Source of the DNA: Rhizobiales bacterium PAR1
GTDB lineage: Bacteria > Pseudomonadota > Alphaproteobacteria > Rhizobiales > Beijerinckiaceae
Reading direction: 5' to 3'
Assembly (NCBI GenBank): GCA_002256205.1
Contig: NKIW01000001.1
Span: 248,001 to 312,000 of the forward strand
DNA: 64,000 nt
Shown: piece after piece, positions 1 to 64,000 of the stretch
Layout: every line of letters starts with the position of its first letter
Numbering within the stretch: the stretch's first letter is position 1
The notes under the pieces: generated by a model
Told to the model about the DNA's origin: nothing
What the model saw: the letters and a program-made list of their open reading frames with translations, nothing else
Database searches by the model: none
Translations under genes and position numbers: made by a program

Positions 1-2087
1 CGGTTCTGGAAGGTCTTGAAGTGCTGGCGCGCGAGCAGCGTCGTCGGCACGACCACAGCCACCTGCTTGCCGTTCATCGCCGCAACAAAAGCTGCCCGCA
101 GCGCCACCTCCGTCTTGCCGAAACCGACATCGCCGCACACAAGCCGGTCCATTGGGCGTCCGGAGGCGAGATCATCGAACACGGCGTCAATCGCGCCCTG
201 CTGATCCTCGGTTTCATCGAACGGAAACCGCGCGACGAACTCCTCATAGACGCCCTCGGGCGGAACGAGGCGCGGGGCCTCGCGCGTCATGCGCTGCGCC
301 GCGACCTTGATCAACGCGCGCGCCATATCGCGGATGCGCTGCTTGAGCTTGGCCTTGCGGGCCTGCCAGGCCCCGCCGCCGAGGCGGTCGAGCGTCGCGT
401 CGGTCTCTTCCGAGCCGTAGCGGGTCAGAAGCTCGATGTTCTCCACCGGCAGGAACAGCTTGTCGCCACCCGCATAGTGAATTTCGAGGCAGTCATGCGG
501 CGCACCGGCCACCGTGATCGTGTTGAGCGAGACAAAGCGCCCGATGCCGTGATCGACATGCACCACGATATCGCCGGCCTTGAGGCTGGTGAGTTCGGTA
601 ATGAAATCCTTCGCGCGCTTCTTTGAACGCTTCGGGCGCGTCATCCGCTCGCCGAGAATGTCCTCCTCGGAGATGAGCGCGAGATCGCCAGTCTCGAAGC
701 CTTCCTGAAGCGTCACGGTCATCAGACCGATCTCGCCCTTGGCCAGCTCTTTTGCTTCGCGCAGCGATTTCAGCGGCCTGAGCGCGGAAAGACCATGGTC
801 GGCCAGCACACCGCCGAGCCGGTCGCGCGCGCCTTCACTTGCCGCCGCGAAGAGAACGCGCTTGCCCTGCCCTTGCAGTGCGCGCGCATGGAGCGCCGCC
901 GCCTCGAACACATTGGCGTTGGGGTCATTGCGCTCCGCGGCAAAATCGCGCCCCTTGCGCGTTCCGCCGGCAAGAATGATGCGCTCACCGCCCGGCGCCA
1001 TCGAGAAGCCGGAGAGTTCCACCGAGGCCTTGCGCAGGCCCTGCCAGTCGGCGCGGCTGCGATACAGCGCCTCGGGCTTCATCGGCTGATAGGGAACGCC
1101 CGCAGCGCCCTCTTCGATGGCGCTTTTGCGCGCGTCGTAATAGTCCGAGATTTGCGAGAAGCGTTCCTCCGCGGCGCCATCGGCCTGCGCATCGAACACG
1201 AAGGTCGTATCCGGCACAAAGGCTTCAAGCCCATCGAGCCCGGCATGGAAGAGCGGGAGCCAATGCTCCATGCCGATATGGCGGCGCCCTTCGGAGACAT
1301 GCTCGTAAAGCGTATCGCCCCTGAGCGGAGCGCCAAACGCTGCGAGATACCCTTGCCGGAAGCGCTTGATCGTTTCTGTGGTGAGCTGGAATTCGCTCAT
1401 CGGCACGAGATCGAGCGCCCGCAGCTGCGCTGAGGAGCGCTGCGTCTCAGGATCGAACGAGCGGATGCTCTCGAGCGTATCGCCGAAGAAATCGAGCCTG
1501 ACGGGCTCGGCAAACCCCGGCGGGAAGAGATCAACAATGCCGCCGCGCACCGCGTATTCGCCGACATCGCGCACGGTCGATCCGCGAGAATAGCCGTTCA
1601 TCTCCAGCCATTTGGCAATGTCGTCAATGTTGAGCGCATTGCCCGGTGCGCAGGAAAAGCTCTGCCGCGCGACAAATGCCGCTGGCGGAAGCTTCTGAAG
1701 CGCCGCATTCACCGTGGTGATCAGAACACGCGGGCGCGCGCCGCCGCGCGAACGAACCAGCCGCGCAAGACACTCCATCCGCCGCGCCAACACAGAAGCA
1801 TTGGGTGAAGCGCGGTCAAAGGGCTGACAATCCCAAGCCGGAAGCGAGAGCACCTCGATCTCCGGTGCAAAGGCACTCAGGGCGCCCTGTACTTCGGCCT
1901 GCCGCAATCCGTCGCGTGCGACAAACGTCACCAGCGCGGGAACGTCATCGCCCTTGGCAAAACGCAGACGCGCGAGTTCCGCGAGCACCAGCGCGATCGC
2001 GCCATCGGCGACCTCGCCAATGGTGACGGCTTCTCCTTTGGCGAGCGCGTGCTCAAGCCCTGTGACGGCAAGCGGTGAGAATAACAT
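1..2087 (-). CDS. mfd: Transcription-repair coupling factor Mfd (N-terminal part, cut by window edge)
   Basis: Mfd is a DNA translocase that removes RNA polymerase stalled at lesions and recruits UvrA. About 695 of a usual ~1150-1170 residues are present; the C-terminus lies beyond base 1. The start ATG at 2087 gives MLFSPLAVTG. The first ~450 residues are the UvrB-like module. Around residue 505, GDIVVHVDHGIGRF marks the CarD-like RNA-polymerase interaction domain. Near residue 650 the helicase Walker A GDVGFGKT is followed by EVALRAAF. The gene begins 5 bases after the sdhE stop, so the two are probably cotranscribed. The reading frame is open to the edge and shows no damage. Confidence 0.96.
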   Translation of the reverse strand, partial: MLFSPLAVTGLEHALAKGEAVTIGEVADGAIALVLAELARLRFAKGDDVPALVTFVARDGLRQAEVQGALSAFAPEIEVLSLPAWDCQPFDRASPNASVLARRMECLARLVRSRGGARPRVLITTVNAALQKLPPAAFVARQSFSCAPGNALNIDDIAKWLEMNGYSRGSTVRDVGEYAVRGGIVDLFPPGFAEPVRLDFFGDTLESIRSFDPETQRSSAQLRALDLVPMSEFQLTTETIKRFRQGYLAAFGAPLRGDTLYEHVSEGRRHIGMEHWLPLFHAGLDGLEAFVPDTTFVFDAQADGAAEERFSQISDYYDARKSAIEEGAAGVPYQPMKPEALYRSRADWQGLRKASVELSGFSMAPGGERIILAGGTRKGRDFAAERNDPNANVFEAAALHARALQGQGKRVLFAAASEGARDRLGGVLADHGLSALRPLKSLREAKELAKGEIGLMTVTLQEGFETGDLALISEEDILGERMTRPKRSKKRAKDFITELTSLKAGDIVVHVDHGIGRFVSLNTITVAGAPHDCLEIHYAGGDKLFLPVENIELLTRYGSEETDATLDRLGGGAWQARKAKLKQRIRDMARALIKVAAQRMTREAPRLVPPEGVYEEFVARFPFDETEDQQGAIDAVFDDLASGRPMDRLVCGDVGFGKTEVALRAAFVAAMNGKQVAVVVPTTLLARQHFKTFQN

Positions 2088-2092
2088 GGTCT

Positions 2093-2389
2093 TTACTGAT
2101 GAATCGGGCTCGAATGGGCGTGAAACGCCTTGATCGCCGCAAAAATCGGCGTGTCGAATTCCGGTGGCACCGGCTCGGCGCCCGTGAGCCACGCGAGAAG
2201 ATCACGATCATCCTCGTCGGAAAGCTTTTCGAGCACATCAAGGTCCGCCTCGTTGAGGCTGGCGATAACGCTCTCGGTATATTGGCCCATCAGGAGGTCC
2301 ATCTCGCGCGTGCCACGATGCCACGAACGGAACAGGATGCGCTTGCGCCGGGGATCAAGGTCCGCCGAAGTACGGGAAAGTCCGGTCAT
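2093..2389 (-). CDS. sdhE: Succinate dehydrogenase FAD assembly factor SdhE
   Basis: This 98-residue cytosolic protein of the SdhE/YgfY (DUF339) family promotes covalent flavinylation of the succinate dehydrogenase flavoprotein. The family RGxxE signature is visible as RGTREMD, and an acidic helical stretch (LSDEDDRDLLAWLTG) follows, as expected. The ATG at 2389 (MTGLSRTSAD) is preceded by AAGGCGTGAGC; the open frame runs further upstream, but those residues look like antisense noise. It lies divergent to recG and just upstream of mfd, an arrangement common in alphaproteobacteria. The length is normal. Confidence 0.92.
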   Translation of the reverse strand: MTGLSRTSADLDPRRKRILFRSWHRGTREMDLLMGQYTESVIASLNEADLDVLEKLSDEDDRDLLAWLTGAEPVPPEFDTPIFAAIKAFHAHSSPIHQ

Positions 2390-2508
2390 GCTCACGCCTT
2401 GCGGAAAAAAGGAAGAGCTGAGGAAAAAGGGCGCTTGGTCGGTGAAGTCAAGCCGAAAACGCCGGCCGGGGCTTGGAGCACGCACCTGCGCGGTGCTATC
2501 CCTTGGGG

Positions 2509-4611
2509 ATGCGGCCCAGCCTCCTCGATCCCTACTTTGCGCCCGTGACCCGGCTCGCCGGCATCGGCCCCAAGCTCGCACCGCTTTTCGATACGCTGGT
2601 GGGCCGTACGCCGGAGTCCGCGCGGCTCGTGGACCTGCTGTTCCACCTCCCCATCGACCTCGTGGATCGCACGCTTTCACCCTCGATCATGGCCGGGCCA
2701 ACGGAAGGAATCGTCACCCTCAAGGTGACGGTGGAAGCGCATCGCGCTGCGCCACCGGGCCGCGCCAAAGCGCCACATCGCGTCACAGTGGGCGATGAAA
2801 CCGGCGATGTCAGCCTAGTGTTCTTTCGCATCCCGAAGCAGCAGATCGAAACCATGCTGCCCCTCGGCGCGACGCGGATTATTTCAGGCCGTATCGAGCT
2901 TTTCGACGGCATGCGGCAAATGGTCCATCCGGATCGGATTCTGCCACTCGCGAAATTCACCGAGGAAGATGCGCTCGAACCGGTTTACCCGCTGACCGAA
3001 GGATTGACCTCGCGCCGTGTGCATCTCACTGCGTTGGCGGCGCTGGAAAAAACCCGCGATCTGCCTGAATGGCTCGACCCCAGCCTGCTTGAGAAGAATG
3101 GCTGGCCCGCCTTCCGTCATGCCCTCGCGCTGCTGCACAACCCGAAAGAACAGGGCGCGTTCGGCGCGGAATCGCCCGCATACAAGCGCCTCGCCTACGA
3201 TGAATTGCTCGCCGGGCAGATGGCGCTGCAACTCGTCCGCGCGCGCGAGAAAGGCCCTTCCGGGCGCAGCCTCGTCGGCGATGGCGCCTTGCGCGCGAAA
3301 ATTCTCGCCGCCCTGCCCTATGGGCTGACCGGCGCGCAGAAGCGTTCGCTGACCGAGATTGAGGCCGATCTCGCCAAACCCGAACGCATGTTACGCCTGC
3401 TGCAAGGTGATGTCGGCGCTGGCAAAACCATCGTTGCGCTGCTCGCGATGGCCAACGCCGTCGAGGCGGGCACACAGGCCGCGATGATGGCACCGACGGA
3501 AATTCTCGCCCGCCAGCACGCCGAGCGGATCGCTCCGCTCGCAGAAGCGGCAGGCCTGCGGCTCGGTCTCCTTACGGGGCGCGCCGGCAATGCCGAGCGC
3601 AGTTCAACGCTCAAACGCCTCGCATCGGGCGAAATCAACATCATTCTGGGCACACACGCGCTATTTCAGGAGGATGTGACCTTTGCCAACCTCGGTCTTG
3701 CGGTGGTCGATGAACAGCACCGCTTCGGCGTGCATCAACGTCTTGCACTCGCCAAGAAGGGCGAAGCCGTCGACCTCCTCGTGATGACCGCGACGCCGAT
3801 CCCGCGCACACTCGTACTCGGCTATTTCGGTGACCTCGATGTGTCGGTGTTGGATGAGAAGCCTCCGGGGCGCAAGCCGGTCGATACGCGCCTCGTCAAC
3901 CACGAGCGCCTCGAAGAGATGATCGCCGGGATTGGCCGGGCGATTGGTTCCGGCGCACGGGTCTATTGGGTCTGCCCGCTGGTGGGAGAAAGTGAAAAGC
4001 TCGAACTTGCCGCCGCCGAGGAGCGCTTTGCCGATCTCGCGGAACGCTTTCACGGCAAAGTCGGGCTGGTGCATGGCAAGATGGCCGGCGCGGACAAGGA
4101 CAGCGTCATCGCGCGCTTTGCCTCCGGCGAACTCTCGGTACTCGTCGCCACGACCGTGATCGAGGTCGGCATGGATGTGCCGGAAGCCACGATCATGGTG
4201 ATTGAGGAGGCACAGCGTTTCGGCCTTGCGCAGCTCCACCAGCTCCGGGGCCGCGTCGGGCGCGGCGGCGACAAATCGACCGCGATCCTGCTCTACCGCG
4301 GACCACTTTCGGAAACAGCGCGCGCGCGGCTCGAAATCCTCCGCCAGACCGAGGACGGCTTCCGCATTGCCGAGGAGGATTTACGCCTCAGGGGCGAAGG
4401 CGATGTCCTCGGAACGCGCCAGTCCGGCATGCCCGGCTTCCGTATCGCCCGGCTCGATGTGCATCAGGATCTGCTCAGAATGGCGCGGGACGATGCGGTT
4501 CTCGCCTTCTCGCGCGATCCCACGCTTTCCAGCCCTCGCGGCTCGGCCATGCGGGCGCTGCTCTACCTTTTCGAGCGCGAAGAGGCGATCCGCCTGATGG
4601 ATGCGGGTTAG
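2509..4611 (+). CDS. recG: ATP-dependent DNA helicase RecG
   Basis: RecG remodels stalled replication forks and Holliday junctions. The product has 700 residues, close to the family norm. The N-terminal wedge (OB fold) comes first, then superfamily 2 helicase domains: Walker A GDVGAGKT near residue 300, the DEQH box in VVDEQHRFGVHQR near residue 400, motif III MTATPIPRTL, and motif VI in QLRGRVGRGG. I chose the ATG at 2509 (MRPSLLDPYFAPVT) over one 12 codons upstream because family members start this way. The 3' end overlaps the end of the convergent DUF502 gene by four bases. sdhE lies divergently upstream. Confidence 0.96.
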   Translation: MRPSLLDPYFAPVTRLAGIGPKLAPLFDTLVGRTPESARLVDLLFHLPIDLVDRTLSPSIMAGPTEGIVTLKVTVEAHRAAPPGRAKAPHRVTVGDETGDVSLVFFRIPKQQIETMLPLGATRIISGRIELFDGMRQMVHPDRILPLAKFTEEDALEPVYPLTEGLTSRRVHLTALAALEKTRDLPEWLDPSLLEKNGWPAFRHALALLHNPKEQGAFGAESPAYKRLAYDELLAGQMALQLVRAREKGPSGRSLVGDGALRAKILAALPYGLTGAQKRSLTEIEADLAKPERMLRLLQGDVGAGKTIVALLAMANAVEAGTQAAMMAPTEILARQHAERIAPLAEAAGLRLGLLTGRAGNAERSSTLKRLASGEINIILGTHALFQEDVTFANLGLAVVDEQHRFGVHQRLALAKKGEAVDLLVMTATPIPRTLVLGYFGDLDVSVLDEKPPGRKPVDTRLVNHERLEEMIAGIGRAIGSGARVYWVCPLVGESEKLELAAAEERFADLAERFHGKVGLVHGKMAGADKDSVIARFASGELSVLVATTVIEVGMDVPEATIMVIEEAQRFGLAQLHQLRGRVGRGGDKSTAILLYRGPLSETARARLEILRQTEDGFRIAEEDLRLRGEGDVLGTRQSGMPGFRIARLDVHQDLLRMARDDAVLAFSRDPTLSSPRGSAMRALLYLFEREEAIRLMDAG

Positions 4612-5336
4612 CTAGCCCGGCTTTTGAGCCGCGCCGCTGCGGTGATCGCCGCCTTGCGCGGGTCTTCTTCCTCGGGCTTGAGCAGCCCGAGCGACATCAC
4701 GATTTTGGCCGCATCATCGACCGTAATCGGCACTTCGATGACCTTGTTGCGTGCGACATAGAAGAAAAATCCGGTTGTCGGGTTGGGCGCGCAAGGCAAA
4801 AAGACGCTGATGAAATCGTCGTCCTTGGGCAGGCCCGTCGTGACTTCAGCACTCGGTGGGGTCGATGGAAACACGATCGACCAGCAGCCTGGCGCGGGGT
4901 ATTCCACCAGCGCGACAGAGCGGAACGATGTGCCGGATTGCGAGAAAACCGTCTCGAAAATCTGCTTCGTGGAACGGTAAAGCCCACGCACCACCGGCAT
5001 CCGCGCGAGCAACGTCTCGCCGAAATCGAGCATGGTGCGCCCGACGAGGTTCGCGGTCAGGAAGCCTAGGATCGTCAGACCAAACACCAGCACGAGAATA
5101 CCAAAACCGGGAATCGCAAACGGCAGATAGGTCTCGGGCAGGTAAATCTGGGGGATGATGGGCTTCACCCAGCCATCCACCCAGTTGATGATCCAGAAGG
5201 AGAGATAGATCGTGATGACCACCGGACCGCTGACGACAATGCCCGTCAGAAAGTAATTACGCAGCCGTTGGCCAGCAGTCAGGCCTCGGACAACGGGCGG
5301 CGACGGGAGGTCAGGATCAGGAGTAAAACCAGTCAT
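4608..5336 (-). CDS. DUF502 family inner-membrane protein
   Basis: A 242-residue protein of the DUF502 family, whose function is unknown. Two membrane segments are evident, at roughly residues 28-52 and 74-97, followed by a soluble region. GLYRSTKQIFETV and FLPCAPNPTTGFFFYV are stretches typical of the family. It starts at ATG 5336, four bases after the lpxB stop, so it is probably the last gene of the lipid A/BAM transcription run. It overlaps the recG stop tail to tail. The name rests on overall resemblance and no catalytic motif can be pointed to. Confidence 0.85.
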   Translation of the reverse strand: MTGFTPDPDLPSPPVVRGLTAGQRLRNYFLTGIVVSGPVVITIYLSFWIINWVDGWVKPIIPQIYLPETYLPFAIPGFGILVLVFGLTILGFLTANLVGRTMLDFGETLLARMPVVRGLYRSTKQIFETVFSQSGTSFRSVALVEYPAPGCWSIVFPSTPPSAEVTTGLPKDDDFISVFLPCAPNPTTGFFFYVARNKVIEVPITVDDAAKIVMSLGLLKPEEEDPRKAAITAAARLKSRAS

Positions 5337-5339
5337 GAG

Positions 5340-6509
5340 TCATCTCTCGCGAGCTTTTGCCGCAAGGTCAAGCACCACGCGGGCCGCCAATTCACTGGGG
5401 GCCGCGCCCTCCATCCGCATCAGCGATTCCAGCCGTGTGAAGGCTGCCTGCTGCGCGCGCAACTCTGGTGAATCCGTGAGCAGCATGTTGAAAGAACGCC
5501 CCAAATTCTCTGGCGTTGCCACCTCCTGAATAAACTCGGGCACGACATTTTCACCTAGCACCAGATTGGGGAGGATCGCTGAGGAGGCCGTGATGAGACG
5601 TCGCGCAATCGCCGCTTCCCAATTCGCCACCTTATAGGTCGCAACCATCGGAATACCCGCCAGCGCAAGTTCCAGCGTCACCGTGCCGGAAGCAGCAAGT
5701 GCGGCGCGCGCTTCACGCATTGCCGCGAGCTTGCCTTGCTTCTCAGCGATGATCTCGATGCCATCCAGATTGGCGCCGAGCATGGTCCGGATTGTTGGAA
5801 CGAGATGCGGCAGCGTGGGGATTACCCAGCGCACGGTATCGCCGGGCGGACGCGCCAAATCCTTCGCCTTGAGAATGAGCGGCAACAACCGATGCAACTC
5901 GGACATGCGGGAGCCCGGCAGCAGCAACACAGTCTGATGATCGAGGCTCGCGCGCCGCGCCGCCTCTTCCGGTGTCTGCGGGCGCATATCGCCGAGCTTT
6001 TCGATCAGCGGATGCCCGACATAGGTTCCTGGTGGCCCTTTGAGCCGCGCCAGAGCCGCCGGCTCGAACGGCAACAGGCAGAGCACATGATCGATGTAGG
6101 GCCGCATCGCCGGTGCGCGGCCCGGTCGCCACGCCCAGACACTCGGACAAACCCAATGCACGATCGGAATTTCTGGTGCGGCGGCACGCACGCGCTTGGC
6201 TACGCGCTTGCAGAAATCCGGCGCGTCGATGGTGACGAGAATGTCTGGCTTTGCAGCGATAATGGCCCGCGCCGTTTCGCGGATCCGCCGGATGATGAGC
6301 GGCAGTTTGCGGATAACCGGACCAAGGCCCATCACCGCAATATCCGATTGAGGAAACAGCGTTTTCAGACCCTCGGCGGCGAGCGCCTCGCCACCAACAC
6401 CAAACGCTTCATACGAAACGCCTCGCGCTGTAATGGCGCGCAGGAGGCTTGCGCCAAGCTGGTCGCCGGACGCTTCCCCGGCGACAACAGCCACGCGCAA
6501 GACTTTCAT
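5340..6509 (-). CDS. lpxB: Lipid-A-disaccharide synthase LpxB
   Basis: LpxB is a GT19 glycosyltransferase that joins UDP-2,3-diacylglucosamine to lipid X to make the lipid A disaccharide, peripherally at the inner membrane. It has 389 residues, a typical length. The start at 6509 (MKVLRVAVVAGEASGDQLG) shows the conserved GEASGD motif and has GGGATAAGGCG just upstream; the longer open frame adds 30 implausible Arg-rich residues. PLIEKL and LLLPGSRMSELHRLLP are further family signatures. It follows lpxA by only 4 bases; the LpxI gene often found at this junction is not present. Confidence 0.95.
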   Translation of the reverse strand: MKVLRVAVVAGEASGDQLGASLLRAITARGVSYEAFGVGGEALAAEGLKTLFPQSDIAVMGLGPVIRKLPLIIRRIRETARAIIAAKPDILVTIDAPDFCKRVAKRVRAAAPEIPIVHWVCPSVWAWRPGRAPAMRPYIDHVLCLLPFEPAALARLKGPPGTYVGHPLIEKLGDMRPQTPEEAARRASLDHQTVLLLPGSRMSELHRLLPLILKAKDLARPPGDTVRWVIPTLPHLVPTIRTMLGANLDGIEIIAEKQGKLAAMREARAALAASGTVTLELALAGIPMVATYKVANWEAAIARRLITASSAILPNLVLGENVVPEFIQEVATPENLGRSFNMLLTDSPELRAQQAAFTRLESLMRMEGAAPSELAARVVLDLAAKARER

Positions 6510-6513
6510 CGCC

Positions 6514-7335
6514 TTATCCCGCCTGCTCGGCCGGCCGCACTTCGCGCGGCGTGCAGATCGAACGGTCGCCACCCTCACGGATAAAGTCGAGGATCTCATG
6601 CACGAGCGGATGCGCCTCGAATTCCAGTGCTACGTCTTCGACGCGTTCCTTCAAGGTGCCTTCCGGCGCAAAAAGCAGGCGATAAGCACGGCGCAGATCA
6701 TGCACCTCGTTGAGGTTGAAGCCACGGCGCTTGAGACCAATGATGTTCAGACCCGAAAGCTGCGCTTGCCGGCTGTCGCCCACCGCCATGCCATAGGGGA
6801 TCACGTCGTTCCCCACGCCCGACATTGCGCCAACAAAGGCGTGGTCGCCGAGACGGACGAACTGATGCACGCCAGCACCGCCGCCGATGATGACAAAATC
6901 ACCCACGCGGCAATGCCCGGCGAGCATCACATTATTCGAGAAAACAACGCTGTTGCCGACAATGCAATCATGCGCGACATGGCTGTACGCAAGGAACGTG
7001 CAGTCGTCGCCCACCTTGGTCAGCAAACCGCCGCCGGCTGTGCCGGGATTCATGGTCACGCCTTCTCGAATCGTACAACGCGCACCGATCTCGAGGCGTG
7101 ATATCTCCCCCTTGAACTTGAGATCCTGCGGTTCATGCCCGAGGGAGGCAAATGGGAAAATCCGCGTCCCCACGCCAATGCTGGTGTGCCCGGCAATCGC
7201 GACATGGCTCTTGAGGTCAACCCCGTCACCGAGTGTCACATCCGGCCCAACTATACAGAAGGGGCCGACACGCACGTCCTTGCCGAGTTGCGCGTTGGCA
7301 TGCACCACCGCACTCGGATGAATTTCAGCGGCCAT
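6514..7335 (-). CDS. lpxA: Acyl-ACP--UDP-N-acetylglucosamine O-acyltransferase LpxA
   Basis: LpxA catalyses the first step of lipid A synthesis, 3-O-acylation of UDP-GlcNAc in the cytosol. The 273 residues show the left-handed beta-helix hexapeptide pattern from the start (IHPSAVVHANAQLG, then VRVGPFCIVGPDVTLG). The likely catalytic histidine is in FLAYSHVAHDCIVG, and a C-terminal helical domain begins around GLKRRGFNLNEVHDLRRAY. ATG 7335 is a standard family start (MAAEIHPSAVV). It sits 9 bases after fabZ and 4 before lpxB, so the three are clearly cotranscribed. Confidence 0.96.
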   Translation of the reverse strand: MAAEIHPSAVVHANAQLGKDVRVGPFCIVGPDVTLGDGVDLKSHVAIAGHTSIGVGTRIFPFASLGHEPQDLKFKGEISRLEIGARCTIREGVTMNPGTAGGGLLTKVGDDCTFLAYSHVAHDCIVGNSVVFSNNVMLAGHCRVGDFVIIGGGAGVHQFVRLGDHAFVGAMSGVGNDVIPYGMAVGDSRQAQLSGLNIIGLKRRGFNLNEVHDLRRAYRLLFAPEGTLKERVEDVALEFEAHPLVHEILDFIREGGDRSICTPREVRPAEQAG

Positions 7336-7344
7336 TGATGCCTC

Positions 7345-7830
7345 TCACTCGGTCACAACCATCGCGCCGAGCTCAGCCTCGGCCACGAGTTGCCCATTCA
7401 CTTTTGCCTCACCCTTGAACCACCACATGTTCCTGCGGCGATTGATTTGGGTCAGATGATATTCAAGCTGGTCACCCGGTACGACGGGCTTGCGGAACTT
7501 GCACTTGTCGATGGTCATGAAATAGACGAGCTTCGCACGCCCACCCGCATCGCCCGATGCCACGCAAGCCGCCCCGGCCGCCTGCGCCATACCTTCGACG
7601 ATCAAAACGCCGGGCATAACCGGGTCACCGGGAAAATGCCCCATGAAATGCGGTTCGTTGAAGGTGACATTCTTCAGGCCGAGGATCTTGCGGGCCCCAT
7701 CGAGCATCGTCACCCGATCCACCAGAAGGAAGGGATAGCGGTGCGGCAAACATTCCATCAACCGTTTGATATCCAGCGCTTGTGGCGCCGCGCTCGCGGT
7801 CTCCGCCGCTTTTCCGGTATTTTCCGTCAT
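7345..7830 (-). CDS. fabZ: 3-hydroxyacyl-ACP dehydratase FabZ
   Basis: FabZ dehydrates 3-hydroxyacyl-ACP in fatty acid elongation and competes with LpxA/LpxD for the same substrate pool, which explains its place between them. With the ATG at 7830 ([11 protein letters not shown]) it has 161 residues; an in-frame TTG six codons upstream is less likely because GCAGGGG lies about 10 bases before the ATG. Hot-dog fold signatures are [13 protein letters not shown] and the active-site His in [13 protein letters not shown], with the Glu in VEGMAQAAG. The first ~20 residues are a low-complexity Ala-rich extension. Confidence 0.95.
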
Positions 7831-7897
7831 CGTCAATAACCCCTGCAAAAATTCGGGACTGAAGCCCGGCCCGTTCCCCGCGCAACGCGGAGAAGGC

Positions 7898-8974
7898 TCA
7901 GCCTTTGCTGGCTGGCGCCGGATTAGCCTTCAGATCCGTTTCACCCTTTTGAACCAACCGGCTCACCGCCGCAACCTCGCGGAACATCTGGCGGGCAGGC
8001 TTTGCAGGAGATCCAAGGTATTTGGCACCGGCGGGAACATCATTCATGACGCCGGACTGCGCGCCAACCTGTGCCGCCATGCCGATGCGAAGATGGCCGG
8101 CCACACCGGATTGCCCTGCCATCACGACATAATCTTCGAGCACCGTGGAGCCGGAAATGCCAACCTGCGCCACGATCACGCAATGCCGGCCAATCGTCAC
8201 ATTGTGGGCGATCTGCACAAGATTGTCGATCTTGGTGCCCTCGCCGATCACCGTATCGCGGTTGGCTCCCCGATCGATCGTCGTATTGGCGCCGACGTCG
8301 ACATCATCCTGCAGAATGACACGTCCAATCTGCGGAACCTTGAGATGCCCCATCGGCCCCATGGCGAAGCCAAAACCGTCCTGCCCGATCCGGGCGCCGG
8401 TATGAATGATGACCCGGTTACCGATGAGCGCATGAACAACCGTCGCGTGGGCACCAATGGCGCAATCACGCCCGATCCGAACCTCGGGTCCAATGACAGC
8501 ATGCGCACCAATCAGCGTACCGCGACCAATTTCCGCGCCTTTGCCAATGATCGCACCAGGATCGACAATCACGCCGGCCTCAAGTCTCGCTTCCGGGTGG
8601 ATATAGCTACCCGGAGAAATGCCGGTGGCACCAAAGACCGATTGCGGTCGCGCGGATGTCGGAAAAAGCAGCAGCGCAGCCTTGGCAAACGCGCGATAGG
8701 GCTCGTTCGAAATCAGGGCCACGCAATTGGCCGAGAGCCTGTCCGCGAACTTCGGCGCAATGAAACAGGCTGTAGCCCCCGTTTCGCCGGCGAATTTCGC
8801 GTAAGCCGCGTTGTCAAGAAACGTGAGATCCCCGATCCCCGCACCTTCGAGCGGGGCAATCGAGCGAACCTCCAGCGAACCCTGCGAAGCCTCGGCAAGC
8901 CTCGCTCCCGTTGCTTCCGCAAGCTGAGCCAGCGTGAGAACCGGGCAAGTTGGAAAAAATTGCGGTGCAGACAT
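7898..8974 (-). CDS. lpxD: UDP-3-O-acylglucosamine N-acyltransferase LpxD
   Basis: LpxD N-acylates UDP-3-O-acylglucosamine, the third step of lipid A synthesis. The protein has 358 residues with this start. The N-terminal uridine-binding domain opens with [18 protein letters not shown]; hexapeptide repeats follow ([29 protein letters not shown]), with the catalytic His in [13 protein letters not shown] favour ATG 8974 (MSAPQFF) because family members begin there; ATG 8983, three codons upstream and in frame, is possible. It lies between bamA and fabZ in the conserved envelope cluster. Confidence 0.94.
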
Positions 8975-9018
8975 CAGGATCATGCCGCGAGGCGGAAAAC
9001 CGCCTCGCGTTGGCGCGC

Positions 9019-11478
9019 TTAGAAGCGCGCACCGCCCGAGAAGCGCAGGGCCTGCAGCTTGTCGCCACCAGAGCCTCTCACGCGGGAGAGAGCATAAGCA
9101 TAGTCAATGCGGATCGGACCCAGCGGCGAAGCCCAGAGAAGGCCCGCACCGATCGAGGAGCGGATCGAGCTATCGTCCTTGACGTTGAGGCACTCAGACT
9201 GCGCCAAACCTGCCGGACAGTTATTTCCCGGACCGCCGTTGATCGTCCCGTCGCGGTTCACGTCAATGAACCTCTTACCCTTGTATCCGAAGAGCGTGCC
9301 AGCGTCAGCAAACACGGCGCCCCTGAGACCAATCTCACGCGGAATCCCAAAGATCGGGAACGTCACTTCTGCAGTAGCACCCGCATAGGTCGTACCACCG
9401 ATCGCATTACCTGTTGCATCCCCGTTAATATCACGCGGACCAATACCAGACGTTGCGAAGCCGCGAACCAGCTCAGGTCCCATGTAGAAATTGTCCAGCA
9501 CGCGCAGCTTCTGGCCACCGAATGCCTGCATATGGCCGCCCTGGATCTTCAGCATACCAATGAAGTCATCCGTGATCGGGTAGTAATAGCGAGCCGAACC
9601 GGTGATGCGCGCGAAATGCGAGTCGCCACCAAGGCCAGCAACCTCCGGCTTCAGCTCGGCAAAAATACCGCTCGAAGGATCTTTGTTATTATCAAGCGAG
9701 TTGTACGCAAGGGTCAGCCCGGCAAGTGACGTTACTGCAGAGCCGCGGGCTTCCTTCATCGCAATCGATGCTTCGCCATCGAGAACGCAAGGATCACCGG
9801 CAAGTGCACCAACCGCGCAATTGTCATAGGGATAGCTGGCCGAATTCGGAATTTTGATCTTCTGCTGGTACAGCGAATAACGCGCACCGACCGAGAATTC
9901 CTCGGTAATCGGCACACCTGCACGCAGCGTGAAGCCCATCGTCTGGGAACGATAGCGCTGATAAGATGAGGCGTCGCTAAACTTGTTGAAAACATCAAAG
10001 CCAGCCGCGATCCGGCGATCCATAAAGAACGGCTCGGTGAAAGAGAATTCGCCACCACGGGACTTCTGACCATTCGAGACCGCCAAGCGGGCAAACTGGC
10101 CCTTGCCCTGGAAGTTGGTCTCCTGAACCGAAACTTCCGCCAAGAAACCTTCCGAGGTCGAATAACCACCGCTGACCGCGAAACTACCGGTCGCTTGATC
10201 TTCGACATCGACCGTGATGATCACGCGGTCCGGCGCAGAACCGGGCTCATTCGTAATCTTCACAGTCTTGAAGAAACCAAGATTCTTCAACCGGCGCTCG
10301 GCACGATCAACAGCTGCCTTGTTGTAGGCATCGCCCTCGCCGAGGTCGAATTCGCGACGAACAACATAGTCACGGGTGCGGGTATTGCCACGAACCACGA
10401 TACGCTCGACATAAACGCGCGGGCCTTCTTCAACCGAATAGACAATGCGGACAGTCTTGGAAGCCGCGTCGCGATCACCACGCGGGCGAACCTGCGCAAA
10501 AGCATAACCACGCTGGGCCACTTCACGGCTGATGCCATCAACCGACTTCTCCACGTCCTCGGCGTTGTAGGTGTCGCCCGAACGGGTGCGGACAGCGCCC
10601 TTCAGACGCGCGGTGTCGACGTCAGCAATACGCGATTCAACATCAACGCCTGCGACCGAATACTTCTCACCCTCGTCGAGCACGATATTGATGAGGTAAC
10701 CCTTGCGCTCGCCATCAAGTTCCGCCGACGAGGAAACCACCCGGAAATCGGCATAGCCGTTCTTCAGGTAAAAACGACGGATAAGCTCGAGATCGGCAGC
10801 AATGCGGTCAGGATCATAGATATCCGAGCTCTTCAGGAAGCTCAGGAAGTTCGACTCCGTGGTCGACATCAAGCTCTTGAGCTTCCAGTTCGAATAAACG
10901 GAATTACCCTGGAAAACGATAGCGGTAACGCCCGTCTTGTCGCCCTCGGAGATCGAGAACGTCACATCGACGCGACCATCCGGCTGATTGGTGATCTGGG
11001 TGTCGACCTTAACGCCCGCACGGCCGGCACGGCTGTAAAGTTCACGAATACGGGCGACGTCCTGATCAACCACAGAGCGATTGAAGGCACCACGCGAACG
11101 CGACTGAACTTCGCCGATCAGAACCTCAGTCTTGATCTTGGAATTGCCGATGAACGAAACACGATTGATCAGCGAATGCTCGACAACGCTTACCACCACG
11201 CCCGAACCGGCGCGGGAGATACGGACATCCGAGAAAAGGCCCGTGGCGAACAGGTCCTTGATGGCCTGATCGATTCGGGCAGGCGTGTAGCTTTCGCCCG
11301 GTGCGAGCGTCACAAAGGAGCGGATAGTCTCCGCTTCAACCCGGTGATTACCGCGCACCTGAACGCTCTGGGCAGCAGCCGGAGCCGCCACCGCAAGCAT
11401 CATGAAAACCGCTGCAAAAGCGACAAGGGCGCGTCGAAACACCGCGTTCATGCTGCTGCTAACAGAAAAACCAGACAT
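9019..11478 (-). CDS. bamA: Outer membrane protein assembly factor BamA
   Basis: BamA is the core of the BAM complex that folds beta-barrel proteins into the outer membrane. The 819 residues begin with a signal peptide (cleavage probably after PAAAQ, near residue 37). Five POTRA repeats follow, with repeated turns such as SVVEHSLINRVSFIGNSKI and VRGNTRTRDYVVRREF. A C-terminal Omp85 barrel ends in the aromatic SGGARF. ATG 11478 follows GGGGTAGGTTGACGGG; an internal ATG at 11451 is an alternative. It lies between rseP and lpxD. Confidence 0.96.
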   Translation of the reverse strand: MSGFSVSSSMNAVFRRALVAFAAVFMMLAVAAPAAAQSVQVRGNHRVEAETIRSFVTLAPGESYTPARIDQAIKDLFATGLFSDVRISRAGSGVVVSVVEHSLINRVSFIGNSKIKTEVLIGEVQSRSRGAFNRSVVDQDVARIRELYSRAGRAGVKVDTQITNQPDGRVDVTFSISEGDKTGVTAIVFQGNSVYSNWKLKSLMSTTESNFLSFLKSSDIYDPDRIAADLELIRRFYLKNGYADFRVVSSSAELDGERKGYLINIVLDEGEKYSVAGVDVESRIADVDTARLKGAVRTRSGDTYNAEDVEKSVDGISREVAQRGYAFAQVRPRGDRDAASKTVRIVYSVEEGPRVYVERIVVRGNTRTRDYVVRREFDLGEGDAYNKAAVDRAERRLKNLGFFKTVKITNEPGSAPDRVIITVDVEDQATGSFAVSGGYSTSEGFLAEVSVQETNFQGKGQFARLAVSNGQKSRGGEFSFTEPFFMDRRIAAGFDVFNKFSDASSYQRYRSQTMGFTLRAGVPITEEFSVGARYSLYQQKIKIPNSASYPYDNCAVGALAGDPCVLDGEASIAMKEARGSAVTSLAGLTLAYNSLDNNKDPSSGIFAELKPEVAGLGGDSHFARITGSARYYYPITDDFIGMLKIQGGHMQAFGGQKLRVLDNFYMGPELVRGFATSGIGPRDINGDATGNAIGGTTYAGATAEVTFPIFGIPREIGLRGAVFADAGTLFGYKGKRFIDVNRDGTINGGPGNNCPAGLAQSECLNVKDDSSIRSSIGAGLLWASPLGPIRIDYAYALSRVRGSGGDKLQALRFSGGARF

Positions 11479-11579
11479 CCCGTCAACCTACCCCAATAAT
11501 TGCCCGCACCCGCATGAGCCATCAAGGCGCACACGAAACGAAGGGAGAGTATCCTTAGATACACCACCACACAGATTTT

Positions 11580-11607
11580 CTTCTAGCCAATCAGCCAATC
11601 ATTGCAA
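11580..11607 (-). promoter_or_regulatory. Candidate housekeeping promoter for bamA
   Basis: On the minus strand a TTGCAA (11607-11602) is followed after 16 bases by TAGAAG (11585-11580), about 100 bases upstream of bamA. The spacer contains a tandem GATTGGCT. It fits a sigma-70-type promoter that would let bamA-lpx be expressed apart from rseP, but the match is moderate and untested. Confidence 0.3.
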
Positions 11608-11664
11608 CTGAGAAGACTGACTTGGTTACGAATTCCTAACTTCCGTGCCTATCGCGCAACGCTT

Positions 11665-11693
11665 GGAGCCAGACCGGGTGTCCGGCTGGCTCC
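11665..11693. repeat. Strong inverted repeat between rseP and bamA
   Basis: GGAGCCAG and CTGGCTCC flank an inner CCGG-GTGT-CCGG, giving a 12-pair hairpin with one unpaired A. It lies 30 bases past the rseP stop. There is no T tract, so it may be a processing or pausing structure rather than a simple terminator. Confidence 0.6.
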
Positions 11694-11722
11694 TTGATGC
11701 GTCGCGAAGATCGCGGCCTGCG

Positions 11723-12874
11723 TCAGAATGCAAGCCCTGTCAGATGGATGATGTCATTCCAGGTAGAAAACAGCATCAGCGCCATGACCAGAGCAAACCC
11801 CACCCGGAAGCTGATTTCCTGCGCTCGCGGGCTGACCGGGCGACCAAACAGCGCCTCGATCGCGTAGAAAACAAGGTGGCCGCCATCGAGCATCGGAACC
11901 GGCAGCAGGTTGATCAGGCCGATCGAGATCGAAAGAATGCCTGAGAGGATCAGCAGCGGACCGATTCCCGATTCGGCGACCTTGCCAGAGATATAGGCGA
12001 TGCGCGTCGGACCCGAGAGCTGGTCGGCGCGTTCACGCCCCGAGAACAGCCCGCCGATGTAATTGCCGGTGCGCTCGATGACAAAGGCGATCTCGTGGAC
12101 GGCAGTCGAGGAGGCTTCCACAAGGCCGAAATGCTTGGTGAAATGATGCTTCGGATCAGCCGAGGCCACAAAGCCCATCACCGGACGGCGATCCGTACCG
12201 AGCACGGTCTTGCGCGTCAGAATTGTCGGCATACCCTTGAGTTCGATTTCGCGGGCATCACGCTCGATGCGGAAGGTCAAGGTCTGGCCTTCGCTGATCG
12301 TGACCTTGCGGGCGACTTCATCAAAGGTCGTGACAGCCTCGCCATCGACGGACAGAACGCGGTCGCCAGCCTTGAAGCCCGCGACTTCGGCGGCAGACTG
12401 CTCGGTCACGGCACCGATCACCGGCTCAAGCTGGGTGCGCCCCACCACCATGAAGCTCACGGCGAAGATCACGAAAGCGAGGATGAAGTTGGCAATCGGC
12501 CCCGCCGCGACAATCGCTGCGCGCTGGGGAATCGACTTATGCGGGAAGGAATCGTTGCGATCCTCGACCGGCATTGCGTCCATCGCCGCCTGATCCGGCA
12601 TACTCGCGGCGTTGAGATCGCCCTTGAACTTCACGTAGCCGCCAAGCGGAATGGCCGAAAGCGCCCACTCCGTGCCCTTGCGGTCATAAAAGCGGGCGAT
12701 GCGCGGGCCAAAGCCCAGCGAAAAGGTCTCGACCTTGACGCCACACAGGCGTCCCACGAGGAAATGCCCCATCTCGTGCACGAAGACGACAAGCGCCAAC
12801 ACAAAGAGGAACGGGAGAAGATAGCTCATGAAGTTCAGGAAGAAATCAAACCCGCTGGTCATGAAAGCTGGCAC
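11723..12874 (-). CDS. rseP: RIP metalloprotease RseP (site-2 protease, MmpA-type)
   Basis: This intramembrane zinc protease cleaves membrane-anchored regulators and signal-peptide remnants. It has 383 residues. The zinc motif HEMGH is at 33-37 in the first membrane segment; a periplasmic PDZ domain lies mid-protein (AEVAGFKAGDRVLSVDGEAV); and the second active-site motif LLPVPMLDGGHLVF is near the C-terminus. The GTG at 12874 has GAGG seven bases upstream; ATG 12862 is possible. In many relatives dxr lies between cdsA and rseP, but here only 134 bases separate them, and these hold a CtrA-like box. Confidence 0.93.
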   Translation of the reverse strand: MPAFMTSGFDFFLNFMSYLLPFLFVLALVVFVHEMGHFLVGRLCGVKVETFSLGFGPRIARFYDRKGTEWALSAIPLGGYVKFKGDLNAASMPDQAAMDAMPVEDRNDSFPHKSIPQRAAIVAAGPIANFILAFVIFAVSFMVVGRTQLEPVIGAVTEQSAAEVAGFKAGDRVLSVDGEAVTTFDEVARKVTISEGQTLTFRIERDAREIELKGMPTILTRKTVLGTDRRPVMGFVASADPKHHFTKHFGLVEASSTAVHEIAFVIERTGNYIGGLFSGRERADQLSGPTRIAYISGKVAESGIGPLLILSGILSISIGLINLLPVPMLDGGHLVFYAIEALFGRPVSPRAQEISFRVGFALVMALMLFSTWNDIIHLTGLAF

Positions 12875-12931
12875 GCTGGCACCTCGAAGAAAGAACCCTG
12901 TCGCCAGACCGCGGATCGGAGCCGCTAGGTC

Positions 12932-12946
12932 TTAACGATTTGTTAA
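12932..12946. promoter_or_regulatory. Perfect CtrA-type box (TTAA-N7-TTAA) upstream of rseP
   Basis: TTAA-CGATTTG-TTAA occurs 57 bases upstream of the rseP start, in the short spacer after cdsA. TTAA-N7-TTAA is the full recognition site of the alphaproteobacterial cell-cycle regulator CtrA. The match and the intergenic position are seen directly; regulation is inferred. Confidence 0.45.
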
Positions 12947-13008
12947 ATATGGGTGCCATCTCGTTGCGGCAAACACAAGGCAGCCGCCCCGGCATTCTGC
13001 CGTAATGG

Positions 13009-13725
13009 TTAAGGCGCGGGGATGGCGCCGAAGAACAGAAGCCCCCTCGCCGCCTGCCCCGAACCGCCTACCGCGATGCCGATGATCGCGGCGAGAATCG
13101 CGGCGAAAATGAAGCCATCGAGCCGATCCATGAAGCCACCATGGCCAGGGATAAGCTTGCCTGAATCCTTGACGCCGAAGCGACGCTTGAAAGCGGATTC
13201 AAAAAGATCGCCGAAGATCGAAGCCAGCGAGAGAACCGCCGCAAGCCCTGCGTGATAGAGCGCAAAGCGACCATAGCCGAAGGCAGCCATCAACGCCGTT
13301 GCTGTGCCCATGCCACCGAGGATGCCGCCACAAAACCCGGTCCAGGTCTTGTTCGGGGAAATGCGCGGTGCCAGCTTCGGCCCGCCGAGCGTTCGTCCGG
13401 TGAAATAGGCGAAAACATCACTCGCCCAAACCACAGCGAAAAGAAACAGGATCGCCAGAAGACCGTAATACTGACCCTCGGCATCCGAAGCGCCGGTGCG
13501 CAGCACGATGACCGAGAAGAACAGGCCCACGGCATAAACGATGCCCGACGCACCCCAGACCGCGAAGTTCGGCTTCGTGCGCGTGATCGTCATCCATTCT
13601 TGCAGGACGAGCAGGGCCAGAATGGCCCAGACCGCGATAAAGAGCTTGCCGCCAACCCATGTGCTGCCGAGGGCTAACACGGCGAGCACCACGGCGGAAA
13701 TCACACGCAACTGGAGTTCGCTCAT
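13009..13725 (-). CDS. cdsA: Phosphatidate cytidylyltransferase CdsA
   Basis: CdsA makes CDP-diacylglycerol from phosphatidate and CTP at the inner membrane, the entry to phospholipid synthesis. It has 238 residues with about seven membrane segments. The family signature is complete near the C-terminus: KTWTGFCGGILGG, then GDLFESAFKRRFGVKDSG and PGHGGFMDRLDG. ATG 13725 (MSELQLRVISAVV) is preceded by GGGAGTGGG; the longer frame would add 31 implausible residues. It lies 25 bases after uppS. Confidence 0.94.
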   Translation of the reverse strand: MSELQLRVISAVVLAVLALGSTWVGGKLFIAVWAILALLVLQEWMTITRTKPNFAVWGASGIVYAVGLFFSVIVLRTGASDAEGQYYGLLAILFLFAVVWASDVFAYFTGRTLGGPKLAPRISPNKTWTGFCGGILGGMGTATALMAAFGYGRFALYHAGLAAVLSLASIFGDLFESAFKRRFGVKDSGKLIPGHGGFMDRLDGFIFAAILAAIIGIAVGGSGQAARGLLFFGAIPAP

Positions 13726-13750
13726 TGTTCGCCCACTCCCGCAACCGCCA

Positions 13751-14524
13751 TCAGATGCCCCCGAAGCGGCGGTGACGCCGACCGAATTCCGCGAGCGCCT
13801 CATCGAGCGCCGCCTCATCGAAATCAGGCCAGAGCACAGGAGTGAAATAGAACTCGGTATAGGCGCTCTGCCAGAGCAGGAAATTCGAGATGCGCTGCTC
13901 GCCCGATGTGCGGATCATCATATCCGGATCGGGGATGTCCGCCGTATCAAGCGCGCGCCTGAAGGCCTCTTCAGAAATCGCCTTGGGATCAAGCCGCCCG
14001 GCAGCCGCTTCCGTCGCCAGTTGCCGCATCGCGCGCAGCATTTCAGCCCGCGCGCCATAATTGAAGGCGACGACAAATGTCATGCCGGTATTGCTGCGGG
14101 TCGTCGCCTCGGCCTCTTCGAGCAGCGAGAGGATATCCGGCGAAAGCCCCTCGCGCTCGCCGATCAGGCGCACGCGGACATTCTGTTTGTTGAGCGAGGA
14201 CAGATCTGCCCGGATGAAGAACTTCAGCAGCGACATCAACTCGCCGACTTCCTCGGCAGGGCGCGCCCAGTTCTCGGTCGAGAAGGAATAGATCGTCAGA
14301 TACCCGATGCCGCGCGCAATCGCGGCCTTCACAAGCCGACGAACTGCCTCCAGTCCGGCGCGATGGCCTGCAACACGCGGGAACCCGCGCCGCGTTGCCC
14401 AGCGGCCATTGCCATCCATAATGATCGCAAGGTGGCGGACGCCATGCGCGCTGCCTTTACCCGAGACAGCATCAGGCTCGGCAGCACCGGCCTCGGCGGC
14501 CCGTTTTGAAACCGAACCCGGCAT
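13751..14524 (-). CDS. uppS: Isoprenyl (undecaprenyl) diphosphate synthase UppS
   Basis: A cis-prenyltransferase that makes undecaprenyl diphosphate, the lipid carrier for peptidoglycan and other surface polymers. It has 257 residues. The active-site stretch IIMDGNGRWATRRG, the following GHRAGLEAVRR, and YSFSTENWARP are all intact, as is RTSGEQRISNFLLWQ. ATG 14524 (MPGSVSK) has GGGGAGGGG upstream, better placed than a TTG two codons earlier. The first ~28 residues are a poorly conserved Ala-rich extension. It is followed by cdsA. Confidence 0.94.
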   Translation of the reverse strand: MPGSVSKRAAEAGAAEPDAVSGKGSAHGVRHLAIIMDGNGRWATRRGFPRVAGHRAGLEAVRRLVKAAIARGIGYLTIYSFSTENWARPAEEVGELMSLLKFFIRADLSSLNKQNVRVRLIGEREGLSPDILSLLEEAEATTRSNTGMTFVVAFNYGARAEMLRAMRQLATEAAAGRLDPKAISEEAFRRALDTADIPDPDMMIRTSGEQRISNFLLWQSAYTEFYFTPVLWPDFDEAALDEALAEFGRRHRRFGGI

Positions 14525-14705
14525 CGTCAATCAAGCCCCTCCCCGGGAGAACCGGCGAGAGCACCGGTTCGGTACGCGGCTTAAGCCGCTTCGCGTATTG
14601 ATGCGCTGTGCCTCGTCAACTCGCAAGCGCTGGCGAGACAAATTCCTGAGGATGGTTCCCAAACCGATGAGGTCTGGATCGCGCAGACCTGGACCTGAAT
14701 GGACC

Positions 14706-15263
14706 CTAGACCTGCATGATTTCCTTTTCCTTGTGGACCAGCAGTGCGTCGATCTCGCTGATGGTCTGATCCGTGGCCTTCTGCACCTGATCGGAATGAC
14801 GGGAGGCCTCGTCCTCGCTCATCTTGCTGTCTTTTTCGAGCTTCTTGATGGTTTCGAGCGCATCGCGACGCACATGGCGGGCAGCAACACGCGCGCCTTC
14901 GGTGTACTTGTGCGCGGCCTTGACCATTTCCTTGCGGCGCTGCTCATTGAGTTCCGGCAGGCGCACGCGGATCGTCTGCCCCTCGGTCTGCGGGTTGAAG
15001 CCGAGCGGCGAGTTGCGGATGGCCTTTTCGACCGGCTGCACCATCGAGCGATCCCACACCGCGACCGACAGAAGGCGCGGCTCTGGTGCCGTGACGGTCG
15101 CGACCTGGCTGAGCGGCATACGCGCGCCATAGGCCTCAACCTCGATCGGATCGAGGATATTGGCGGAAGCACGGCCCGTGCGCAGCGACCCGAAGTCATT
15201 CTTCAGCGCCTGAATAGCGCCGGTCATGCGCCGCTTGACATCGTTGAGATCAAATTCGCTCAT
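14706..15263 (-). CDS. frr: Ribosome recycling factor Frr
   Basis: Frr, with EF-G, splits post-termination ribosomes. The 185 residues are the normal length. It starts [17 protein letters not shown] and shows the family's [15 protein letters not shown] and, near the C-terminus, [22 protein letters not shown]. It sits 125 bases after pyrH and 181 bases before uppS, in the classical rpsB-tsf-pyrH-frr order. The spacer to uppS contains a short palindrome (GCGGCTTAAGCCGC) and no other gene. Confidence 0.97.
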
Positions 15264-15388
15264 CAGCCCGTCTCCATTCCAGCGCGGGAGAGCTTGAACG
15301 GTCTCGCCGCTCTCCTCCCGTTATTCGCAAATGTTCCGCCTTTTCCTTGTCGGATGCGCCGGCAAAGATCAAGCCGCGTGGACCGGTT

Positions 15389-16129
15389 TCACACCGTGAC
15401 CAGCGTCGAACGGCCCTTGCCCTGAAGCACGGCGGCAATCGAGCCGCGCTCCTGAATGGCAAACACCGCGATCGGCAGCTTGGCGTCACGCGCCAAAGCA
15501 AAGGCCGCCGTGTCCATGACCTTGAGATCGTTCCGGATCACCTCGTCGAAGGTCACCTTTTCATAGCGCGTCGCGGTCGGGTCCTTGCGCGGGTCCGCGG
15601 TATAGACGCCATCGACCTGCGTCGCCTTGAGCAACACGTCACATTCCAGCTCCGCCGCCCGCAGCGCGCCGCCGGTATCGGTGGTGAAGAACGGATTGCC
15701 GGTGCCGCCGGCGAGCAGCACGATGCGGCCCTTGGAGAGGTGGTCCGCCGCCTGCTGGCGCGTGTAGGTCTCGACCACGGATGGCATAGCTACGCCGGAC
15801 ATCGCCCGTGCCGGCTGACCAAGAGACGTCAACTGCGCCTCCAGCGCGATGACATTCATCACCGTGCCGAGCATCCCCATCGAATCGGCCGCCGGGCGCG
15901 AAAGTCCCATGCCGTGCATCTGTGCGCCGCGGAAAATATTGCCCCCGCCGACAACCACCGCGATCTCGACGCCAAGTTCGGCAGCCTCGATCAGGTCTTC
16001 AGAAATCTGCCGCACCGTCGGCTGGTGAATGCCGAACGATTCGGAGCCGAGCATCGCTTCACCGGAAAGCTTCACCAGCGCGCGCTTGAAAATCGGCACA
16101 CCGCCGCGCTCTTTGCCTGCCACGGACAT
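15389..16129 (-). CDS. pyrH: Uridylate kinase PyrH
   Basis: PyrH phosphorylates UMP to UDP in pyrimidine nucleotide synthesis. The product has 246 residues of the amino-acid-kinase fold. Signatures are ALVKLSGEAMLG at the N-terminus, VVVGGGNIFRG, and DGVYTADPRKDP near the C-terminus. ATG 16129 (MSVAGKERGG) has AAGAAGGGGAAAGCC directly upstream; the open frame extends 15 codons further without a good start. A terminator-like hairpin separates it from tsf, so it may have its own promoter. Confidence 0.96.
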   Translation of the reverse strand: MSVAGKERGGVPIFKRALVKLSGEAMLGSESFGIHQPTVRQISEDLIEAAELGVEIAVVVGGGNIFRGAQMHGMGLSRPAADSMGMLGTVMNVIALEAQLTSLGQPARAMSGVAMPSVVETYTRQQAADHLSKGRIVLLAGGTGNPFFTTDTGGALRAAELECDVLLKATQVDGVYTADPRKDPTATRYEKVTFDEVIRNDLKVMDTAAFALARDAKLPIAVFAIQERGSIAAVLQGKGRSTLVTV

Positions 16130-16187
16130 GGCTTTCCCCTTCTTGATGCTTCTGGAACTCGAAAAACCGCCCACGAACAGCAGCTCT

Positions 16188-16214
16188 CATGAAAAAGGCG
16201 GCTCGCGCCGCCTT
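16188..16214 (-). terminator. Rho-independent terminator after rpsB-tsf
   Basis: On the minus strand AAGGCGGC and GCCGCCTT pair around a four-base loop and run straight into TTTTTCATG, 32 bases past the tsf stop. It should end the rpsB-tsf transcript or reduce readthrough into pyrH. Confidence 0.8.
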
Positions 16215-16245
16215 GATCAGAACTCTTTTCCGCGAGGAAACGATT

Positions 16246-17175
16246 TTAGCCGTTTCCGCCGACCGCCGCAGCCACTTCGGCGGCGAAATCAGAGGTTTCT
16301 TTTTCGATGCCTTCGCCGAGGGCGTAACGCACGAAGCCCTTGAGGACGATCGGCGCGCCGGCAGCCTTTTCGGCTTCCTTGACGGCCTGTGCCACGGTCT
16401 TCGACGAATCATGCACGAACGGCTGATCGACGAGGCTGACTTCCTTGAAATAGGTCTTCAGGCCCGAATCGACGATCTTCTCGACGACATTGTCCGGCTT
16501 GCCCGAGGCCTTGGCCTTTTCGGTGAGGATCGCGCGCTCACGGGCGATGACATCCGCCGGGATCGACGCCGAGTCGAGACCCTGCGGGTTCGCCGCCGCG
16601 ACATGCATCGCAACCTGACGGCCAATCGCACCAAGCGCTTCGGCATTGCCGGTCGATTCGAGCGCGACGAGCACGCCGATCTTGCCAAGACCATCGCCCA
16701 CCGCGTTATGCAGATACTGCGAGACAACGCCGGCGTTGACCGACAGGGCCGCCGCACGACGCAGCGACATGTTCTCACCGATGGTCGCGACGAGGTTTGA
16801 GATCGCGTCCTGAACCGAACCACCGCCCGGATAGGCCGCCGCCTTGAGGGCTTCGACTTCAGTGCCGGTCTTCAGCGCAACATCGGCCACTGTGCGCACA
16901 AGCGCCTGGAACTGGTCGTTGCGGGCCACGAAGTCGGTCTCGGAGTTGAGTTCGACGACAACGGCCTTGGTACCGACAACCGTAAGGCCGACAAGACCCT
17001 CAGCAGCCACTCGGCCAGCCTTCTTGGCGGCCTTGGCAAGACCCTTCTTGCGCAGCAGATCCACCGCCGCTTCCATGTCGCCAGCAGTCTCGGTGAGCGC
17101 CGACTTGCAATCCATCATCCCTGCGTCGGTCTTCTCGCGCAGTTCCTTGACCATTCCTGCGGTAATCGCGGCCAT
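16246..17175 (-). CDS. tsf: Translation elongation factor Ts
   Basis: EF-Ts regenerates EF-Tu-GTP. It has 309 residues, normal for alphaproteobacteria. The N-terminal UBA-like domain and EF-Tu contact [12 protein letters not shown] are at the start, [11 protein letters not shown] follows, and [13 protein letters not shown] is the core-domain signature. ATG 17175 gives [12 protein letters not shown]. It lies 116 bases after rpsB, a spacer with a GCCGCA/TGCGGC inverted repeat (17214-17235) that could act as an attenuator. A terminator hairpin follows the stop. Confidence 0.97.
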
Positions 17176-17291
17176 GGCAGATCCCCTTTTTCAATCCAAT
17201 GTCTCAGCAAGAAGCCGCAACCATCCGGCTGCGGCCTCGGTGACTTTTTTGGTCCGGCCAGACCCTGAAAAAGATCAGAGCCGGAAACGGT

Positions 17292-18287
17292 TTACGCCGA
17301 CAAGGCGCGGGCGGTGTCGAGCCAGCCTTCGCGGGTCGCGCGACCGTTGAGCTTCAAGGCGCCATCGAGGGCAGCCACATCGGCATCGGTCATGGCGGCA
17401 AGCTGCCAGAAGTGGAAGATGCCATATTCGTTGAGGTTGGTCGCGAGCTGCGCACCAACACCACCGAGCTTGGTGAGGTCATCCGGCGCACCCTGCGGCG
17501 CGAGGAGCTTCGTGAAGCCTTCCGCCGGAGCGGTCACAACCGGGACTTCCTCGGCGATCGGCTTGATCGAGGCACCAAGGTCCACACCGAGCGAGGACTG
17601 GCTGCGCGAAATGCCATCCACAGCGGCGCGCGCCACGAGATCGCAATACAGCGCCAGCGCACGGCCCGCGTCATCGTTCGCCGGGATCGGGAAGGTCACA
17701 CCATCCGGATCACAGTTGGTATCGACGATTGCCACCACCGGGATGTTGAGGCGGTTGGCTTCCTGAATGGCAAGCTGTTCCTTGTTCGTGTCGATCACGA
17801 ACAGAAGGTCCGGGGTACCGCCCATATCCTTGATACCGCCGAGCGCACGGGTGAGCTTTTCCTGCTCACGGGTGAGCATCAGGCGCTCTTTCTTGGTCAG
17901 ACCAACCGCGCCACCGGCGAGGGTCTCGTCAACCTTGCGCAGGCGCTGGATCGAGTTCGAGATGGTCTTCCAGTTGGTCAGCATGCCGCCGAGCCAACGC
18001 GAATTGACATAATACTGTGCCGAAGCCTTCGCGGCAGCGGCGATCGGCTCCTGGGCCTGACGCTTCGTGCCAACGAGCAGGATGCGACCGCCACGAGCTA
18101 CAGTGTCCGAAATCGCTTCGAGCGCGCGATAGAGCATCGGCACCGACTGGGCGAGATCGATGATGTGGATATTGTTCCGGGTGCCAAAGATGTACGGGGC
18201 CATCTTCGGGTTCCAGCGGTGAGACTGGTGACCGAAATGCGCACCAGCTTCGAGAAGCTGACGCATCGAGAAATCAGGAAGTGCCAT
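17292..18287 (-). CDS. rpsB: 30S ribosomal protein S2 with C-terminal helix-hairpin-helix extension
   Basis: S2 is a structural protein of the 30S subunit. The start [20 protein letters not shown] (ATG 18287) and [14 protein letters not shown] are classical S2. At 331 residues it is about 90 longer than E. coli S2. The tail, from about residue 265, contains [20 protein letters not shown] and then [13 protein letters not shown], a helix-hairpin-helix-like module also present at the end of NuoE in this window. It is followed by tsf. The 230-base leader before dnaE contains a GTCGCCG/CGGCGAC hairpin. Confidence 0.96.
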
Positions 18288-18320
18288 AGTCGTTCTCCGG
18301 TTAGGCCGCCGCAGGGACGA

Positions 18321-18339
18321 GTCGCCGCCAACCGGCGAC
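18321..18339. repeat. Inverted repeat in the rpsB leader
   Basis: GTCGCCG-CCAAC-CGGCGAC makes a seven-pair hairpin 34 bases upstream of the rpsB start. The position suits feedback control of S2 synthesis, which is known for rpsB in enterobacteria, but this hairpin's role is only a guess. Confidence 0.4.
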
Positions 18340-18517
18340 ACCGGATCGATCGAAATCGAAACCCTGCGTGAGGAATAGGCCGCGCCTAATCCATCAGCGC
18401 GGAAAAAGCAAGTCGGGCGCGACCAAAAACACCGAGGGAGCGCACATAAACACCGCGAAGAGCCTCAAAACACAAACCGCCACTCGATCAGAAAGACCCG
18501 CGCAGCCTTTCCAAAAA

Positions 18518-21979
<3,462 letters not shown>

Positions 21980-22017
21980 GCCCGCACCTTCGCCATCATA
22001 CTCACTCCCTCACATCA

Positions 22018-22119
22018 TCAGATCAGCGGCCAGTTCCCGCTTACCCCTGTCAAGACCGCCATCATAACGAAAAATGCTCCGATCGAAGCCAGTTCGATCA
22101 TCTCTTCCACAGCCCGCAT
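22018..22119 (-). CDS. 33-residue single-pass membrane peptide under an SOS box (SidA-like candidate)
   Basis: A very short gene. ATG 22119 is preceded by GGAGG with a five-base gap. The peptide begins MRAVEEMIELASIG, continues through a hydrophobic stretch (about residues 10-26, AFFVMMAVLTGV) and ends SGNWPLI before TGA. A GAAC-N7-GAAC SOS box and a TTGACA -35 lie upstream. In Caulobacter crescentus the SOS-induced division inhibitor SidA, a ~29-residue inner-membrane peptide acting on FtsW/FtsN, is as I recall encoded beside dnaE. That synteny, the size, the charge pattern and the promoter make this a candidate homologue. Function is inferred. Confidence 0.7.
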   Translation of the reverse strand: MRAVEEMIELASIGAFFVMMAVLTGVSGNWPLI

Positions 22120-22161
22120 GACATCCTCCACAAGAAGTTACAGTACCGCGACAAGAAGTGT

Positions 22162-22200
22162 GTTCTTGTTTTGTTCTAACTGATATCCAAACGTTGTCAA
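22162..22200 (-). promoter_or_regulatory. LexA-controlled promoter (SOS box over the -10)
   Basis: On the minus strand TTGACA (22200-22195) is followed after 16 bases by TAGAAC (22178-22173). GAAC-AAAACAA-GAAC (22176-22162) overlaps that -10. GTTC-N7-GTTC is the known LexA site of alphaproteobacteria. The arrangement predicts tight repression that is released by DNA damage. Confidence 0.75.
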
Positions 22201-22219
22201 GCGGCATTTTGGGAGCGAT

Positions 22220-22444
22220 TCAGGAGGAAATGCGGGCGCGCCAGCGCCTAAAGGCTAAAATCGACCAGATCGCCTCGACAAGACCGAGCGGCCAGGCACC
22301 TTGCAGAAAGCCGTAAGCGGAACCGGCAAGGCAGGCAACGGCAAAGCCGAGTACATACAAGAGATGGCGGTCTTCCTGTGCGTAGGTGACGAGCATCACC
22401 GTAACCGCCGCAAGGCCGAAGAGCGTGAGTGGATCGAGACTCAC
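22220..22444 (-). CDS. Small membrane protein of the lolCD operon
   Basis: A 74-residue protein starting at GTG 22444, where GTGA overlaps the lolD stop, so translation is probably coupled to lolD. Two hydrophobic segments (about residues 6-20 and 28-48) are joined by [14 protein letters not shown] and followed by an amphipathic [20 protein letters not shown]. This resembles the small CBU_0592-type membrane proteins of unknown function. The overlap and the protein-like composition support a real gene. Its relation to lipoprotein sorting is unknown. Confidence 0.65.
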
Positions 22445-23124
22445 GGCAGGTCGACTACCCGCCCCTCTTTTAGCGTAATCCGGCGATCCATCCGCTGGGC
22501 GAGTTCGAGGTTATGCGTCGCCACCAGCGCCGCAAGGCCGGATTGTTTCACCAGTGCCGAGAGCGTCGCGAAGACATGCTCGCCGGTCACGGGGTCGAGG
22601 TTACCCGTCGGCTCGTCTGCCAAAAGGAGGCGCGGCGTATTGGCCACGGCGCGCGCGATCGCGACGCGCTGCTGCTCACCGCCCGAGAGTTCACCAGGGC
22701 GATGCTCGATGCGATGTGAAAGGCCGAGAAAGCCGAGAATTTCCGCCGCGCGCGCTTCTGCTTCCGGGACGGAAAGCCCGGCAATGCGCTGCGGCAGTAC
22801 CACGTTCTCCTTGGCTGAAAACTCCGGCAGGAGGTGATGGAACTGGTAGACAAAGCCGATATCGGTCCGTCGCAGCTTGGTCCGCGCGAGATCATCGAGC
22901 CCGGCCGTCGCGGTCTCGCCAATGAAAACCTCGCCGGTATCCGGGTGCTCGAGAAGCCCCGCGATATGCAGCAGCGTTGATTTGCCCGCCCCCGAGGGCG
23001 CAACCAGCGCGACCATCTCGCCGGGATTGAGTGTGAGATCGACGCCGGAAAGCACGGTGACGGTGTTCTCGCCCTGCGTATATGCACGGCAGACATTCGC
23101 GAGGTGGAGCGCTGGCACTGTCAT
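22441..23124 (-). CDS. lolD: Lipoprotein-releasing ABC transporter ATPase LolD
   Basis: LolD powers extraction of outer-membrane lipoproteins from the inner membrane. The 227 residues contain Walker A PSGAGKST, the Q-loop at [13 protein letters not shown] signature [14 protein letters not shown], Walker [13 protein letters not shown], and the H-loop in [12 protein letters not shown] 23124 ([11 protein letters not shown]) lies four bases after the lolC stop. Together with lolC it forms the usual alphaproteobacterial lol pair downstream of proS. Confidence 0.95.
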
Positions 23125-23128
23125 GATG

Positions 23129-24388
23129 TTACTCCGCCCGCAGCGCTTCGACAGGGTCAAGCTTGGCCGCGCGCCACGCGGGGTAAAGTGTCGCGAGGAG
23201 CGATAGCACCAGCGCCATTACCACAATGGCGATGACCTCCGAGGCCCGCACGTCGGACGGCAATCGCGAGAGGAAATAAAGCTCGGGCGGGAAAATCTGC
23301 GCGCCGGAAAAGTAGGAAACCACCTGCCTGAGGCTCTCGACGTTCCAGGCGATCACAAGACCGAGCAGGAAGCCAACGAAGGTGCCGCCAACACCAATGG
23401 CCGCGCCAGTGATGATAAAAATCGAGAGGATCGAGCCGCGTGTCGCGCCCATGGTACGCAGGATCGCGATGCCGCGCGCCTTGTCTTTGACCAGCATGGT
23501 AAGGCCGGAAATGATGTTCAGCGCGGCAACGAGGACGATCATGGTCAGGATGAGGAACATCACGTTACGCTCCACCTCCAGCGCACCGAAGAAGGTCCGG
23601 TTGCGGAAACGCCAGTCGGTGAGGCCGTGCGGTTTGCCGACCGCCTCGCGGATCAGCGGGGCGTAATCGTCCATCCGATCGGGATTATCGACAAAAACCT
23701 CGATCAGGGCCACCTGCCCTTCGCTGTCGAAATAAAGCTGCGCTTCTGCAAGCGGCATGAAGACGAAGCTCGCATCGAACTCGCTCATACCGACTTCGAA
23801 AAGTGCCGCAACCTCATAGGATTTCTGGCGCGGTGCCGAGCCGAACGGCGTCGAAGGGCCTTTGGGCGAGAGGAGCTTGATCTTGTCGCCGACACCAACC
23901 CCGAGATAACCGGCGAGCCGGCGTCCGATGGCGATTTTCTCCGAGCCGTCAAAGGCATCGAGGGTACCGTCGAGAATATTCTTGGAGACCGAGGTGAAGC
24001 GCTTGAGATCTGCCTCGCGCACACCGCGCACCAGCGCACCGCTGGTTGCCCCTTGCGAGGCCGCAAGCACCTGTCCCTCGACGATTGGCGCCGCGAGCTT
24101 CACGCCCTTGACCTTGCTGACGCGCTCCGAGATCGCCTCGTAATCCTTCAGGCTCTCGGCATAAGGCTGGATGAAAGCATGGCCGTTGACGCCAAGAATC
24201 TTGCCCATCAGCTCCTGACGGAAGCCATTCATCACCGCCATCACCACGATGAGCGTCGCGACACCCAGCATGATGCCAGTGAAGGAAAAGCCCGCAATGA
24301 CGGAAATGAAGCCGTCGCGGCGACGCGCGCGCAGATAGCGCCACGCAACGCCCCACTCATAGGAGCCGAAAAGCGACTTGATGCTCAC
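23129..24388 (-). CDS. lolC: Lipoprotein-releasing ABC transporter permease LolC/LolE
   Basis: The inner-membrane permease partner of LolD, 419 residues. There is an N-terminal membrane segment ([19 protein letters not shown]), a large periplasmic domain and three C-terminal membrane segments of the FtsX/MacB type ([20 protein letters not shown]). The start is a GTG at 24388 whose GTGA overlaps the proS stop, giving [19 protein letters not shown]. Only one permease gene is present, suggesting a homodimeric LolF-like transporter; whether it is nearer LolC or LolE cannot be told here. Confidence 0.92.
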
Positions 24389-25707
24389 GATGCAATCCGC
24401 TCCACAGCATCCGCCGGCGAAAGCGTGACGCGCTCGCCCGTTGCGCGGCGCTTGAGTTCGACCTTGCCGTCTGCAAGCCCCTTGGGGCCGACGATGATCT
24501 GCCACGGTAGACCGATGAGATCGGCGGTCGCGAACTTCCCACCCGGACGCTCGTCGGTGTCATCGATCAGGCAGGAGAGACCACGCGCTTCGAGCGCGGC
24601 TTCAAGCTCGCCCGACACGCGATCCGTCGCGCTGTCACCGGGTTTGAGGTTGAGGATGGCGACATCGAACGGCGCAATCGCGTCCGGCCAGATGATACCG
24701 GCCTCGTCATGGCTCGCCTCAATGATCGCCGGCACAAGGCGGCTTGGTCCGATGCCGTAGGAGCCCATATGCACCGGCACATCCTTGCCATCCGGCCCGG
24801 TCACCACCGCGCGCATCGGTTCGGAATACTTGGTGCCGAAATAGAAGATGTGCCCGACCTCAATGCCGCGCGCAGAGACGCGGGAGGCTTCCGGAACGCC
24901 GTTGAAGGCGGCTTCGTCATGCATTTCCTCGGTGGCCGCATAGAGCGAGGTCCACTTGTCGACGATCTTGGCGAGGTCTTCGCGGGAATCGAAGTTGGTA
25001 TCCGGCCCCGGCACCGCAAAATCGAGGTAATCCTTGTGGCAGAAAACACCGCTTTCGCCGGTCGAAGCGAGAATGATGAACTCGTGCGAGAGATCGCCAC
25101 CAATCGGACCGGTATCCGCCCGCATCGGGATCGCCTTCAGCCCCATGCGCTCGAAGGTGCGCAGATAGGCCACGAACATGCGGTTATAGGCGTGTCGTGC
25201 ACCGGCCTGATCGATATCGAAGGAATAAGCATCCTTCATCAGGAATTCGCGGGAGCGCATCGTGCCGAAGCGCGGACGGATTTCGTCGCGGAACTTCCAT
25301 TGCAGATGATAGAGGTTTAGCGGCAGGCTCTTGTATGAGCGCACATAGCCGCGGAAAATCTCGGTGATCATTTCCTCGTTGGTCGGCCCGAACAGCATCT
25401 CGCGCTCATGGCGATCCGTGATGCGCAGCATTTCCTTGCCATAGGCGTCGTAGCGGCCCGATTCGCGCCACAGATCGGCAGACTGGATCGTCGGCATGAG
25501 AAGTTCGATCGCACCCGAACGGTTCTGCTCTTCACGGATAATGCCGCAAATCTTGTTGAGCACCCGGAGGCCAAACGGCAACCAGGCATAAATGCCCGCC
25601 GACTCCTGACGGATCAGCCCGGCCCGCAGCGCCAGACGATGCGAAATAATCTCCGCCTCTTTCGGCGTTTCACGCAAAATCGGCAGGAAATATCTGGAAA
25701 GGCGCAT
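24385..25707 (-). CDS. proS: Prolyl-tRNA synthetase (editing-domain-less type)
   Basis: Charges tRNA-Pro. The 440 residues match the short alphaproteobacterial ProS, which lacks the ~180-residue editing insertion of the E. coli enzyme. The N-terminus [20 protein letters not shown], class II motif 1 around [16 protein letters not shown], motif 2 [21 protein letters not shown] (shortened) and motif 3 [13 protein letters not shown] are in order. A C-terminal anticodon-binding domain ends VERIAS. ATG 25707 is the family start. It overlaps lolC by four bases and heads the proS-lolC-lolD unit. Confidence 0.95.
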
Positions 25708-25986
25708 AGGAACTCCAGCGGCAGGTCCGGTCGGTTGCTAACCGGAAGACAAAAAGAGTGTGGCGACAGCACGAGCTGACACTTCGAATCTGCTTCTGTC
25801 ATAATTCGGCCCGCTTGCAAATGCGAGAAGCCATCTCAAACCGGCGGTTTCAAGGCAGTGAAACGCGTTGGAACGCCTTCTGTTCCGCTTCGAAGGACGC
25901 CAAAATCTCAGAGGCGAAACACGCCGTACACATTCAATTTTTTCTATGTTGCACCGCATGAAGACTCTTGGATTTTGAGTCTCTAA

Positions 25987-26148
25987 GAGGGTGTTTGTCA
26001 GGCGGGGTTCCGGGTTGCTGCAACACGCAACAGGATAAGCAAGACGAACAAACCCCTCAGGGGCAAAGCTCACAAGGCAATGCTCTGGCCGTCCAAAAAC
26101 AAACAAGCAAAATTATAAAGCAGGGTCGAGGCCCTGCTTTTTTCTTTT
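25987..26148 (+). ncRNA. Candidate small RNA ending in a terminator
   Basis: GAGGGTGTTTGTC at 25987 can pair imperfectly with GACGAACAAACCCCTC ending at 26058, enclosing an inner GTTGC/GCAAC hairpin. About 60 bases later a nine-pair hairpin with TTTTTTCTTTT ends the unit. This looks like a structured transcript with its own terminator, but I recognise no RNA family and see no clear promoter, so the strand is chosen from the T tract. Confidence 0.3.
26117..26148. terminator. Bidirectional Rho-independent terminator
   Basis: AAAGCAGGG and CCCTGCTTT form a perfect nine-pair stem around TCGAGG. The plus strand continues TTTCTTTT and the minus strand TTTATAATTTTG. It lies about 40 bases beyond the DUF1467 stop, so it should end the long nuo-birA-rnj-mce transcript. 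Confidence 0.85.
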
Positions 26149-26188
26149 GTGCGCCAATCAGGTGCAGTCGGTTGTTAAAGCAACGCTT

Positions 26189-26416
26189 TCACAACAGCGG
26201 CAAAAGGAAGCGCTCGAAAATCCAGAAAGCCACCGCCGAGACCAGCGTGTTGATCACAACGATCTTGAGGATCGGCGTGCGCGATGGCGCGCCGGGATCG
26301 GAACCGGGCGAGACATCACCTGCCTCCAGTTGTGAGCGGATGCCGATCGGCAAAACAGCAAAAAGCGTCGTCCACCAGATGACGAAATAGATCGCAATTG
26401 TGCTCGACGTGCTCAT
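26189..26416 (-). CDS. DUF1467 family small membrane protein
   Basis: A 75-residue protein with two membrane segments, about residues 5-25 (IAIYFVIWWTTLFAVLP) and 50-68 (ILKIVVINTLVSAVAFW). The short loop between them contains GIRSQLEAGDVSPGSDPGAP, as usual for DUF1467. The function is unknown. The start ATGA overlaps the mce stop by four bases, so it is the last gene of the operon; mce-DUF1467 adjacency is common in alphaproteobacteria. A terminator follows. Confidence 0.85.
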   Translation of the reverse strand: MSTSSTIAIYFVIWWTTLFAVLPIGIRSQLEAGDVSPGSDPGAPSRTPILKIVVINTLVSAVAFWIFERFLLPLL

Positions 26417-26826
26417 GACGCGCGAACCTCCTCGAGTTCGGTCAAGGTACCGAGAAAATCCTTGGGGTGCAGGAACAGAACCGGGTTGCCATGTGCCCCG
26501 ATTTTCGGCTCGCCGTCTCCCAGCACCCGCGCGCCATGCGCAACGAGCAGGTCCCGCGCCGCACGGATATCGCTGACCTCGTAGCAGATGTGGTGCATGC
26601 CGCCATCCGGGTTCTTTTCGAGGAACTTGGCGATCGGCGAAGTTGCGCCGAGCGGCTCAAGAAATTCGATCTTGGTGTTCGGCAGCTCGACGAACACCAC
26701 CCTGACACCGTGCTCCGGCAGATCCTGCGCCTCGGAGACCTTCGCGCCGAGCGTGCCGCGATACATATCGGAGGCGCGGACGATGTCTTTCACCGCGATG
26801 GCGACATGGTTGAGACGACCGATCAT
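26413..26826 (-). CDS. mce: Methylmalonyl-CoA epimerase
   Basis: This enzyme interconverts (R)- and (S)-methylmalonyl-CoA, linking propionyl-CoA breakdown to succinyl-CoA. The 137 residues are a glyoxalase/VOC fold with metal-ligand histidine in LNHVAIAVKD, the glutamate in IEFLEPLG, and the second histidine in GGMHHICYEV. ATG 26826 (MIGRLNHVAIAV) is the normal start; the upstream open frame is not credible. It lies 75 bases after rnj in the nuo operon tail and overlaps DUF1467. Confidence 0.92.
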   Translation of the reverse strand: MIGRLNHVAIAVKDIVRASDMYRGTLGAKVSEAQDLPEHGVRVVFVELPNTKIEFLEPLGATSPIAKFLEKNPDGGMHHICYEVSDIRAARDLLVAHGARVLGDGEPKIGAHGNPVLFLHPKDFLGTLTELEEVRAS

Positions 26827-26901
26827 GCGAATTCTCCTTCCAAGATTTTGTATCCCACCCGCCTTATCCGCCAACCGGCGCCCACTTGGCGGGCGAATGC
26901 G

Positions 26902-28566
26902 TCATACCTCGAGCACCAGCACCTTGGTGACTGGCTTCTTGTCCCAGATTTCGGCGATCCCCGCGCGTACGCCGCGCTCGATGGCGGTGCGCACCACACT
27001 GGCATCGCGCCGCTTGGCCTTTGGCATCGACTGATAGACCTCATCGACGATGTCGCGGACATGCTCGAGCATCGGCTCTCCCTCGTCATCCGCCGACGGC
27101 AGCCCGATGATCTCGACCTCAATATCCGAAGCGATGTGGCCTTTTTCATCAATTGCCAGCGCAATCATGACCACGCCGACGTAGGAGAGCTTGCGTCGCT
27201 CGCTGATTGCTGAATCCTCCGAGGAGATCAGCAGGGAGCCATCCTTGACCAGCTTGCCCTTGGGAATTTCATCGACAATCGCCGCGTCACCTGGCGCAAG
27301 GCTGACAAGGTCGCCGTTGAACGCGCGGATCACCGTCGGCACGCCCATTTTGCGCGCAAAATCACGATGCAAGCTGAGGTGCATGGCCTCGCCATGCGCA
27401 GGGATCGCCACCTGCGGGCGGACCCACTCGTACATGCGGCGCAGCTCTTCCTTGCGCGGATGGCCCGAGACATGGACCAGCGCATCACGATCCGTGATGA
27501 TCTCGACGCCCATTTTTGCCAGATTATTGACAATGCGGCCGACAGACTTCTCGTTGCCCGGAATGGTCCGGGAGGAGAAAATCACCGTGTCACCGGTGGT
27601 CAGCGCAATATCCGGATGCTCGCCTTCGGCTACACGCGCCAGCGCGGCACGCTGCTCGCCTTGTGAACCGGTGAGCAGAATCACGCATTTATCGCGCGCA
27701 ATCGTCTTGTAGCGATCCGGCGCACGAAAACCGGGCAGCCCATCAAGCATGCCGAGTTCGCCGGCGACATCGGCGACGCGGTCCATCGCACGGCCGACTA
27801 GAATAACCTCGCGCCCGGCCTCCACAGCGGCTTCGGCCACAGCGCGGATGCGCGCAACGTTCGAGGCGAAGGTGGTTACGGCCACCCTGCCCTTCGCGCC
27901 AAGGATAAGCTGACGCAGCGTTTCCTTCACCTCGGTTTCGGAGGGAGAAATGCCTTCGCGCGTAATGTTGGTGGAATCGCAGATGAGCGCGAGAACGCCC
28001 TCATCGCCAACTTCCCTGAGGCGATTGCCATCCGTCGGCAAGCCGACCAGCGGAGTCTCGTCGATTTTCCAGTCGCCGGTGTGCACGACGGTGCCATGCG
28101 CGGTACGGATCACCAGTGCCATCGATTCCGGGATCGAATGCGCGACCGGGATCGTTTCGATATCGAACGGACCGAGTGTGAAGCGGCTCGCCTGCGTGAT
28201 GCCGCGCACGGGAATGCGCGGCGCACCGGGCTCAGAAAGCCGCCGCGCTTCAAGTAGGTTCGCCGAGAACGGCGTCATATAGACCGGACAGCCAAGGCGC
28301 GGCCACAAATCCGCCAGCGCGCCGAAGTGATCCTCATGCGCATGCGTAATCACGAGGCCGAGAAGGTTCTTCTTCTCCGCGACGATAAATGACGGATCGG
28401 GGAAGATCAGGTCCACGCCAGGCAGATCGTCGCCTGCGAAGGAGACGCCGCAATCGACCATCAGCCATTTGCGGTTCTTGCCGGAGCCGACGCCATAAAG
28501 CGCCATGTTCATGCCGATTTCGCCAAGACCGCCTAGGGCTGCGAAAACAAGTTCACCGGCTTTCAT
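26902..28566 (-). CDS. rnj: Ribonuclease J
   Basis: RNase J is a metallo-beta-lactamase/beta-CASP ribonuclease with 5' exo- and endonuclease activity, used for rRNA maturation and mRNA turnover. It has 554 residues. The metal motif THAHEDHFGAL is near residue 75, VVHTGDWKID follows, and SGHPRKEELRRMYEWVRP marks the beta-CASP region with HGEAMHL. ATG 28566 gives MKAGELVFAALGGLGEIGMN and overlaps the birA stop by four bases. Its position between birA and mce after nuoN is typical of alphaproteobacteria. Confidence 0.93.
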   Translation of the reverse strand: MKAGELVFAALGGLGEIGMNMALYGVGSGKNRKWLMVDCGVSFAGDDLPGVDLIFPDPSFIVAEKKNLLGLVITHAHEDHFGALADLWPRLGCPVYMTPFSANLLEARRLSEPGAPRIPVRGITQASRFTLGPFDIETIPVAHSIPESMALVIRTAHGTVVHTGDWKIDETPLVGLPTDGNRLREVGDEGVLALICDSTNITREGISPSETEVKETLRQLILGAKGRVAVTTFASNVARIRAVAEAAVEAGREVILVGRAMDRVADVAGELGMLDGLPGFRAPDRYKTIARDKCVILLTGSQGEQRAALARVAEGEHPDIALTTGDTVIFSSRTIPGNEKSVGRIVNNLAKMGVEIITDRDALVHVSGHPRKEELRRMYEWVRPQVAIPAHGEAMHLSLHRDFARKMGVPTVIRAFNGDLVSLAPGDAAIVDEIPKGKLVKDGSLLISSEDSAISERRKLSYVGVVMIALAIDEKGHIASDIEVEIIGLPSADDEGEPMLEHVRDIVDEVYQSMPKAKRRDASVVRTAIERGVRAGIAEIWDKKPVTKVLVLEV

Positions 28567-29420
28567 TCAATTCCCCTCGCCGCGCGCTCGGGCGACGTTA
28601 TGTCGTCGATCGGAAAAACGTCTCCGACCAGGATCGCTTCGATGCCGGTTTCCGTCTCAAGAAGCAAGGCGCCTGTGGGATCGATCCCCGCAAAGGCGCC
28701 GATCCGCTCGCCGCCCGGCGGCTTGACCTTGAGCCGCGTACCTTTCGGAAGCGCGTATGTGAGCCAACCCTGCCGGATGACTTCAAATCCGGAGCCTTGA
28801 TCGAACAGCGCAAGGTTGGCCGCAATGCGGTCAGAAAGCGTGGTAAAAAGCCTGTCACGATCAATATTTGTGGTGTGGTCGCGGAGCGCTGTCGCGCGCT
28901 GATCGAGCCCTTCGGGGAAATGCGCGACATTAACGCCCATCCCGAGTGTGATGCCCGTTTCGCCCCCCTTGAGGCTCGTTCCCTCAAGCAGAATACCCGC
29001 AACCTTTGCCCCCATCAGGAGGCAATCGTTCGGCCATTTCAGATGCAGCACGCTCGAAAGACCGGGTGCCAGCACCAGAATGGCCTCAGCAAGACTGATA
29101 CCCGCGACGAAACCGAGGAGCGGCGCATAGCGCGGCGGACAGGGCGCTGCCAACCCGAGGCTCGCATAGAGGTTACCCGGCGGCGATTGCCACGCACGGC
29201 CATGACGCCCGCGCCCCGCCGTCTGCTCGTCCGCCACGATCCAGAGCCGGTCTGCACCGAGTTCAACGGCGCGCAGGGCAGCTGCGTTGGTCGACTCGGC
29301 ACATGTGACATGAAAAAGCTGAAACCCGGCCGCTTGCGCAGCCGGGGATAAGGTCAGGTCGGTAGCCTTTTCGGCAAGCAAAGCCTCGTTCGGCACAAGG
29401 CCGGAGAGATCAGGCCGCAT
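28563..29420 (-). CDS. birA: Biotin--[acetyl-CoA-carboxylase] ligase BirA (no DNA-binding domain)
   Basis: BirA attaches biotin to carrier proteins such as the acetyl-CoA carboxylase BCCP. The 285 residues contain the biotin/ATP-binding stretch GRGRHGRAWQSPPGNLYASL and LKWPNDCLL, with IGMGVN-like LGMGVNVAHFP. There is no N-terminal winged helix, so it is a pure ligase and not a repressor. The start at 29420 lies in TGATG, where the nuoN stop and this ATG share one base, so translation is probably coupled. Confidence 0.93.
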   Translation of the reverse strand: MRPDLSGLVPNEALLAEKATDLTLSPAAQAAGFQLFHVTCAESTNAAALRAVELGADRLWIVADEQTAGRGRHGRAWQSPPGNLYASLGLAAPCPPRYAPLLGFVAGISLAEAILVLAPGLSSVLHLKWPNDCLLMGAKVAGILLEGTSLKGGETGITLGMGVNVAHFPEGLDQRATALRDHTTNIDRDRLFTTLSDRIAANLALFDQGSGFEVIRQGWLTYALPKGTRLKVKPPGGERIGAFAGIDPTGALLLETETGIEAILVGDVFPIDDITSPERAARGIE

Positions 29421-30871
29421 CAGAACAGGGATTTGGCCGCCGCCGCCGCCATGGTGCGGATCGGGTTGGCGAAAATGGCGAAGAACACCACGAAAGCCGC
29501 CGAGGCCCACATCACGCCCCGCACTTCAACCGGCGCGACACCGAAAGACGGCGCCGGCGCATCGAAGTACATCACCTTGATAATGCGGAGGTAGTAGAAG
29601 GCGGAGACCACGCTCGCCACGATACCGATGACCGAAAGCCAGAACAGCTTGGCTTCGATCGCGGCAGCGAAGACATAGAACTTGCCGAAGAACCCGCCGA
29701 GCGGCGGAATGCCAATCAGCGAGAACAACAGCGCCGCCATCACGAAGGCAAGGCCGGGATTGTTGCGAGAAGCACCTGCGAGGTCCGCCACAGTTTCGAG
29801 TCGGCCCGTTGCACCCTGCATCGCAAGGATGACAGCGAAAACACCAAGCGTCATGGCGAGGTAGATCGTCATGAAAATCACGACGCCTTCAACGCCCTGC
29901 ACCGTGCCGGCAGCGAGGCCGACAAGCGCATAGCCCATGTTGCCGATAGAGGAATAAGCCATCAGCCGCTTGATATTGCTCTGCCCGATCGCCGCGAAGG
30001 CACCGAGGATCATTGAGGCAATCGCCGAAAATGCAATGATCGGTTGCCAATCCTTCACGATGGGGAGGAAGGCATCGATCAGGATGCGCGTCGTCATCGC
30101 CACTGCAGCCATTTTCGGCGCGGTCGCGAAAAAGGCAGCGACCGGCGTGGGCGAGCCTTCATAGACGTCCGGCGTCCACATGTGGAAAGGCACAACGCTC
30201 ATCTTGAAGGCAAGGCCAGCAACAATGAACACTAGGCCGAACATCACGCCCGAGCCGTGCGCACCAGCGACCGCCTTGGCAATCGTCGGGAAGGTCACCG
30301 AACCGGTGAAGCCATAGACAAGGCTCATGCCGTAAAGCAGCATGCCCGAGGAGAGCGCGCCGAGCACGAAGTACTTCAGCCCTGCTTCCGAGGACTTCAC
30401 GTTGTCGCGGTGAATCGCCGCGACGACATAGAGCGCAAGGCTTTGCAGTTCCACGCCAAGATAGAGCGAGATCAGCTCATTGGCCGAGCACATCATCATC
30501 ATGCCGATGGTCGAGAGCAGAATGAGGATCGTGTATTCGAACCGGGCGATCTTCTCGTCGACGAGGAAGCGAGACGACAGCAGAATCGCCGCTACGGAGC
30601 CGATCAGCGTCAGGATCTTCATGGCACGGGCGAAACCATCGACCACGAAGGCGTCGTTGAAGGTCGAAACCCGGCCCTGCCCTTCGAGCAGAACGAAACC
30701 GGCCACCACCAGCGCGATCACGGCGATGGTGTCGATCAGCTTCTTGGCACCATCGCCCTTCAGCGCGCCGAGCAGCACAAGACCAAGCGCGGCAATCGCA
30801 AGGATGATCTCCGGCAACGCGGGGCCGAAAGCAGGCAAGGGAGACATGGCCGGAGCAAGAGCGTTATTCAT
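29420..30871 (-). CDS. nuoN: NADH-quinone oxidoreductase subunit N
   Basis: A proton-pumping antiporter-like membrane subunit of complex I, 483 residues with about 14 helices. The Mrp-antiporter core is recognisable in SLYLGVELQSLALYVVAAIHRD, with pump-related Lys/Glu residues in buried helices, and in KMSVVPFHMWTPDVYEGSP. It is the last nuo subunit of the operon. ATG 30871 lies nine bases after the nuoM stop; an internal ATG eight codons in is possible. It overlaps birA by one base. Confidence 0.95.
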   Translation of the reverse strand: MNNALAPAMSPLPAFGPALPEIILAIAALGLVLLGALKGDGAKKLIDTIAVIALVVAGFVLLEGQGRVSTFNDAFVVDGFARAMKILTLIGSVAAILLSSRFLVDEKIARFEYTILILLSTIGMMMMCSANELISLYLGVELQSLALYVVAAIHRDNVKSSEAGLKYFVLGALSSGMLLYGMSLVYGFTGSVTFPTIAKAVAGAHGSGVMFGLVFIVAGLAFKMSVVPFHMWTPDVYEGSPTPVAAFFATAPKMAAVAMTTRILIDAFLPIVKDWQPIIAFSAIASMILGAFAAIGQSNIKRLMAYSSIGNMGYALVGLAAGTVQGVEGVVIFMTIYLAMTLGVFAVILAMQGATGRLETVADLAGASRNNPGLAFVMAALLFSLIGIPPLGGFFGKFYVFAAAIEAKLFWLSVIGIVASVVSAFYYLRIIKVMYFDAPAPSFGVAPVEVRGVMWASAAFVVFFAIFANPIRTMAAAAAKSLF

Positions 30872-30880
30872 GGTCGTTCC

Positions 30881-32383
30881 TCACTGCGCCAGCACGGCAA
30901 GCTTGCCACTGAGCCCGGTTTGCACCGCGCTCAGGATCGCGTCGACCGAAGCCTGGCTCATGGAAAGAATGGCATTGGGCTGGACGCCGAAATAGATCAC
31001 CAGCGCCGCGAGCGGCACGAGCAGCGCGAGTTCACGCCCATCGAGATCAGGGATCGTCTCCAACGCGTGCTTCTCGAGCTTGCCATAGACGACGCGGGCG
31101 AAAAGCCAGAGCGCATAGGCTGCCGACAGGATCACGCCTGTGGTCGCGAAGAACGCCACCCAGGTGTTGGCCTTGTAGGAGCCCAGCAGCGTAAGGAACT
31201 CCCCGACGAAGCCTGAAGTGCCCGGTAGACCAACATTCGCCATCGTGAACAGCAGGAACACCAGCGCATAAAGCGGCATTTTGTTCACGAGGCCGCCGTA
31301 GGCCGTGATCATGCGGGTGTGCATGCGGTCATAGACAATACCAACACACAGGAAGAGCGCACCGGACACCAGCCCATGGCTGACCATCTGGAACACTGCG
31401 CCCTGTACACCCTGAGAATTGAGCGTGAAGAGACCCATCGTCACAAAGCCCATGTGCGCGACGGAGGAATAGGCGATCAGCTTCTTGATATCCTCCTGCA
31501 TCATCGCGACCAGAGAGGTGTAGATGATCGCAATGCAGGAGAGCGCAAACACGAGGTTCGAGAAATAGAGGCTCGCCTCAGGGAACATCGGCAGCGAGAA
31601 GCGGATGAAGCCATAGCCACCCATCTTCAGCAGCACCGCAGCCAGGACGACCGAGGCCGCCGTCGGCGCTTCAACGTGCGCATCCGGCAACCAGGTATGG
31701 ACCGGCCACATCGGCATCTTCACCGCGAAGGAGGCGAAGAACGCCAGCCACAGCCAGTACTGCATCCCCGCCGGGAACTTGAACGCGAGCAGCTTGACGA
31801 TATCCGTCGTGCCCACGGTCCAATACATCGCCATGATGGCCAGCAGCATCAGCACCGAGCCGAGCAGCGTATAGAGGAAGAACTTGAAGCTCGCGTAGAT
31901 GCGCCGCGCACCGCCCCAGATACCGATGATCAGGAACATCGGGATAAGGCCGGCCTCGAAGAACACATAGAAGAGCACGAGATCGAGGCTGGTGAAGACG
32001 CCGATCATCAGCGTCTCGAGCAGCAGGAACAGCGCGTAATATTCCTTCGCGCGATCACGGATCGAATAGAACGAGGCCGCGATGCAGAATGGCATCAGGA
32101 AGGTTGTCAGGATGACGAAGGGCATCGCCACGCCGTCAACGCCAAGCTGATAGACAATCGCCTCACCGAGCCAGTTCATCCGCTCAACAAGCTGGAAGCC
32201 CGACTTGGCGTTTTCAAAACGCGCGAGCGCCACAAGGCTGAGCGCGAAGGTGACGATCGTGGTCCAGAACGCACCCCAGCGTACGTTCTTGAGGCCGGCC
32301 TCGTCATTCTTCTGGAGAAGAACGAAGGCCGCACCGATGAGCGGAAGGACGAGAAGCCCCGAAAGAATGCCGAAGCCGAACAT
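30881..32383 (-). CDS. nuoM: NADH-quinone oxidoreductase subunit M
   Basis: The second antiporter-like subunit, 500 residues with about 14 membrane helices. Family signatures include [20 protein letters not shown] and [20 protein letters not shown], with [19 protein letters not shown] 32383 ([11 protein letters not shown]) shares one base with the nuoL stop (TGATG), so translation is coupled; the open frame upstream is an antisense-like extension with no membrane character. The helix-breaking Lys in KMPMWPVH and the Glu in FFEAGL are intact, consistent with proton pumping. Confidence 0.95.
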
Positions 32384-34473
32384 CAGTGCGCTCCCCCCGA
32401 GAACAGATACCAGGTGACGAAGCCCGCGACGCCGAGCAGCATGGCGAAGGCATAGTGATAAACAAAGCCGGTCTGGAGTTTCACGACGCGGCTGGTGACC
32501 TTGAGGACCAGCGCCGAGACGCCATCCGGACCGAGGCCGTCGATGACCATGCCGTCGCCCTTCTTCCACAGGAACGTGCCGAGGCAGCGTGCCGGACGCA
32601 CGAAGATACGGTCATAAAGCTCGTCGAAGTACCACTTGTTGAGCAGGAACCGGTAGAGCGCGGGATGACGCTCCGCGAGGCCCTTCGGCAGCTCCGGCCA
32701 CTTCAGATAGAAGCAATAGGCCAGCACAAAGCCTGCGATCATCATCACGAAAGGCGTCCATGGCACCCAGCCCGGCAGCTTGTCGTGATCATGCATGTCA
32801 TGGAGGGTATGGTTTTCCGGTCCCATGAAGATCGCGCCGTTCCAGAAGCGCGCGGCATCATGGCCAATGAACTTCTCGACGAACGGGAAACCGGCCAGGA
32901 TCGCGCCCGCAGCCAGAACGCCAAGCGGGATCAGCATGACCATCGGGCTTTCGTGCGCGTGGTCATAGGTGTGCTTGTCGGCGCGGGTCTCACCCATAAA
33001 GGTGAGGAAATAGAGCCGCCACGAGTAGAACGAGGTCATGAAGGCCGCGAGTACCACGCACATGAAGGCATAGACGTGCCCCGGCTGGTGAGCGACATAC
33101 GCCGCCTCAATGATCGCATCCTTCGAGTAGAAGCCCGCCGTGAACGGGAATCCGGTGAGCGCAATCGTCCCGATCGCCATCATCGCCGCCGTGAACGGGA
33201 TCTTCTTGGCAAGGCCGCCCATCTTGCGGATGTCCTGCTCGTGATGCATCGCGTGGATGACCGAGCCGGCCCCGAGGAACAGCAGCGCCTTGAAGAAAGC
33301 ATGCGTGAAGAGGTGATAGACGCCAGCGCCATAAACGCCGGTACCGAGCGCCACGAACATGTAGCCGAGCTGCGAACAGGTCGAATAGGCGATGACGCGC
33401 TTGATGTCGTTCTGCACGAGGCCAACGGTCGCCGCGAAGAACGCGGTCGTTGCGCCCACCACCAGCACCACACTCTGCGCAAACGGAGCGTATTCAAAGA
33501 TCGGCGACAGGCGCGCGACCATGAAGACGCCAGCGGTCACCATCGTCGCGGCATGGATGAGAGCCGAAACCGGGGTCGGACCTTCCATCGCGTCAGGCAG
33601 CCAGGTGTGGAGCAGGAACTGCGCCGACTTGCCCATCGCGCCCATGAACAGGAGGCACGCGGCCAGCTCGATCATCGGCACCTGATAGCCAAGAAAGCTC
33701 ACGGTCATCTTGGCCTTGCCGGCAACGCCCGCGAAGATCGGATCGTACGCAACCGCGCCGAAAACCCAGTAGACGAGGAAAATGCCAAGCGCGAAACCAA
33801 AGTCGCCAACGCGGTTGACGATAAAGGCTTTCATCGCCGCATCATTCGCGGACTTCTTCTTGAACCAGAAGCCGATCAGCAGATACGAGGCAAGACCCAC
33901 GCCTTCCCAGCCGAAGAACATCTGGACGAGGTTGTCCGAGGTCACCAGCATCAGCATCGCGAAGGTGAAGAGCGAGAGATACGCCATGAAGCGCGGCCGG
34001 GCCGGGTCTTCATGCATATAGCCGATCGAATAGAGGTGAACGAGCATCGACACCGTGGTGACGACGACGAGCATCACGGCCGTCAGGCTGTCGATCCGAA
34101 GCGCCCAATCGGCCGAGAAGGTGCCGACATGGATCCAGTCGGCGACCAGCACGCGGACCGGCGCGCCACCACCAACGGCGACGTTGAAGAACATCGTCCA
34201 GGCGAGCACGCAGGAGACAGCGAGAAAGCCTGTGGTGATGACTTCGGCAAAGCGCGAGACGCCCTCCGAATGCGGCGAAACTTCCGGCGCATGGTGGTCG
34301 TCATGGCCGTGATCATCGTGGCCGTGGTCGGCCCCATGATCGGCATGGCCAGAGTGGTCCGCATTGCCGAAGGCAAGCACATCGCTGGCCTTGGCCGCGC
34401 GATGCGCCAGAAGGCTCGCAATGCCGGCCAGAATGAAGCCGAGAAGCGGGAGGAATACGATTGCCTGGGCCAT
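32383..34473 (-). CDS. nuoL: NADH-quinone oxidoreductase subunit L with His-rich loop
   Basis: The distal proton-pumping subunit with the long lateral helix, 696 residues. Core motifs are [19 protein letters not shown] and [20 protein letters not shown]. Between the first and second membrane segments (about residues 37-68) is a His/Asp-rich loop, including [20 protein letters not shown]. NuoL in many alphaproteobacteria has short His-rich loops, but this one is striking. ATG 34473 is eight bases after the nuoK stop. Confidence 0.95.
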
Positions 34474-34481
34474 GATCCGCC

Positions 34482-34790
34482 TCAGCCCTTCATCACGTTG
34501 ATGTCTTCAACCGCGATCGAACCGCGATTGCGGAAATAGACCACGAGGATCGCAAGACCGATCGCCGCCTCCGCAGCAGCCACCGTCAGCACGAGCAGCG
34601 CGAAAACCTGCCCCGTAAGATCGCCGAGATGGGTCGAGAAGGCGACGAGGTTGATATTCACGCTCAGGAGGATCAACTCGATCGACATCAGGATGACGAT
34701 CACGTTCTTGCGGTTGACGAAGATGCCGAGGGCACCCAGCGTAAACAGCATCGCGGCCACGACGAGGTAATGTGAAAGCCCGATCACCAT
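34482..34790 (-). CDS. nuoK: NADH-quinone oxidoreductase subunit K
   Basis: A 102-residue three-helix subunit of the complex I membrane arm, normal length. It has the conserved Glu in helix 2 ([19 protein letters not shown]) and the second in [13 protein letters not shown], both in the proton pathway. ATG 34790 ([11 protein letters not shown]) lies four bases after the nuoJ stop. The upstream open frame ([10 protein letters not shown]) overlaps nuoJ out of frame and is not credible. Confidence 0.96.
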
Positions 34791-34794
34791 GGTC

Positions 34795-35454
34795 TCAACC
34801 CTCCAGCTTCGCGGCATCGGCGCGCTGGACGCCAACCGTCGTCACACCCTGCCCCGGCTGCACCGACACGACGCTCATGGCCGAAGCCTTGCCGCGCGCG
34901 TTCTGCCGCATCACGTCCTGACGCTTCACCCCGACGCGCTCGCGCAGCGTGAGCACGATGGCGCCGATCATCGCGACGAGCAGGATCAAACCAGCCGCCT
35001 GAAAGAAGTAGACGTATTCTGTGTAGAGCACCCGCCCGAGCGCGCGGGCATTCATCGCATCAACTGGCGCCGCAACTGCAGCCTTCTTGAGCGCGAGCGC
35101 TTCCGGCGCGAGCTGCCAAGTGCCGACAACCAGCGCGACCTCAACGAAGAAAATGCCAGAAATCACCACGCCAATTGGCAGGTATTGAAGAAAGCCCTGC
35201 TTGAGTTCGGCGAAATCTACGTCGAGCATCATCACGACGAAGAGGAAGAGCACCGCTACAGCGCCGACATAGACGACGACCAGTATCATCGCGAGGAATT
35301 CAGCGCCCATCAGCAGGAAGAGACCCGCCGCGTTCACAAACGCGAGGATGAGGAAGAGCACCGCATGAACCGGGTTGCGCGAGGCCACGACCATCACGGC
35401 CGAGGCCACCAGCAGGCCCGAGAACAGGTAGAAGAAGAGGGTAACGACGTTCAT
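34795..35454 (-). CDS. nuoJ: NADH-quinone oxidoreductase subunit J
   Basis: A membrane-arm subunit of 219 residues with five helices; the third carries the pi-bulge region [23 protein letters not shown] 35454 ([13 protein letters not shown]) is the family start; the 52 upstream codons in the open frame overlap nuoI and are not membrane-like. The C-terminal ~30 residues ([14 protein letters not shown]) are a soluble tail of the sort seen in other Hyphomicrobiales. Confidence 0.95.
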
Positions 35455-35464
35455 GGTTTTCCCC

Positions 35465-35953
35465 TCAGCGATAAGGCGCGTCGATCGCGATATTGCGCGC
35501 GATTTCCCGCTCCCAGCGCGCGCCGTTCGCGAGCAGCTTGTCCTTGTTGTAGAACAGCTCCTCGCGGGTTTCGGTCGCGAATTCAAAGTTCGGCCCCTCG
35601 ACGATGGCATCGACCGGGCAGGCTTCCTGACAGAAGCCGCAATAGATGCACTTCGTCATGTCGATATCGTAACGCGTGGTGCGGCGCGTACCGTCGTTCC
35701 GGCGCGGGCCGGCTTCGATGGTAATCGCCTGCGCCGGGCAGATTGCCTCGCAGAGCTTGCAGGCGATGCAACGCTCTTCCCCGTTGGGGTAGCGGCGCAG
35801 CGCATGCTCACCACGGAAACGCGGGCTCACGCGCCCCTTCTCGAAGGGGTAATTCAGCGTCGGCTTCGGCTTGAAGAAGTAGCGCATGGCGAGAAAGAAC
35901 GCCGATACGAATTCCTTCAGGAGGAGGCCCTTGGCGGCCTGTGCGAGTGACAT
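35465..35953 (-). CDS. nuoI: NADH-quinone oxidoreductase subunit I
   Basis: The peripheral-arm ferredoxin-like subunit carrying clusters N6a and N6b. It has 162 residues. Two 4Fe-4S motifs are intact: [12 protein letters not shown] and [13 protein letters not shown]. The N-terminal amphipathic region ([18 protein letters not shown]) packs on NuoH. ATG 35953 ([12 protein letters not shown]) lies 14 bases after the nuoH stop. Confidence 0.97.
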
Positions 35954-35967
35954 GGGGTTCCCTCTCC

Positions 35968-37140
35968 TTACCGATACCAGCCGGTGAGCTGGAGCACGCC
36001 CGCGACGATGACCACAGAAGCAAGGCTCAGCGGCAGGAAGACCTTCCAGCCAAGGCGCATGAGCTGGTCATAGCGGTAGCGCGGCACCATGGCCTTCACC
36101 ATCGCGAACATGAAAAACACGAAGCCGACCTTGGCGATGAACCAGATCACGCCCGGCACCCAGGTGAAGGGCGGAATGCTCAGCGGCGGTGTCCAGCCTC
36201 CGAGGAACAGGATCGTGGTCAGCGCGCACATGGTCATGATCGCAACGTATTCGCCGAGCATGAACAGCAGATACGGCGTCGAGCCATATTCCGACATGAA
36301 GCCCGCGACGAGTTCCGATTCCGCTTCCGGCAGGTCGAACGGCGGACGGTTCGTCTCCGCCAGCGCCGAGATGAAGAAGATCACGAACATCGGGAAAAGC
36401 GGGATGAAGAACCAGTTCAGCATCGTGAACCACGGCATCCCGAGCGCGGCGGCGATGCCGCCCTTGTTCTGCGCCTCGACGATATCCGACAGGTTAAGCG
36501 CGCCCACGACCATCAGCACCGTGATGATCACGAAACCAATGGAAACCTCGTAGGAAACCATCTGCGCCGCCGAGCGCAGCGCGCCGAGGAACGGATACTT
36601 CGAGTTCGAAGCCCAACCGCCGATGATGATGCCGTACACACCAAGCGACGAGATCGCGAAAATGTAGAGTACGCCGACGTTGATATCCGCGATGGCCCAA
36701 CCATCCGCCACCGGCACCACGGCCCAGGCGGAGAGCGCGAGAACGCAGGTCAGTAGCGGCGCCAGCAGGAAGAGAACCTTGTCGGCCCCCGCCGGAATAA
36801 CCGGCTCCTTCAGCACAAACTTCAGCAAGTCCGCGAAGCTCTGGAGCAAGCCGAAGGGCCCCACTACGTTCGGGCCGCGACGAAGCTGCACCGCCGCCCA
36901 GATCTTCCGATCTGCCAGCAGGAAGAATGCGATGATGACGAGCAAAGCCACCAGAAGCACGAGGCTTTTCAAAAGGATGATCAGCGCCGGGACAAACCAT
37001 GTCGTCTCGACCCAGAGATGGCGCACCACCGCAAAGACGACATAGGCCGCAACACAAAGAGCAACCAGCGCGAAGGCACCCAGCGCCAGCGGCAGCCAGT
37101 TGGACTTCTTTTTCGGGGCCGAGGGAGTGATATCAACCAT
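35968..37140 (-). CDS. nuoH: NADH-quinone oxidoreductase subunit H with N-terminal extension
   Basis: The quinone-site membrane subunit. Core features are [21 protein letters not shown] and, in the cytoplasmic loop, [20 protein letters not shown]. At 390 residues it is some 45 longer than usual. The extra part, [15 protein letters not shown] and then [20 protein letters not shown], looks like a short basic tail plus an additional hydrophobic helix before the normal helix 1. ATG 37140 lies 11 bases after the nuoG stop. A later start within the frame is conceivable, but no ATG fits between the extra helix and helix 1. Confidence 0.93.
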
Positions 37141-37151
37141 GAAACCGCTCC

Positions 37152-39215
37152 TTATTCCGCTGCAATCTTGGCAGAGTCAGCAGCAAGTGCCGCGCATTCC
37201 GCCATGATCTTTGAAGCCCGCGCGATGGGGTTGGTGAGGTGGAAAGCCGAAACCGGGCTCTCAAAAGCCGCCGTCCCCGCCTTGCCGCTAGCCTTGGCGA
37301 GCCCGGCGATGGAACCGGCATCCGCCGGGGTCAGGCTATCGAGCACCGCGAAATGCGGATGCGCCGCATAAAGCGCCGCACGGAGCTGGCCAAGATTGTC
37401 AAAACCGAGCTTCGAGCCCAGCGCTTCGGAAAGCGCACGCAGGATTGCCCAGTCCTCACGGGCATCGCCCGGCGGGAAGCTGGCGCGCGCCGTCATCTGC
37501 ACACGCCCTTCGGTGTTCACATAGGTCGCGGACTTCTCGGTGTAGGCCGCGCCCGGCAGGATCACATCAGCGCGATGCGCCCCGCGATCCCCATGCGTGC
37601 CCTGATAAACAACGAATGCACCAGCCGGAATATCGATCTCATCCGCGCCAAGATTGAACAGCACGTCGAGCGCGCCCGGCGCCAGCATGCCGGCGGTATC
37701 AAGACCGCCCTCGCCCGGCACAAAACCAAGGTCCAGAGCGCCGACAAGGCTCGCTTCGGTATGGAGAATGTTGAAGCCGTTCCAGCCGTCTTTCACGACG
37801 CCGATCGACGCCGCAGCCTTCGCTGCCATGGCGAGAATGGCCGCGCCATCCGGACGGTTGAGCGCGCCCTGCCCGATGATGAACATCGGCTTTTCGGCTT
37901 TGGCCGGCAAATGATCGACAAGGCTCGCGAGCGTTTCCGGCCCGGCACCAAGATAGGTGTAGGGATAGGAAAGATCGGCCTTCTCGCCGATCACGCCGAT
38001 GATCACCTTACCCTTGAGGTAGCGCTTGCGGATACGCGAATTGAGCACCGCCGCTTCCTTGCGCGGGTTGGTGCCGACAAGCAGGATCGCGTCGGCCTCT
38101 TCAATGCCGGCAATGGTCGAATTGAAGAGATAGCTCGCACGGCCGTTCGCCGGGTTGAGCGGCGAACCGGGATAGCGCGAGTCGATATTCTTCGAGCCGA
38201 GACCGTTGAGGAGCGCCTTGAGCGCAAACATCTCCTCGACACCGGCGAGTTGGCCTGCGAGTGCACCGATGCGCTCCGGCTTCGACGCCTTCACCTTGGC
38301 GGCGATCGTGGCAAAGGCCTCGGCCCAGGTGGCCGGACGGAGCTTGCCGTTCTCGCGGATATAGGGGCGGTCCAGCCGCTGGGTCTTCAGGCCATCCCAG
38401 ATGAACCGGGTCTTATCCGAGATCCATTCCTCGTTCACCGCCTCGTTGAGGCGCGGCATGATGCGCATGACATCCCGGCCACGCGTATCGACACGGATCG
38501 CCGAGCCGAGTGCATCCATCACATCGATGGATTCGGTCTTCTGGAGTTCCCAAGGGCGGGCGTTGAACGCATAGGGACGCGAGGTGAGCGCACCGACCGG
38601 GCAAAGGTCGATGACATTACCCTGCATCTCCGAGGTCATGGCCTTTTCGAGATAGGTGGTGATCTCGGCATCCTCGCCGCGGCCCAGAAGGCCAAGCTCG
38701 GTGATGCCCGCGACTTCGGTGGTGAAGCGGACGCAGCGCGTGCAGTGGATGCAGCGCGTCATCACAGTTTTCACCAGCGGGCCGATATATTTGTCCTCGA
38801 CGGCGCGCTTCGCTTCCGAATAGCGCGTGGCATCCTTGCCATAGGCCATCGCCTGATCTTGCAGGTCGCATTCGCCGCCCTGGTCGCAGATCGGGCAATC
38901 AAGCGGATGGTTGATGAGGAGAAACTCCATCACCCCTTCGCGCGCTTTCTTGACCATTGGCGTCTTGGTAAAAATCTGCGGCAGCGAGCCATCCGGCCCG
39001 CCGCGCACATCGCGCACGTTCATCGCGCAGGAGGCCTGGGGCTTCGGCGGACCGCCCTTCACCTCAACGAGGCACATGCGGCAGTTGCCGGCGATCGAGA
39101 GCCGCTCATGGAAGCAGAAGCGCGGCACTTCCGCACCAGCCGCTTCCGCCGCCTGCAACAGCGTGTAGTGCGGCGGCACATCAACTTCGACATCATCGAC
39201 GAGGATTTTGGTCAT
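37152..39215 (-). CDS. nuoG: NADH-quinone oxidoreductase subunit G
   Basis: The large iron-sulfur subunit of the peripheral arm, 687 residues. The 2Fe-2S domain ([15 protein letters not shown]), the His-coordinated 4Fe-4S motif ([17 protein letters not shown]) and a further 4Fe-4S motif starting [10 protein letters not shown] are in order. A molybdopterin-oxidoreductase-like domain without cofactor fills the rest. The extra N7 cluster motif of E. coli NuoG is not evident. ATG 39215 ([15 protein letters not shown]) is five bases after the nuoF stop. Confidence 0.95.
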
Positions 39216-39220
39216 CAGGC

Positions 39221-40522
39221 TCACTCCGCCGCGACGCGCACAGGCTCGCTGTGCGGATTGGCTGAATACTGGTCGATTTTCTTCTCGATTTCGCCCCGGA
39301 AATGCCGGATCAGGCCCTGGATCGGCCATGCCGCAGCATCGCCGAGCGCACAGATCGTGTGGCCTTCGATGCGGGTCGAAACATCGAGCAGCATGTCGAT
39401 TTCGCGCTTCTGGGCGCGCCCCTCGGCCATACGCGCCATGACGCGAGCCATCCATCCGGTGCCTTCACGGCACGGCGTGCACTGACCACAGCTCTCATGC
39501 TTGTAGAAATGCGAGATGCGCGCGATGGCTTTGACGATATCAGTCGACTTGTCCATCACGATTACCGCCGCCGTGCCGAGGCCGGAGCGGAGTGCGCGAA
39601 GCGTGTCGAAATCCATATGCGCGTCCATGATCTGCTCAGCCGGCACCAGCGGCACCGAGGAGCCGCCCGGAATGACGCACTTCAAGTTTTCCCAGCCGCC
39701 GCGAATACCGCCACAATGCGTATCGATCAGTTCGCGGAAGGTAATGCCCATCGCCTCTTCGACGTTACAGGGCGTGTTCACATGGCCGGAGACGCAGAAG
39801 AGCTTGGTGCCGACATTGTTCGGACGGCCGATGCCGTTAAACCACGACGCGCCACGGCGGAGGATCGTACCCGCCACAGCAATGGATTCGACGTTGTTGA
39901 CCGTCGTCGGGCAGCCATAAAGACCCATGTTCGCCGGGAACGGCGGCTTGAGGCGCGGCTGGCCCTTCTTGCCTTCGAGGCTCTCCAGCAGTGCGGTTTC
40001 TTCGCCGCAGATATAGGCACCGGCGCCGTGATGGACGTAGAAATCGAACGGATAGCCGTGCTTGTTGTCCTTGCCGATGAGCTTGGCCTCATAGGCCTCA
40101 TCAACCGCCTTCTGAAGCGCGATACGCTCGGCAATAAACTCGCCGCGGATGTAAATATAGGCAGCATGCGCGCCCATCGCGAAGGAGGCGAGCATCGCGC
40201 CTTCGATCAGCAGATGCGGATCATGGCGCAGGATTTCACGATCCTTACAGGTGCCCGGCTCGGATTCGTCCGCATTGATGACGAGATAATGCGGACGACC
40301 ATCATTCACCTTGGGCATGAAGGACCACTTCATGCCGGTCGGGAAGCCTGCACCACCGCGTCCACGCAGGCCCGAGGCCTTCATCTCGTCGATAATCCAG
40401 TCACGGCCCATCTCGAGGATGTGCTTAGTGCCGTCCCAATTGCCGCGCTTGAGCGCGCCTTTCAGGCCCGGATCCTGCCGGCCGTAGAGATTGGTGAAAA
40501 TGCGGTCGCGATCGTGAAGCAT
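39221..40522 (-). CDS. nuoF: NADH-quinone oxidoreductase subunit F
   Basis: The NADH- and FMN-binding subunit, 433 residues. NADH site [19 protein letters not shown] region [19 protein letters not shown], and cluster N3 motif [15 protein letters not shown] are intact. ATG 40522 ([14 protein letters not shown]) is four bases after the stop of a small lipoprotein gene that intrudes between nuoE and nuoF. Confidence 0.97.
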
Positions 40523-40526
40523 GCCG

Positions 40527-41093
40527 CTATATCCGGTTCGGGTTGGAGAGGATCACTTTCGCGATTTCCCCCTGCTTGGTTTCAACTTCAGAGACGAGCG
40601 TGGAATCGTTGGTCCATTCCGCGCCGTCATAGGTCACACGCGTGACAAGGATCCACTTGCCCGCCGGAAGATCGGCGAACTGGAACCTGCCCTGCATGTC
40701 GCATTGCGTCTTGCGGATGGCCTTGCCGTGGGTCTCGTTGAGATCTTTCGAGTTCGCGATGCGGTTGCCCGCGCGATAAACCTCGACCCATTCGCGAAAA
40801 TACCCGGTCGCCGGCACGAGATAGACAACCCCGCCTGAGCACCGCGCGAGCCAGCCATTCGGACGGCGCAGGAACCCCTCACCGTCGATGCTGGCCTTGC
40901 CTTTGGCGAGATAGGCCGCGTGCTCGCGGTCATCGAAACCGACCTTTTTCTCAACCTCGCCGCCGCAGGCCGACAGCGCCCCCACGACGAGAGCAACACT
41001 AAGCGCACCCTTCAACCCACCAAGACGCGCAGCCGCAAACGCCGGTTCGAACGAACCGCATCTGGCGTGCGCATTGGGGTTGGAGAGGTTCAT
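40527..41093 (-). CDS. Unrecognised lipoprotein between nuoE and nuoF
   Basis: 188 residues. A signal sequence ([13 protein letters not shown]) with lipobox LSAC places the lipidated Cys at residue 43; the first ~25 residues before it are unusually long, so the true start may be internal. The mature part contains [18 protein letters not shown] and [17 protein letters not shown], which read like a carboxypeptidase-regulatory/transthyretin-type beta fold. It is spaced 10 bases after nuoE and 4 before nuoF, so it is cotranscribed with complex I. The function is unknown. Confidence 0.75.
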
Positions 41094-41103
41094 GCACCTG
41101 ACC

Positions 41104-42267
41104 TTATTTGCGACCGGCGCCGCCGGCAGCCAGTTCGGCAGCCTGGCTCATCCAGTCCTCACGATCAATCCGACCCGAGAACGAGAGATAGGCCCCGACC
41201 CAGCGGATCTGCGCGCGATCCCATGCCGCGATCTGATCGAAATGGAAGATTCCGAGGCTATGAAGCTTGGCCTCGTTGACCTTGCCGATTCCCTTGATTT
41301 TCTGAAGGTTATCGGGCTTTTTTTCGCGTGCCTCGGCCAGACCGGCAGGGCGTTGACCGACCGCATCCGCCTTCTGTTCCGGCGTCGCATCCTTCGGCAG
41401 GCTGGCAATCTTGGCCGAAACCTCGGCTTCTTCCGCCGCAATAGCGGCTTCATCAAGCTTCGCGGCAGGCATAGCCACCGGCTTTGCAACCGGTTCCGGC
41501 GCCTTCACGGGAGCGGGAGCAGCCGGAGCGGCAGGTGCCGGAGCACCACCAGCGGCCTTGGCGGCTTCGGCAGCCTTTGCAGCCTCTTCCTTGGCCTTCT
41601 TCTGCGCGGCAACACGCTCGTCGAACGCCTTCTGCCACGAACCGACGGCTGTGCCGTCATAAAGCGAGGCATCGAGCAGCGTCTTGATCGAATCCTTCGG
41701 CTCGGACTTGGTCCGGCCGTTCTGCGGGCCGATCTTGACCGGCTTGCCTGCGGCCAGATCGTCGATCAACTTCGTCAGGGTCTCGGTGGTGAGATCCTCA
41801 TAAAAATCATCATTGATCTGCACCATCGGCGCATTGGTGCAGGCCCCGAGGCACTCAACCTCAAGCCAGGAGAACTTGCCATCCGCCGTGACGTGACGCT
41901 CGTCGCCAACCTTCGCCTTGAGCACCTTCTTGAGGTCCTCGGCGCCCATGCAATGGCACGGCACAGTGCCGCAGAGCTGGATGAAGTTCTGCCCCACCGG
42001 CTCAAGGTTGAACATGGTGTAGAAGGTCGCGACCTCAAGCACGCGGATGTTCGGCATGCCGAGCACGCTGGCGACATGTTCGATTGCGGCCTTGGGCAAC
42101 CAGCCACCGGCCTGCTTCTGGGCCTGCCAGAGCAGCGGGATGACGGCGGAAGCCTGTCGCCCGGCGGGATATTTCGCGACCTGCGTTTCGACCCACGCCT
42201 TGTTGGCGGCATCGAAGGTGAAGGAGGCCGGCTGAACGGCATCAGGAGCTAGGCGACGTACGGACAT
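41104..42267 (-). CDS. nuoE: NADH-quinone oxidoreductase subunit E with long C-terminal extension
   Basis: The 24-kDa subunit carrying cluster N1a: cysteines lie in CGTVPCHCMG and ECLGACTNAP. The first ~215 residues are standard NuoE. An Ala/Pro/Lys linker of about 90 residues follows (AAQKKAKEEAAKAAEAAKAA), and then a helix-hairpin-helix module: DNLQKIKGIGKVNEAKLHSL and GIFHFDQIAAWDRAQI. The total is 387 residues, versus ~170-240 in many relatives. The same module ends ribosomal protein S2 here. ATG 42267 gives MSVRRLAPDAVQPASF. Confidence 0.95.
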   Translation of the reverse strand: MSVRRLAPDAVQPASFTFDAANKAWVETQVAKYPAGRQASAVIPLLWQAQKQAGGWLPKAAIEHVASVLGMPNIRVLEVATFYTMFNLEPVGQNFIQLCGTVPCHCMGAEDLKKVLKAKVGDERHVTADGKFSWLEVECLGACTNAPMVQINDDFYEDLTTETLTKLIDDLAAGKPVKIGPQNGRTKSEPKDSIKTLLDASLYDGTAVGSWQKAFDERVAAQKKAKEEAAKAAEAAKAAGGAPAPAAPAAPAPVKAPEPVAKPVAMPAAKLDEAAIAAEEAEVSAKIASLPKDATPEQKADAVGQRPAGLAEAREKKPDNLQKIKGIGKVNEAKLHSLGIFHFDQIAAWDRAQIRWVGAYLSFSGRIDREDWMSQAAELAAGGAGRK

Positions 42268-42373
42268 CTCGATTCCTCGAACGCGCGGTTCTCTCGCGGC
42301 GCAGCGAACGTTCGGGTCTTACCACCCTCAACGGCGGGGGCAAGACTCGAAACACGAAAAACTCATCTCGACA

Positions 42374-42390
42374 CACCCGACATTCGGGTG
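42374..42390. repeat. Hairpin in the spacer before nuoE
   Basis: CACCCGA-CAT-TCGGGTG is a perfect seven-pair inverted repeat in the 151-base spacer between the small exported-protein gene and nuoE. On the minus strand GAGTTTTTCG follows about 10 bases later, so partial termination or attenuation inside the nuo operon is possible. Confidence 0.4.
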
Positions 42391-42418
42391 ATCCACAATC
42401 ACACATGGACCGGCAGCA

Positions 42419-42778
42419 TCAGAAGCAGGCGGTATCCCGCTTGAGCTGGCGGTTGGCGTCGCGGCTGATCCGCATCAGGCAGGTGCGGATTTCACCCGAA
42501 CGCTGGAGCATCACGACAAAATCGGGGCTTGTATTGGACGTCCTGTCCATCGTCTTGACTTCAAAACCCTGCTTGACCAGCGCTTCCAGCGTCACCGAGG
42601 AAGCCGGCGGCGCGGCCGGTGAAAGATGCGGCCCCGGGATTTGTGGAACCTGCGGTGCTTGGGGCGCAGGCGGGGTCTGGCCCGGCAGCGGGCGTACAAA
42701 AGGGTCAGGTGTCTGGGCCATGGCCACTGGTCCCCAAAAGAGACCGAAGGCCAGAGCACAGACCGGTGAAAACTTCAC
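42419..42778 (-). CDS. Small exported Pro-rich protein between nuoD and nuoE
   Basis: 119 residues starting at GTG 42778, whose GTGA overlaps the nuoD stop. A signal peptide ([17 protein letters not shown]) is followed by a Pro/Gln-rich stretch ([20 protein letters not shown]), and then a small domain with [14 protein letters not shown] and two cysteines (RTCLMRI and the C-terminal TACF) that may form a disulfide. I do not recognise a named family. Coupling to nuoD implies coexpression with complex I. Confidence 0.7.
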
Positions 42779-43968
42779 CGGTCGACTTCCCCGAACACGA
42801 TATCGAGCGAGCCGAGAATCGCCGAGACGTCGGCCAACATGTGGCCCTTGCACATGAAGTCCATGGCCGAGAGATGCGCGAAACCCGGCGCCTTGATCTT
42901 CACGCGGTACGGCTTGTTGGTGCCATCCGCGACGAGATACACGCCAAACTCGCCCTTCGGGGCCTCGACGGCGGCATAGACATCGCCCGCCGGCACGTGG
43001 AAGCCTTCGGTGTAGAGCTTGAAGTGATGGATCAGCGCTTCCATCGAGCGCTTCATCTGCCCGCGGGTCGGCGGGACAACCTTGCCGTCCGCAGAAGAGA
43101 TCGGCGTCTTGCCATCCGGACCGCGCAGCTTGGCGATGCACTGCTTCATGATGCGGATGGACTGGCGCATCTCTTCCATGCGGATGCAGTAACGGTCGTA
43201 GCAATCGCCGTTCTTGCCGATCGGAATATCGAATTCGAGTTCCGAATAGCATTCGTACGGCATCGAGCGGCGCAAATCCCACGCCGCGCCCGAACCGCGC
43301 ACCATCACGCCCGAAAAGCCCCACTTCCAGCAATCATCAAGGTTGACGATGCCGATATCGACGTTCCGCTGCTTGAAGATGCGGTTATCGGTCAGCAGGC
43401 CTTCGAGATCGTCGCAAAGCTTGAGGAACGGATCGCAGAAGGCGTCGATATCGTTGACGAGATCCTCCGGCAGATCCTGATGCACGCCGCCGACGCGGAA
43501 GTAGTTCGCATGCATGCGCGCGCCGCAGGCACGCTCGTAGAAGATCATCAGCTTCTCGCGTTCCTCGAAGCCCCAGAGCGGCGGGGTGAGCGCGCCCACG
43601 TCCATCGCCTGCGTCGTGACGTTGAGCAGATGTGAGAGGATACGACCGATCTCCGAATAGAGCACGCGGATGAGCTGACCGCGCTTCGGCACGGAGATGT
43701 TCATCAGCTTCTCGATCGCGAGGCAGAAAGCATGCTCCTGATTCATCGGCGCGACGTAATCGAGCCGATCGAAATAGGGCGTTGCCTGCGAATAGGTCTT
43801 TGCTTCGATCAGCTTTTCGGTGCCGCGATGCAGAAGGCCGATATGCGGATCGGTGCGGGTCACAATCTCGCCATCCAGCTCCAGCACGAGGCGCAGCACG
43901 CCGTGCGCCGCCGGATGCTGCGGGCCGAAGTTGATCGTGAAATTACGCATGTTCGGTTGTTCGGTCAT
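42775..43968 (-). CDS. nuoD: NADH-quinone oxidoreductase subunit D
   Basis: The 49-kDa quinone-site subunit, 397 residues. [21 protein letters not shown] and [12 protein letters not shown] are its N-terminal signatures, and the C-terminus ends [13 protein letters not shown] 43968 ([15 protein letters not shown]) lies four bases after the nuoC stop; the 24 codons upstream overlap nuoC. Its stop overlaps the small exported-protein gene. Confidence 0.97.
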
Positions 43969-43972
43969 GGCC

Positions 43973-44575
43973 TTACGCCTTCGCCTTCTCGTCGCCCGGC
44001 AGCACGTAATCGGTGCCTTCCCACGGCGAGAGGAAATCAAAATTGCGGAATTCCTGATTGAGCTTCACCGGCTCATAGACGACGCGCTTTTCGGCGTCGT
44101 CATAGCGCACCTCGACAAACCCGCTCATCGGGAAGTCCTTGCGCAGGGGGTGGCCCTGAAAGCCATAATCCGTCAGCAGGCGGCGCAGGTCCGGGTGCTC
44201 GGCAAAGAGGATGCCGTACATATCGTAGGCTTCGCGCTCGAACCAGTTCGCGCCCGGAAACTCGGGGGTGATCGAGGGCACCGCCGTCGCGTCGTCGGTC
44301 TGCACCTTGATGCGAACACGGCGAACATGCTTCGGGGACATGAAGTGATAGACCACGTCGAACCGGCGCTCGCGCGCAGGGTAATCGACGCCACAGATGT
44401 CCGTGAGGTTGATGAAGGCACAATCCGGATCATCGCGCAGGAAGGTCACGACGTCGAGGATCGCGGCGCCTTCCGCATGCAGCGTGAGTTCACCAAAGGC
44501 GATCTCGTGCCCGGTTACCTTGCCCGGCAGCGCTTTTTCGATATGCGCGGCGAGAAGTTCGAGACCTTCGCTCAT
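43973..44575 (-). CDS. nuoC: NADH-quinone oxidoreductase subunit C
   Basis: The 30-kDa subunit of the peripheral arm, 200 residues and not fused to NuoD. Signatures are [41 protein letters not shown] and [18 protein letters not shown] (in separate parts of one conserved block). ATG 44575 overlaps the stop of the upstream 183-residue orphan as ATGA. In most genomes nuoB is directly upstream; here the orphan separates them. Confidence 0.96.
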
Positions 44576-45123
44576 GTATAGATACCCCTAAACCACGAAA
44601 TGAGGCCTTGTCGGTAGGCTACGTCTTTTTCACTGAACCAAGCGCGACGCCTGCCAATATCGACAATCAGAAACACTGAAACGTCGCTATCAGGAGGTTC
44701 GCCATCCCCAAAAAAGATACGCCCCACAAACTCATTCTTCTCTATCGTCGCAGGATTGTGCAGAAATGCTGTGCATTCACACAAAATCTTGTCGAAGACA
44801 CTATTTGAACCAACAGCGCATTCAAACTGGTGTTCCAGCTTGGAAACGAACTGATCTGTTTTGTGCCCTATTGAACGTAATCTGATATCTCCACGAAATA
44901 TCGAAATATCGTTCTCGAGCACCTCCTCTTCCCAACCCGTGATCAACAGGTCCGCAGCAAAGCCGCAAACAACACCATCACTCACACCTTCTGCCTCAAA
45001 CGATACAAATCGCTTTGAAGACGCCAATTCAGAAAATTGGACATTGCTCAGTTCAAATACCAAGCCTGCCAATGGCTTCCGATCGCCACCTACTAGGACC
45101 CGTTCGTTAGGTAGAAGGTCCAC
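44572..45123 (-). CDS. Unrecognised 183-residue protein inserted between nuoB and nuoC
   Basis: Starts at GTG 45123, nine bases after the nuoB stop, and ends overlapping the nuoC ATG. No signal peptide or membrane segment is apparent. The sequence is acidic, with stretches such as [28 protein letters not shown] and [16 protein letters not shown]. Base composition differs: the last 60 bases are 29/60 G+C, against 38/60 at the end of nuoC. Codon use is looser too. It looks like a later insertion kept in frame with operon translation. I do not know a family, and the ribosome binding site is weak. Confidence 0.7.
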
Positions 45124-45132
45124 TGCAGCAAC

Positions 45133-45696
45133 TTACCGTTCGATCGTCCCGGTGCGACGGATCTTCTTCTGAAGAAGCAGCACACCGTAGAGCAGCGCCT
45201 CGGCGGTCGGCGGACACCCCGGAACGTAGATATCGACCGGCACGATACGATCGCAGCCACGCACCACAGAGTAGCTGTAGTGATAGTAGCCACCCCCGTT
45301 GGCGCAGGAGCCCATCGAGATCACATAGCGCGGTTCCGGCATCTGGTCGTAGACCTTGCGGAGCGCAGGCGCCATCTTGTTGGTGAGCGTGCCGGCGACG
45401 ATCATCACGTCCGACTGGCGCGGCGAGGCGCGCGGCGCAAAACCGAAACGCTCAACGTCATAACGCGGCATCGAAAGCTGCATCATCTCGACCGCGCAGC
45501 ACGCGAGACCGAACGTCATCCACATCAGCGAGCCGGTACGGGCCCAGGCGATGAGATCATCCGTCGCCGTGACGAGGAAGCCCTTGTCGGCGAGCTCGTT
45601 GTTGATCTCGACGAAAAACGGGTCCGTCGCGCCGATAGGCCGGCCCGTGGCGGGGTCGAGAATGCCCTTCGGCTGCGGTGCGACAAGCGTGTTCAT
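45133..45696 (-). CDS. nuoB: NADH-quinone oxidoreductase subunit B
   Basis: The PSST subunit holding cluster N2, the last electron carrier before quinone. It has 187 residues. The ligands are visible as the adjacent cysteines in [23 protein letters not shown], and [17 protein letters not shown] 45696 ([15 protein letters not shown]) is 43 bases after the nuoA stop. The next gene is not nuoC but an orphan. Confidence 0.97.
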
Positions 45697-45739
45697 GTCA
45701 ATTTCCTTTGCGCGGAAAAAAGAAAAAGCGCTGGCGGGA

Positions 45740-46105
45740 TCAATCCCACTCCAGCGCGCCCTTCTTCCACTCGTAGACGAAGCCGATGGTCAGAACGCCG
45801 AGGAACACCATCATCGACCAGAACCCGAAAGTGCCGACATCCTTGAGCGCAACCGCCCAGGGAAACAGGAAGGCGACTTCAAGGTCGAAGATGATGAAGA
45901 GGATGGCGACCAGATAGAAGCGCACATCGAATTTCATGCGCGCGTCATCGAAGGCATTGAAGCCGCACTCATACGCCGAAACCTTTTCAGGATCGGGGTT
46001 CTTGTAGGCCACCGCGAACGGCGCCACGAGCAGCGCAACACCGATGACGATGCTGAGGCCGATGAACAGGACAAGCGGGAGGTAGTCGATGAGAAGCGTT
46101 TGCAT
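45740..46105 (-). CDS. nuoA: NADH-quinone oxidoreductase subunit A
   Basis: First gene of the complex I operon; a 121-residue, three-helix subunit. It carries the conserved [20 protein letters not shown] loop next to the quinone channel and the acidic [14 protein letters not shown] helix. ATG 46105 ([14 protein letters not shown]) has GGGAGAACC directly upstream; the 86 codons of open frame before it are Cys/Arg-rich noise. Confidence 0.96.
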
Positions 46106-46153
46106 GGTTCTCCCGATTAATAGAGCCTCGCCCTTCGCGCAAGCTTCGAGGCA

Positions 46154-46181
46154 AGCATACCCGACCTTTTGTTGACGCAAA
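46154..46181 (-). promoter_or_regulatory. Possible promoter of the nuo operon
   Basis: On the minus strand TTTGCG (46181-46176), a 16-base spacer and TATGCT (46159-46154) lie about 50 bases upstream of nuoA. Both boxes match the consensus only partly. A CTATTAAT nearer to nuoA is an alternative -10. Confidence 0.25.
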
Positions 46182-46428
46182 AGCGCCGCACTGCACAAGA
46201 ACCGGCGATGAGGCTGCCGGGCGTGGCTGCCCGGAGCGGCAGACAAGGCCCCAGACCATCGAGCGCACGGGCAACAGAGACACCCCAGCGCGTTGAACGC
46301 AAGGAGATATCGTCGGGGCGACACGCCCGAAACGCTTGCGATTCGTATTGTTTCATGCGGCAATCAGATGTCGGACTTCGCTAGGAAAGCGGAGGCTCCG
46401 CATGTCCAGCCCCCGATGGGAGTCGCTT

Positions 46429-46800
46429 ATGCTGAAACATATTAAACGTGCCGGCCTTGTTCTCGCCATCGGTCTGGTGGCGCTGGCCCCTGCCCTCGCC
46501 CGCGGCCCCGGCACCTATGCGGTCAAGGGCAAAGCAGGCTCGGCAGGTGGTGGCGGCTATACCGGTGCCTCGTCACTCACCCAGACCAGTTCCGAGACAT
46601 GGTCGATCGTCTGGAAGATCGGCAGCCAGACCTGGACCGGCTACGGCATCGGTGACGGTAGGGTCATCGCCCTCAATTTCACCGGCAATGGCCAGACCGG
46701 CGTGATGCTCCTCGTCGCGAAAGACGATGGTACCGGCTATAATGCCGCGTGGTCCTACACCGGCGAGCGCAAGGTTGGTTACGAGGATTGGACGAAATAA
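46429..46800 (+). CDS. Small exported protein of unknown function
   Basis: 123 residues from ATG 46429. MLKHIKRAGLVLAIGLVALA is a clear signal peptide, probably cut after APALA. The mature part is Gly/Thr-rich beta-like sequence (SSETWSIVWKIGSQTWTG, GIGDGRVIALNFTG) resembling small exported proteins widespread in Hyphomicrobiales without known role. An in-frame ATG at 46402 has GCGGAGG upstream and could be the true start. It is divergent from nuoA; a tRNA gene follows downstream on the other strand. Confidence 0.75.
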   Translation: MLKHIKRAGLVLAIGLVALAPALARGPGTYAVKGKAGSAGGGGYTGASSLTQTSSETWSIVWKIGSQTWTGYGIGDGRVIALNFTGNGQTGVMLLVAKDDGTGYNAAWSYTGERKVGYEDWTK

Positions 46801-46976
46801 TCTGCTCGCAGCTATTTCCCCTTCCGGCTCAGCGCCACAGTCGCAATGATATCAGGATAAGCCCCGAGCGCGAGCAGCGGAAGTTGCTCGCCCGGATGGC
46901 CGGGCAAAAGTCTTTGGTGAAATAGTGCATCGCCCCCTCGGGGGTGCTGGTCTCAGCGCATGTGGTGGGAGCCAGC

Positions 46977-46995
46977 CCCCTCATCATCAGAGGGG
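46977..46995. repeat. Inverted repeat downstream of tRNA-Asp
   Basis: CCCCTC-ATCATCA-GAGGGG forms a six-pair hairpin seven bases beyond the tRNA-Asp 3' end (in minus-strand sense). There is no T tract; it may help 3' processing or termination. Confidence 0.35.
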
Positions 46996-47001
46996 ATGAA
47001 A

Positions 47002-47078
47002 TGGCGCGGGCGACGGGGCTCGAACCCGCGACCTCCGGCGTGACAGGCCGGCACTCTAACCGACTGAGCTACGCCCGC
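47002..47078 (-). tRNA. tRNA-Asp (anticodon GTC)
   Basis: On the minus strand the acceptor GCGGGCG pairs with CGCCCGC, and the D arm has GCTCAGTCGGTTAGAG. The anticodon stem CCGGC/GCCGG encloses CTGTCAC with anticodon GTC. The T arm has GCGGGTTCGAGCCCCGT. The 3' CCA is encoded. All four arms close without mismatches of note. Confidence 0.97.
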
Positions 47079-47217
47079 ATCCAATTCGTCGCCGGGGAAA
47101 CACGAGGCGTCCCCGAGCGAGGCCGCACGGTTACGCGAAGGAAGATGACCCTGTCAAGCAAGAACCGGAAATTTCGTCCGCTCTTTTTTCTTGCGCGCCA
47201 AACCGTGTCAAAATCGG

Positions 47218-47937
47218 TCAGAGTGAGGGCGAACCGAGACGGTAGCGCCGCACCTCCTGGCCGGAGAGCATGCGGATCTGGTCCGCTGGAATCGATTCGG
47301 CGAGACTGATCAGCTCCTGACTGCCGCCGACTCGCGCCACATAAGAGCGCAGCGCGGTGATTTCACGATCCCCGGCGAAGATTCGCCCACCCTTGGCACC
47401 GCCCCCGGCCGGGTCCAGCATCCAGGTCTTCGCCGACATCCGATGCACGCCGAGGCGAGCGCCATTCGGCACCACGCGCTTGCGGGCACCCATCAGCGAA
47501 TAAACGCAAGCCGACGCGCAATGACCGGGCATGACGCCTACCGACCCCATGGAGGAACGCTTGCGCCCGGCTGCCTGCGAACCCAGCATCACGGGCCTGC
47601 CAACCACAACGGCAGCACCAGCATCATGCAGGAGCGAACCAAGCTGAAGCGCGCTCTCGACATTGCCGCCGGGTGAATTGAGAAACACGACCGCGTGTAA
47701 ACCTGGCACCTGTAATTGGCGGCGCAGGAATTGCGAGAATTGCGCCGGCGCATCCGACGTGATCTCGCCCTCGGCGATCACCGCACGGCGGCAGCTCGTC
47801 TCGTCACAGCGGTTATCAATGGGAACAGTCGAAAATTCCATCGCGCGGGCGGCGGAAGGCGCCAGCCCCGAGGCGGCAACAAGCCCCGCCACACCGGCAG
47901 CGCGCAACAATGGGATAGCAGCAACGGCTTTACGCAT
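47218..47937 (-). CDS. Exported ClpP/crotonase-fold protein (COG3904-like), paralogue 1
   Basis: 239 residues with a signal peptide (AAGVAGLVAASGLAPSAARA). The mature protein has a Cys pair in RCDETSC, the fold signature VVFLNSPGGNVESALQLG, and GHCASACVYSLMG with Ser142, the position of the ClpP nucleophile; a His lies in RLGVHRMSA (165). ATG 47937 has GAGG upstream. It is related to the product of 51811-52497. Serine peptidase activity in the periplasm is plausible but unproven. No operon partner is evident. Confidence 0.8.
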   Translation of the reverse strand: MRKAVAAIPLLRAAGVAGLVAASGLAPSAARAMEFSTVPIDNRCDETSCRRAVIAEGEITSDAPAQFSQFLRRQLQVPGLHAVVFLNSPGGNVESALQLGSLLHDAGAAVVVGRPVMLGSQAAGRKRSSMGSVGVMPGHCASACVYSLMGARKRVVPNGARLGVHRMSAKTWMLDPAGGGAKGGRIFAGDREITALRSYVARVGGSQELISLAESIPADQIRMLSGQEVRRYRLGSPSL

Positions 47938-48010
47938 GGATCCTCGGACCCCCTCACACAAACGCACCACCATACAACGGCGGCGTCAATAGGGTGAACG
48001 AACGAGGTTT

Positions 48011-48043
48011 CCGAAAGGTTCACAAGAGGCCGGAACCTTTCGG
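48011..48043. repeat. Perfect 11-pair inverted repeat
   Basis: CCGAAAGGTTC and GAACCTTTCGG flank an 11-base loop in the gap between two minus-strand genes. It lies 57 bases past the stop of the Ala/Pro-repeat protein and may terminate its transcript, although no T tract follows on the minus strand. Confidence 0.5.
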
Positions 48044-48099
48044 ATTTCGCCTTGGCAAAAACGCCGCAGGCACGAGACTTGCGGCGCTTGGAGAGCAGA

Positions 48100-48672
48100 T
48101 CAGTCCTTCAGTGCGCGGATCATACCCATCGCCTCGGTGGAATAATCGGCGCAGGCCTTCTTCTTGTCGCGATTGATATCGGCAACAACCTTGTTCCACA
48201 TCGCGTCACGCACTTCATCCTTGAGGCCGGCGGCTTCCTCGGCGGCGTCTGCGGCCTTCTGAAGCTTCTCGTCCTCGCTATCAGAGAGATCGAGTTCGCA
48301 AAGCTGGGCGGTGGCCGCGATGACATAGAGGATCGCCAGCTCGTCGATTTTGGTAGGCGCCTGAGCCGCAGGTGCAGGAACCGGAGCGGCGGCGGCAGGC
48401 GGCGGGGCCGCAGGTGCAGGAGCCGGAGCGGCGGCGGCAGGCGGCGGGGCCGCAGGTGCAGGAGCCGGAGCAGCAGCGGCAGGCGGCGGGGCCGCAGGTG
48501 CAGGAGCCGGAGCAGCAGCGGCAGGCGGCGGGGCCGCAGGTGCAGGAGCCGGAGCGGCGTCAGTAGCGGCAGGCGCGGCAGGCGGTGTTTGCGCACTTGC
48601 GCTGGCGGCGAGCAGAATGCTCAACAGCGCGGCCTGACTGGTGCGCGCGAGAAGATTGGGCAAGCGGTTCAT
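48100..48672 (-). CDS. Exported protein with Ala/Pro tandem repeats
   Basis: 190 residues. A signal peptide (TSQAALLSILLAASASAQ) is followed by about four copies of a 14-residue Ala/Pro unit (APAPAPAAPPPAAA), roughly residues 38-105. A compact acidic helical domain of ~85 residues follows, with CELDLSDSEDEKLQKAADAA and two cysteines. The linker resembles periplasmic Ala/Pro spacers that span the cell wall. ATG 48672 has GAGG upstream. It starts 23 bases after the DUF4189 gene, so they are probably cotranscribed. The function is unknown. Confidence 0.75.
   Translation of the reverse strand: MNRLPNLLARTSQAALLSILLAASASAQTPPAAPAATDAAPAPAPAAPPPAAAAPAPAPAAPPPAAAAPAPAPAAPPPAAAAPAPAPAAPPPAAAAPVPAPAAQAPTKIDELAILYVIAATAQLCELDLSDSEDEKLQKAADAAEEAAGLKDEVRDAMWNKVVADINRDKKKACADYSTEAMGMIRALKD
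48366..48557. repeat. 42-base tandem repeats inside the Ala/Pro protein
   Basis: A 42-base unit (containing GCAGGTGCAGGAGCCGGAGC) is repeated about 4.5 times with a few silent changes, encoding the 14-residue Ala/Pro unit. The copies are nearly identical at DNA level, which favours copy-number change. Confidence 0.85.
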
Positions 48673-48695
48673 GATCAAGTCCTCTTCCCGGTCAC

Positions 48696-49061
48696 TTACT
48701 CGTCGCACTGAACAACGACGACCTTGCAGGCCTCGTTGCCGCAATTGGCAAGGGCCTGCCGGCGCGCGGCCCCCTTGGTCGCGGCATCCGCGCTTCCCCA
48801 ACGGTTCCCCGAAACGGCATACCCCCCGCAGGTTTCGAAAGTCACCGCAACCTTGCAGGACTTGTTCTTGCCTCGGCAGCTCTTGAGCGCCCCGGCCTTC
48901 GCGTCATCCTCGGAGTCTTCTCCGACGACCCAGCCCCAGCCGATCTCGTCCGCGGACTGCCCCTTGCCATCACTCACCGCAATGGCTCCCCAGGCGAAGG
49001 CACTGGCGGGTAACAAGGCCAGCAGCCCGGCGAGAACAAGCGATCGAATTTCCGGTTTCAA
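48696..49061 (-). CDS. DUF4189 family exported protein
   Basis: 121 residues with a signal peptide (LVLAGLLALLPASAFA). The mature part is the DUF4189 pattern: WGAIAVSDGKGQSADEIGWG, Ala-rich helices, and evenly spaced cysteines in KSCRGKNKSCKVAV, ETCGGYAV, NCGNEACKVVVVQC, which probably form disulfides. The family has no established function. ATG 49061 is preceded by GGAGG-like GAGGTTCCC. The gene lies just upstream of the Ala/Pro-repeat protein. Confidence 0.8.
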   Translation of the reverse strand: MKPEIRSLVLAGLLALLPASAFAWGAIAVSDGKGQSADEIGWGWVVGEDSEDDAKAGALKSCRGKNKSCKVAVTFETCGGYAVSGNRWGSADAATKGAARRQALANCGNEACKVVVVQCDE

Positions 49062-49203
49062 GGGAACCTCCTTGGGCGTTGGGGGATTTTGGGCATTGAA
49101 GGAATTATGAAATCAGCGCCCGGAAGGTCACAGAGTCGTCCGGCCCTGTAAAGCCGCATCGCCGCGTCAAACGCGGCACAGGGTTAATTTCGGGTAAGGC
49201 AAA

Positions 49204-49279
49204 TGGTGGGCGATGAGAGACTCGAACTCCCGACATCCTCGGTGTAAACGAGGCGCTCTACCAACTGAGCTAATCGCCC
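49204..49279 (-). tRNA. tRNA-Val (anticodon TAC)
   Basis: On the minus strand GGGCGAT pairs with ATCGCCC, and the D arm reads GCTCAGTTGGTAGAGC. The anticodon stem CCTCG/CGAGG encloses TTTACAC with anticodon TAC. The T arm contains GGGAGTTCGAGTCTCTC, and CCA is encoded. Confidence 0.97.
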
Positions 49280-49580
49280 GATCCCTTCGCAAAGCCAAAA
49301 GCGCTTCACCGGATCGATAGCGGAGAGCCTAAACACCATCCCGATTGGCTTGGCAACCGGATTTAGTCTGGCCACTGGTTTTCCCTGGGGCCCGGCGTTT
49401 GATGGCGGATCGCGATAGACCCGCCCGGCGCATCGTCCTTTCGGCGCGCATCCAAAGGCGAATCCCCGGTTGCGCCTGCGCGTGATACAGGTCTACGAAG
49501 TGTGACACGGTCGTCTGTCGCCGGATCAAACCATAACGAAGCTGTCACATCAGCTCGACGTGCCAAGGGAGGCCTCGGGG
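49280..49580. other. Intergenic region between tRNA-Val and the phosphoesterase gene
   Basis: 301 bases without a credible gene. It should contain the minus-strand tRNA promoter and the plus-strand promoter for the phosphoesterase-kinase pair. I see an AGCTG/CAGCT inverted repeat near 49540-49556 and no clear promoter. Confidence 0.5.
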
Positions 49581-50321
49581 ATGCGCATTGCGCTTCTTGC
49601 CGACATTCATGCCAATCGCGAAGCGTTTGAAGCGGTGCTGGCGCGCCTGCAATGGCTCAAGATCGATAAAATCGTCCTGCTCGGAGATATCGTAGGCTAT
49701 GGGCCAGACCCTGCCTTCTGCGTCGAAACGGCGGCAGAGCTGGTCGCAGGTGGTGCGGTAGCCGTCGTCGGCAACCACGATGCCGCCATCGACGGCGATG
49801 CAGATGATATGAATGCCGTTGCCCGGCAGGCCATCGAATGGACGCGAACAAAACTCGATGCGGCGCACCGCAGCTTCCTCGCCGGCCTGCCTGAGACCGA
49901 AACCGAGGGCGATACGCTTTTCGTCCACGCCAGTGCCCGCGCGCCGCGCGCCTGGGAATATATCACCGGTCCTGTGCAGGCCGAGCGTTCGCTGCGCGCC
50001 ACCCCGGCCCGCGTCACGATTGTCGGTCACGTTCATGCGCCGCACCTCTGGCGGCTGACGACGACGGGCGTCGCAACCGGCCATGCCCCGGTGTCAGGCA
50101 TCGATATCCCGCTGGTGCGCAGCCAGGTCTGGCTCGCCGTGATGGGCGCTGTCGGCCAGCCGAGGGATGGCAATTGTGCCGCCGCTTTCGGCGTTCTCGA
50201 TACCGCACGCTCGACGCTGACCTACGAGCGAATTGCGTATGATCATTTCGCAACCTGCCGGAAAGTGCGAGAGGCTGGTCTGCCCGAAGCTCTGGCCAAC
50301 CGGCTTTTGCGCGGGCGCTGA
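49581..50321 (+). CDS. Calcineurin-like metallophosphoesterase (YfcE/DevT-type)
   Basis: 246 residues, cytosolic. All dimetal-site motifs are present: D8-x-H10 in ALLADIHAN, GDIVGYGPD (35-43), GNHDAA (64-69), a His in LFVHASARAPRAWEY, and GHVHAPH near residue 148. I chose ATG 49581 (MRIALLADIHANREAF) over one seven codons upstream by family fit. The kinase-USP gene follows within about 30-40 bases, so the two are likely cotranscribed. It may be a protein or nucleotide phosphatase; the substrate cannot be told from the sequence. Confidence 0.88.
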   Translation: MRIALLADIHANREAFEAVLARLQWLKIDKIVLLGDIVGYGPDPAFCVETAAELVAGGAVAVVGNHDAAIDGDADDMNAVARQAIEWTRTKLDAAHRSFLAGLPETETEGDTLFVHASARAPRAWEYITGPVQAERSLRATPARVTIVGHVHAPHLWRLTTTGVATGHAPVSGIDIPLVRSQVWLAVMGAVGQPRDGNCAAAFGVLDTARSTLTYERIAYDHFATCRKVREAGLPEALANRLLRGR

Positions 50322-50358
50322 TCGGGTGATTGAATAAGGAACGGCCATCTTGGGACGC

Positions 50359-51792
50359 ATGCAGCTTGAGACAGGAACCACGCTCGACGGGTTCCTGATC
50401 GGGAACAAGATCCACGAAGGCGGCATGGCCGAAATCTGGGAGGTCACCAAGGAAGGGATCGATATCCCGCTGGTGATGAAAGTCCCGTTGATTCTCGATG
50501 GCGACGATCCCACCATGATCGTCGGCTTCGAATGCGAGCAGATGATCATCCCGAGGCTTTCCGGCCCGCATGTGCCGAAGTGCATCGCGCTCGGCGACTT
50601 CTCGAAGCAGCCCTACATTGTGCTCGAACGCATTTCCGGCGAGAGCCTGCTCAAGCGCTTCAAGGAAGCGCCGCTCCCCATCGCGGAGGTTGTGGAACTC
50701 GGCGCGAAGATCGCCACCGCGCTCGCCAGCCTTCATGCGCAGGACGTGATCCACCTCGATCTCAAGCCCTCGAACATCATGTTTCGCACAACCGGCGAAG
50801 CGGTCTTCATCGATTTCGGCCTTTCGCGCCACCTCAAACTGCCGGACCTTCTGGCTGAGGAATTTCGCGTGCCCATGGGCACCGCACCCTATATCGCGCC
50901 GGAACAGGTTCTGAAGCTGCGGGAGGAACCGCGCAGCGATCTCTTTGCGCTCGGCGTGCTGCTATATACCCTGGTGACCGGCGAACGCCCCTTCGGCAAC
51001 CCCAAGCACACCACGAAGGCGCTGCTGCGCCGACTTTATGAGTCGCCCACCCCTCCGCGTCTCATCCGCAAGGATATTCCGGGCTATTTGCAGGAGATCA
51101 TCCTGCGTTGCCTTGAGGTGAAGCCCGAACGCCGCTACCCGACCGCGCGACAACTTGCCTTCGAACTCTACCACCCCGAGCAGGTCGCGTTGACGGATCG
51201 CGCCACGCGCGAGAAAACCAACTGGTTCCGCAACATGATTGCCGGGCGCATCGGCGGTTCCGGCAAGGCCCCGCTCACCCGCCTCGAAAGCTACCGCCAC
51301 GCCGCGACCGCACCAATCATGATGGTCGCGGTCGATCTGGCGCCGGAACAGGTCGCACTGGCCACGGATCTGCGCGATCTCGTCAAGCGGCTGCTGGTGA
51401 CCTCACCGGATTCCCGCCTCGCCTGCGTCAACGTGCTGAAAACCGCGAAAATCGGCCTCGATACGCTGGTCGAAAATGATGGCACCTCGATCCACGTCAA
51501 GCGCCTTGTGGAACTGAAGAACTGGGCAGCGGAAATGCGTCTGCCACCAGAGCGCATCACCTTCCACGTGCTCGAATCGCCCGATCCGGCGGAGGCCCTG
51601 CTGACCTTTGCCAGCAACAACCATGTCGATCACATGCTGGTCGGCGCGCGCGGTTCAGGCGGCGTCCGGCGTTACCTCGGCTCGGTCTCGACCGCCATCG
51701 TCGCCGAGGCGAGCTGCACGGTGACAGTTGTGCGCCATCCGGCGGAAGACAAGCACCACGACGAAACGGAAACAGCAGCAGAAGAAGCCTAG
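50359..51792 (+). CDS. Serine/threonine protein kinase fused to a universal-stress (UspA) domain
   Basis: 477 residues from ATG 50359; an in-frame TTG at 50350 with AAGGA upstream is an alternative. The kinase domain is complete: Gly-rich loop IHEGGMAEIWEV, Lys41 in VMKVP, catalytic HLDLKPSN (D134), DFGLSR (152-157), APEQ (180-183). From about residue 305 a UspA domain follows (IMMVAVDLAPEQVALATDLR) with the nucleotide-binding GARGSGGVRRYLGSVS. No membrane helix or PASTA repeats. The preceding phosphoesterase may reverse its action; that is inference. Confidence 0.9.
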   Translation: MQLETGTTLDGFLIGNKIHEGGMAEIWEVTKEGIDIPLVMKVPLILDGDDPTMIVGFECEQMIIPRLSGPHVPKCIALGDFSKQPYIVLERISGESLLKRFKEAPLPIAEVVELGAKIATALASLHAQDVIHLDLKPSNIMFRTTGEAVFIDFGLSRHLKLPDLLAEEFRVPMGTAPYIAPEQVLKLREEPRSDLFALGVLLYTLVTGERPFGNPKHTTKALLRRLYESPTPPRLIRKDIPGYLQEIILRCLEVKPERRYPTARQLAFELYHPEQVALTDRATREKTNWFRNMIAGRIGGSGKAPLTRLESYRHAATAPIMMVAVDLAPEQVALATDLRDLVKRLLVTSPDSRLACVNVLKTAKIGLDTLVENDGTSIHVKRLVELKNWAAEMRLPPERITFHVLESPDPAEALLTFASNNHVDHMLVGARGSGGVRRYLGSVSTAIVAEASCTVTVVRHPAEDKHHDETETAAEEA

Positions 51793-51810
51793 GGCGGGAG
51801 ACAAAATGCT

Positions 51811-52497
51811 CTAGCGCTGTTCGCTGGCGTCCCGTGCAAGCCTGAACTTCGCCAGTTCTGTCGGGCTGAGCCAATAGATCTCATCCGAAGAGGTTTTGTC
51901 GATCAGCGAGACAAGGCCCTGATCGATGCCCATTTTCCGGAAGTACTGGAGATAGGCATTACGAACCTCGTCGTGATCGACCTTGCCGTTGACCGCCTGC
52001 CGCGTCGTCGGATCAAGCACCGTGGGGCCGGTGTGGGATTTATGGACGCCGATCCGGCTGCCCTTGACATAAAAGCGCTTGGTGCCCGCCGCGAGCACGA
52101 TGACGCAGGCAGAGGCACAAGTCCCAGCCGTGAGCCCCTGCCCGCGCGTGACGATACTGCTCACCGGGCGACCAACCAGTACCATCATGTTGAGTTTACG
52201 GATCACCGCACCAAGGGTTGCCGCACCGGCAGTAAATCCCCCGGGCGAATCGAGCAGCACCATGTTGGAGAGTTTTTCGCGCGCGCCGGCGGTCTGGATG
52301 AACTCGGCGAAGAGCACGTATTCGTTCTGCTGGATCGTCCCGGAGGCGACGATCACCTTCGGGCAAGTTCCCTTGCAGCTCGGCAGATCGGCATCGACCA
52401 GATCATAGGACATGGCCTGCACAGGCGCCGCCAGCATAAGCCCGAGAGCCAGAACACCACCGCCCGCAAAAACTCGCCAAAGCGCGCCCCTGAGCAT
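51811..52497 (-). CDS. Exported ClpP/crotonase-fold protein (COG3904-like), paralogue 2
   Basis: 228 residues with a signal peptide (GGGVLALGLMLAAPVQA). It shares the layout of the 47218-47937 product: a Cys pair (SCKGTC), VLLDSPGGFTAGAATLG, VGRPVSS, TCASACVIVLAAG with Ser129 at the expected nucleophile, and IGVHKSH (His152). ATG 52497 is chosen because the signal peptide begins directly after it. It is convergent with the kinase gene, whose stop is 18 bases away. Confidence 0.8.
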   Translation of the reverse strand: MLRGALWRVFAGGGVLALGLMLAAPVQAMSYDLVDADLPSCKGTCPKVIVASGTIQQNEYVLFAEFIQTAGAREKLSNMVLLDSPGGFTAGAATLGAVIRKLNMMVLVGRPVSSIVTRGQGLTAGTCASACVIVLAAGTKRFYVKGSRIGVHKSHTGPTVLDPTTRQAVNGKVDHDEVRNAYLQYFRKMGIDQGLVSLIDKTSSDEIYWLSPTELAKFRLARDASEQR

Positions 52498-52555
52498 CAC
52501 GCAAAACCCCCTGTCCAACCGGGACGAACCCAACATGCCACAGCCAAGGCGCAGG

Positions 52556-52589
52556 CGACAACAAAAACGCCCCGGTTTCCCGAGGCGTT
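52556..52589 (-). terminator. Rho-independent terminator of lon
   Basis: On the minus strand AACGCC and GGCGTT close a hairpin with inner C/G pairs (CGG/CCG) and run into TTTTTGTTG. It lies about 90 bases past the lon stop and upstream of the next minus-strand gene. Confidence 0.7.
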
Positions 52590-52631
52590 GATGTCACAGC
52601 ATGGACAAGCGCTTAAGGCGATTGTCGATCA

Positions 52632-52673
52632 GTGCATCATCCCCTGATCCCGTTCAGGAAAGAGATGATGCAC
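52632..52673. repeat. Long inverted repeat just after lon
   Basis: GTGCATCATC and GATGATGCAC form a perfect ten-pair stem whose loop contains a second CCTGA/TCAGG stem. It begins five bases past the lon stop, before the terminator, and has no T tract. It could protect the transcript 3' end. Confidence 0.6.
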
Positions 52674-52678
52674 CGGAC

Positions 52679-55117
52679 TTAATGCGCGAGCGCCGAAAGC
52701 TCGTCGTCTCCTTTGGAAGACGCCGTCGCCGCGGCTTCCGGTTCCACCCAGGTGATCGGTTCTGGCTGGCGGATCAACGCCTGCTTGAGCACCTCATCCA
52801 TCCGCGAAACAGGGATGATCTCCATCCCGTTCTTCACATTGGCCGGGATATCCGCGAGATCCTTGACGTTATCCTCGGGGATGAGGACAGTCTTGATCCC
52901 GCCGCGCAAAGCCGCGAGCAGCTTTTCCTTGAGACCACCGATCGGCAGCACACGACCCCGCAACGTCACCTCACCTGTCATCGCAATATCGCGGCGGACG
53001 GGAATGCCCGTCATCACCGAGACGATGGCGGTCGCCATCGCGATACCGGCGGAGGGCCCGTCCTTCGGGGTCGCGCCTTCGGGCACATGGACATGGATGT
53101 CGCGCGTATCGAACAGCGGCGGCTTGATGCCGAATTCGATAGCGCGGCTGCGGACGTACGACGCCGCCGCCGAGATCGATTCCTTCATCACGTCCTTGAG
53201 GTTGCCAGTGACGGTCATCTTGCCCTTGCCGGGCATCATGACGCCTTCGATGGTCAGGAGTTCACCACCCACCTCGGTCCAGGCAAGGCCGGTTACGCCG
53301 CCCACCTGATCCTCGGTTTCCGCCATGCCGAAGCGATACTTCGCCGGTCCGAGGTATTCCTCGACCTTGGCTTCATCGATGACGATGGACTTCACCGGCT
53401 TGTCCGTCCCCGCCGACAGTAGGATTTCCTTCACAGCCTTGCGGATGAGGTTGGAAATCTCGCGTTCGAGGTTACGCACGCCGGATTCACGGGTGTAGCG
53501 CCGCACCAGAAGCTGCAAAGCCTCCGGCGTGATTGACCATTCCTTGTCATCGAGACCATGCTTCTTGAGCGAATTGGCGATGAGATGCTTGCGGGCAATC
53601 TCGGCCTTTTCATCCTCGGTGTAGCCGGCGATCCGGATGATTTCCATACGGTCCATCAGCGGGCCGGGAATGTTGAGCGTATTCGCTGTCGTTACGAACA
53701 TCACGTTCGAGAGGTCATAATCGACCTCCAGGTAATGGTCGTTAAACGTCGTGTTCTGCTCGGGGTCGAGCACCTCAAGCAGCGCACTCGACGGATCGCC
53801 GCGGAAATCCTGCCCCATCTTGTCGATTTCATCGAGCAAGAAGAGCGGGTTCGAGGTCTTCGTCTTGCGCAAGCTCTGGATGATCTTGCCCGGCATAGAG
53901 CCGATATAGGTCCGGCGATGGCCACGGATTTCCGCTTCATCGCGCACACCGCCAAGGCTCATGCGGATGAATTCGCGGCCCGTCGCCTTGGCGATGGACT
54001 TGCCCAGCGAGGTCTTGCCGACGCCCGGAGGACCGACAAGGCACAGGATCGGCCCGGTAAGCTTGTTCGCCCGGCTCTGCACCGCGAGGTACTCGACGAT
54101 CCGGTCCTTGACCTTGTCGAGGCCAAAATGATCGGCATCGAGGATCTCCTGCGCAAGGCGCAGATCCTTCTTGACTTTCGAGCGCTTGCCCCACGGCAGG
54201 GCCAGCATCCAGTCCAGATAGTTGCGCACAACCGTCGCTTCTGCCGACATCGGCGACATCTGACGCAGCTTGCGCAGCTCGTGGAGCGATTTCTCCCGCG
54301 CTTCCTTGGAAAGCTTGGTGCGGGTGATCTTTTCCTCGAGTTCAGCCAGTTCGTCCTTACCGTCCTCGTCGCCGAGTTCCTTCTGGATCGCCTTGATCTG
54401 CTCGTTGAGGTAATACTCGCGCTGGGTCTTCTCCATCTGGCGCTTGACGCGCGTGCGGATGCGCTTCTCGACCTGAAGGACCGAGATCTCGCTTTCCATC
54501 AGCCCGAGCACCTTCTCAAGGCGCTTCGAGACCTTCACGACTTCCAGCACGGCCTGCTTATCGGCGATCTTCACCGCCAGGTGAGAGGCGACCGTATCGG
54601 CCAGCTTGGCGTAATCCTCGATCGCGCCAATGGTGGAAACCACATCGGGTGAAACCTTCTTGTTGAGCTTGGCATAGCCCTCGAATTCGTTCGTCACCGA
54701 ACGGGCCAGCGCCTCGGTCTCGACCTTGTCACCATAATCCTCGGCGAGCACGCTCACTTCGGCTTCGAGGAACTGGTCGTTCTCTATGGTCTTGAGGCGC
54801 TTGGCGCGGCTCACGCCTTCCACCAGCACCTTCACGGTGCCATCTGGCAGCTTGAGAAGCTGGAGCACGGTCGCAAGGCTGCCGATCTGATAGATCTGGT
54901 CCTCAGCCGGGTCATCCTCGGTCGCGTTGAACTGCGTCGCCAGCAGGATGTGGCGATCGGACTTCATCACTTCTTCGAGCGCCTTGATCGACTTCTCACG
55001 CCCGACGAAGAGCGGAACGATCATATGCGGGAATACGACGATATCCCGCAGTGGCAGCACCGGAACCACTTCCGTGGTGCCGGGAACGGGTGCAGGACGC
55101 TTCTTGTCAGCGCTCAT
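52679..55117 (-). CDS. lon: ATP-dependent protease Lon
   Basis: Lon degrades misfolded and regulatory proteins in the cytosol; in Caulobacter its substrates include DnaA, CcrM and SciP. It has 812 residues. The N-terminal LAN domain begins [20 protein letters not shown], the AAA+ Walker A is [13 protein letters not shown] and Walker B precedes LLDEIDKMG. The catalytic Ser is in [13 protein letters not shown], and the Lys is near the C-terminus. ATG 55117 gives [14 protein letters not shown] heat-shock-type promoter candidate lies about 190 bases upstream, and a terminator follows. Confidence 0.97.
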
Positions 55118-55310
55118 GGCTCTATCCTTGATTCAAACCGCCCCGTCCGTCAAAGCCGGAAATGGGCACGGCCCCCGGCAGCATACCGGGAAAGGTGACG
55201 GCATCGGCTCCCTGATCCCCTTACAGGAACTTCGGGATTCCCGTCCCCGCTTGTCGCGCCGGACGCTGGAAAGGCCCGTGAGGCGCCCATCCGATACCAA
55301 GTTGAGTAGA

Positions 55311-55339
55311 ACGTGGTGTCGATTCGGCTCGCTTGCAAG
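55311..55339 (-). promoter_or_regulatory. Candidate RpoH (sigma-32) promoter of lon
   Basis: On the minus strand CTTGCAA (55339-55333), 14 bases, and CACCACGT (55318-55311) resemble the alphaproteobacterial heat-shock pattern CTTGAAA-N13/14-CCCCATAT. The -35 is a good match and the -10 fair. Confidence 0.35.
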
Positions 55340-55404
55340 GCCGGCGTGGGTCCGGCAGGGGCCAAATCGTGCTTCACGTTATGGTGAGGCCTCCATGCCA
55401 CACC

Positions 55405-55444
55405 CGAAACGAAAACGCCGCACGGAAAAAGGCTCCGCGCGGCG
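55405..55444 (-). terminator. Rho-independent terminator of clpX
   Basis: On the minus strand CGCCGCGCGG and CCGTGCGGCG pair over ten positions (one G-U) around AGCCTTTTT and run into TTTTCGTTTCG. It begins 36 bases past the clpX stop. Confidence 0.8.
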
Positions 55445-55479
55445 TGAAAATCGCCTCAGGGGGCTCGGAAACGCCGCGC

Positions 55480-56745
55480 TCAGGCGCTCGCCGCTTCCGG
55501 TTCTTCCTTGCGCTCGCCGTAGATGTAGAGCGGCTTGGCTTTACCTTCGATGACCTCGGCACCGACAACCACCTGCTCGACGCCATCAAGGCCCGGCAGA
55601 TCGAACATCGTATCGAGGAGAGTGCCTTCCATGATCGAACGAAGGCCGCGCGCGCCAGTCTTGCGTTCGATGGCCCGGCGGGCCACGACCGAGAGCGCAT
55701 CGTCGTTGAAGGTGAGTTCCACGTCTTCCATCTCGAAGAGGCGCTGATACTGCTTGACCAGCGCGTTCTTCGGCTCGGTCAGGATGCGCTTGAGCGCGTC
55801 CTCATCAAGGTCTTCCAGCGTCGCGATGACCGGCAGACGACCGATGAATTCCGGAATGAGACCGAACTTCAGCAGATCTTCCGGTTCGACCTGACGGAAC
55901 ACCTCACCGACGCGGCGATCATCCGGGCTCTCGACCTTGGCGCCGAAGCCAATCGAGGTGCCCTTGCCACGCTGCGAGATAATCTTCTCCAGGCCGGCGA
56001 ACGCGCCGCCGCAGATGAAGAGGATGTTGGTCGTATCCACCTGCAGAAATTCCTGCTGCGGATGCTTGCGCCCGCCCTGCGGCGGAACCGAAGCGACCGT
56101 GCCTTCCATGATCTTCAGCAGCGCCTGCTGGACGCCCTCGCCCGAAACGTCGCGGGTGATCGAGGGATTGTCCGACTTGCGGGAGATCTTGTCGATTTCG
56201 TCGATATAGACGATGCCGCGCTGGGCGCGCTCGACATTGTAATCCGCCGCCTGCAACAGCTTCAGGATGATGTTCTCGACGTCCTCGCCGACATAGCCGG
56301 CTTCGGTGAGCGTCGTTGCATCGGCCATCGTGAACGGCACATCGAGGATGCGCGCCAAGGTCTGGGCGAGATAGGTCTTGCCGCAACCGGTCGGGCCGAC
56401 GAGCAGGATGTTCGACTTCGCCAGTTCGATATCGTTGTGCTTTGTCGCGTGGTTGAGGCGCTTGTAATGGTTGTGAACCGCCACAGCGAGCACGCGCTTG
56501 GCGTAGAACTGGCCGATGACATAATCGTCGAGGATCTTGGCGATTTCCTTCGGGGTCGGAACGCCATCCTTCGCTTTCACGAGGGTTTTCGATTCCTCAC
56601 GGATGATATCCATGCACAGCTCGACGCATTCATCGCAGATGAAAACGGTCGGGCCCGCGATGAGTTTGCGGACTTCGTGCTGGCTCTTGCCACAGAAGGA
56701 GCAATAGAGGGTGCTCCGGGAATCGCCACTTGCGGTCTTGCTCAT
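55480..56745 (-). CDS. clpX: ClpXP unfoldase ClpX
   Basis: ClpX recognises, unfolds and feeds proteins into ClpP. It has 421 residues. The N-terminal C4 zinc domain ([15 protein letters not shown] and then CDECVELC) is intact, Walker A is [12 protein letters not shown], Walker B is [13 protein letters not shown], and the pore loop and GFGA region follow. ATG 56745 ([17 protein letters not shown]) has AGGAGA upstream. It lies 271 bases after clpP on the same strand, in the classic clpP-clpX-lon order. Confidence 0.97.
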
Positions 56746-57016
56746 CGCCTGTCTCCTATCCGGCTCCAGAAGGACAATGCCTCGGCTAGACACCGGTTTC
56801 GGCGCTCCCATCGGCAGCGCGCACTTTTGAACGACACACTATCGGTTTCGGGAAACGAAAGAAACGTTAATCCCGGCTAAGTTCCGTGCGTCCTGCACAT
56901 CAAGGGTAATAACTTGTTCCCTCATTGCAAGTTGCAGGCCATCAAAAAGCCCGCCCAGGCGCCCCATTTTGGATCAGGAACGCGTGAACGGGCGATTTTC
57001 GAGAAGACGTGTTGCC

Positions 57017-57652
57017 TCAAAGCGGCTTCGGCGGCTCCGGCTCTTCGGTGCGCTTGGTGACGACCTGATCAATGAGGCCGAACTCCTTGGCGGCGTCGGC
57101 GGTCATGAAGTTGTCGCGCTCGAGCGCATTGTGGATCACCTCGTAATCGTTACCGGTGTGATGCACATAGATCTCGTTGAGGCGGCGCTTGAGGCCTTCC
57201 ACTTCCTTGGCGTGGATCAGGATGTCCGTCACCTGCCCCTGGAAACCGCCAGACGGCTGATGCACCATGATGCGCGCATTCGGCAACGCGAAGCGGTGGC
57301 CCTTCTCGCCTGCCGTCAGCAGGAGCGACCCCATCGAGGCTGCCTGCCCCATGCAGAGGGTCGTCACCGGGCAGCGGATGAACTGCATCGTATCGTAGAT
57401 CGAGAGGCCCGATGTCACCACGCCGCCGGGCGAGTTGATGTACATCGAGATTTCCTTCTTCGGGTTCTCGGCTTCGAGAAACAGAAGCTGGGCGACGATG
57501 AGGCTCGCCATCCCGTCCTCTACCGGACCGTTGAGGAAAATGATGCGCTCACGCAGGAGGCGCGAGAAGATATCAAAGGCCCGTTCGCCGCGGCTCGATT
57601 GCTCGATGACCATCGGAACGAGGGAATTGTAGGTTTCAATCGGATCGCGCAT
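57017..57652 (-). CDS. clpP: ATP-dependent Clp protease proteolytic subunit ClpP
   Basis: The tetradecameric serine protease partner of ClpX/ClpA. It has 211 residues. The catalytic Ser is in [15 protein letters not shown], the His in MVHQPSGG, and the oligomer region [12 protein letters not shown] is conserved. ATG 57652 gives [18 protein letters not shown], the usual start in alphaproteobacteria. A 145-base leader separates it from the upstream transporter, which is on the same strand. Confidence 0.97.
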
Positions 57653-57797
57653 TCCGGCCTCGGTTTCTTATTTACGGCGAGATTCGCCGCCGGTTTTCAT
57701 CTCTTCACCTCAACAGATAGGCATCGAATCCCCACCTGAAAAGGTCACGCGCCTAGAGGTAGCGCGAAGAAGTTCACGAATCGTATGAATCGGCGGG

Positions 57798-58997
57798 CTA
57801 TCCGGCAATCCGGAAACGAAAGAGCAACCGCGCGCCCCAGCCGAGCAGCAGGCCCCAGAAGGCGCCACCGATGCCAAAGAACGACAGGCCCGACGCCGTG
57901 ACGAAAAACGTCAGCAGCGCCGGCAAGCGTTCCGCCTCGTCTTCCGTCGCGCCCTTGATCGCGCCACCAAACGCGCCGATCAGTGCGAGGCCTGCCGCCG
58001 CCTCAATCAGGATTGGCGAGGCATGAAGCACCAGCGCCGCCGCAATCGCCGCGAGCGAGGCGAAGAGAATATAACCGATGCCGGAGAACACCGCCGCGAC
58101 ATAGCGCCGGCTGGCGTCGGCATGGGCATCGTTCCCTGCGCAAAGCGCTGCCGTGATCGCCGCGTAATTGATCGTCGGCGCACCAAAAATCGCAGTGAGC
58201 GTCGAAAGTCCGCCCGTGACCAGCAGCCCCTCTCGCATGGAATGTCTGAACCCAAAGGTCGAAAGCACGGCTAGTCCGGTAATATTCTGCGACGCCATCG
58301 TGACGATGAACAACGGCAGCGCGAGGCCGAACAGCGCCTCGATGGTAAAGGTCGGCATCACCAGCACGGGGTATGGTAGGTGAAACCCGCCAAGATTTGC
58401 TGCCCCGCCCTGCATCAGGATCGCGCCCAACGCGACAGCCCCCGCGGCCGGCACCGCCCAGAGGCGGGCAAAACGCATCATCACCAGCCAGACTGCGAGA
58501 ATCGTGAGCGCCACAACAGGCAATTCGCGGATCGCCACAAACGGCGCAAGGCAGAGTTTCAACAGCACGCCAGCGAGCATCGCATTCGCAAGCGCTTTGG
58601 GGATCGCGGCAATCAACCGCGCCAGAGGTTCCCAGAAAGCCGTGAGCACAATCAGCGCACCGACGATCAGAAAGGCGCCCGCCGCCGCCGGAAAGCCCCC
58701 CGCCACGGCACCAGTGGTCGCGAGCAGCGCCATGCCCGGTGTCGTCCAGGCGACGGAGACCGGCATCCGGCTCCTCAGACTGAGGATGATCGAGGCGATG
58801 CCCTTGGTGAAACCCACGAGCATCAGCCCGGAAGCGATCTGTGTCTCGGTTGCCCCCACGGCCGCGAGGCCCTTGATCAGGATCGCGACCGAACTCGCAT
58901 AACCCACGATCGAGACAATCAGGCCCTGAATCGCGCTTTGGCCCGAAAAATCCGCGCTGAAATGCCGCGCGCTGAGCGGCGCCACCTTGTCCGTCAT
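57798..58997 (-). CDS. BenE-family benzoate/proton symporter-like transporter
   Basis: 399 residues with about 11-12 membrane segments, of the BenE (benzoate membrane transport) family. The N-terminus (FSADFSGQSAIQGLIVSIVG), SVAWTTPGMALLATTG and FGAPTINYAAITAALCAG are family-like. ATG 58997 (MTDKVAPLSARHF) is preferred over one 13 codons upstream. No aromatic catabolism genes are nearby, so benzoate as substrate is uncertain. It lies between tig and clpP without an obvious functional link. Confidence 0.85.
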   Translation of the reverse strand: MTDKVAPLSARHFSADFSGQSAIQGLIVSIVGYASSVAILIKGLAAVGATETQIASGLMLVGFTKGIASIILSLRSRMPVSVAWTTPGMALLATTGAVAGGFPAAAGAFLIVGALIVLTAFWEPLARLIAAIPKALANAMLAGVLLKLCLAPFVAIRELPVVALTILAVWLVMMRFARLWAVPAAGAVALGAILMQGGAANLGGFHLPYPVLVMPTFTIEALFGLALPLFIVTMASQNITGLAVLSTFGFRHSMREGLLVTGGLSTLTAIFGAPTINYAAITAALCAGNDAHADASRRYVAAVFSGIGYILFASLAAIAAALVLHASPILIEAAAGLALIGAFGGAIKGATEDEAERLPALLTFFVTASGLSFFGIGGAFWGLLLGWGARLLFRFRIAG

Positions 58998-59041
58998 GAA
59001 ATCCGTCCCGCCGCAAGGGCACCGCTCAAAAAGCACCGCTC

Positions 59042-59072
59042 AAAGAAAACGCCGCCCGAGCTTGGGGCGGCG
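59042..59072 (-). terminator. Rho-independent terminator after tig
   Basis: On the minus strand CGCCGCCC and GGGCGGCG form a perfect eight-pair stem around a seven-base loop, followed by TTTTCTTTG. It lies about 70 bases past the tig stop. Confidence 0.85.
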
Positions 59073-59112
59073 TGATGATTCTGGCAATCGGCGAGGCGCG
59101 CGGCCCCGCCGG

Positions 59113-59153
59113 ATTATTCGGCCAAGAATTATTCGGCCAAGAATTATTCGGCC
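59113..59153. repeat. 15-base direct repeats carrying the tig stop codon
   Basis: The unit ATTATTCGGCCAAGA (plus strand) occurs twice perfectly and then as an 11-base partial copy. On the minus strand the unit reads as the last tig codons plus its stop: GCC GAA TAA, then twice TTC TTG GCC GAA TAA in the same frame. Confidence 0.95.
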
Positions 59154-60553
59154 TTGTCGTCAGTCTTTTTGGCCTTGGCCTTCTTCGGCTTTTCAGCCTT
59201 CTCGGCCGGCTCGGCGGCTTCATCATCGGCCATCAATTCGGCACGGGTCACGGTCTTCTCCGTTACCTTGACGCCAGAAAGAAGGTGATCAACGACCTTT
59301 TCCTCGAACAGCGGCGCGCGGATTTCGGCCAGCGCCTCAGGGTTCTTGCGATAATACTCGAACACCTGCTTTTCCTGACCGGGGAAAGAACGCGCACGGG
59401 CGACGAGCGCCTGCGTGATCTCCTGATCCTCAATCTTGATCTCGGCCTTCTGGCCGATTTCAGCGAGGACGAGGCCGAGGCGCACGCGGCGGGCGGCAAT
59501 GGCGCGATATTCCTCGCGGCCCTTGTCTTCCTCACCAGCTTCGAACGTCTGGCCAGCGCGCTGCATGTCCGCCGTCACCTGACGCCAGACAGCTGCGAAC
59601 TCTTCCTCGAGCATCGTCGGCGGCAGATCGAAGGTGTAGAGCGCGTCGAGACCATCGAGAAGCTGACGCTTCATCTTCTGGCGGGTCTGCTCGACGAGTT
59701 CCTGACCGAGCGACTCCTTGACGGCCTCGCGCAGCTTGGTGACATCCTCAAGACCGAACTTCTTGGCCAGCTCATCGTCGATCACAAGATCGCCCGGCGC
59801 CTGGATAGCCTTGACGGTGCAGGCGAATTCCGCTGCCTTGCCGGCAAGGTGCATCGCCTGATAGTTCTCCGGGAACATGGTCTTGACGAGCTTTTCCTCA
59901 CCGACCTTGGTGCCGACGAGCTGCTCTTCGAAGCCCGGAATGAACTGGCCCGAGCCGAGGATCAGGTCGACGTCGCCGCCAGTACCACCCTCGAACGGAA
60001 CGCCGTCGATGGAACCGGCAAAATCGATCGTCAGCTTGTCGCCGTCCTGCGCCTTGTCCTTCGCGCCGCGCGGCGCATAGGGGCGATTGGCCGATGCCAT
60101 GCGCTGGATGGCTTCATCGACATCCGACGCCGGAACCTCGGCGACTTCCTTCGTCACCGAAATGCCGGAGTGATCCTGGATCTCGATCGTCGGCAGCAAT
60201 TCGACATCAACAGAGAAGTCGAGATCGGCCTGGCCCGCGAGAACCTGCTCGATGACCGCCTGATCTTCCGGCAGGTTCACCTTCGGCTCAGCGGCGAGGC
60301 GCACGCCACCTTCTTCAACGATCTGCTTGTTGGCATCGTTGACGGCGTTCTGGACCACATCGGCCATGACCGACTTGCCATAAACGCGCTTGAGGTGCGC
60401 AACCGGAACCTTGCCGGGACGGAAGCCGTTGAGATTGACGCGGCCCTTGATGTTCTCGAGCTCCGTATCGAAGCGAGAAGTCAGATCGGCGGCGGTCACG
60501 ACCACCTTGAACTGGCGCTTGAGCCCTTCGGCGAGGGTTTGGGTAACCTGCAT
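59144..60553 (-). CDS. tig: Trigger factor
   Basis: A ribosome-bound chaperone and peptidyl-prolyl isomerase. It has 469 residues. The ribosome-binding loop is in NLNGFRPGKVP, the FKBP-type domain includes DKLTIDFAGSIDGVPFEGG and GSGQFIPGFEEQL, and the helical C-domain follows. The tail is a Lys/Ala-rich low-complexity extension (EKAEKPKKAKAKKTDDKAE). ATG 60553 (MQVTQTLAEGLKRQF) is the standard start; the upstream 30 codons are noise. The stop codon lies within a small direct repeat. Confidence 0.96.
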   Translation of the reverse strand: MQVTQTLAEGLKRQFKVVVTAADLTSRFDTELENIKGRVNLNGFRPGKVPVAHLKRVYGKSVMADVVQNAVNDANKQIVEEGGVRLAAEPKVNLPEDQAVIEQVLAGQADLDFSVDVELLPTIEIQDHSGISVTKEVAEVPASDVDEAIQRMASANRPYAPRGAKDKAQDGDKLTIDFAGSIDGVPFEGGTGGDVDLILGSGQFIPGFEEQLVGTKVGEEKLVKTMFPENYQAMHLAGKAAEFACTVKAIQAPGDLVIDDELAKKFGLEDVTKLREAVKESLGQELVEQTRQKMKRQLLDGLDALYTFDLPPTMLEEEFAAVWRQVTADMQRAGQTFEAGEEDKGREEYRAIAARRVRLGLVLAEIGQKAEIKIEDQEITQALVARARSFPGQEKQVFEYYRKNPEALAEIRAPLFEEKVVDHLLSGVKVTEKTVTRAELMADDEAAEPAEKAEKPKKAKAKKTDDKAE

Positions 60554-60713
60554 GATGAACCTTGATGTCAAATTCCGGGTTTCGGCATCTCGAGGTTCAT
60601 CCCCGTTGAGCCTTGGCCCGCTTCGATCCTGTTTGCCCGCCAAAGCGCGCGGTGATTTCTGTTCGTCCTTCCAGCCCCGAGGGGATAAAAGGACATTGGA
60701 CGTCTCGCGGCTC

Positions 60714-60798
60714 TGGTGCGGGCGAAGGGACTCGAACCCCCACGACTTTCGTCACCGGAACCTAAATCCGGCGCGTCTACCAGTTCCGCCACGCCCGC
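60714..60798 (-). tRNA. tRNA-Leu (anticodon TAG)
   Basis: On the minus strand the acceptor GCGGGCG pairs with CGCCCGC. The D arm is GGCGGAACTGGTAGACGC, and the anticodon stem CCGGA/TTCCGG encloses TTTAGGT with anticodon TAG. A class II variable arm (GACGAAAGTC) and T arm GGGGGTTCGAGTCCC follow, with CCA encoded. Total length is 85 bases. Confidence 0.97.
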
Positions 60799-61100
60799 TT
60801 AGAGCAATTTTCCGCGTTCTGGAGGCTGGAGAGCCCCCGCAAATGCGGCGCGCACAACAAAAGCCCATCGGACCCCCGAGTGCCATGCGCGGGCCGGGTC
60901 TATATCACGCTTTTCCGGCTACGCAGCAAAAATCTGCATGGTTCAGCACGGCTAGTGCCGCGTTTTTCAGCCCTCCCGCGACACGTTTCGGAGGCCTCGG
61001 GCAAGCTACCCCCTTGACGGGCGCTGGAACTGGGCCAAACACCCCTGATGGATTATCGCTGGCCTCCTGTTCTGGCGATGCTGCGGGAGATGATTGCCTC
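60799..61100. other. Intergenic region between tRNA-Leu and the cupredoxin gene
   Basis: 302 bases. The plus-strand frame of the downstream gene happens to be open through it, but the residues encoded there look random. The promoters of the tRNA (minus) and of the oxidase-like gene (plus) should lie here; I cannot assign them with confidence. Confidence 0.5.
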
Positions 61101-62603
61101 GTGCCGACCGGACCTTCCCCGTCTCTTGCCCCGTCTCTTGATCTTGACCGCCGACAGGCCTTGCTCGGCGTGGCCATAGTCGTACTAGCACCCGCTGCGA
61201 GCTTTGCGCAGACCGCCCCGACCAAATTGCCGGAAACCAAGGCAGCGGAAGCCAAAACCAGTGCTACGCCACATATCCTGCGCCTGCGCGCGGAGGTTCA
61301 GCCCCGCAAGATCGGCACGCCGGAGCAATCCGAATCGCGCCTTTTCCGCCTCACGGAACTCAATGCCGAAGGAAAGCCTGTCACGTCGGGTTTCCCGGCT
61401 TTCCGAGCGAAAGCGGGCGATACGGTAACACTGGAGATCGAAAACACGCTCGATCAGCCTACCGGCTTCCATATCCGGGGCCTGCGCGGTCCGAATGCCG
61501 CCGATGGCATGCCGGGCCTCACGACAACCCCGATCCAACCCGGCGCGAAAGCCAGCCTGACCTTCCCGGCGACGCAGACCGGCACGTTCCTCATCGCGCC
61601 GACGCTGGCCGAGCGCGTATCCGAGCAGAACGCGCGCGGCCTGCATGCGGCCTTCATCGTCGAGGAAGCCAATCCACCACCCTTCGACCACGATCTTGTT
61701 CTCGCGGTCAGCGACTGGCGGCTCGATGACAAAGGCGTGCTGGTGGAGGATTTCCTGTCGCGGCCTGATTCATCCCGCGTCGGGCGTCTCGGCAACCGCC
61801 TCGCGGCCAATGGCCTGCCGGCACCGGGCAAAATGAGCGTCCGTCCTGGTGCGCGCCTGCGCATCCGGATGATCAATGTCTCGAACGCACGCGTCATTCC
61901 GCTCAAGGTCAGCGGCTTCGCGGCCGAGGTCTATTCGATCGATTCGACACCCTGCCAGCCGTTTGATCCGTTGAAACGCACCGTGATTCTCGCGCCGAAC
62001 TCACGCATTGAGATGGTGCTGCAAGCGCCGCCTGAAGCAGGCAAGGACGGCGCCATCGAAGCCAAAGTCGGCAACGGTATCCCTATTTTTGCCTATCGGA
62101 CTGAAGGAGAACCCCTGCCCGCCAAAGACAAGCTTGCCGCCCTGCCCGATCCGGGCCTGCCGCCAGCGATACGGCTTCAGGATGCCACGCGCGTAGACGT
62201 CGCGATCACCGGTGGCATCGGCACCGAGCCTCAGGAAGCGGAACCGGCGGCACTCACCAAGCGATTCCCCGATCCCAAACGCATCTTCACGATCAACGGC
62301 AGCAAGAACGAAGGTTTCGCTGGCAAGCCGCTCGTCAGCGTTAAACGCGGCAAGGTGCTGGTTCTGGCGCTGATGAACCAGACGAGCTGGCCGCAGGTGA
62401 TTGCGGTGCATGGCCACGCCTTCCGCCTGCTGCACCCCTTCGACGATGGCTGGGAACCCTATTTCCTCGACACGCTCTACATGACACCGAAAACCACGGC
62501 GCGCATCGCGCTCATCGCCGACAATCCCGGCAAGTGGGCGATCCGCTCGACCATTGCCGAGCATTTCGGAACGGGCGTCGCGACCTGGTTCGAGGTAACG
62601 TGA
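61101..62603 (+). CDS. Tat-exported multicopper-oxidase-like protein lacking canonical copper ligands
   Basis: 500 residues from GTG 61101. A twin-arginine signal (DLDRRQALLGVAIVVL, Arg17-Arg18) ends near ASFAQ. Three cupredoxin domains follow. Where oxidases have HWHG there is GFHIRG (about 122-127). The third-domain region has VIAVHGHAF, but the C-terminal HCHxxxH block is replaced by STIAEHFGTG. It is therefore closer in logic to FtsP/SufI, a Tat-exported, copper-free member of the fold, than to a working laccase. I cannot assign a role. The start was chosen from the Tat motif. Confidence 0.8.
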   Translation: MPTGPSPSLAPSLDLDRRQALLGVAIVVLAPAASFAQTAPTKLPETKAAEAKTSATPHILRLRAEVQPRKIGTPEQSESRLFRLTELNAEGKPVTSGFPAFRAKAGDTVTLEIENTLDQPTGFHIRGLRGPNAADGMPGLTTTPIQPGAKASLTFPATQTGTFLIAPTLAERVSEQNARGLHAAFIVEEANPPPFDHDLVLAVSDWRLDDKGVLVEDFLSRPDSSRVGRLGNRLAANGLPAPGKMSVRPGARLRIRMINVSNARVIPLKVSGFAAEVYSIDSTPCQPFDPLKRTVILAPNSRIEMVLQAPPEAGKDGAIEAKVGNGIPIFAYRTEGEPLPAKDKLAALPDPGLPPAIRLQDATRVDVAITGGIGTEPQEAEPAALTKRFPDPKRIFTINGSKNEGFAGKPLVSVKRGKVLVLALMNQTSWPQVIAVHGHAFRLLHPFDDGWEPYFLDTLYMTPKTTARIALIADNPGKWAIRSTIAEHFGTGVATWFEVT

Positions 62604-62669
62604 GTACGCGGCGCGGGTCTGGTGATATCTTCGAAAGAACGGCGCCCTACAATTATTCATATTGCCTAA

Positions 62670-63161
<492 letters not shown>

Positions 63162-63187
63162 TCCGCGTCATACCGGTTTTTGCCCTT

Positions 63188-63205
63188 AAGGTTCATGCGA
63201 ACCTT
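63188..63205. repeat. Hairpin between glnB and glnA
   Basis: AAGGTTC-ATGC-GAACCTT is a perfect seven-pair inverted repeat 26 bases after the glnB stop, upstream of the sigma-54 promoter. It may partly end glnB transcription. Confidence 0.45.
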
Positions 63206-63250
63206 GTTGCCGGTTGAAACCTTTTCGGACGCGCCGGGCTGGCCCGGTTC

Positions 63251-63266
63251 TGGCGCGATCCTTGCT
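63251..63266 (+). promoter_or_regulatory. Sigma-54 (RpoN) promoter of glnA
   Basis: TGGCGCG-ATCC-TTGCT matches the -24/-12 consensus TGGCACG-N4-TTGCW except for one base. It lies about 145 bases upstream of glnA. glnA is a classical NtrC/RpoN target, so nitrogen-limitation control is expected. Confidence 0.75.
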
Positions 63267-63409
63267 CTCGAAAGCTCCAGAGTGATCCGGAGCATTCTGG
63301 GGGTACAGTTTGACTGGGCCGGCTCTTCCCGGAGCCAATGCTTGAGACCGATCACCGCCGAGTTCACGAAACTCAGAGCCAACGTCGAACGATAAAGGAC
63401 ACGACGCGT

Positions 63410-64000
63410 ATGAAGACGGCAAAGGATGTTTTGAAGTTCATCAAGGAAAACGACGTGAAGTACGTCGACTTCCGCTTCACCGATCCGCGCGGCAAGTGGC
63501 AGCATTGGACGTTCGATGTCACCATCGTCGACGAGGAAGCGCTTGAAGAAGGCGTGATGTTCGACGGTTCGTCGATCGCCGGCTGGAAGGCCATCAACGA
63601 GTCGGACATGATGCTGAAGCCGGACCCGGCCTCCGCCCATCTCGACCCGTTCTTCGCCGCCTCGACGCTCGTCCTCAACTGCGACGTTCTCGAGCCGGCG
63701 ACCGGCGAGCCTTACTCCCGCTGCCCGCGTGGCATCGCCAAGCGCGCTGAGATGTACATGCAGTCGACCGGCGTGGGCGACACCGCCTATTTCGGCCCGG
63801 AAGCTGAGTTCTTCATCTTCGACGACGTGAAGTTCAAGGCCGATCCGTACAACACCGGCTTCAAGCTCGACGCGTCGGAACTGCCGATCAACGGCGACGC
63901 CGACTATGAAGGCGGCAACCTTGGCCACCGCATCGCCACCAAGGGCGGCTACTTCCCCGTTCCGCCGCAGGACGCTTCGCAGGACATGCGCGGCGAAATG
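63410..64000 (+). CDS. glnA: Glutamine synthetase type I (N-terminal part, cut by window edge)
   Basis: Makes glutamine from glutamate, ammonia and ATP. 197 of about 469 residues are present. The N-terminus MKTAKDVLKFIKENDVKYVD and RFTDPRGKWQHWTF are type I GlnA. GVMFDGSSIAGWKAINESDM carries the Asp that reaches the neighbouring active site, and YFGPEAEFFIFDDV has catalytic glutamates. ATG 63410 has AAAGGA upstream. The frame is open to the last base. It follows glnB and a sigma-54 promoter. Confidence 0.96.
   Translation, partial: MKTAKDVLKFIKENDVKYVDFRFTDPRGKWQHWTFDVTIVDEEALEEGVMFDGSSIAGWKAINESDMMLKPDPASAHLDPFFAASTLVLNCDVLEPATGEPYSRCPRGIAKRAEMYMQSTGVGDTAYFGPEAEFFIFDDVKFKADPYNTGFKLDASELPINGDADYEGGNLGHRIATKGGYFPVPPQDASQDMRGEM

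What the first reader, a model, noticed from the sequence alone, without database searches (positions are those of the whole stretch)
22018..22200. SOS-box-controlled 33-codon membrane peptide upstream of dnaE: a likely SidA-type division checkpoint gene
Seen: a consensus TTGACA, an exact GAAC-N7-GAAC box overlapping a TAGAAC -10, GGAGG five bases before ATG, and 33 codons encoding a charged N-terminus (MRAVEEMIEL), one hydrophobic stretch and a short tail (NWPLI). It is followed 38 bases later by dnaE. Known: GTTC-N7-GTTC is the alphaproteobacterial LexA site, and Caulobacter SidA is a ~29-residue SOS-induced inner-membrane inhibitor of division acting on FtsW/FtsN, encoded near dnaE as I recall. 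Inferred: this is the same checkpoint in a distant order, missed by length cut-offs.
Basis: partly seen in the sequence, partly recalled or inferred. Interest (0 to 1): 0.85.

Follow-up and report, generated by a model that had tools for sequence, protein, structure and literature searches.

The report
SidA-type SOS division-inhibitor peptide before dnaE
A tiny 33-residue membrane protein, probably switched on by DNA damage, appears to be a distant relative of Caulobacter's cell-division brake SidA and belongs to a family found beside the same replication gene in many alphaproteobacteria.

Summary
The 33-codon frame is a real gene: conserved in 15 of 17 same-genus (Rhabdaerophilum) genomes (the other two are incomplete and gave no DnaE1), always with an exact GAAC-N7-GAAC box and always directly before dnaE. 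In this genome the same box precedes lexA, recA, uvrA, uvrD/pcrA, dinB and an ImuA-like gene, so it is a credible LexA operator. Beyond the genus, a related single-helix peptide sits upstream of dnaE in 59 of 110 order genomes read, 50 with an exact box, and in a minority of genomes of other orders. In Caulobacter vibrioides the peptide at that place is SidA by NCBIfam (72 bits, cut-off 35); 30 of 30 Caulobacter loci read have it, only 10 with an exact box. Profiles trained on members under 40% identical recover the window peptide (E 0.01) and SidA (E 7e-4); the genus profile alone does not reach SidA. Copies away from dnaE keep their own box, so this is no dnaE leader. Best reading: a SidA-type, SOS-induced inner-membrane division inhibitor. 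Kinship is well supported; function is inferred.

The parts
22195..22200 (-). TTGACA, -35-like element
   Evidence: TTGAC[AGT] starting 58-83 nt before the aligned start in 15 of 15 congeneric copies
22162..22176 (-). LexA-type operator GAACAAAACAAGAAC (GTTC-N7-GTTC on +), overlapping the -10-like TAGAAC at 22173-22178
   Evidence: exact box starting 33-58 nt before the aligned start in 15 of 15 congeneric copies; the same box type lies before lexA, recA, uvrA, uvrD/pcrA, dinB and an ImuA-like gene in this genome
22125..22129 (-). Shine-Dalgarno GGAGG, five bases before ATG
22018..22119 (-). 33-codon gene (plus stop) for a peptide with one hydrophobic stretch, of the SidA-like family
   Evidence: conservation; family; best 19-residue Kyte-Doolittle mean 2.01, C. 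vibrioides SidA 2.08
18518..21979 (-). dnaE (DNA polymerase III alpha, 1153 aa), 38 bases downstream, same strand
   Evidence: TIGR00594 1166.1 bits at the same place
22441..23160 (-). ABC ATPase (lolD-like), upstream neighbour
   Evidence: Pfam PF00005 112.2 bits, next to a MacB_PCD/FtsX permease at 23129-24505. The name lolD is recalled knowledge

Best explanation
The locus encodes a SidA-type, SOS-induced inner-membrane division inhibitor. LexA bound at 22162-22176 covers the -10 and silences the promoter; DNA damage (RecA filament, LexA cleavage) releases it; a 33-residue single-helix peptide inserts in the inner membrane and, through the conserved residues of its helix, holds the FtsW/FtsI/FtsN septal synthase in its inactive state until repair is done. 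Shown here: a conserved gene with conserved operator and promoter, sequence kinship to SidA, the shared place before dnaE, and independence from dnaE in some genomes. Inferred: LexA binding, damage induction, membrane insertion, target and division arrest. Which residues touch the target is a guess.
For: Frame, box and place conserved in 15 of 17 congeneric genomes (the two without are 83% and 78% complete and gave no DnaE1). The genus-only profile, blind to position, run over 2744 six-frame segments from 108 other order genomes, has the dnaE-proximal peptides as its best 8 hits (E 6.8e-5 to 0.027). With a wider profile built partly from the same sequences, 59 of 110 order genomes carry it upstream of dnaE, 50 of the 59 with an exact box within 160 bp and 7 more with one mismatch. 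C. vibrioides SidA identified by NF033228; 30 of 30 Caulobacter loci read have the peptide directly before dnaE. Order profile A2, holding no Caulobacter sequence, ranks the 30 SidA segments 1-30 of 555 (E 1.1e-5 to 0.15; best other 3.1), and C. vibrioides SidA outscores all 4919 shuffles that scored, of 5000 made. hhalign A2 vs SidA set: probability 92, E 8e-7 for the single pair. Held-out profiles (training members under 40% identical): 39 of 42 tested members recovered at E<0.05 among 5182 segments, window peptide 0.01, C. vibrioides SidA 6.9e-4. LexA (173.8 bits) and FtsW (333.4 bits) are in the genome. Published SidA: 29 aa, inner membrane, SOS-induced, acts on FtsW/FtsN (PMC4211646, passages); sidA is a LexA target (PMC12700426, passages).
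Against: No experiment in this organism. The window peptide does not match NF033228. The genus-only profile gives C. vibrioides SidA 0.7 bits, which 1653 of 4993 scored shuffles reach, and its best Caulobacter segment has E 0.036; the link needs intermediates. SidA's WMMC core is not kept, and at the two columns where most members have A and W (weights 0.75 each) the window peptide has E9 and L23. Only 10 of 30 Caulobacter copies have an exact box within 160 nt; 19 more have one with one mismatch, 1 has neither (its contig begins close by). 3 of 42 members failed the held-out test (E 0.16, 0.52, 410). 51 of 110 order genomes have no detected copy upstream of dnaE, so the gene is dispensable, displaced or replaced in many. 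A one-sided conserved helix face was tested and is not significant (p 0.12). FtsW scores just under its curated cut-off (333.4 vs 337.5), as do 7 of the 10 named control genomes that match.
Confidence: 0.76

Rival explanations
1. It is an SOS-induced membrane peptide of this family that does something other than inhibit the divisome, for example a depolarising or growth-slowing peptide of the TisB/DinQ sort, with only Caulobacter SidA specialised on FtsW.
For: Short hydrophobic SOS peptides of other function exist (DinQ, PMC3567139, start of abstract in the listing; TisB recalled). Sequence outside the motif is very divergent and the window peptide lacks SidA's WMMC core.
Against: Family motif and dnaE-proximal place are shared with SidA, which points to one ancestral function.
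Confidence: 0.15
2. It is a leader peptide or upstream frame that tunes dnaE expression.
For: 38 bases before dnaE on the same strand; the same order in all 15 congeneric copies and most relatives.
Against: Two genomes (G089, G120) carry it on a different contig from dnaE with two overlapping boxes of their own; two (G103, G065) have other frames between it and dnaE; one (G110) has it inverted. Amino-acid sequence is kept. No Rfam family at gathering score.
Confidence: 0.03
3. The SOS box serves to induce dnaE (replicase) and the peptide is a passenger or minor.
For: Co-transcription is likely in this genome (38 bases apart); I did not look for a terminator or promoter between the two.
Against: The box stays with the peptide, not with dnaE, in the four genomes where they are apart; the frame is under amino-acid constraint.
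Confidence: 0.04
4. The frame is a chance open reading frame.
For: 33 codons is short; exact boxes are no more frequent than control in the genome.
Against: Intact in 15 of 15 congeneric copies, the other 14 at 48-82% amino-acid identity, with a synonymous excess in this frame only.
Confidence: 0.01

Closest known systems
SidA of Caulobacter crescentus/vibrioides (NCBIfam NF033228; PMC4211646)
   Same: About 30 aa, one hydrophobic stretch, LexA-type box upstream, directly before dnaE, shared acidic-x-x-x-L-x-S-[VI]-x-x-F core
   Different: 33 aa; no match to NF033228; no WMMC core; C-terminal tail WPL[IV]/LPLV peculiar to the genus; function untested
DidA of C. crescentus (PMC4211646)
   Same: Small membrane division inhibitor acting on the FtsW/I/N complex (passages)
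   Different: SOS-independent, DriD-controlled (passages); no sequence comparison made here
YneA (Bacillus), SosA (Staphylococcus), ChiZ (Mycobacterium)
   Same: Damage-induced small membrane division inhibitors, FtsW proposed as target (PMC13396833, passages)
   Different: Carry further parts (LysM in YneA, extended helix in SosA); no homology claimed or tested
SulA of Escherichia coli
   Same: LexA-controlled division inhibitor (PMC4211646, PMC13396833, passages)
   Different: Acts on FtsZ; not membrane-bound (PMC6851548 passage); no sequence comparison made

Membership tests
SidA equivalog family NF033228 | Match above the curated cut-off of 35 bits | tested here: not met
   Window peptide: no match listed at E up to 10; C. 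vibrioides 72.4 bits
Wider SidA-like family defined here | Sequence relationship to SidA beyond chance | tested here: met
   Held-out profiles recover window peptide (E 0.01) and SidA (6.9e-4) among 5182 segments; A2-A3 hhalign probability 92. Direct genus-to-SidA comparison is not significant in hmmsearch; hhalign A1-A3 probability 64
Wider SidA-like family defined here | Short peptide with one hydrophobic stretch | tested here: met
   33 aa, best 19-residue Kyte-Doolittle mean 2.01 against 2.08 for SidA
Wider SidA-like family defined here | LexA-type operator upstream | tested here: met
   15 of 15 in the genus; operator type supported by the genes behind other boxes in this genome. In Caulobacter 10 of 30 exact, 19 one mismatch
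Wider SidA-like family defined here | Place directly upstream of dnaE | tested here: met
   Window; 30 of 30 Caulobacter loci read
SidA function | Induction by DNA damage through LexA | not testable with these tools
   Needs expression data
SidA function | Binding to FtsW/FtsN and arrest of division | not testable with these tools
   Needs two-hybrid, overproduction and suppressor tests

The most novel reading that the evidence does not exclude
SidA is not a Caulobacter speciality but the ancestral SOS division checkpoint of a large part of the Alphaproteobacteria, kept for a very long time in the lolD-peptide-dnaE locus, unnamed outside Caulobacter because it is about 30 codons long and diverges fast; in Hyphomicrobiales, many of which grow from the pole, the same brake would act on a differently organised division machine.
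Probability: 0.62. Interest if true: 0.75.

Novelty: new member of a known kind. Interest (0 to 1): 0.64.

Why it matters
In the listings and passages I saw no SOS division inhibitor is named in alphaproteobacteria outside Caulobacter. A family that can be pointed to by place (before dnaE), operator and motif gives a ready candidate gene in many genomes and can be tested at once by deletion and overproduction. It would also turn SidA from a one-genus protein (a 29-residue NCBIfam model) into a diverse natural set of probably FtsW-directed transmembrane peptides, whose conserved residues (acidic, A, S/A, F, W) suggest what to mutate to map the contact.

Tried and rejected
Chance ORF: rejected. 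Non-coding RNA: no Rfam match at gathering score in 21900-22460. dnaE leader peptide: rejected by displaced and inverted copies. Proof in one profile step from the genus to SidA: failed. Conserved helix face (conservation moment at 100 degrees): not significant, p 0.12. Pfam and NCBIfam on the 15 genus members: nothing credible (best NCBIfam 0.0048, best Pfam 0.11).

Genome-wide excess of the box: none, 106 against 107. The operator claim therefore rests on the genes behind boxes that I picked by eye, mostly AT-rich, from the 100 places listed of 106. Of 11 such loci read, five precede repair genes (RecA 582 bits and DinB 466 bits over their cut-offs; UvrA 635 and PcrA/UvrD 557 bits, frames cut by the locus end and so under the cut-off; ImuA-like only 29 bits, under its cut-off of 150), one a PA0069-type radical SAM protein, and five (L225, L235, L243, L245, L247) nothing that I recognised as repair. 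L248 was fetched and not read. lexA was found separately. Box orientation relative to the gene varies.

Class-wide hits (105 of 289 genomes have a match at E up to 1, mostly chance): I opened 20 loci. 8 have a box 41-89 bp before the match; 12 (L149, L150, L155, L160, L168-L170, L176, L178-L181) have none there and I take them as chance. The other listed matches were not opened. Displaced copies: 48 of the 51 genomes lacking the peptide were searched (G017, G086, G031 left out); of 29 matches I opened 10, 4 with a box.

Papers: Modell 2011 (the SidA paper) and da Rocha 2008 are not held, so what they say on SidA's spread was not seen. Structure prediction was not run: a 33-residue helix alone would say little and no complex with FtsW is offered. 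In-sample caution: profile A4, used for the counts, was built from many of the same sequences; searches are the out-of-sample tests. Not read: 8 of 118 order genomes with dnaE (last rows); 10 of 40 Caulobacter genomes with dnaE; of 109 genomes outside the order with dnaE, 68 were counted, 3 positives already seen (G270, G341, G144) were left out of that count, and 38 were not read.

Full report
What is there. On the minus strand the window holds TTGACA, an exact GAAC-N7-GAAC box overlapping TAGAAC, GGAGG, and a 33-codon frame ending 38 bases before dnaE. The exact box by itself means little: three in the window against 1.76 expected, and 106 in the genome against 107 for the reversed pattern.

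It is a gene. A search of 41 genomes found the 33-residue peptide in 15 of 17 same-genus genomes (the window's own included), 48 to 82% identical in the other 14, all without a stop. The two genomes without it are 83% and 78% complete and gave no DnaE1. The genus includes Rhabdaerophilum calidifontis (contig NZ_VTRS01000003.1, 379,575 bases, the length of G009:C13), family Rhabdaerophilaceae, order Hyphomicrobiales. In all 15 copies an exact box starts 33 to 58 nt, and TTGAC[AGT] 58 to 83 nt, before the aligned start, and dnaE follows. Synonymous changes are enriched only in the coding frame (591:481, against 274:956 and 255:923; pairs are not independent).

The box is a plausible LexA operator here. 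lexA (C8:122070-122774, 173.8 bits) has two overlapping boxes just upstream (C8:122829-122854). Boxes of the same form precede recA (582 bits), dinB (466 bits), uvrA and pcrA/uvrD (635 and 557 bits, frames cut by the locus end) and an ImuA-like gene (29 bits, below its cut-off of 150, with a second DnaE-family gene about 3 kb further on). These boxes were chosen by eye; of 11 loci read, five precede such repair genes. GTTC-N7-GTTC is the published C. crescentus box (PMC9578287, table passage).

The family. I located dnaE in 118 of 120 order genomes and read the upstream DNA of 110. A profile of the window's genus alone, run over 2744 six-frame segments from the other 108, has short peptides just before dnaE as its best eight hits (E 6.8e-5 to 0.027), and iteration reached 43 segments at E below 0.02. 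One of these (G110) is on the opposite strand; two boxes lie 223 and 244 bases before its core in its own direction, further than elsewhere. With a wider profile built partly from these same sequences, 59 of 110 carry the peptide; 50 of the 59 have an exact box within 160 bp upstream and 7 more have one mismatch. Of the 51 without a detected copy, 6 have a box, and five of those show a short hydrophobic frame that the profile misses. The shared motif is [DE]-x-x-A-[LF]-x-[SA]-[LVI]-x-x-F-x6-W; the window peptide departs from it at A (E9) and W (L23).

Other orders. In a class-wide search (289 genomes) the three best hits outside the genus (G145 E 5e-4, G310 0.004, G270 0.011) are short peptides with an exact box, and so are five weaker ones that I opened (G341, G413, G150, G264, G144): 8 of 20 loci opened have a box 41 to 89 bp before the match, and 7 of these 8 run into dnaE; the contig of G310 ends too soon to tell. 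The other 12 opened look like chance. Reading 68 class genomes outside the order by place, 11 have a box in the 450 bp before dnaE, each with a short hydrophobic frame, 8 of them profile-positive; 57 have neither box nor profile match.

SidA. dnaE was found in 40 of 41 Caulobacter genomes and 30 loci were read: all 30 have the peptide directly before dnaE; in G597 it is a 29-residue peptide that matches NCBIfam NF033228, cell division inhibitor SidA, at 72.4 bits over a cut-off of 35 (two further Caulobacter peptides also pass). Only 10 of the 30, G597 among them, have an exact box within 160 nt; 19 more have one with one mismatch. Published SidA is a 29-residue inner-membrane protein (PMC4211646, passages) and a LexA target (PMC12700426, passages). 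An order profile without any Caulobacter sequence ranks the 30 SidA segments 1 to 30 of 555, and C. vibrioides SidA beats all 4919 shuffles that scored, of 5000. hhalign of the order profile with the SidA set gives probability 92; of the genus alone, 64. When each member was sought with a profile trained only on members under 40% identical to it, 39 of 42 came back at E below 0.05 among 5182 segments, the window peptide at 0.01 and C. vibrioides SidA at 6.9e-4; three failed. Against this: the genus profile alone does not reach C. vibrioides SidA (0.7 bits), and the window peptide is outside NF033228. So it is a member of a wider SidA-like family, not of the NCBI equivalog.

It stands on its own. 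Searching 48 of the 51 order genomes that lacked the peptide before dnaE gave four strong copies elsewhere (E up to 1.6e-5): in G103 and G065 about 1.6 and 2.5 kb upstream of dnaE with other frames between, and in G089 and G120 on another contig than dnaE; all four keep an exact box, the last two an overlapping pair. This speaks against a dnaE leader as the main role.

Mechanism. LexA repression, release on damage, membrane insertion and braking of the FtsW/FtsI/FtsN synthase is the reading carried over from SidA (PMC4211646; PMC13396833 reports AlphaFold 3 models, not of high confidence, of SidA on FtsW TM7, passages). Steps beyond the DNA and the sequence kinship are inferred. FtsW is present (333.4 bits, just under the 337.5 cut-off, which 7 of the 10 matching named control genomes also miss).

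Novelty. In the library held, the searches listed nothing that I could see naming SidA outside Caulobacter; most listed papers were seen only as listings, and Modell 2011 is not held. The kind is known; this member, and the spread of the family, look new.

Noticed in passing
window 22220-22444 (-): A 74-codon GTG frame with hydrophobic stretches between the lolD-like gene and the peptide; no Pfam match, but a similar frame lies in the same place in congener G001.
   Followed up: partly
L320 (G089) and L321 (G120), match at 1501: SidA-like copies away from dnaE carry two overlapping GAAC boxes 11 bases apart, as lexA does in the window's genome.
   Followed up: partly
L182-L211 (Caulobacter), upstream of the peptide: Most Caulobacter copies have two near-boxes (one mismatch each) 17-18 bases apart instead of one exact box, a regular arrangement that may be a composite LexA site.
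   Followed up: partly
L064 (G110): The family gene is inverted relative to dnaE; two boxes lie 223 and 244 bases before its core in its own direction.
   Followed up: partly
L132, L134, L136 (G118, G087, G045, one family): Boxes in both orientations before dnaE with short, cysteine-bearing hydrophobic frames that the profile does not recognise; possibly a fast-evolving branch.
   Followed up: no
L070 (G054): Two exact boxes before dnaE but no short hydrophobic frame found by the scan: SOS control without the peptide, or a peptide lost.
   Followed up: no
L235 (G000 C8:110099-110113): GAAC-N7-GAAC box 93 bases before a 333-aa frame without a Pfam or NCBIfam match; a possible unrecognised SOS gene in this genome.
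   Followed up: partly
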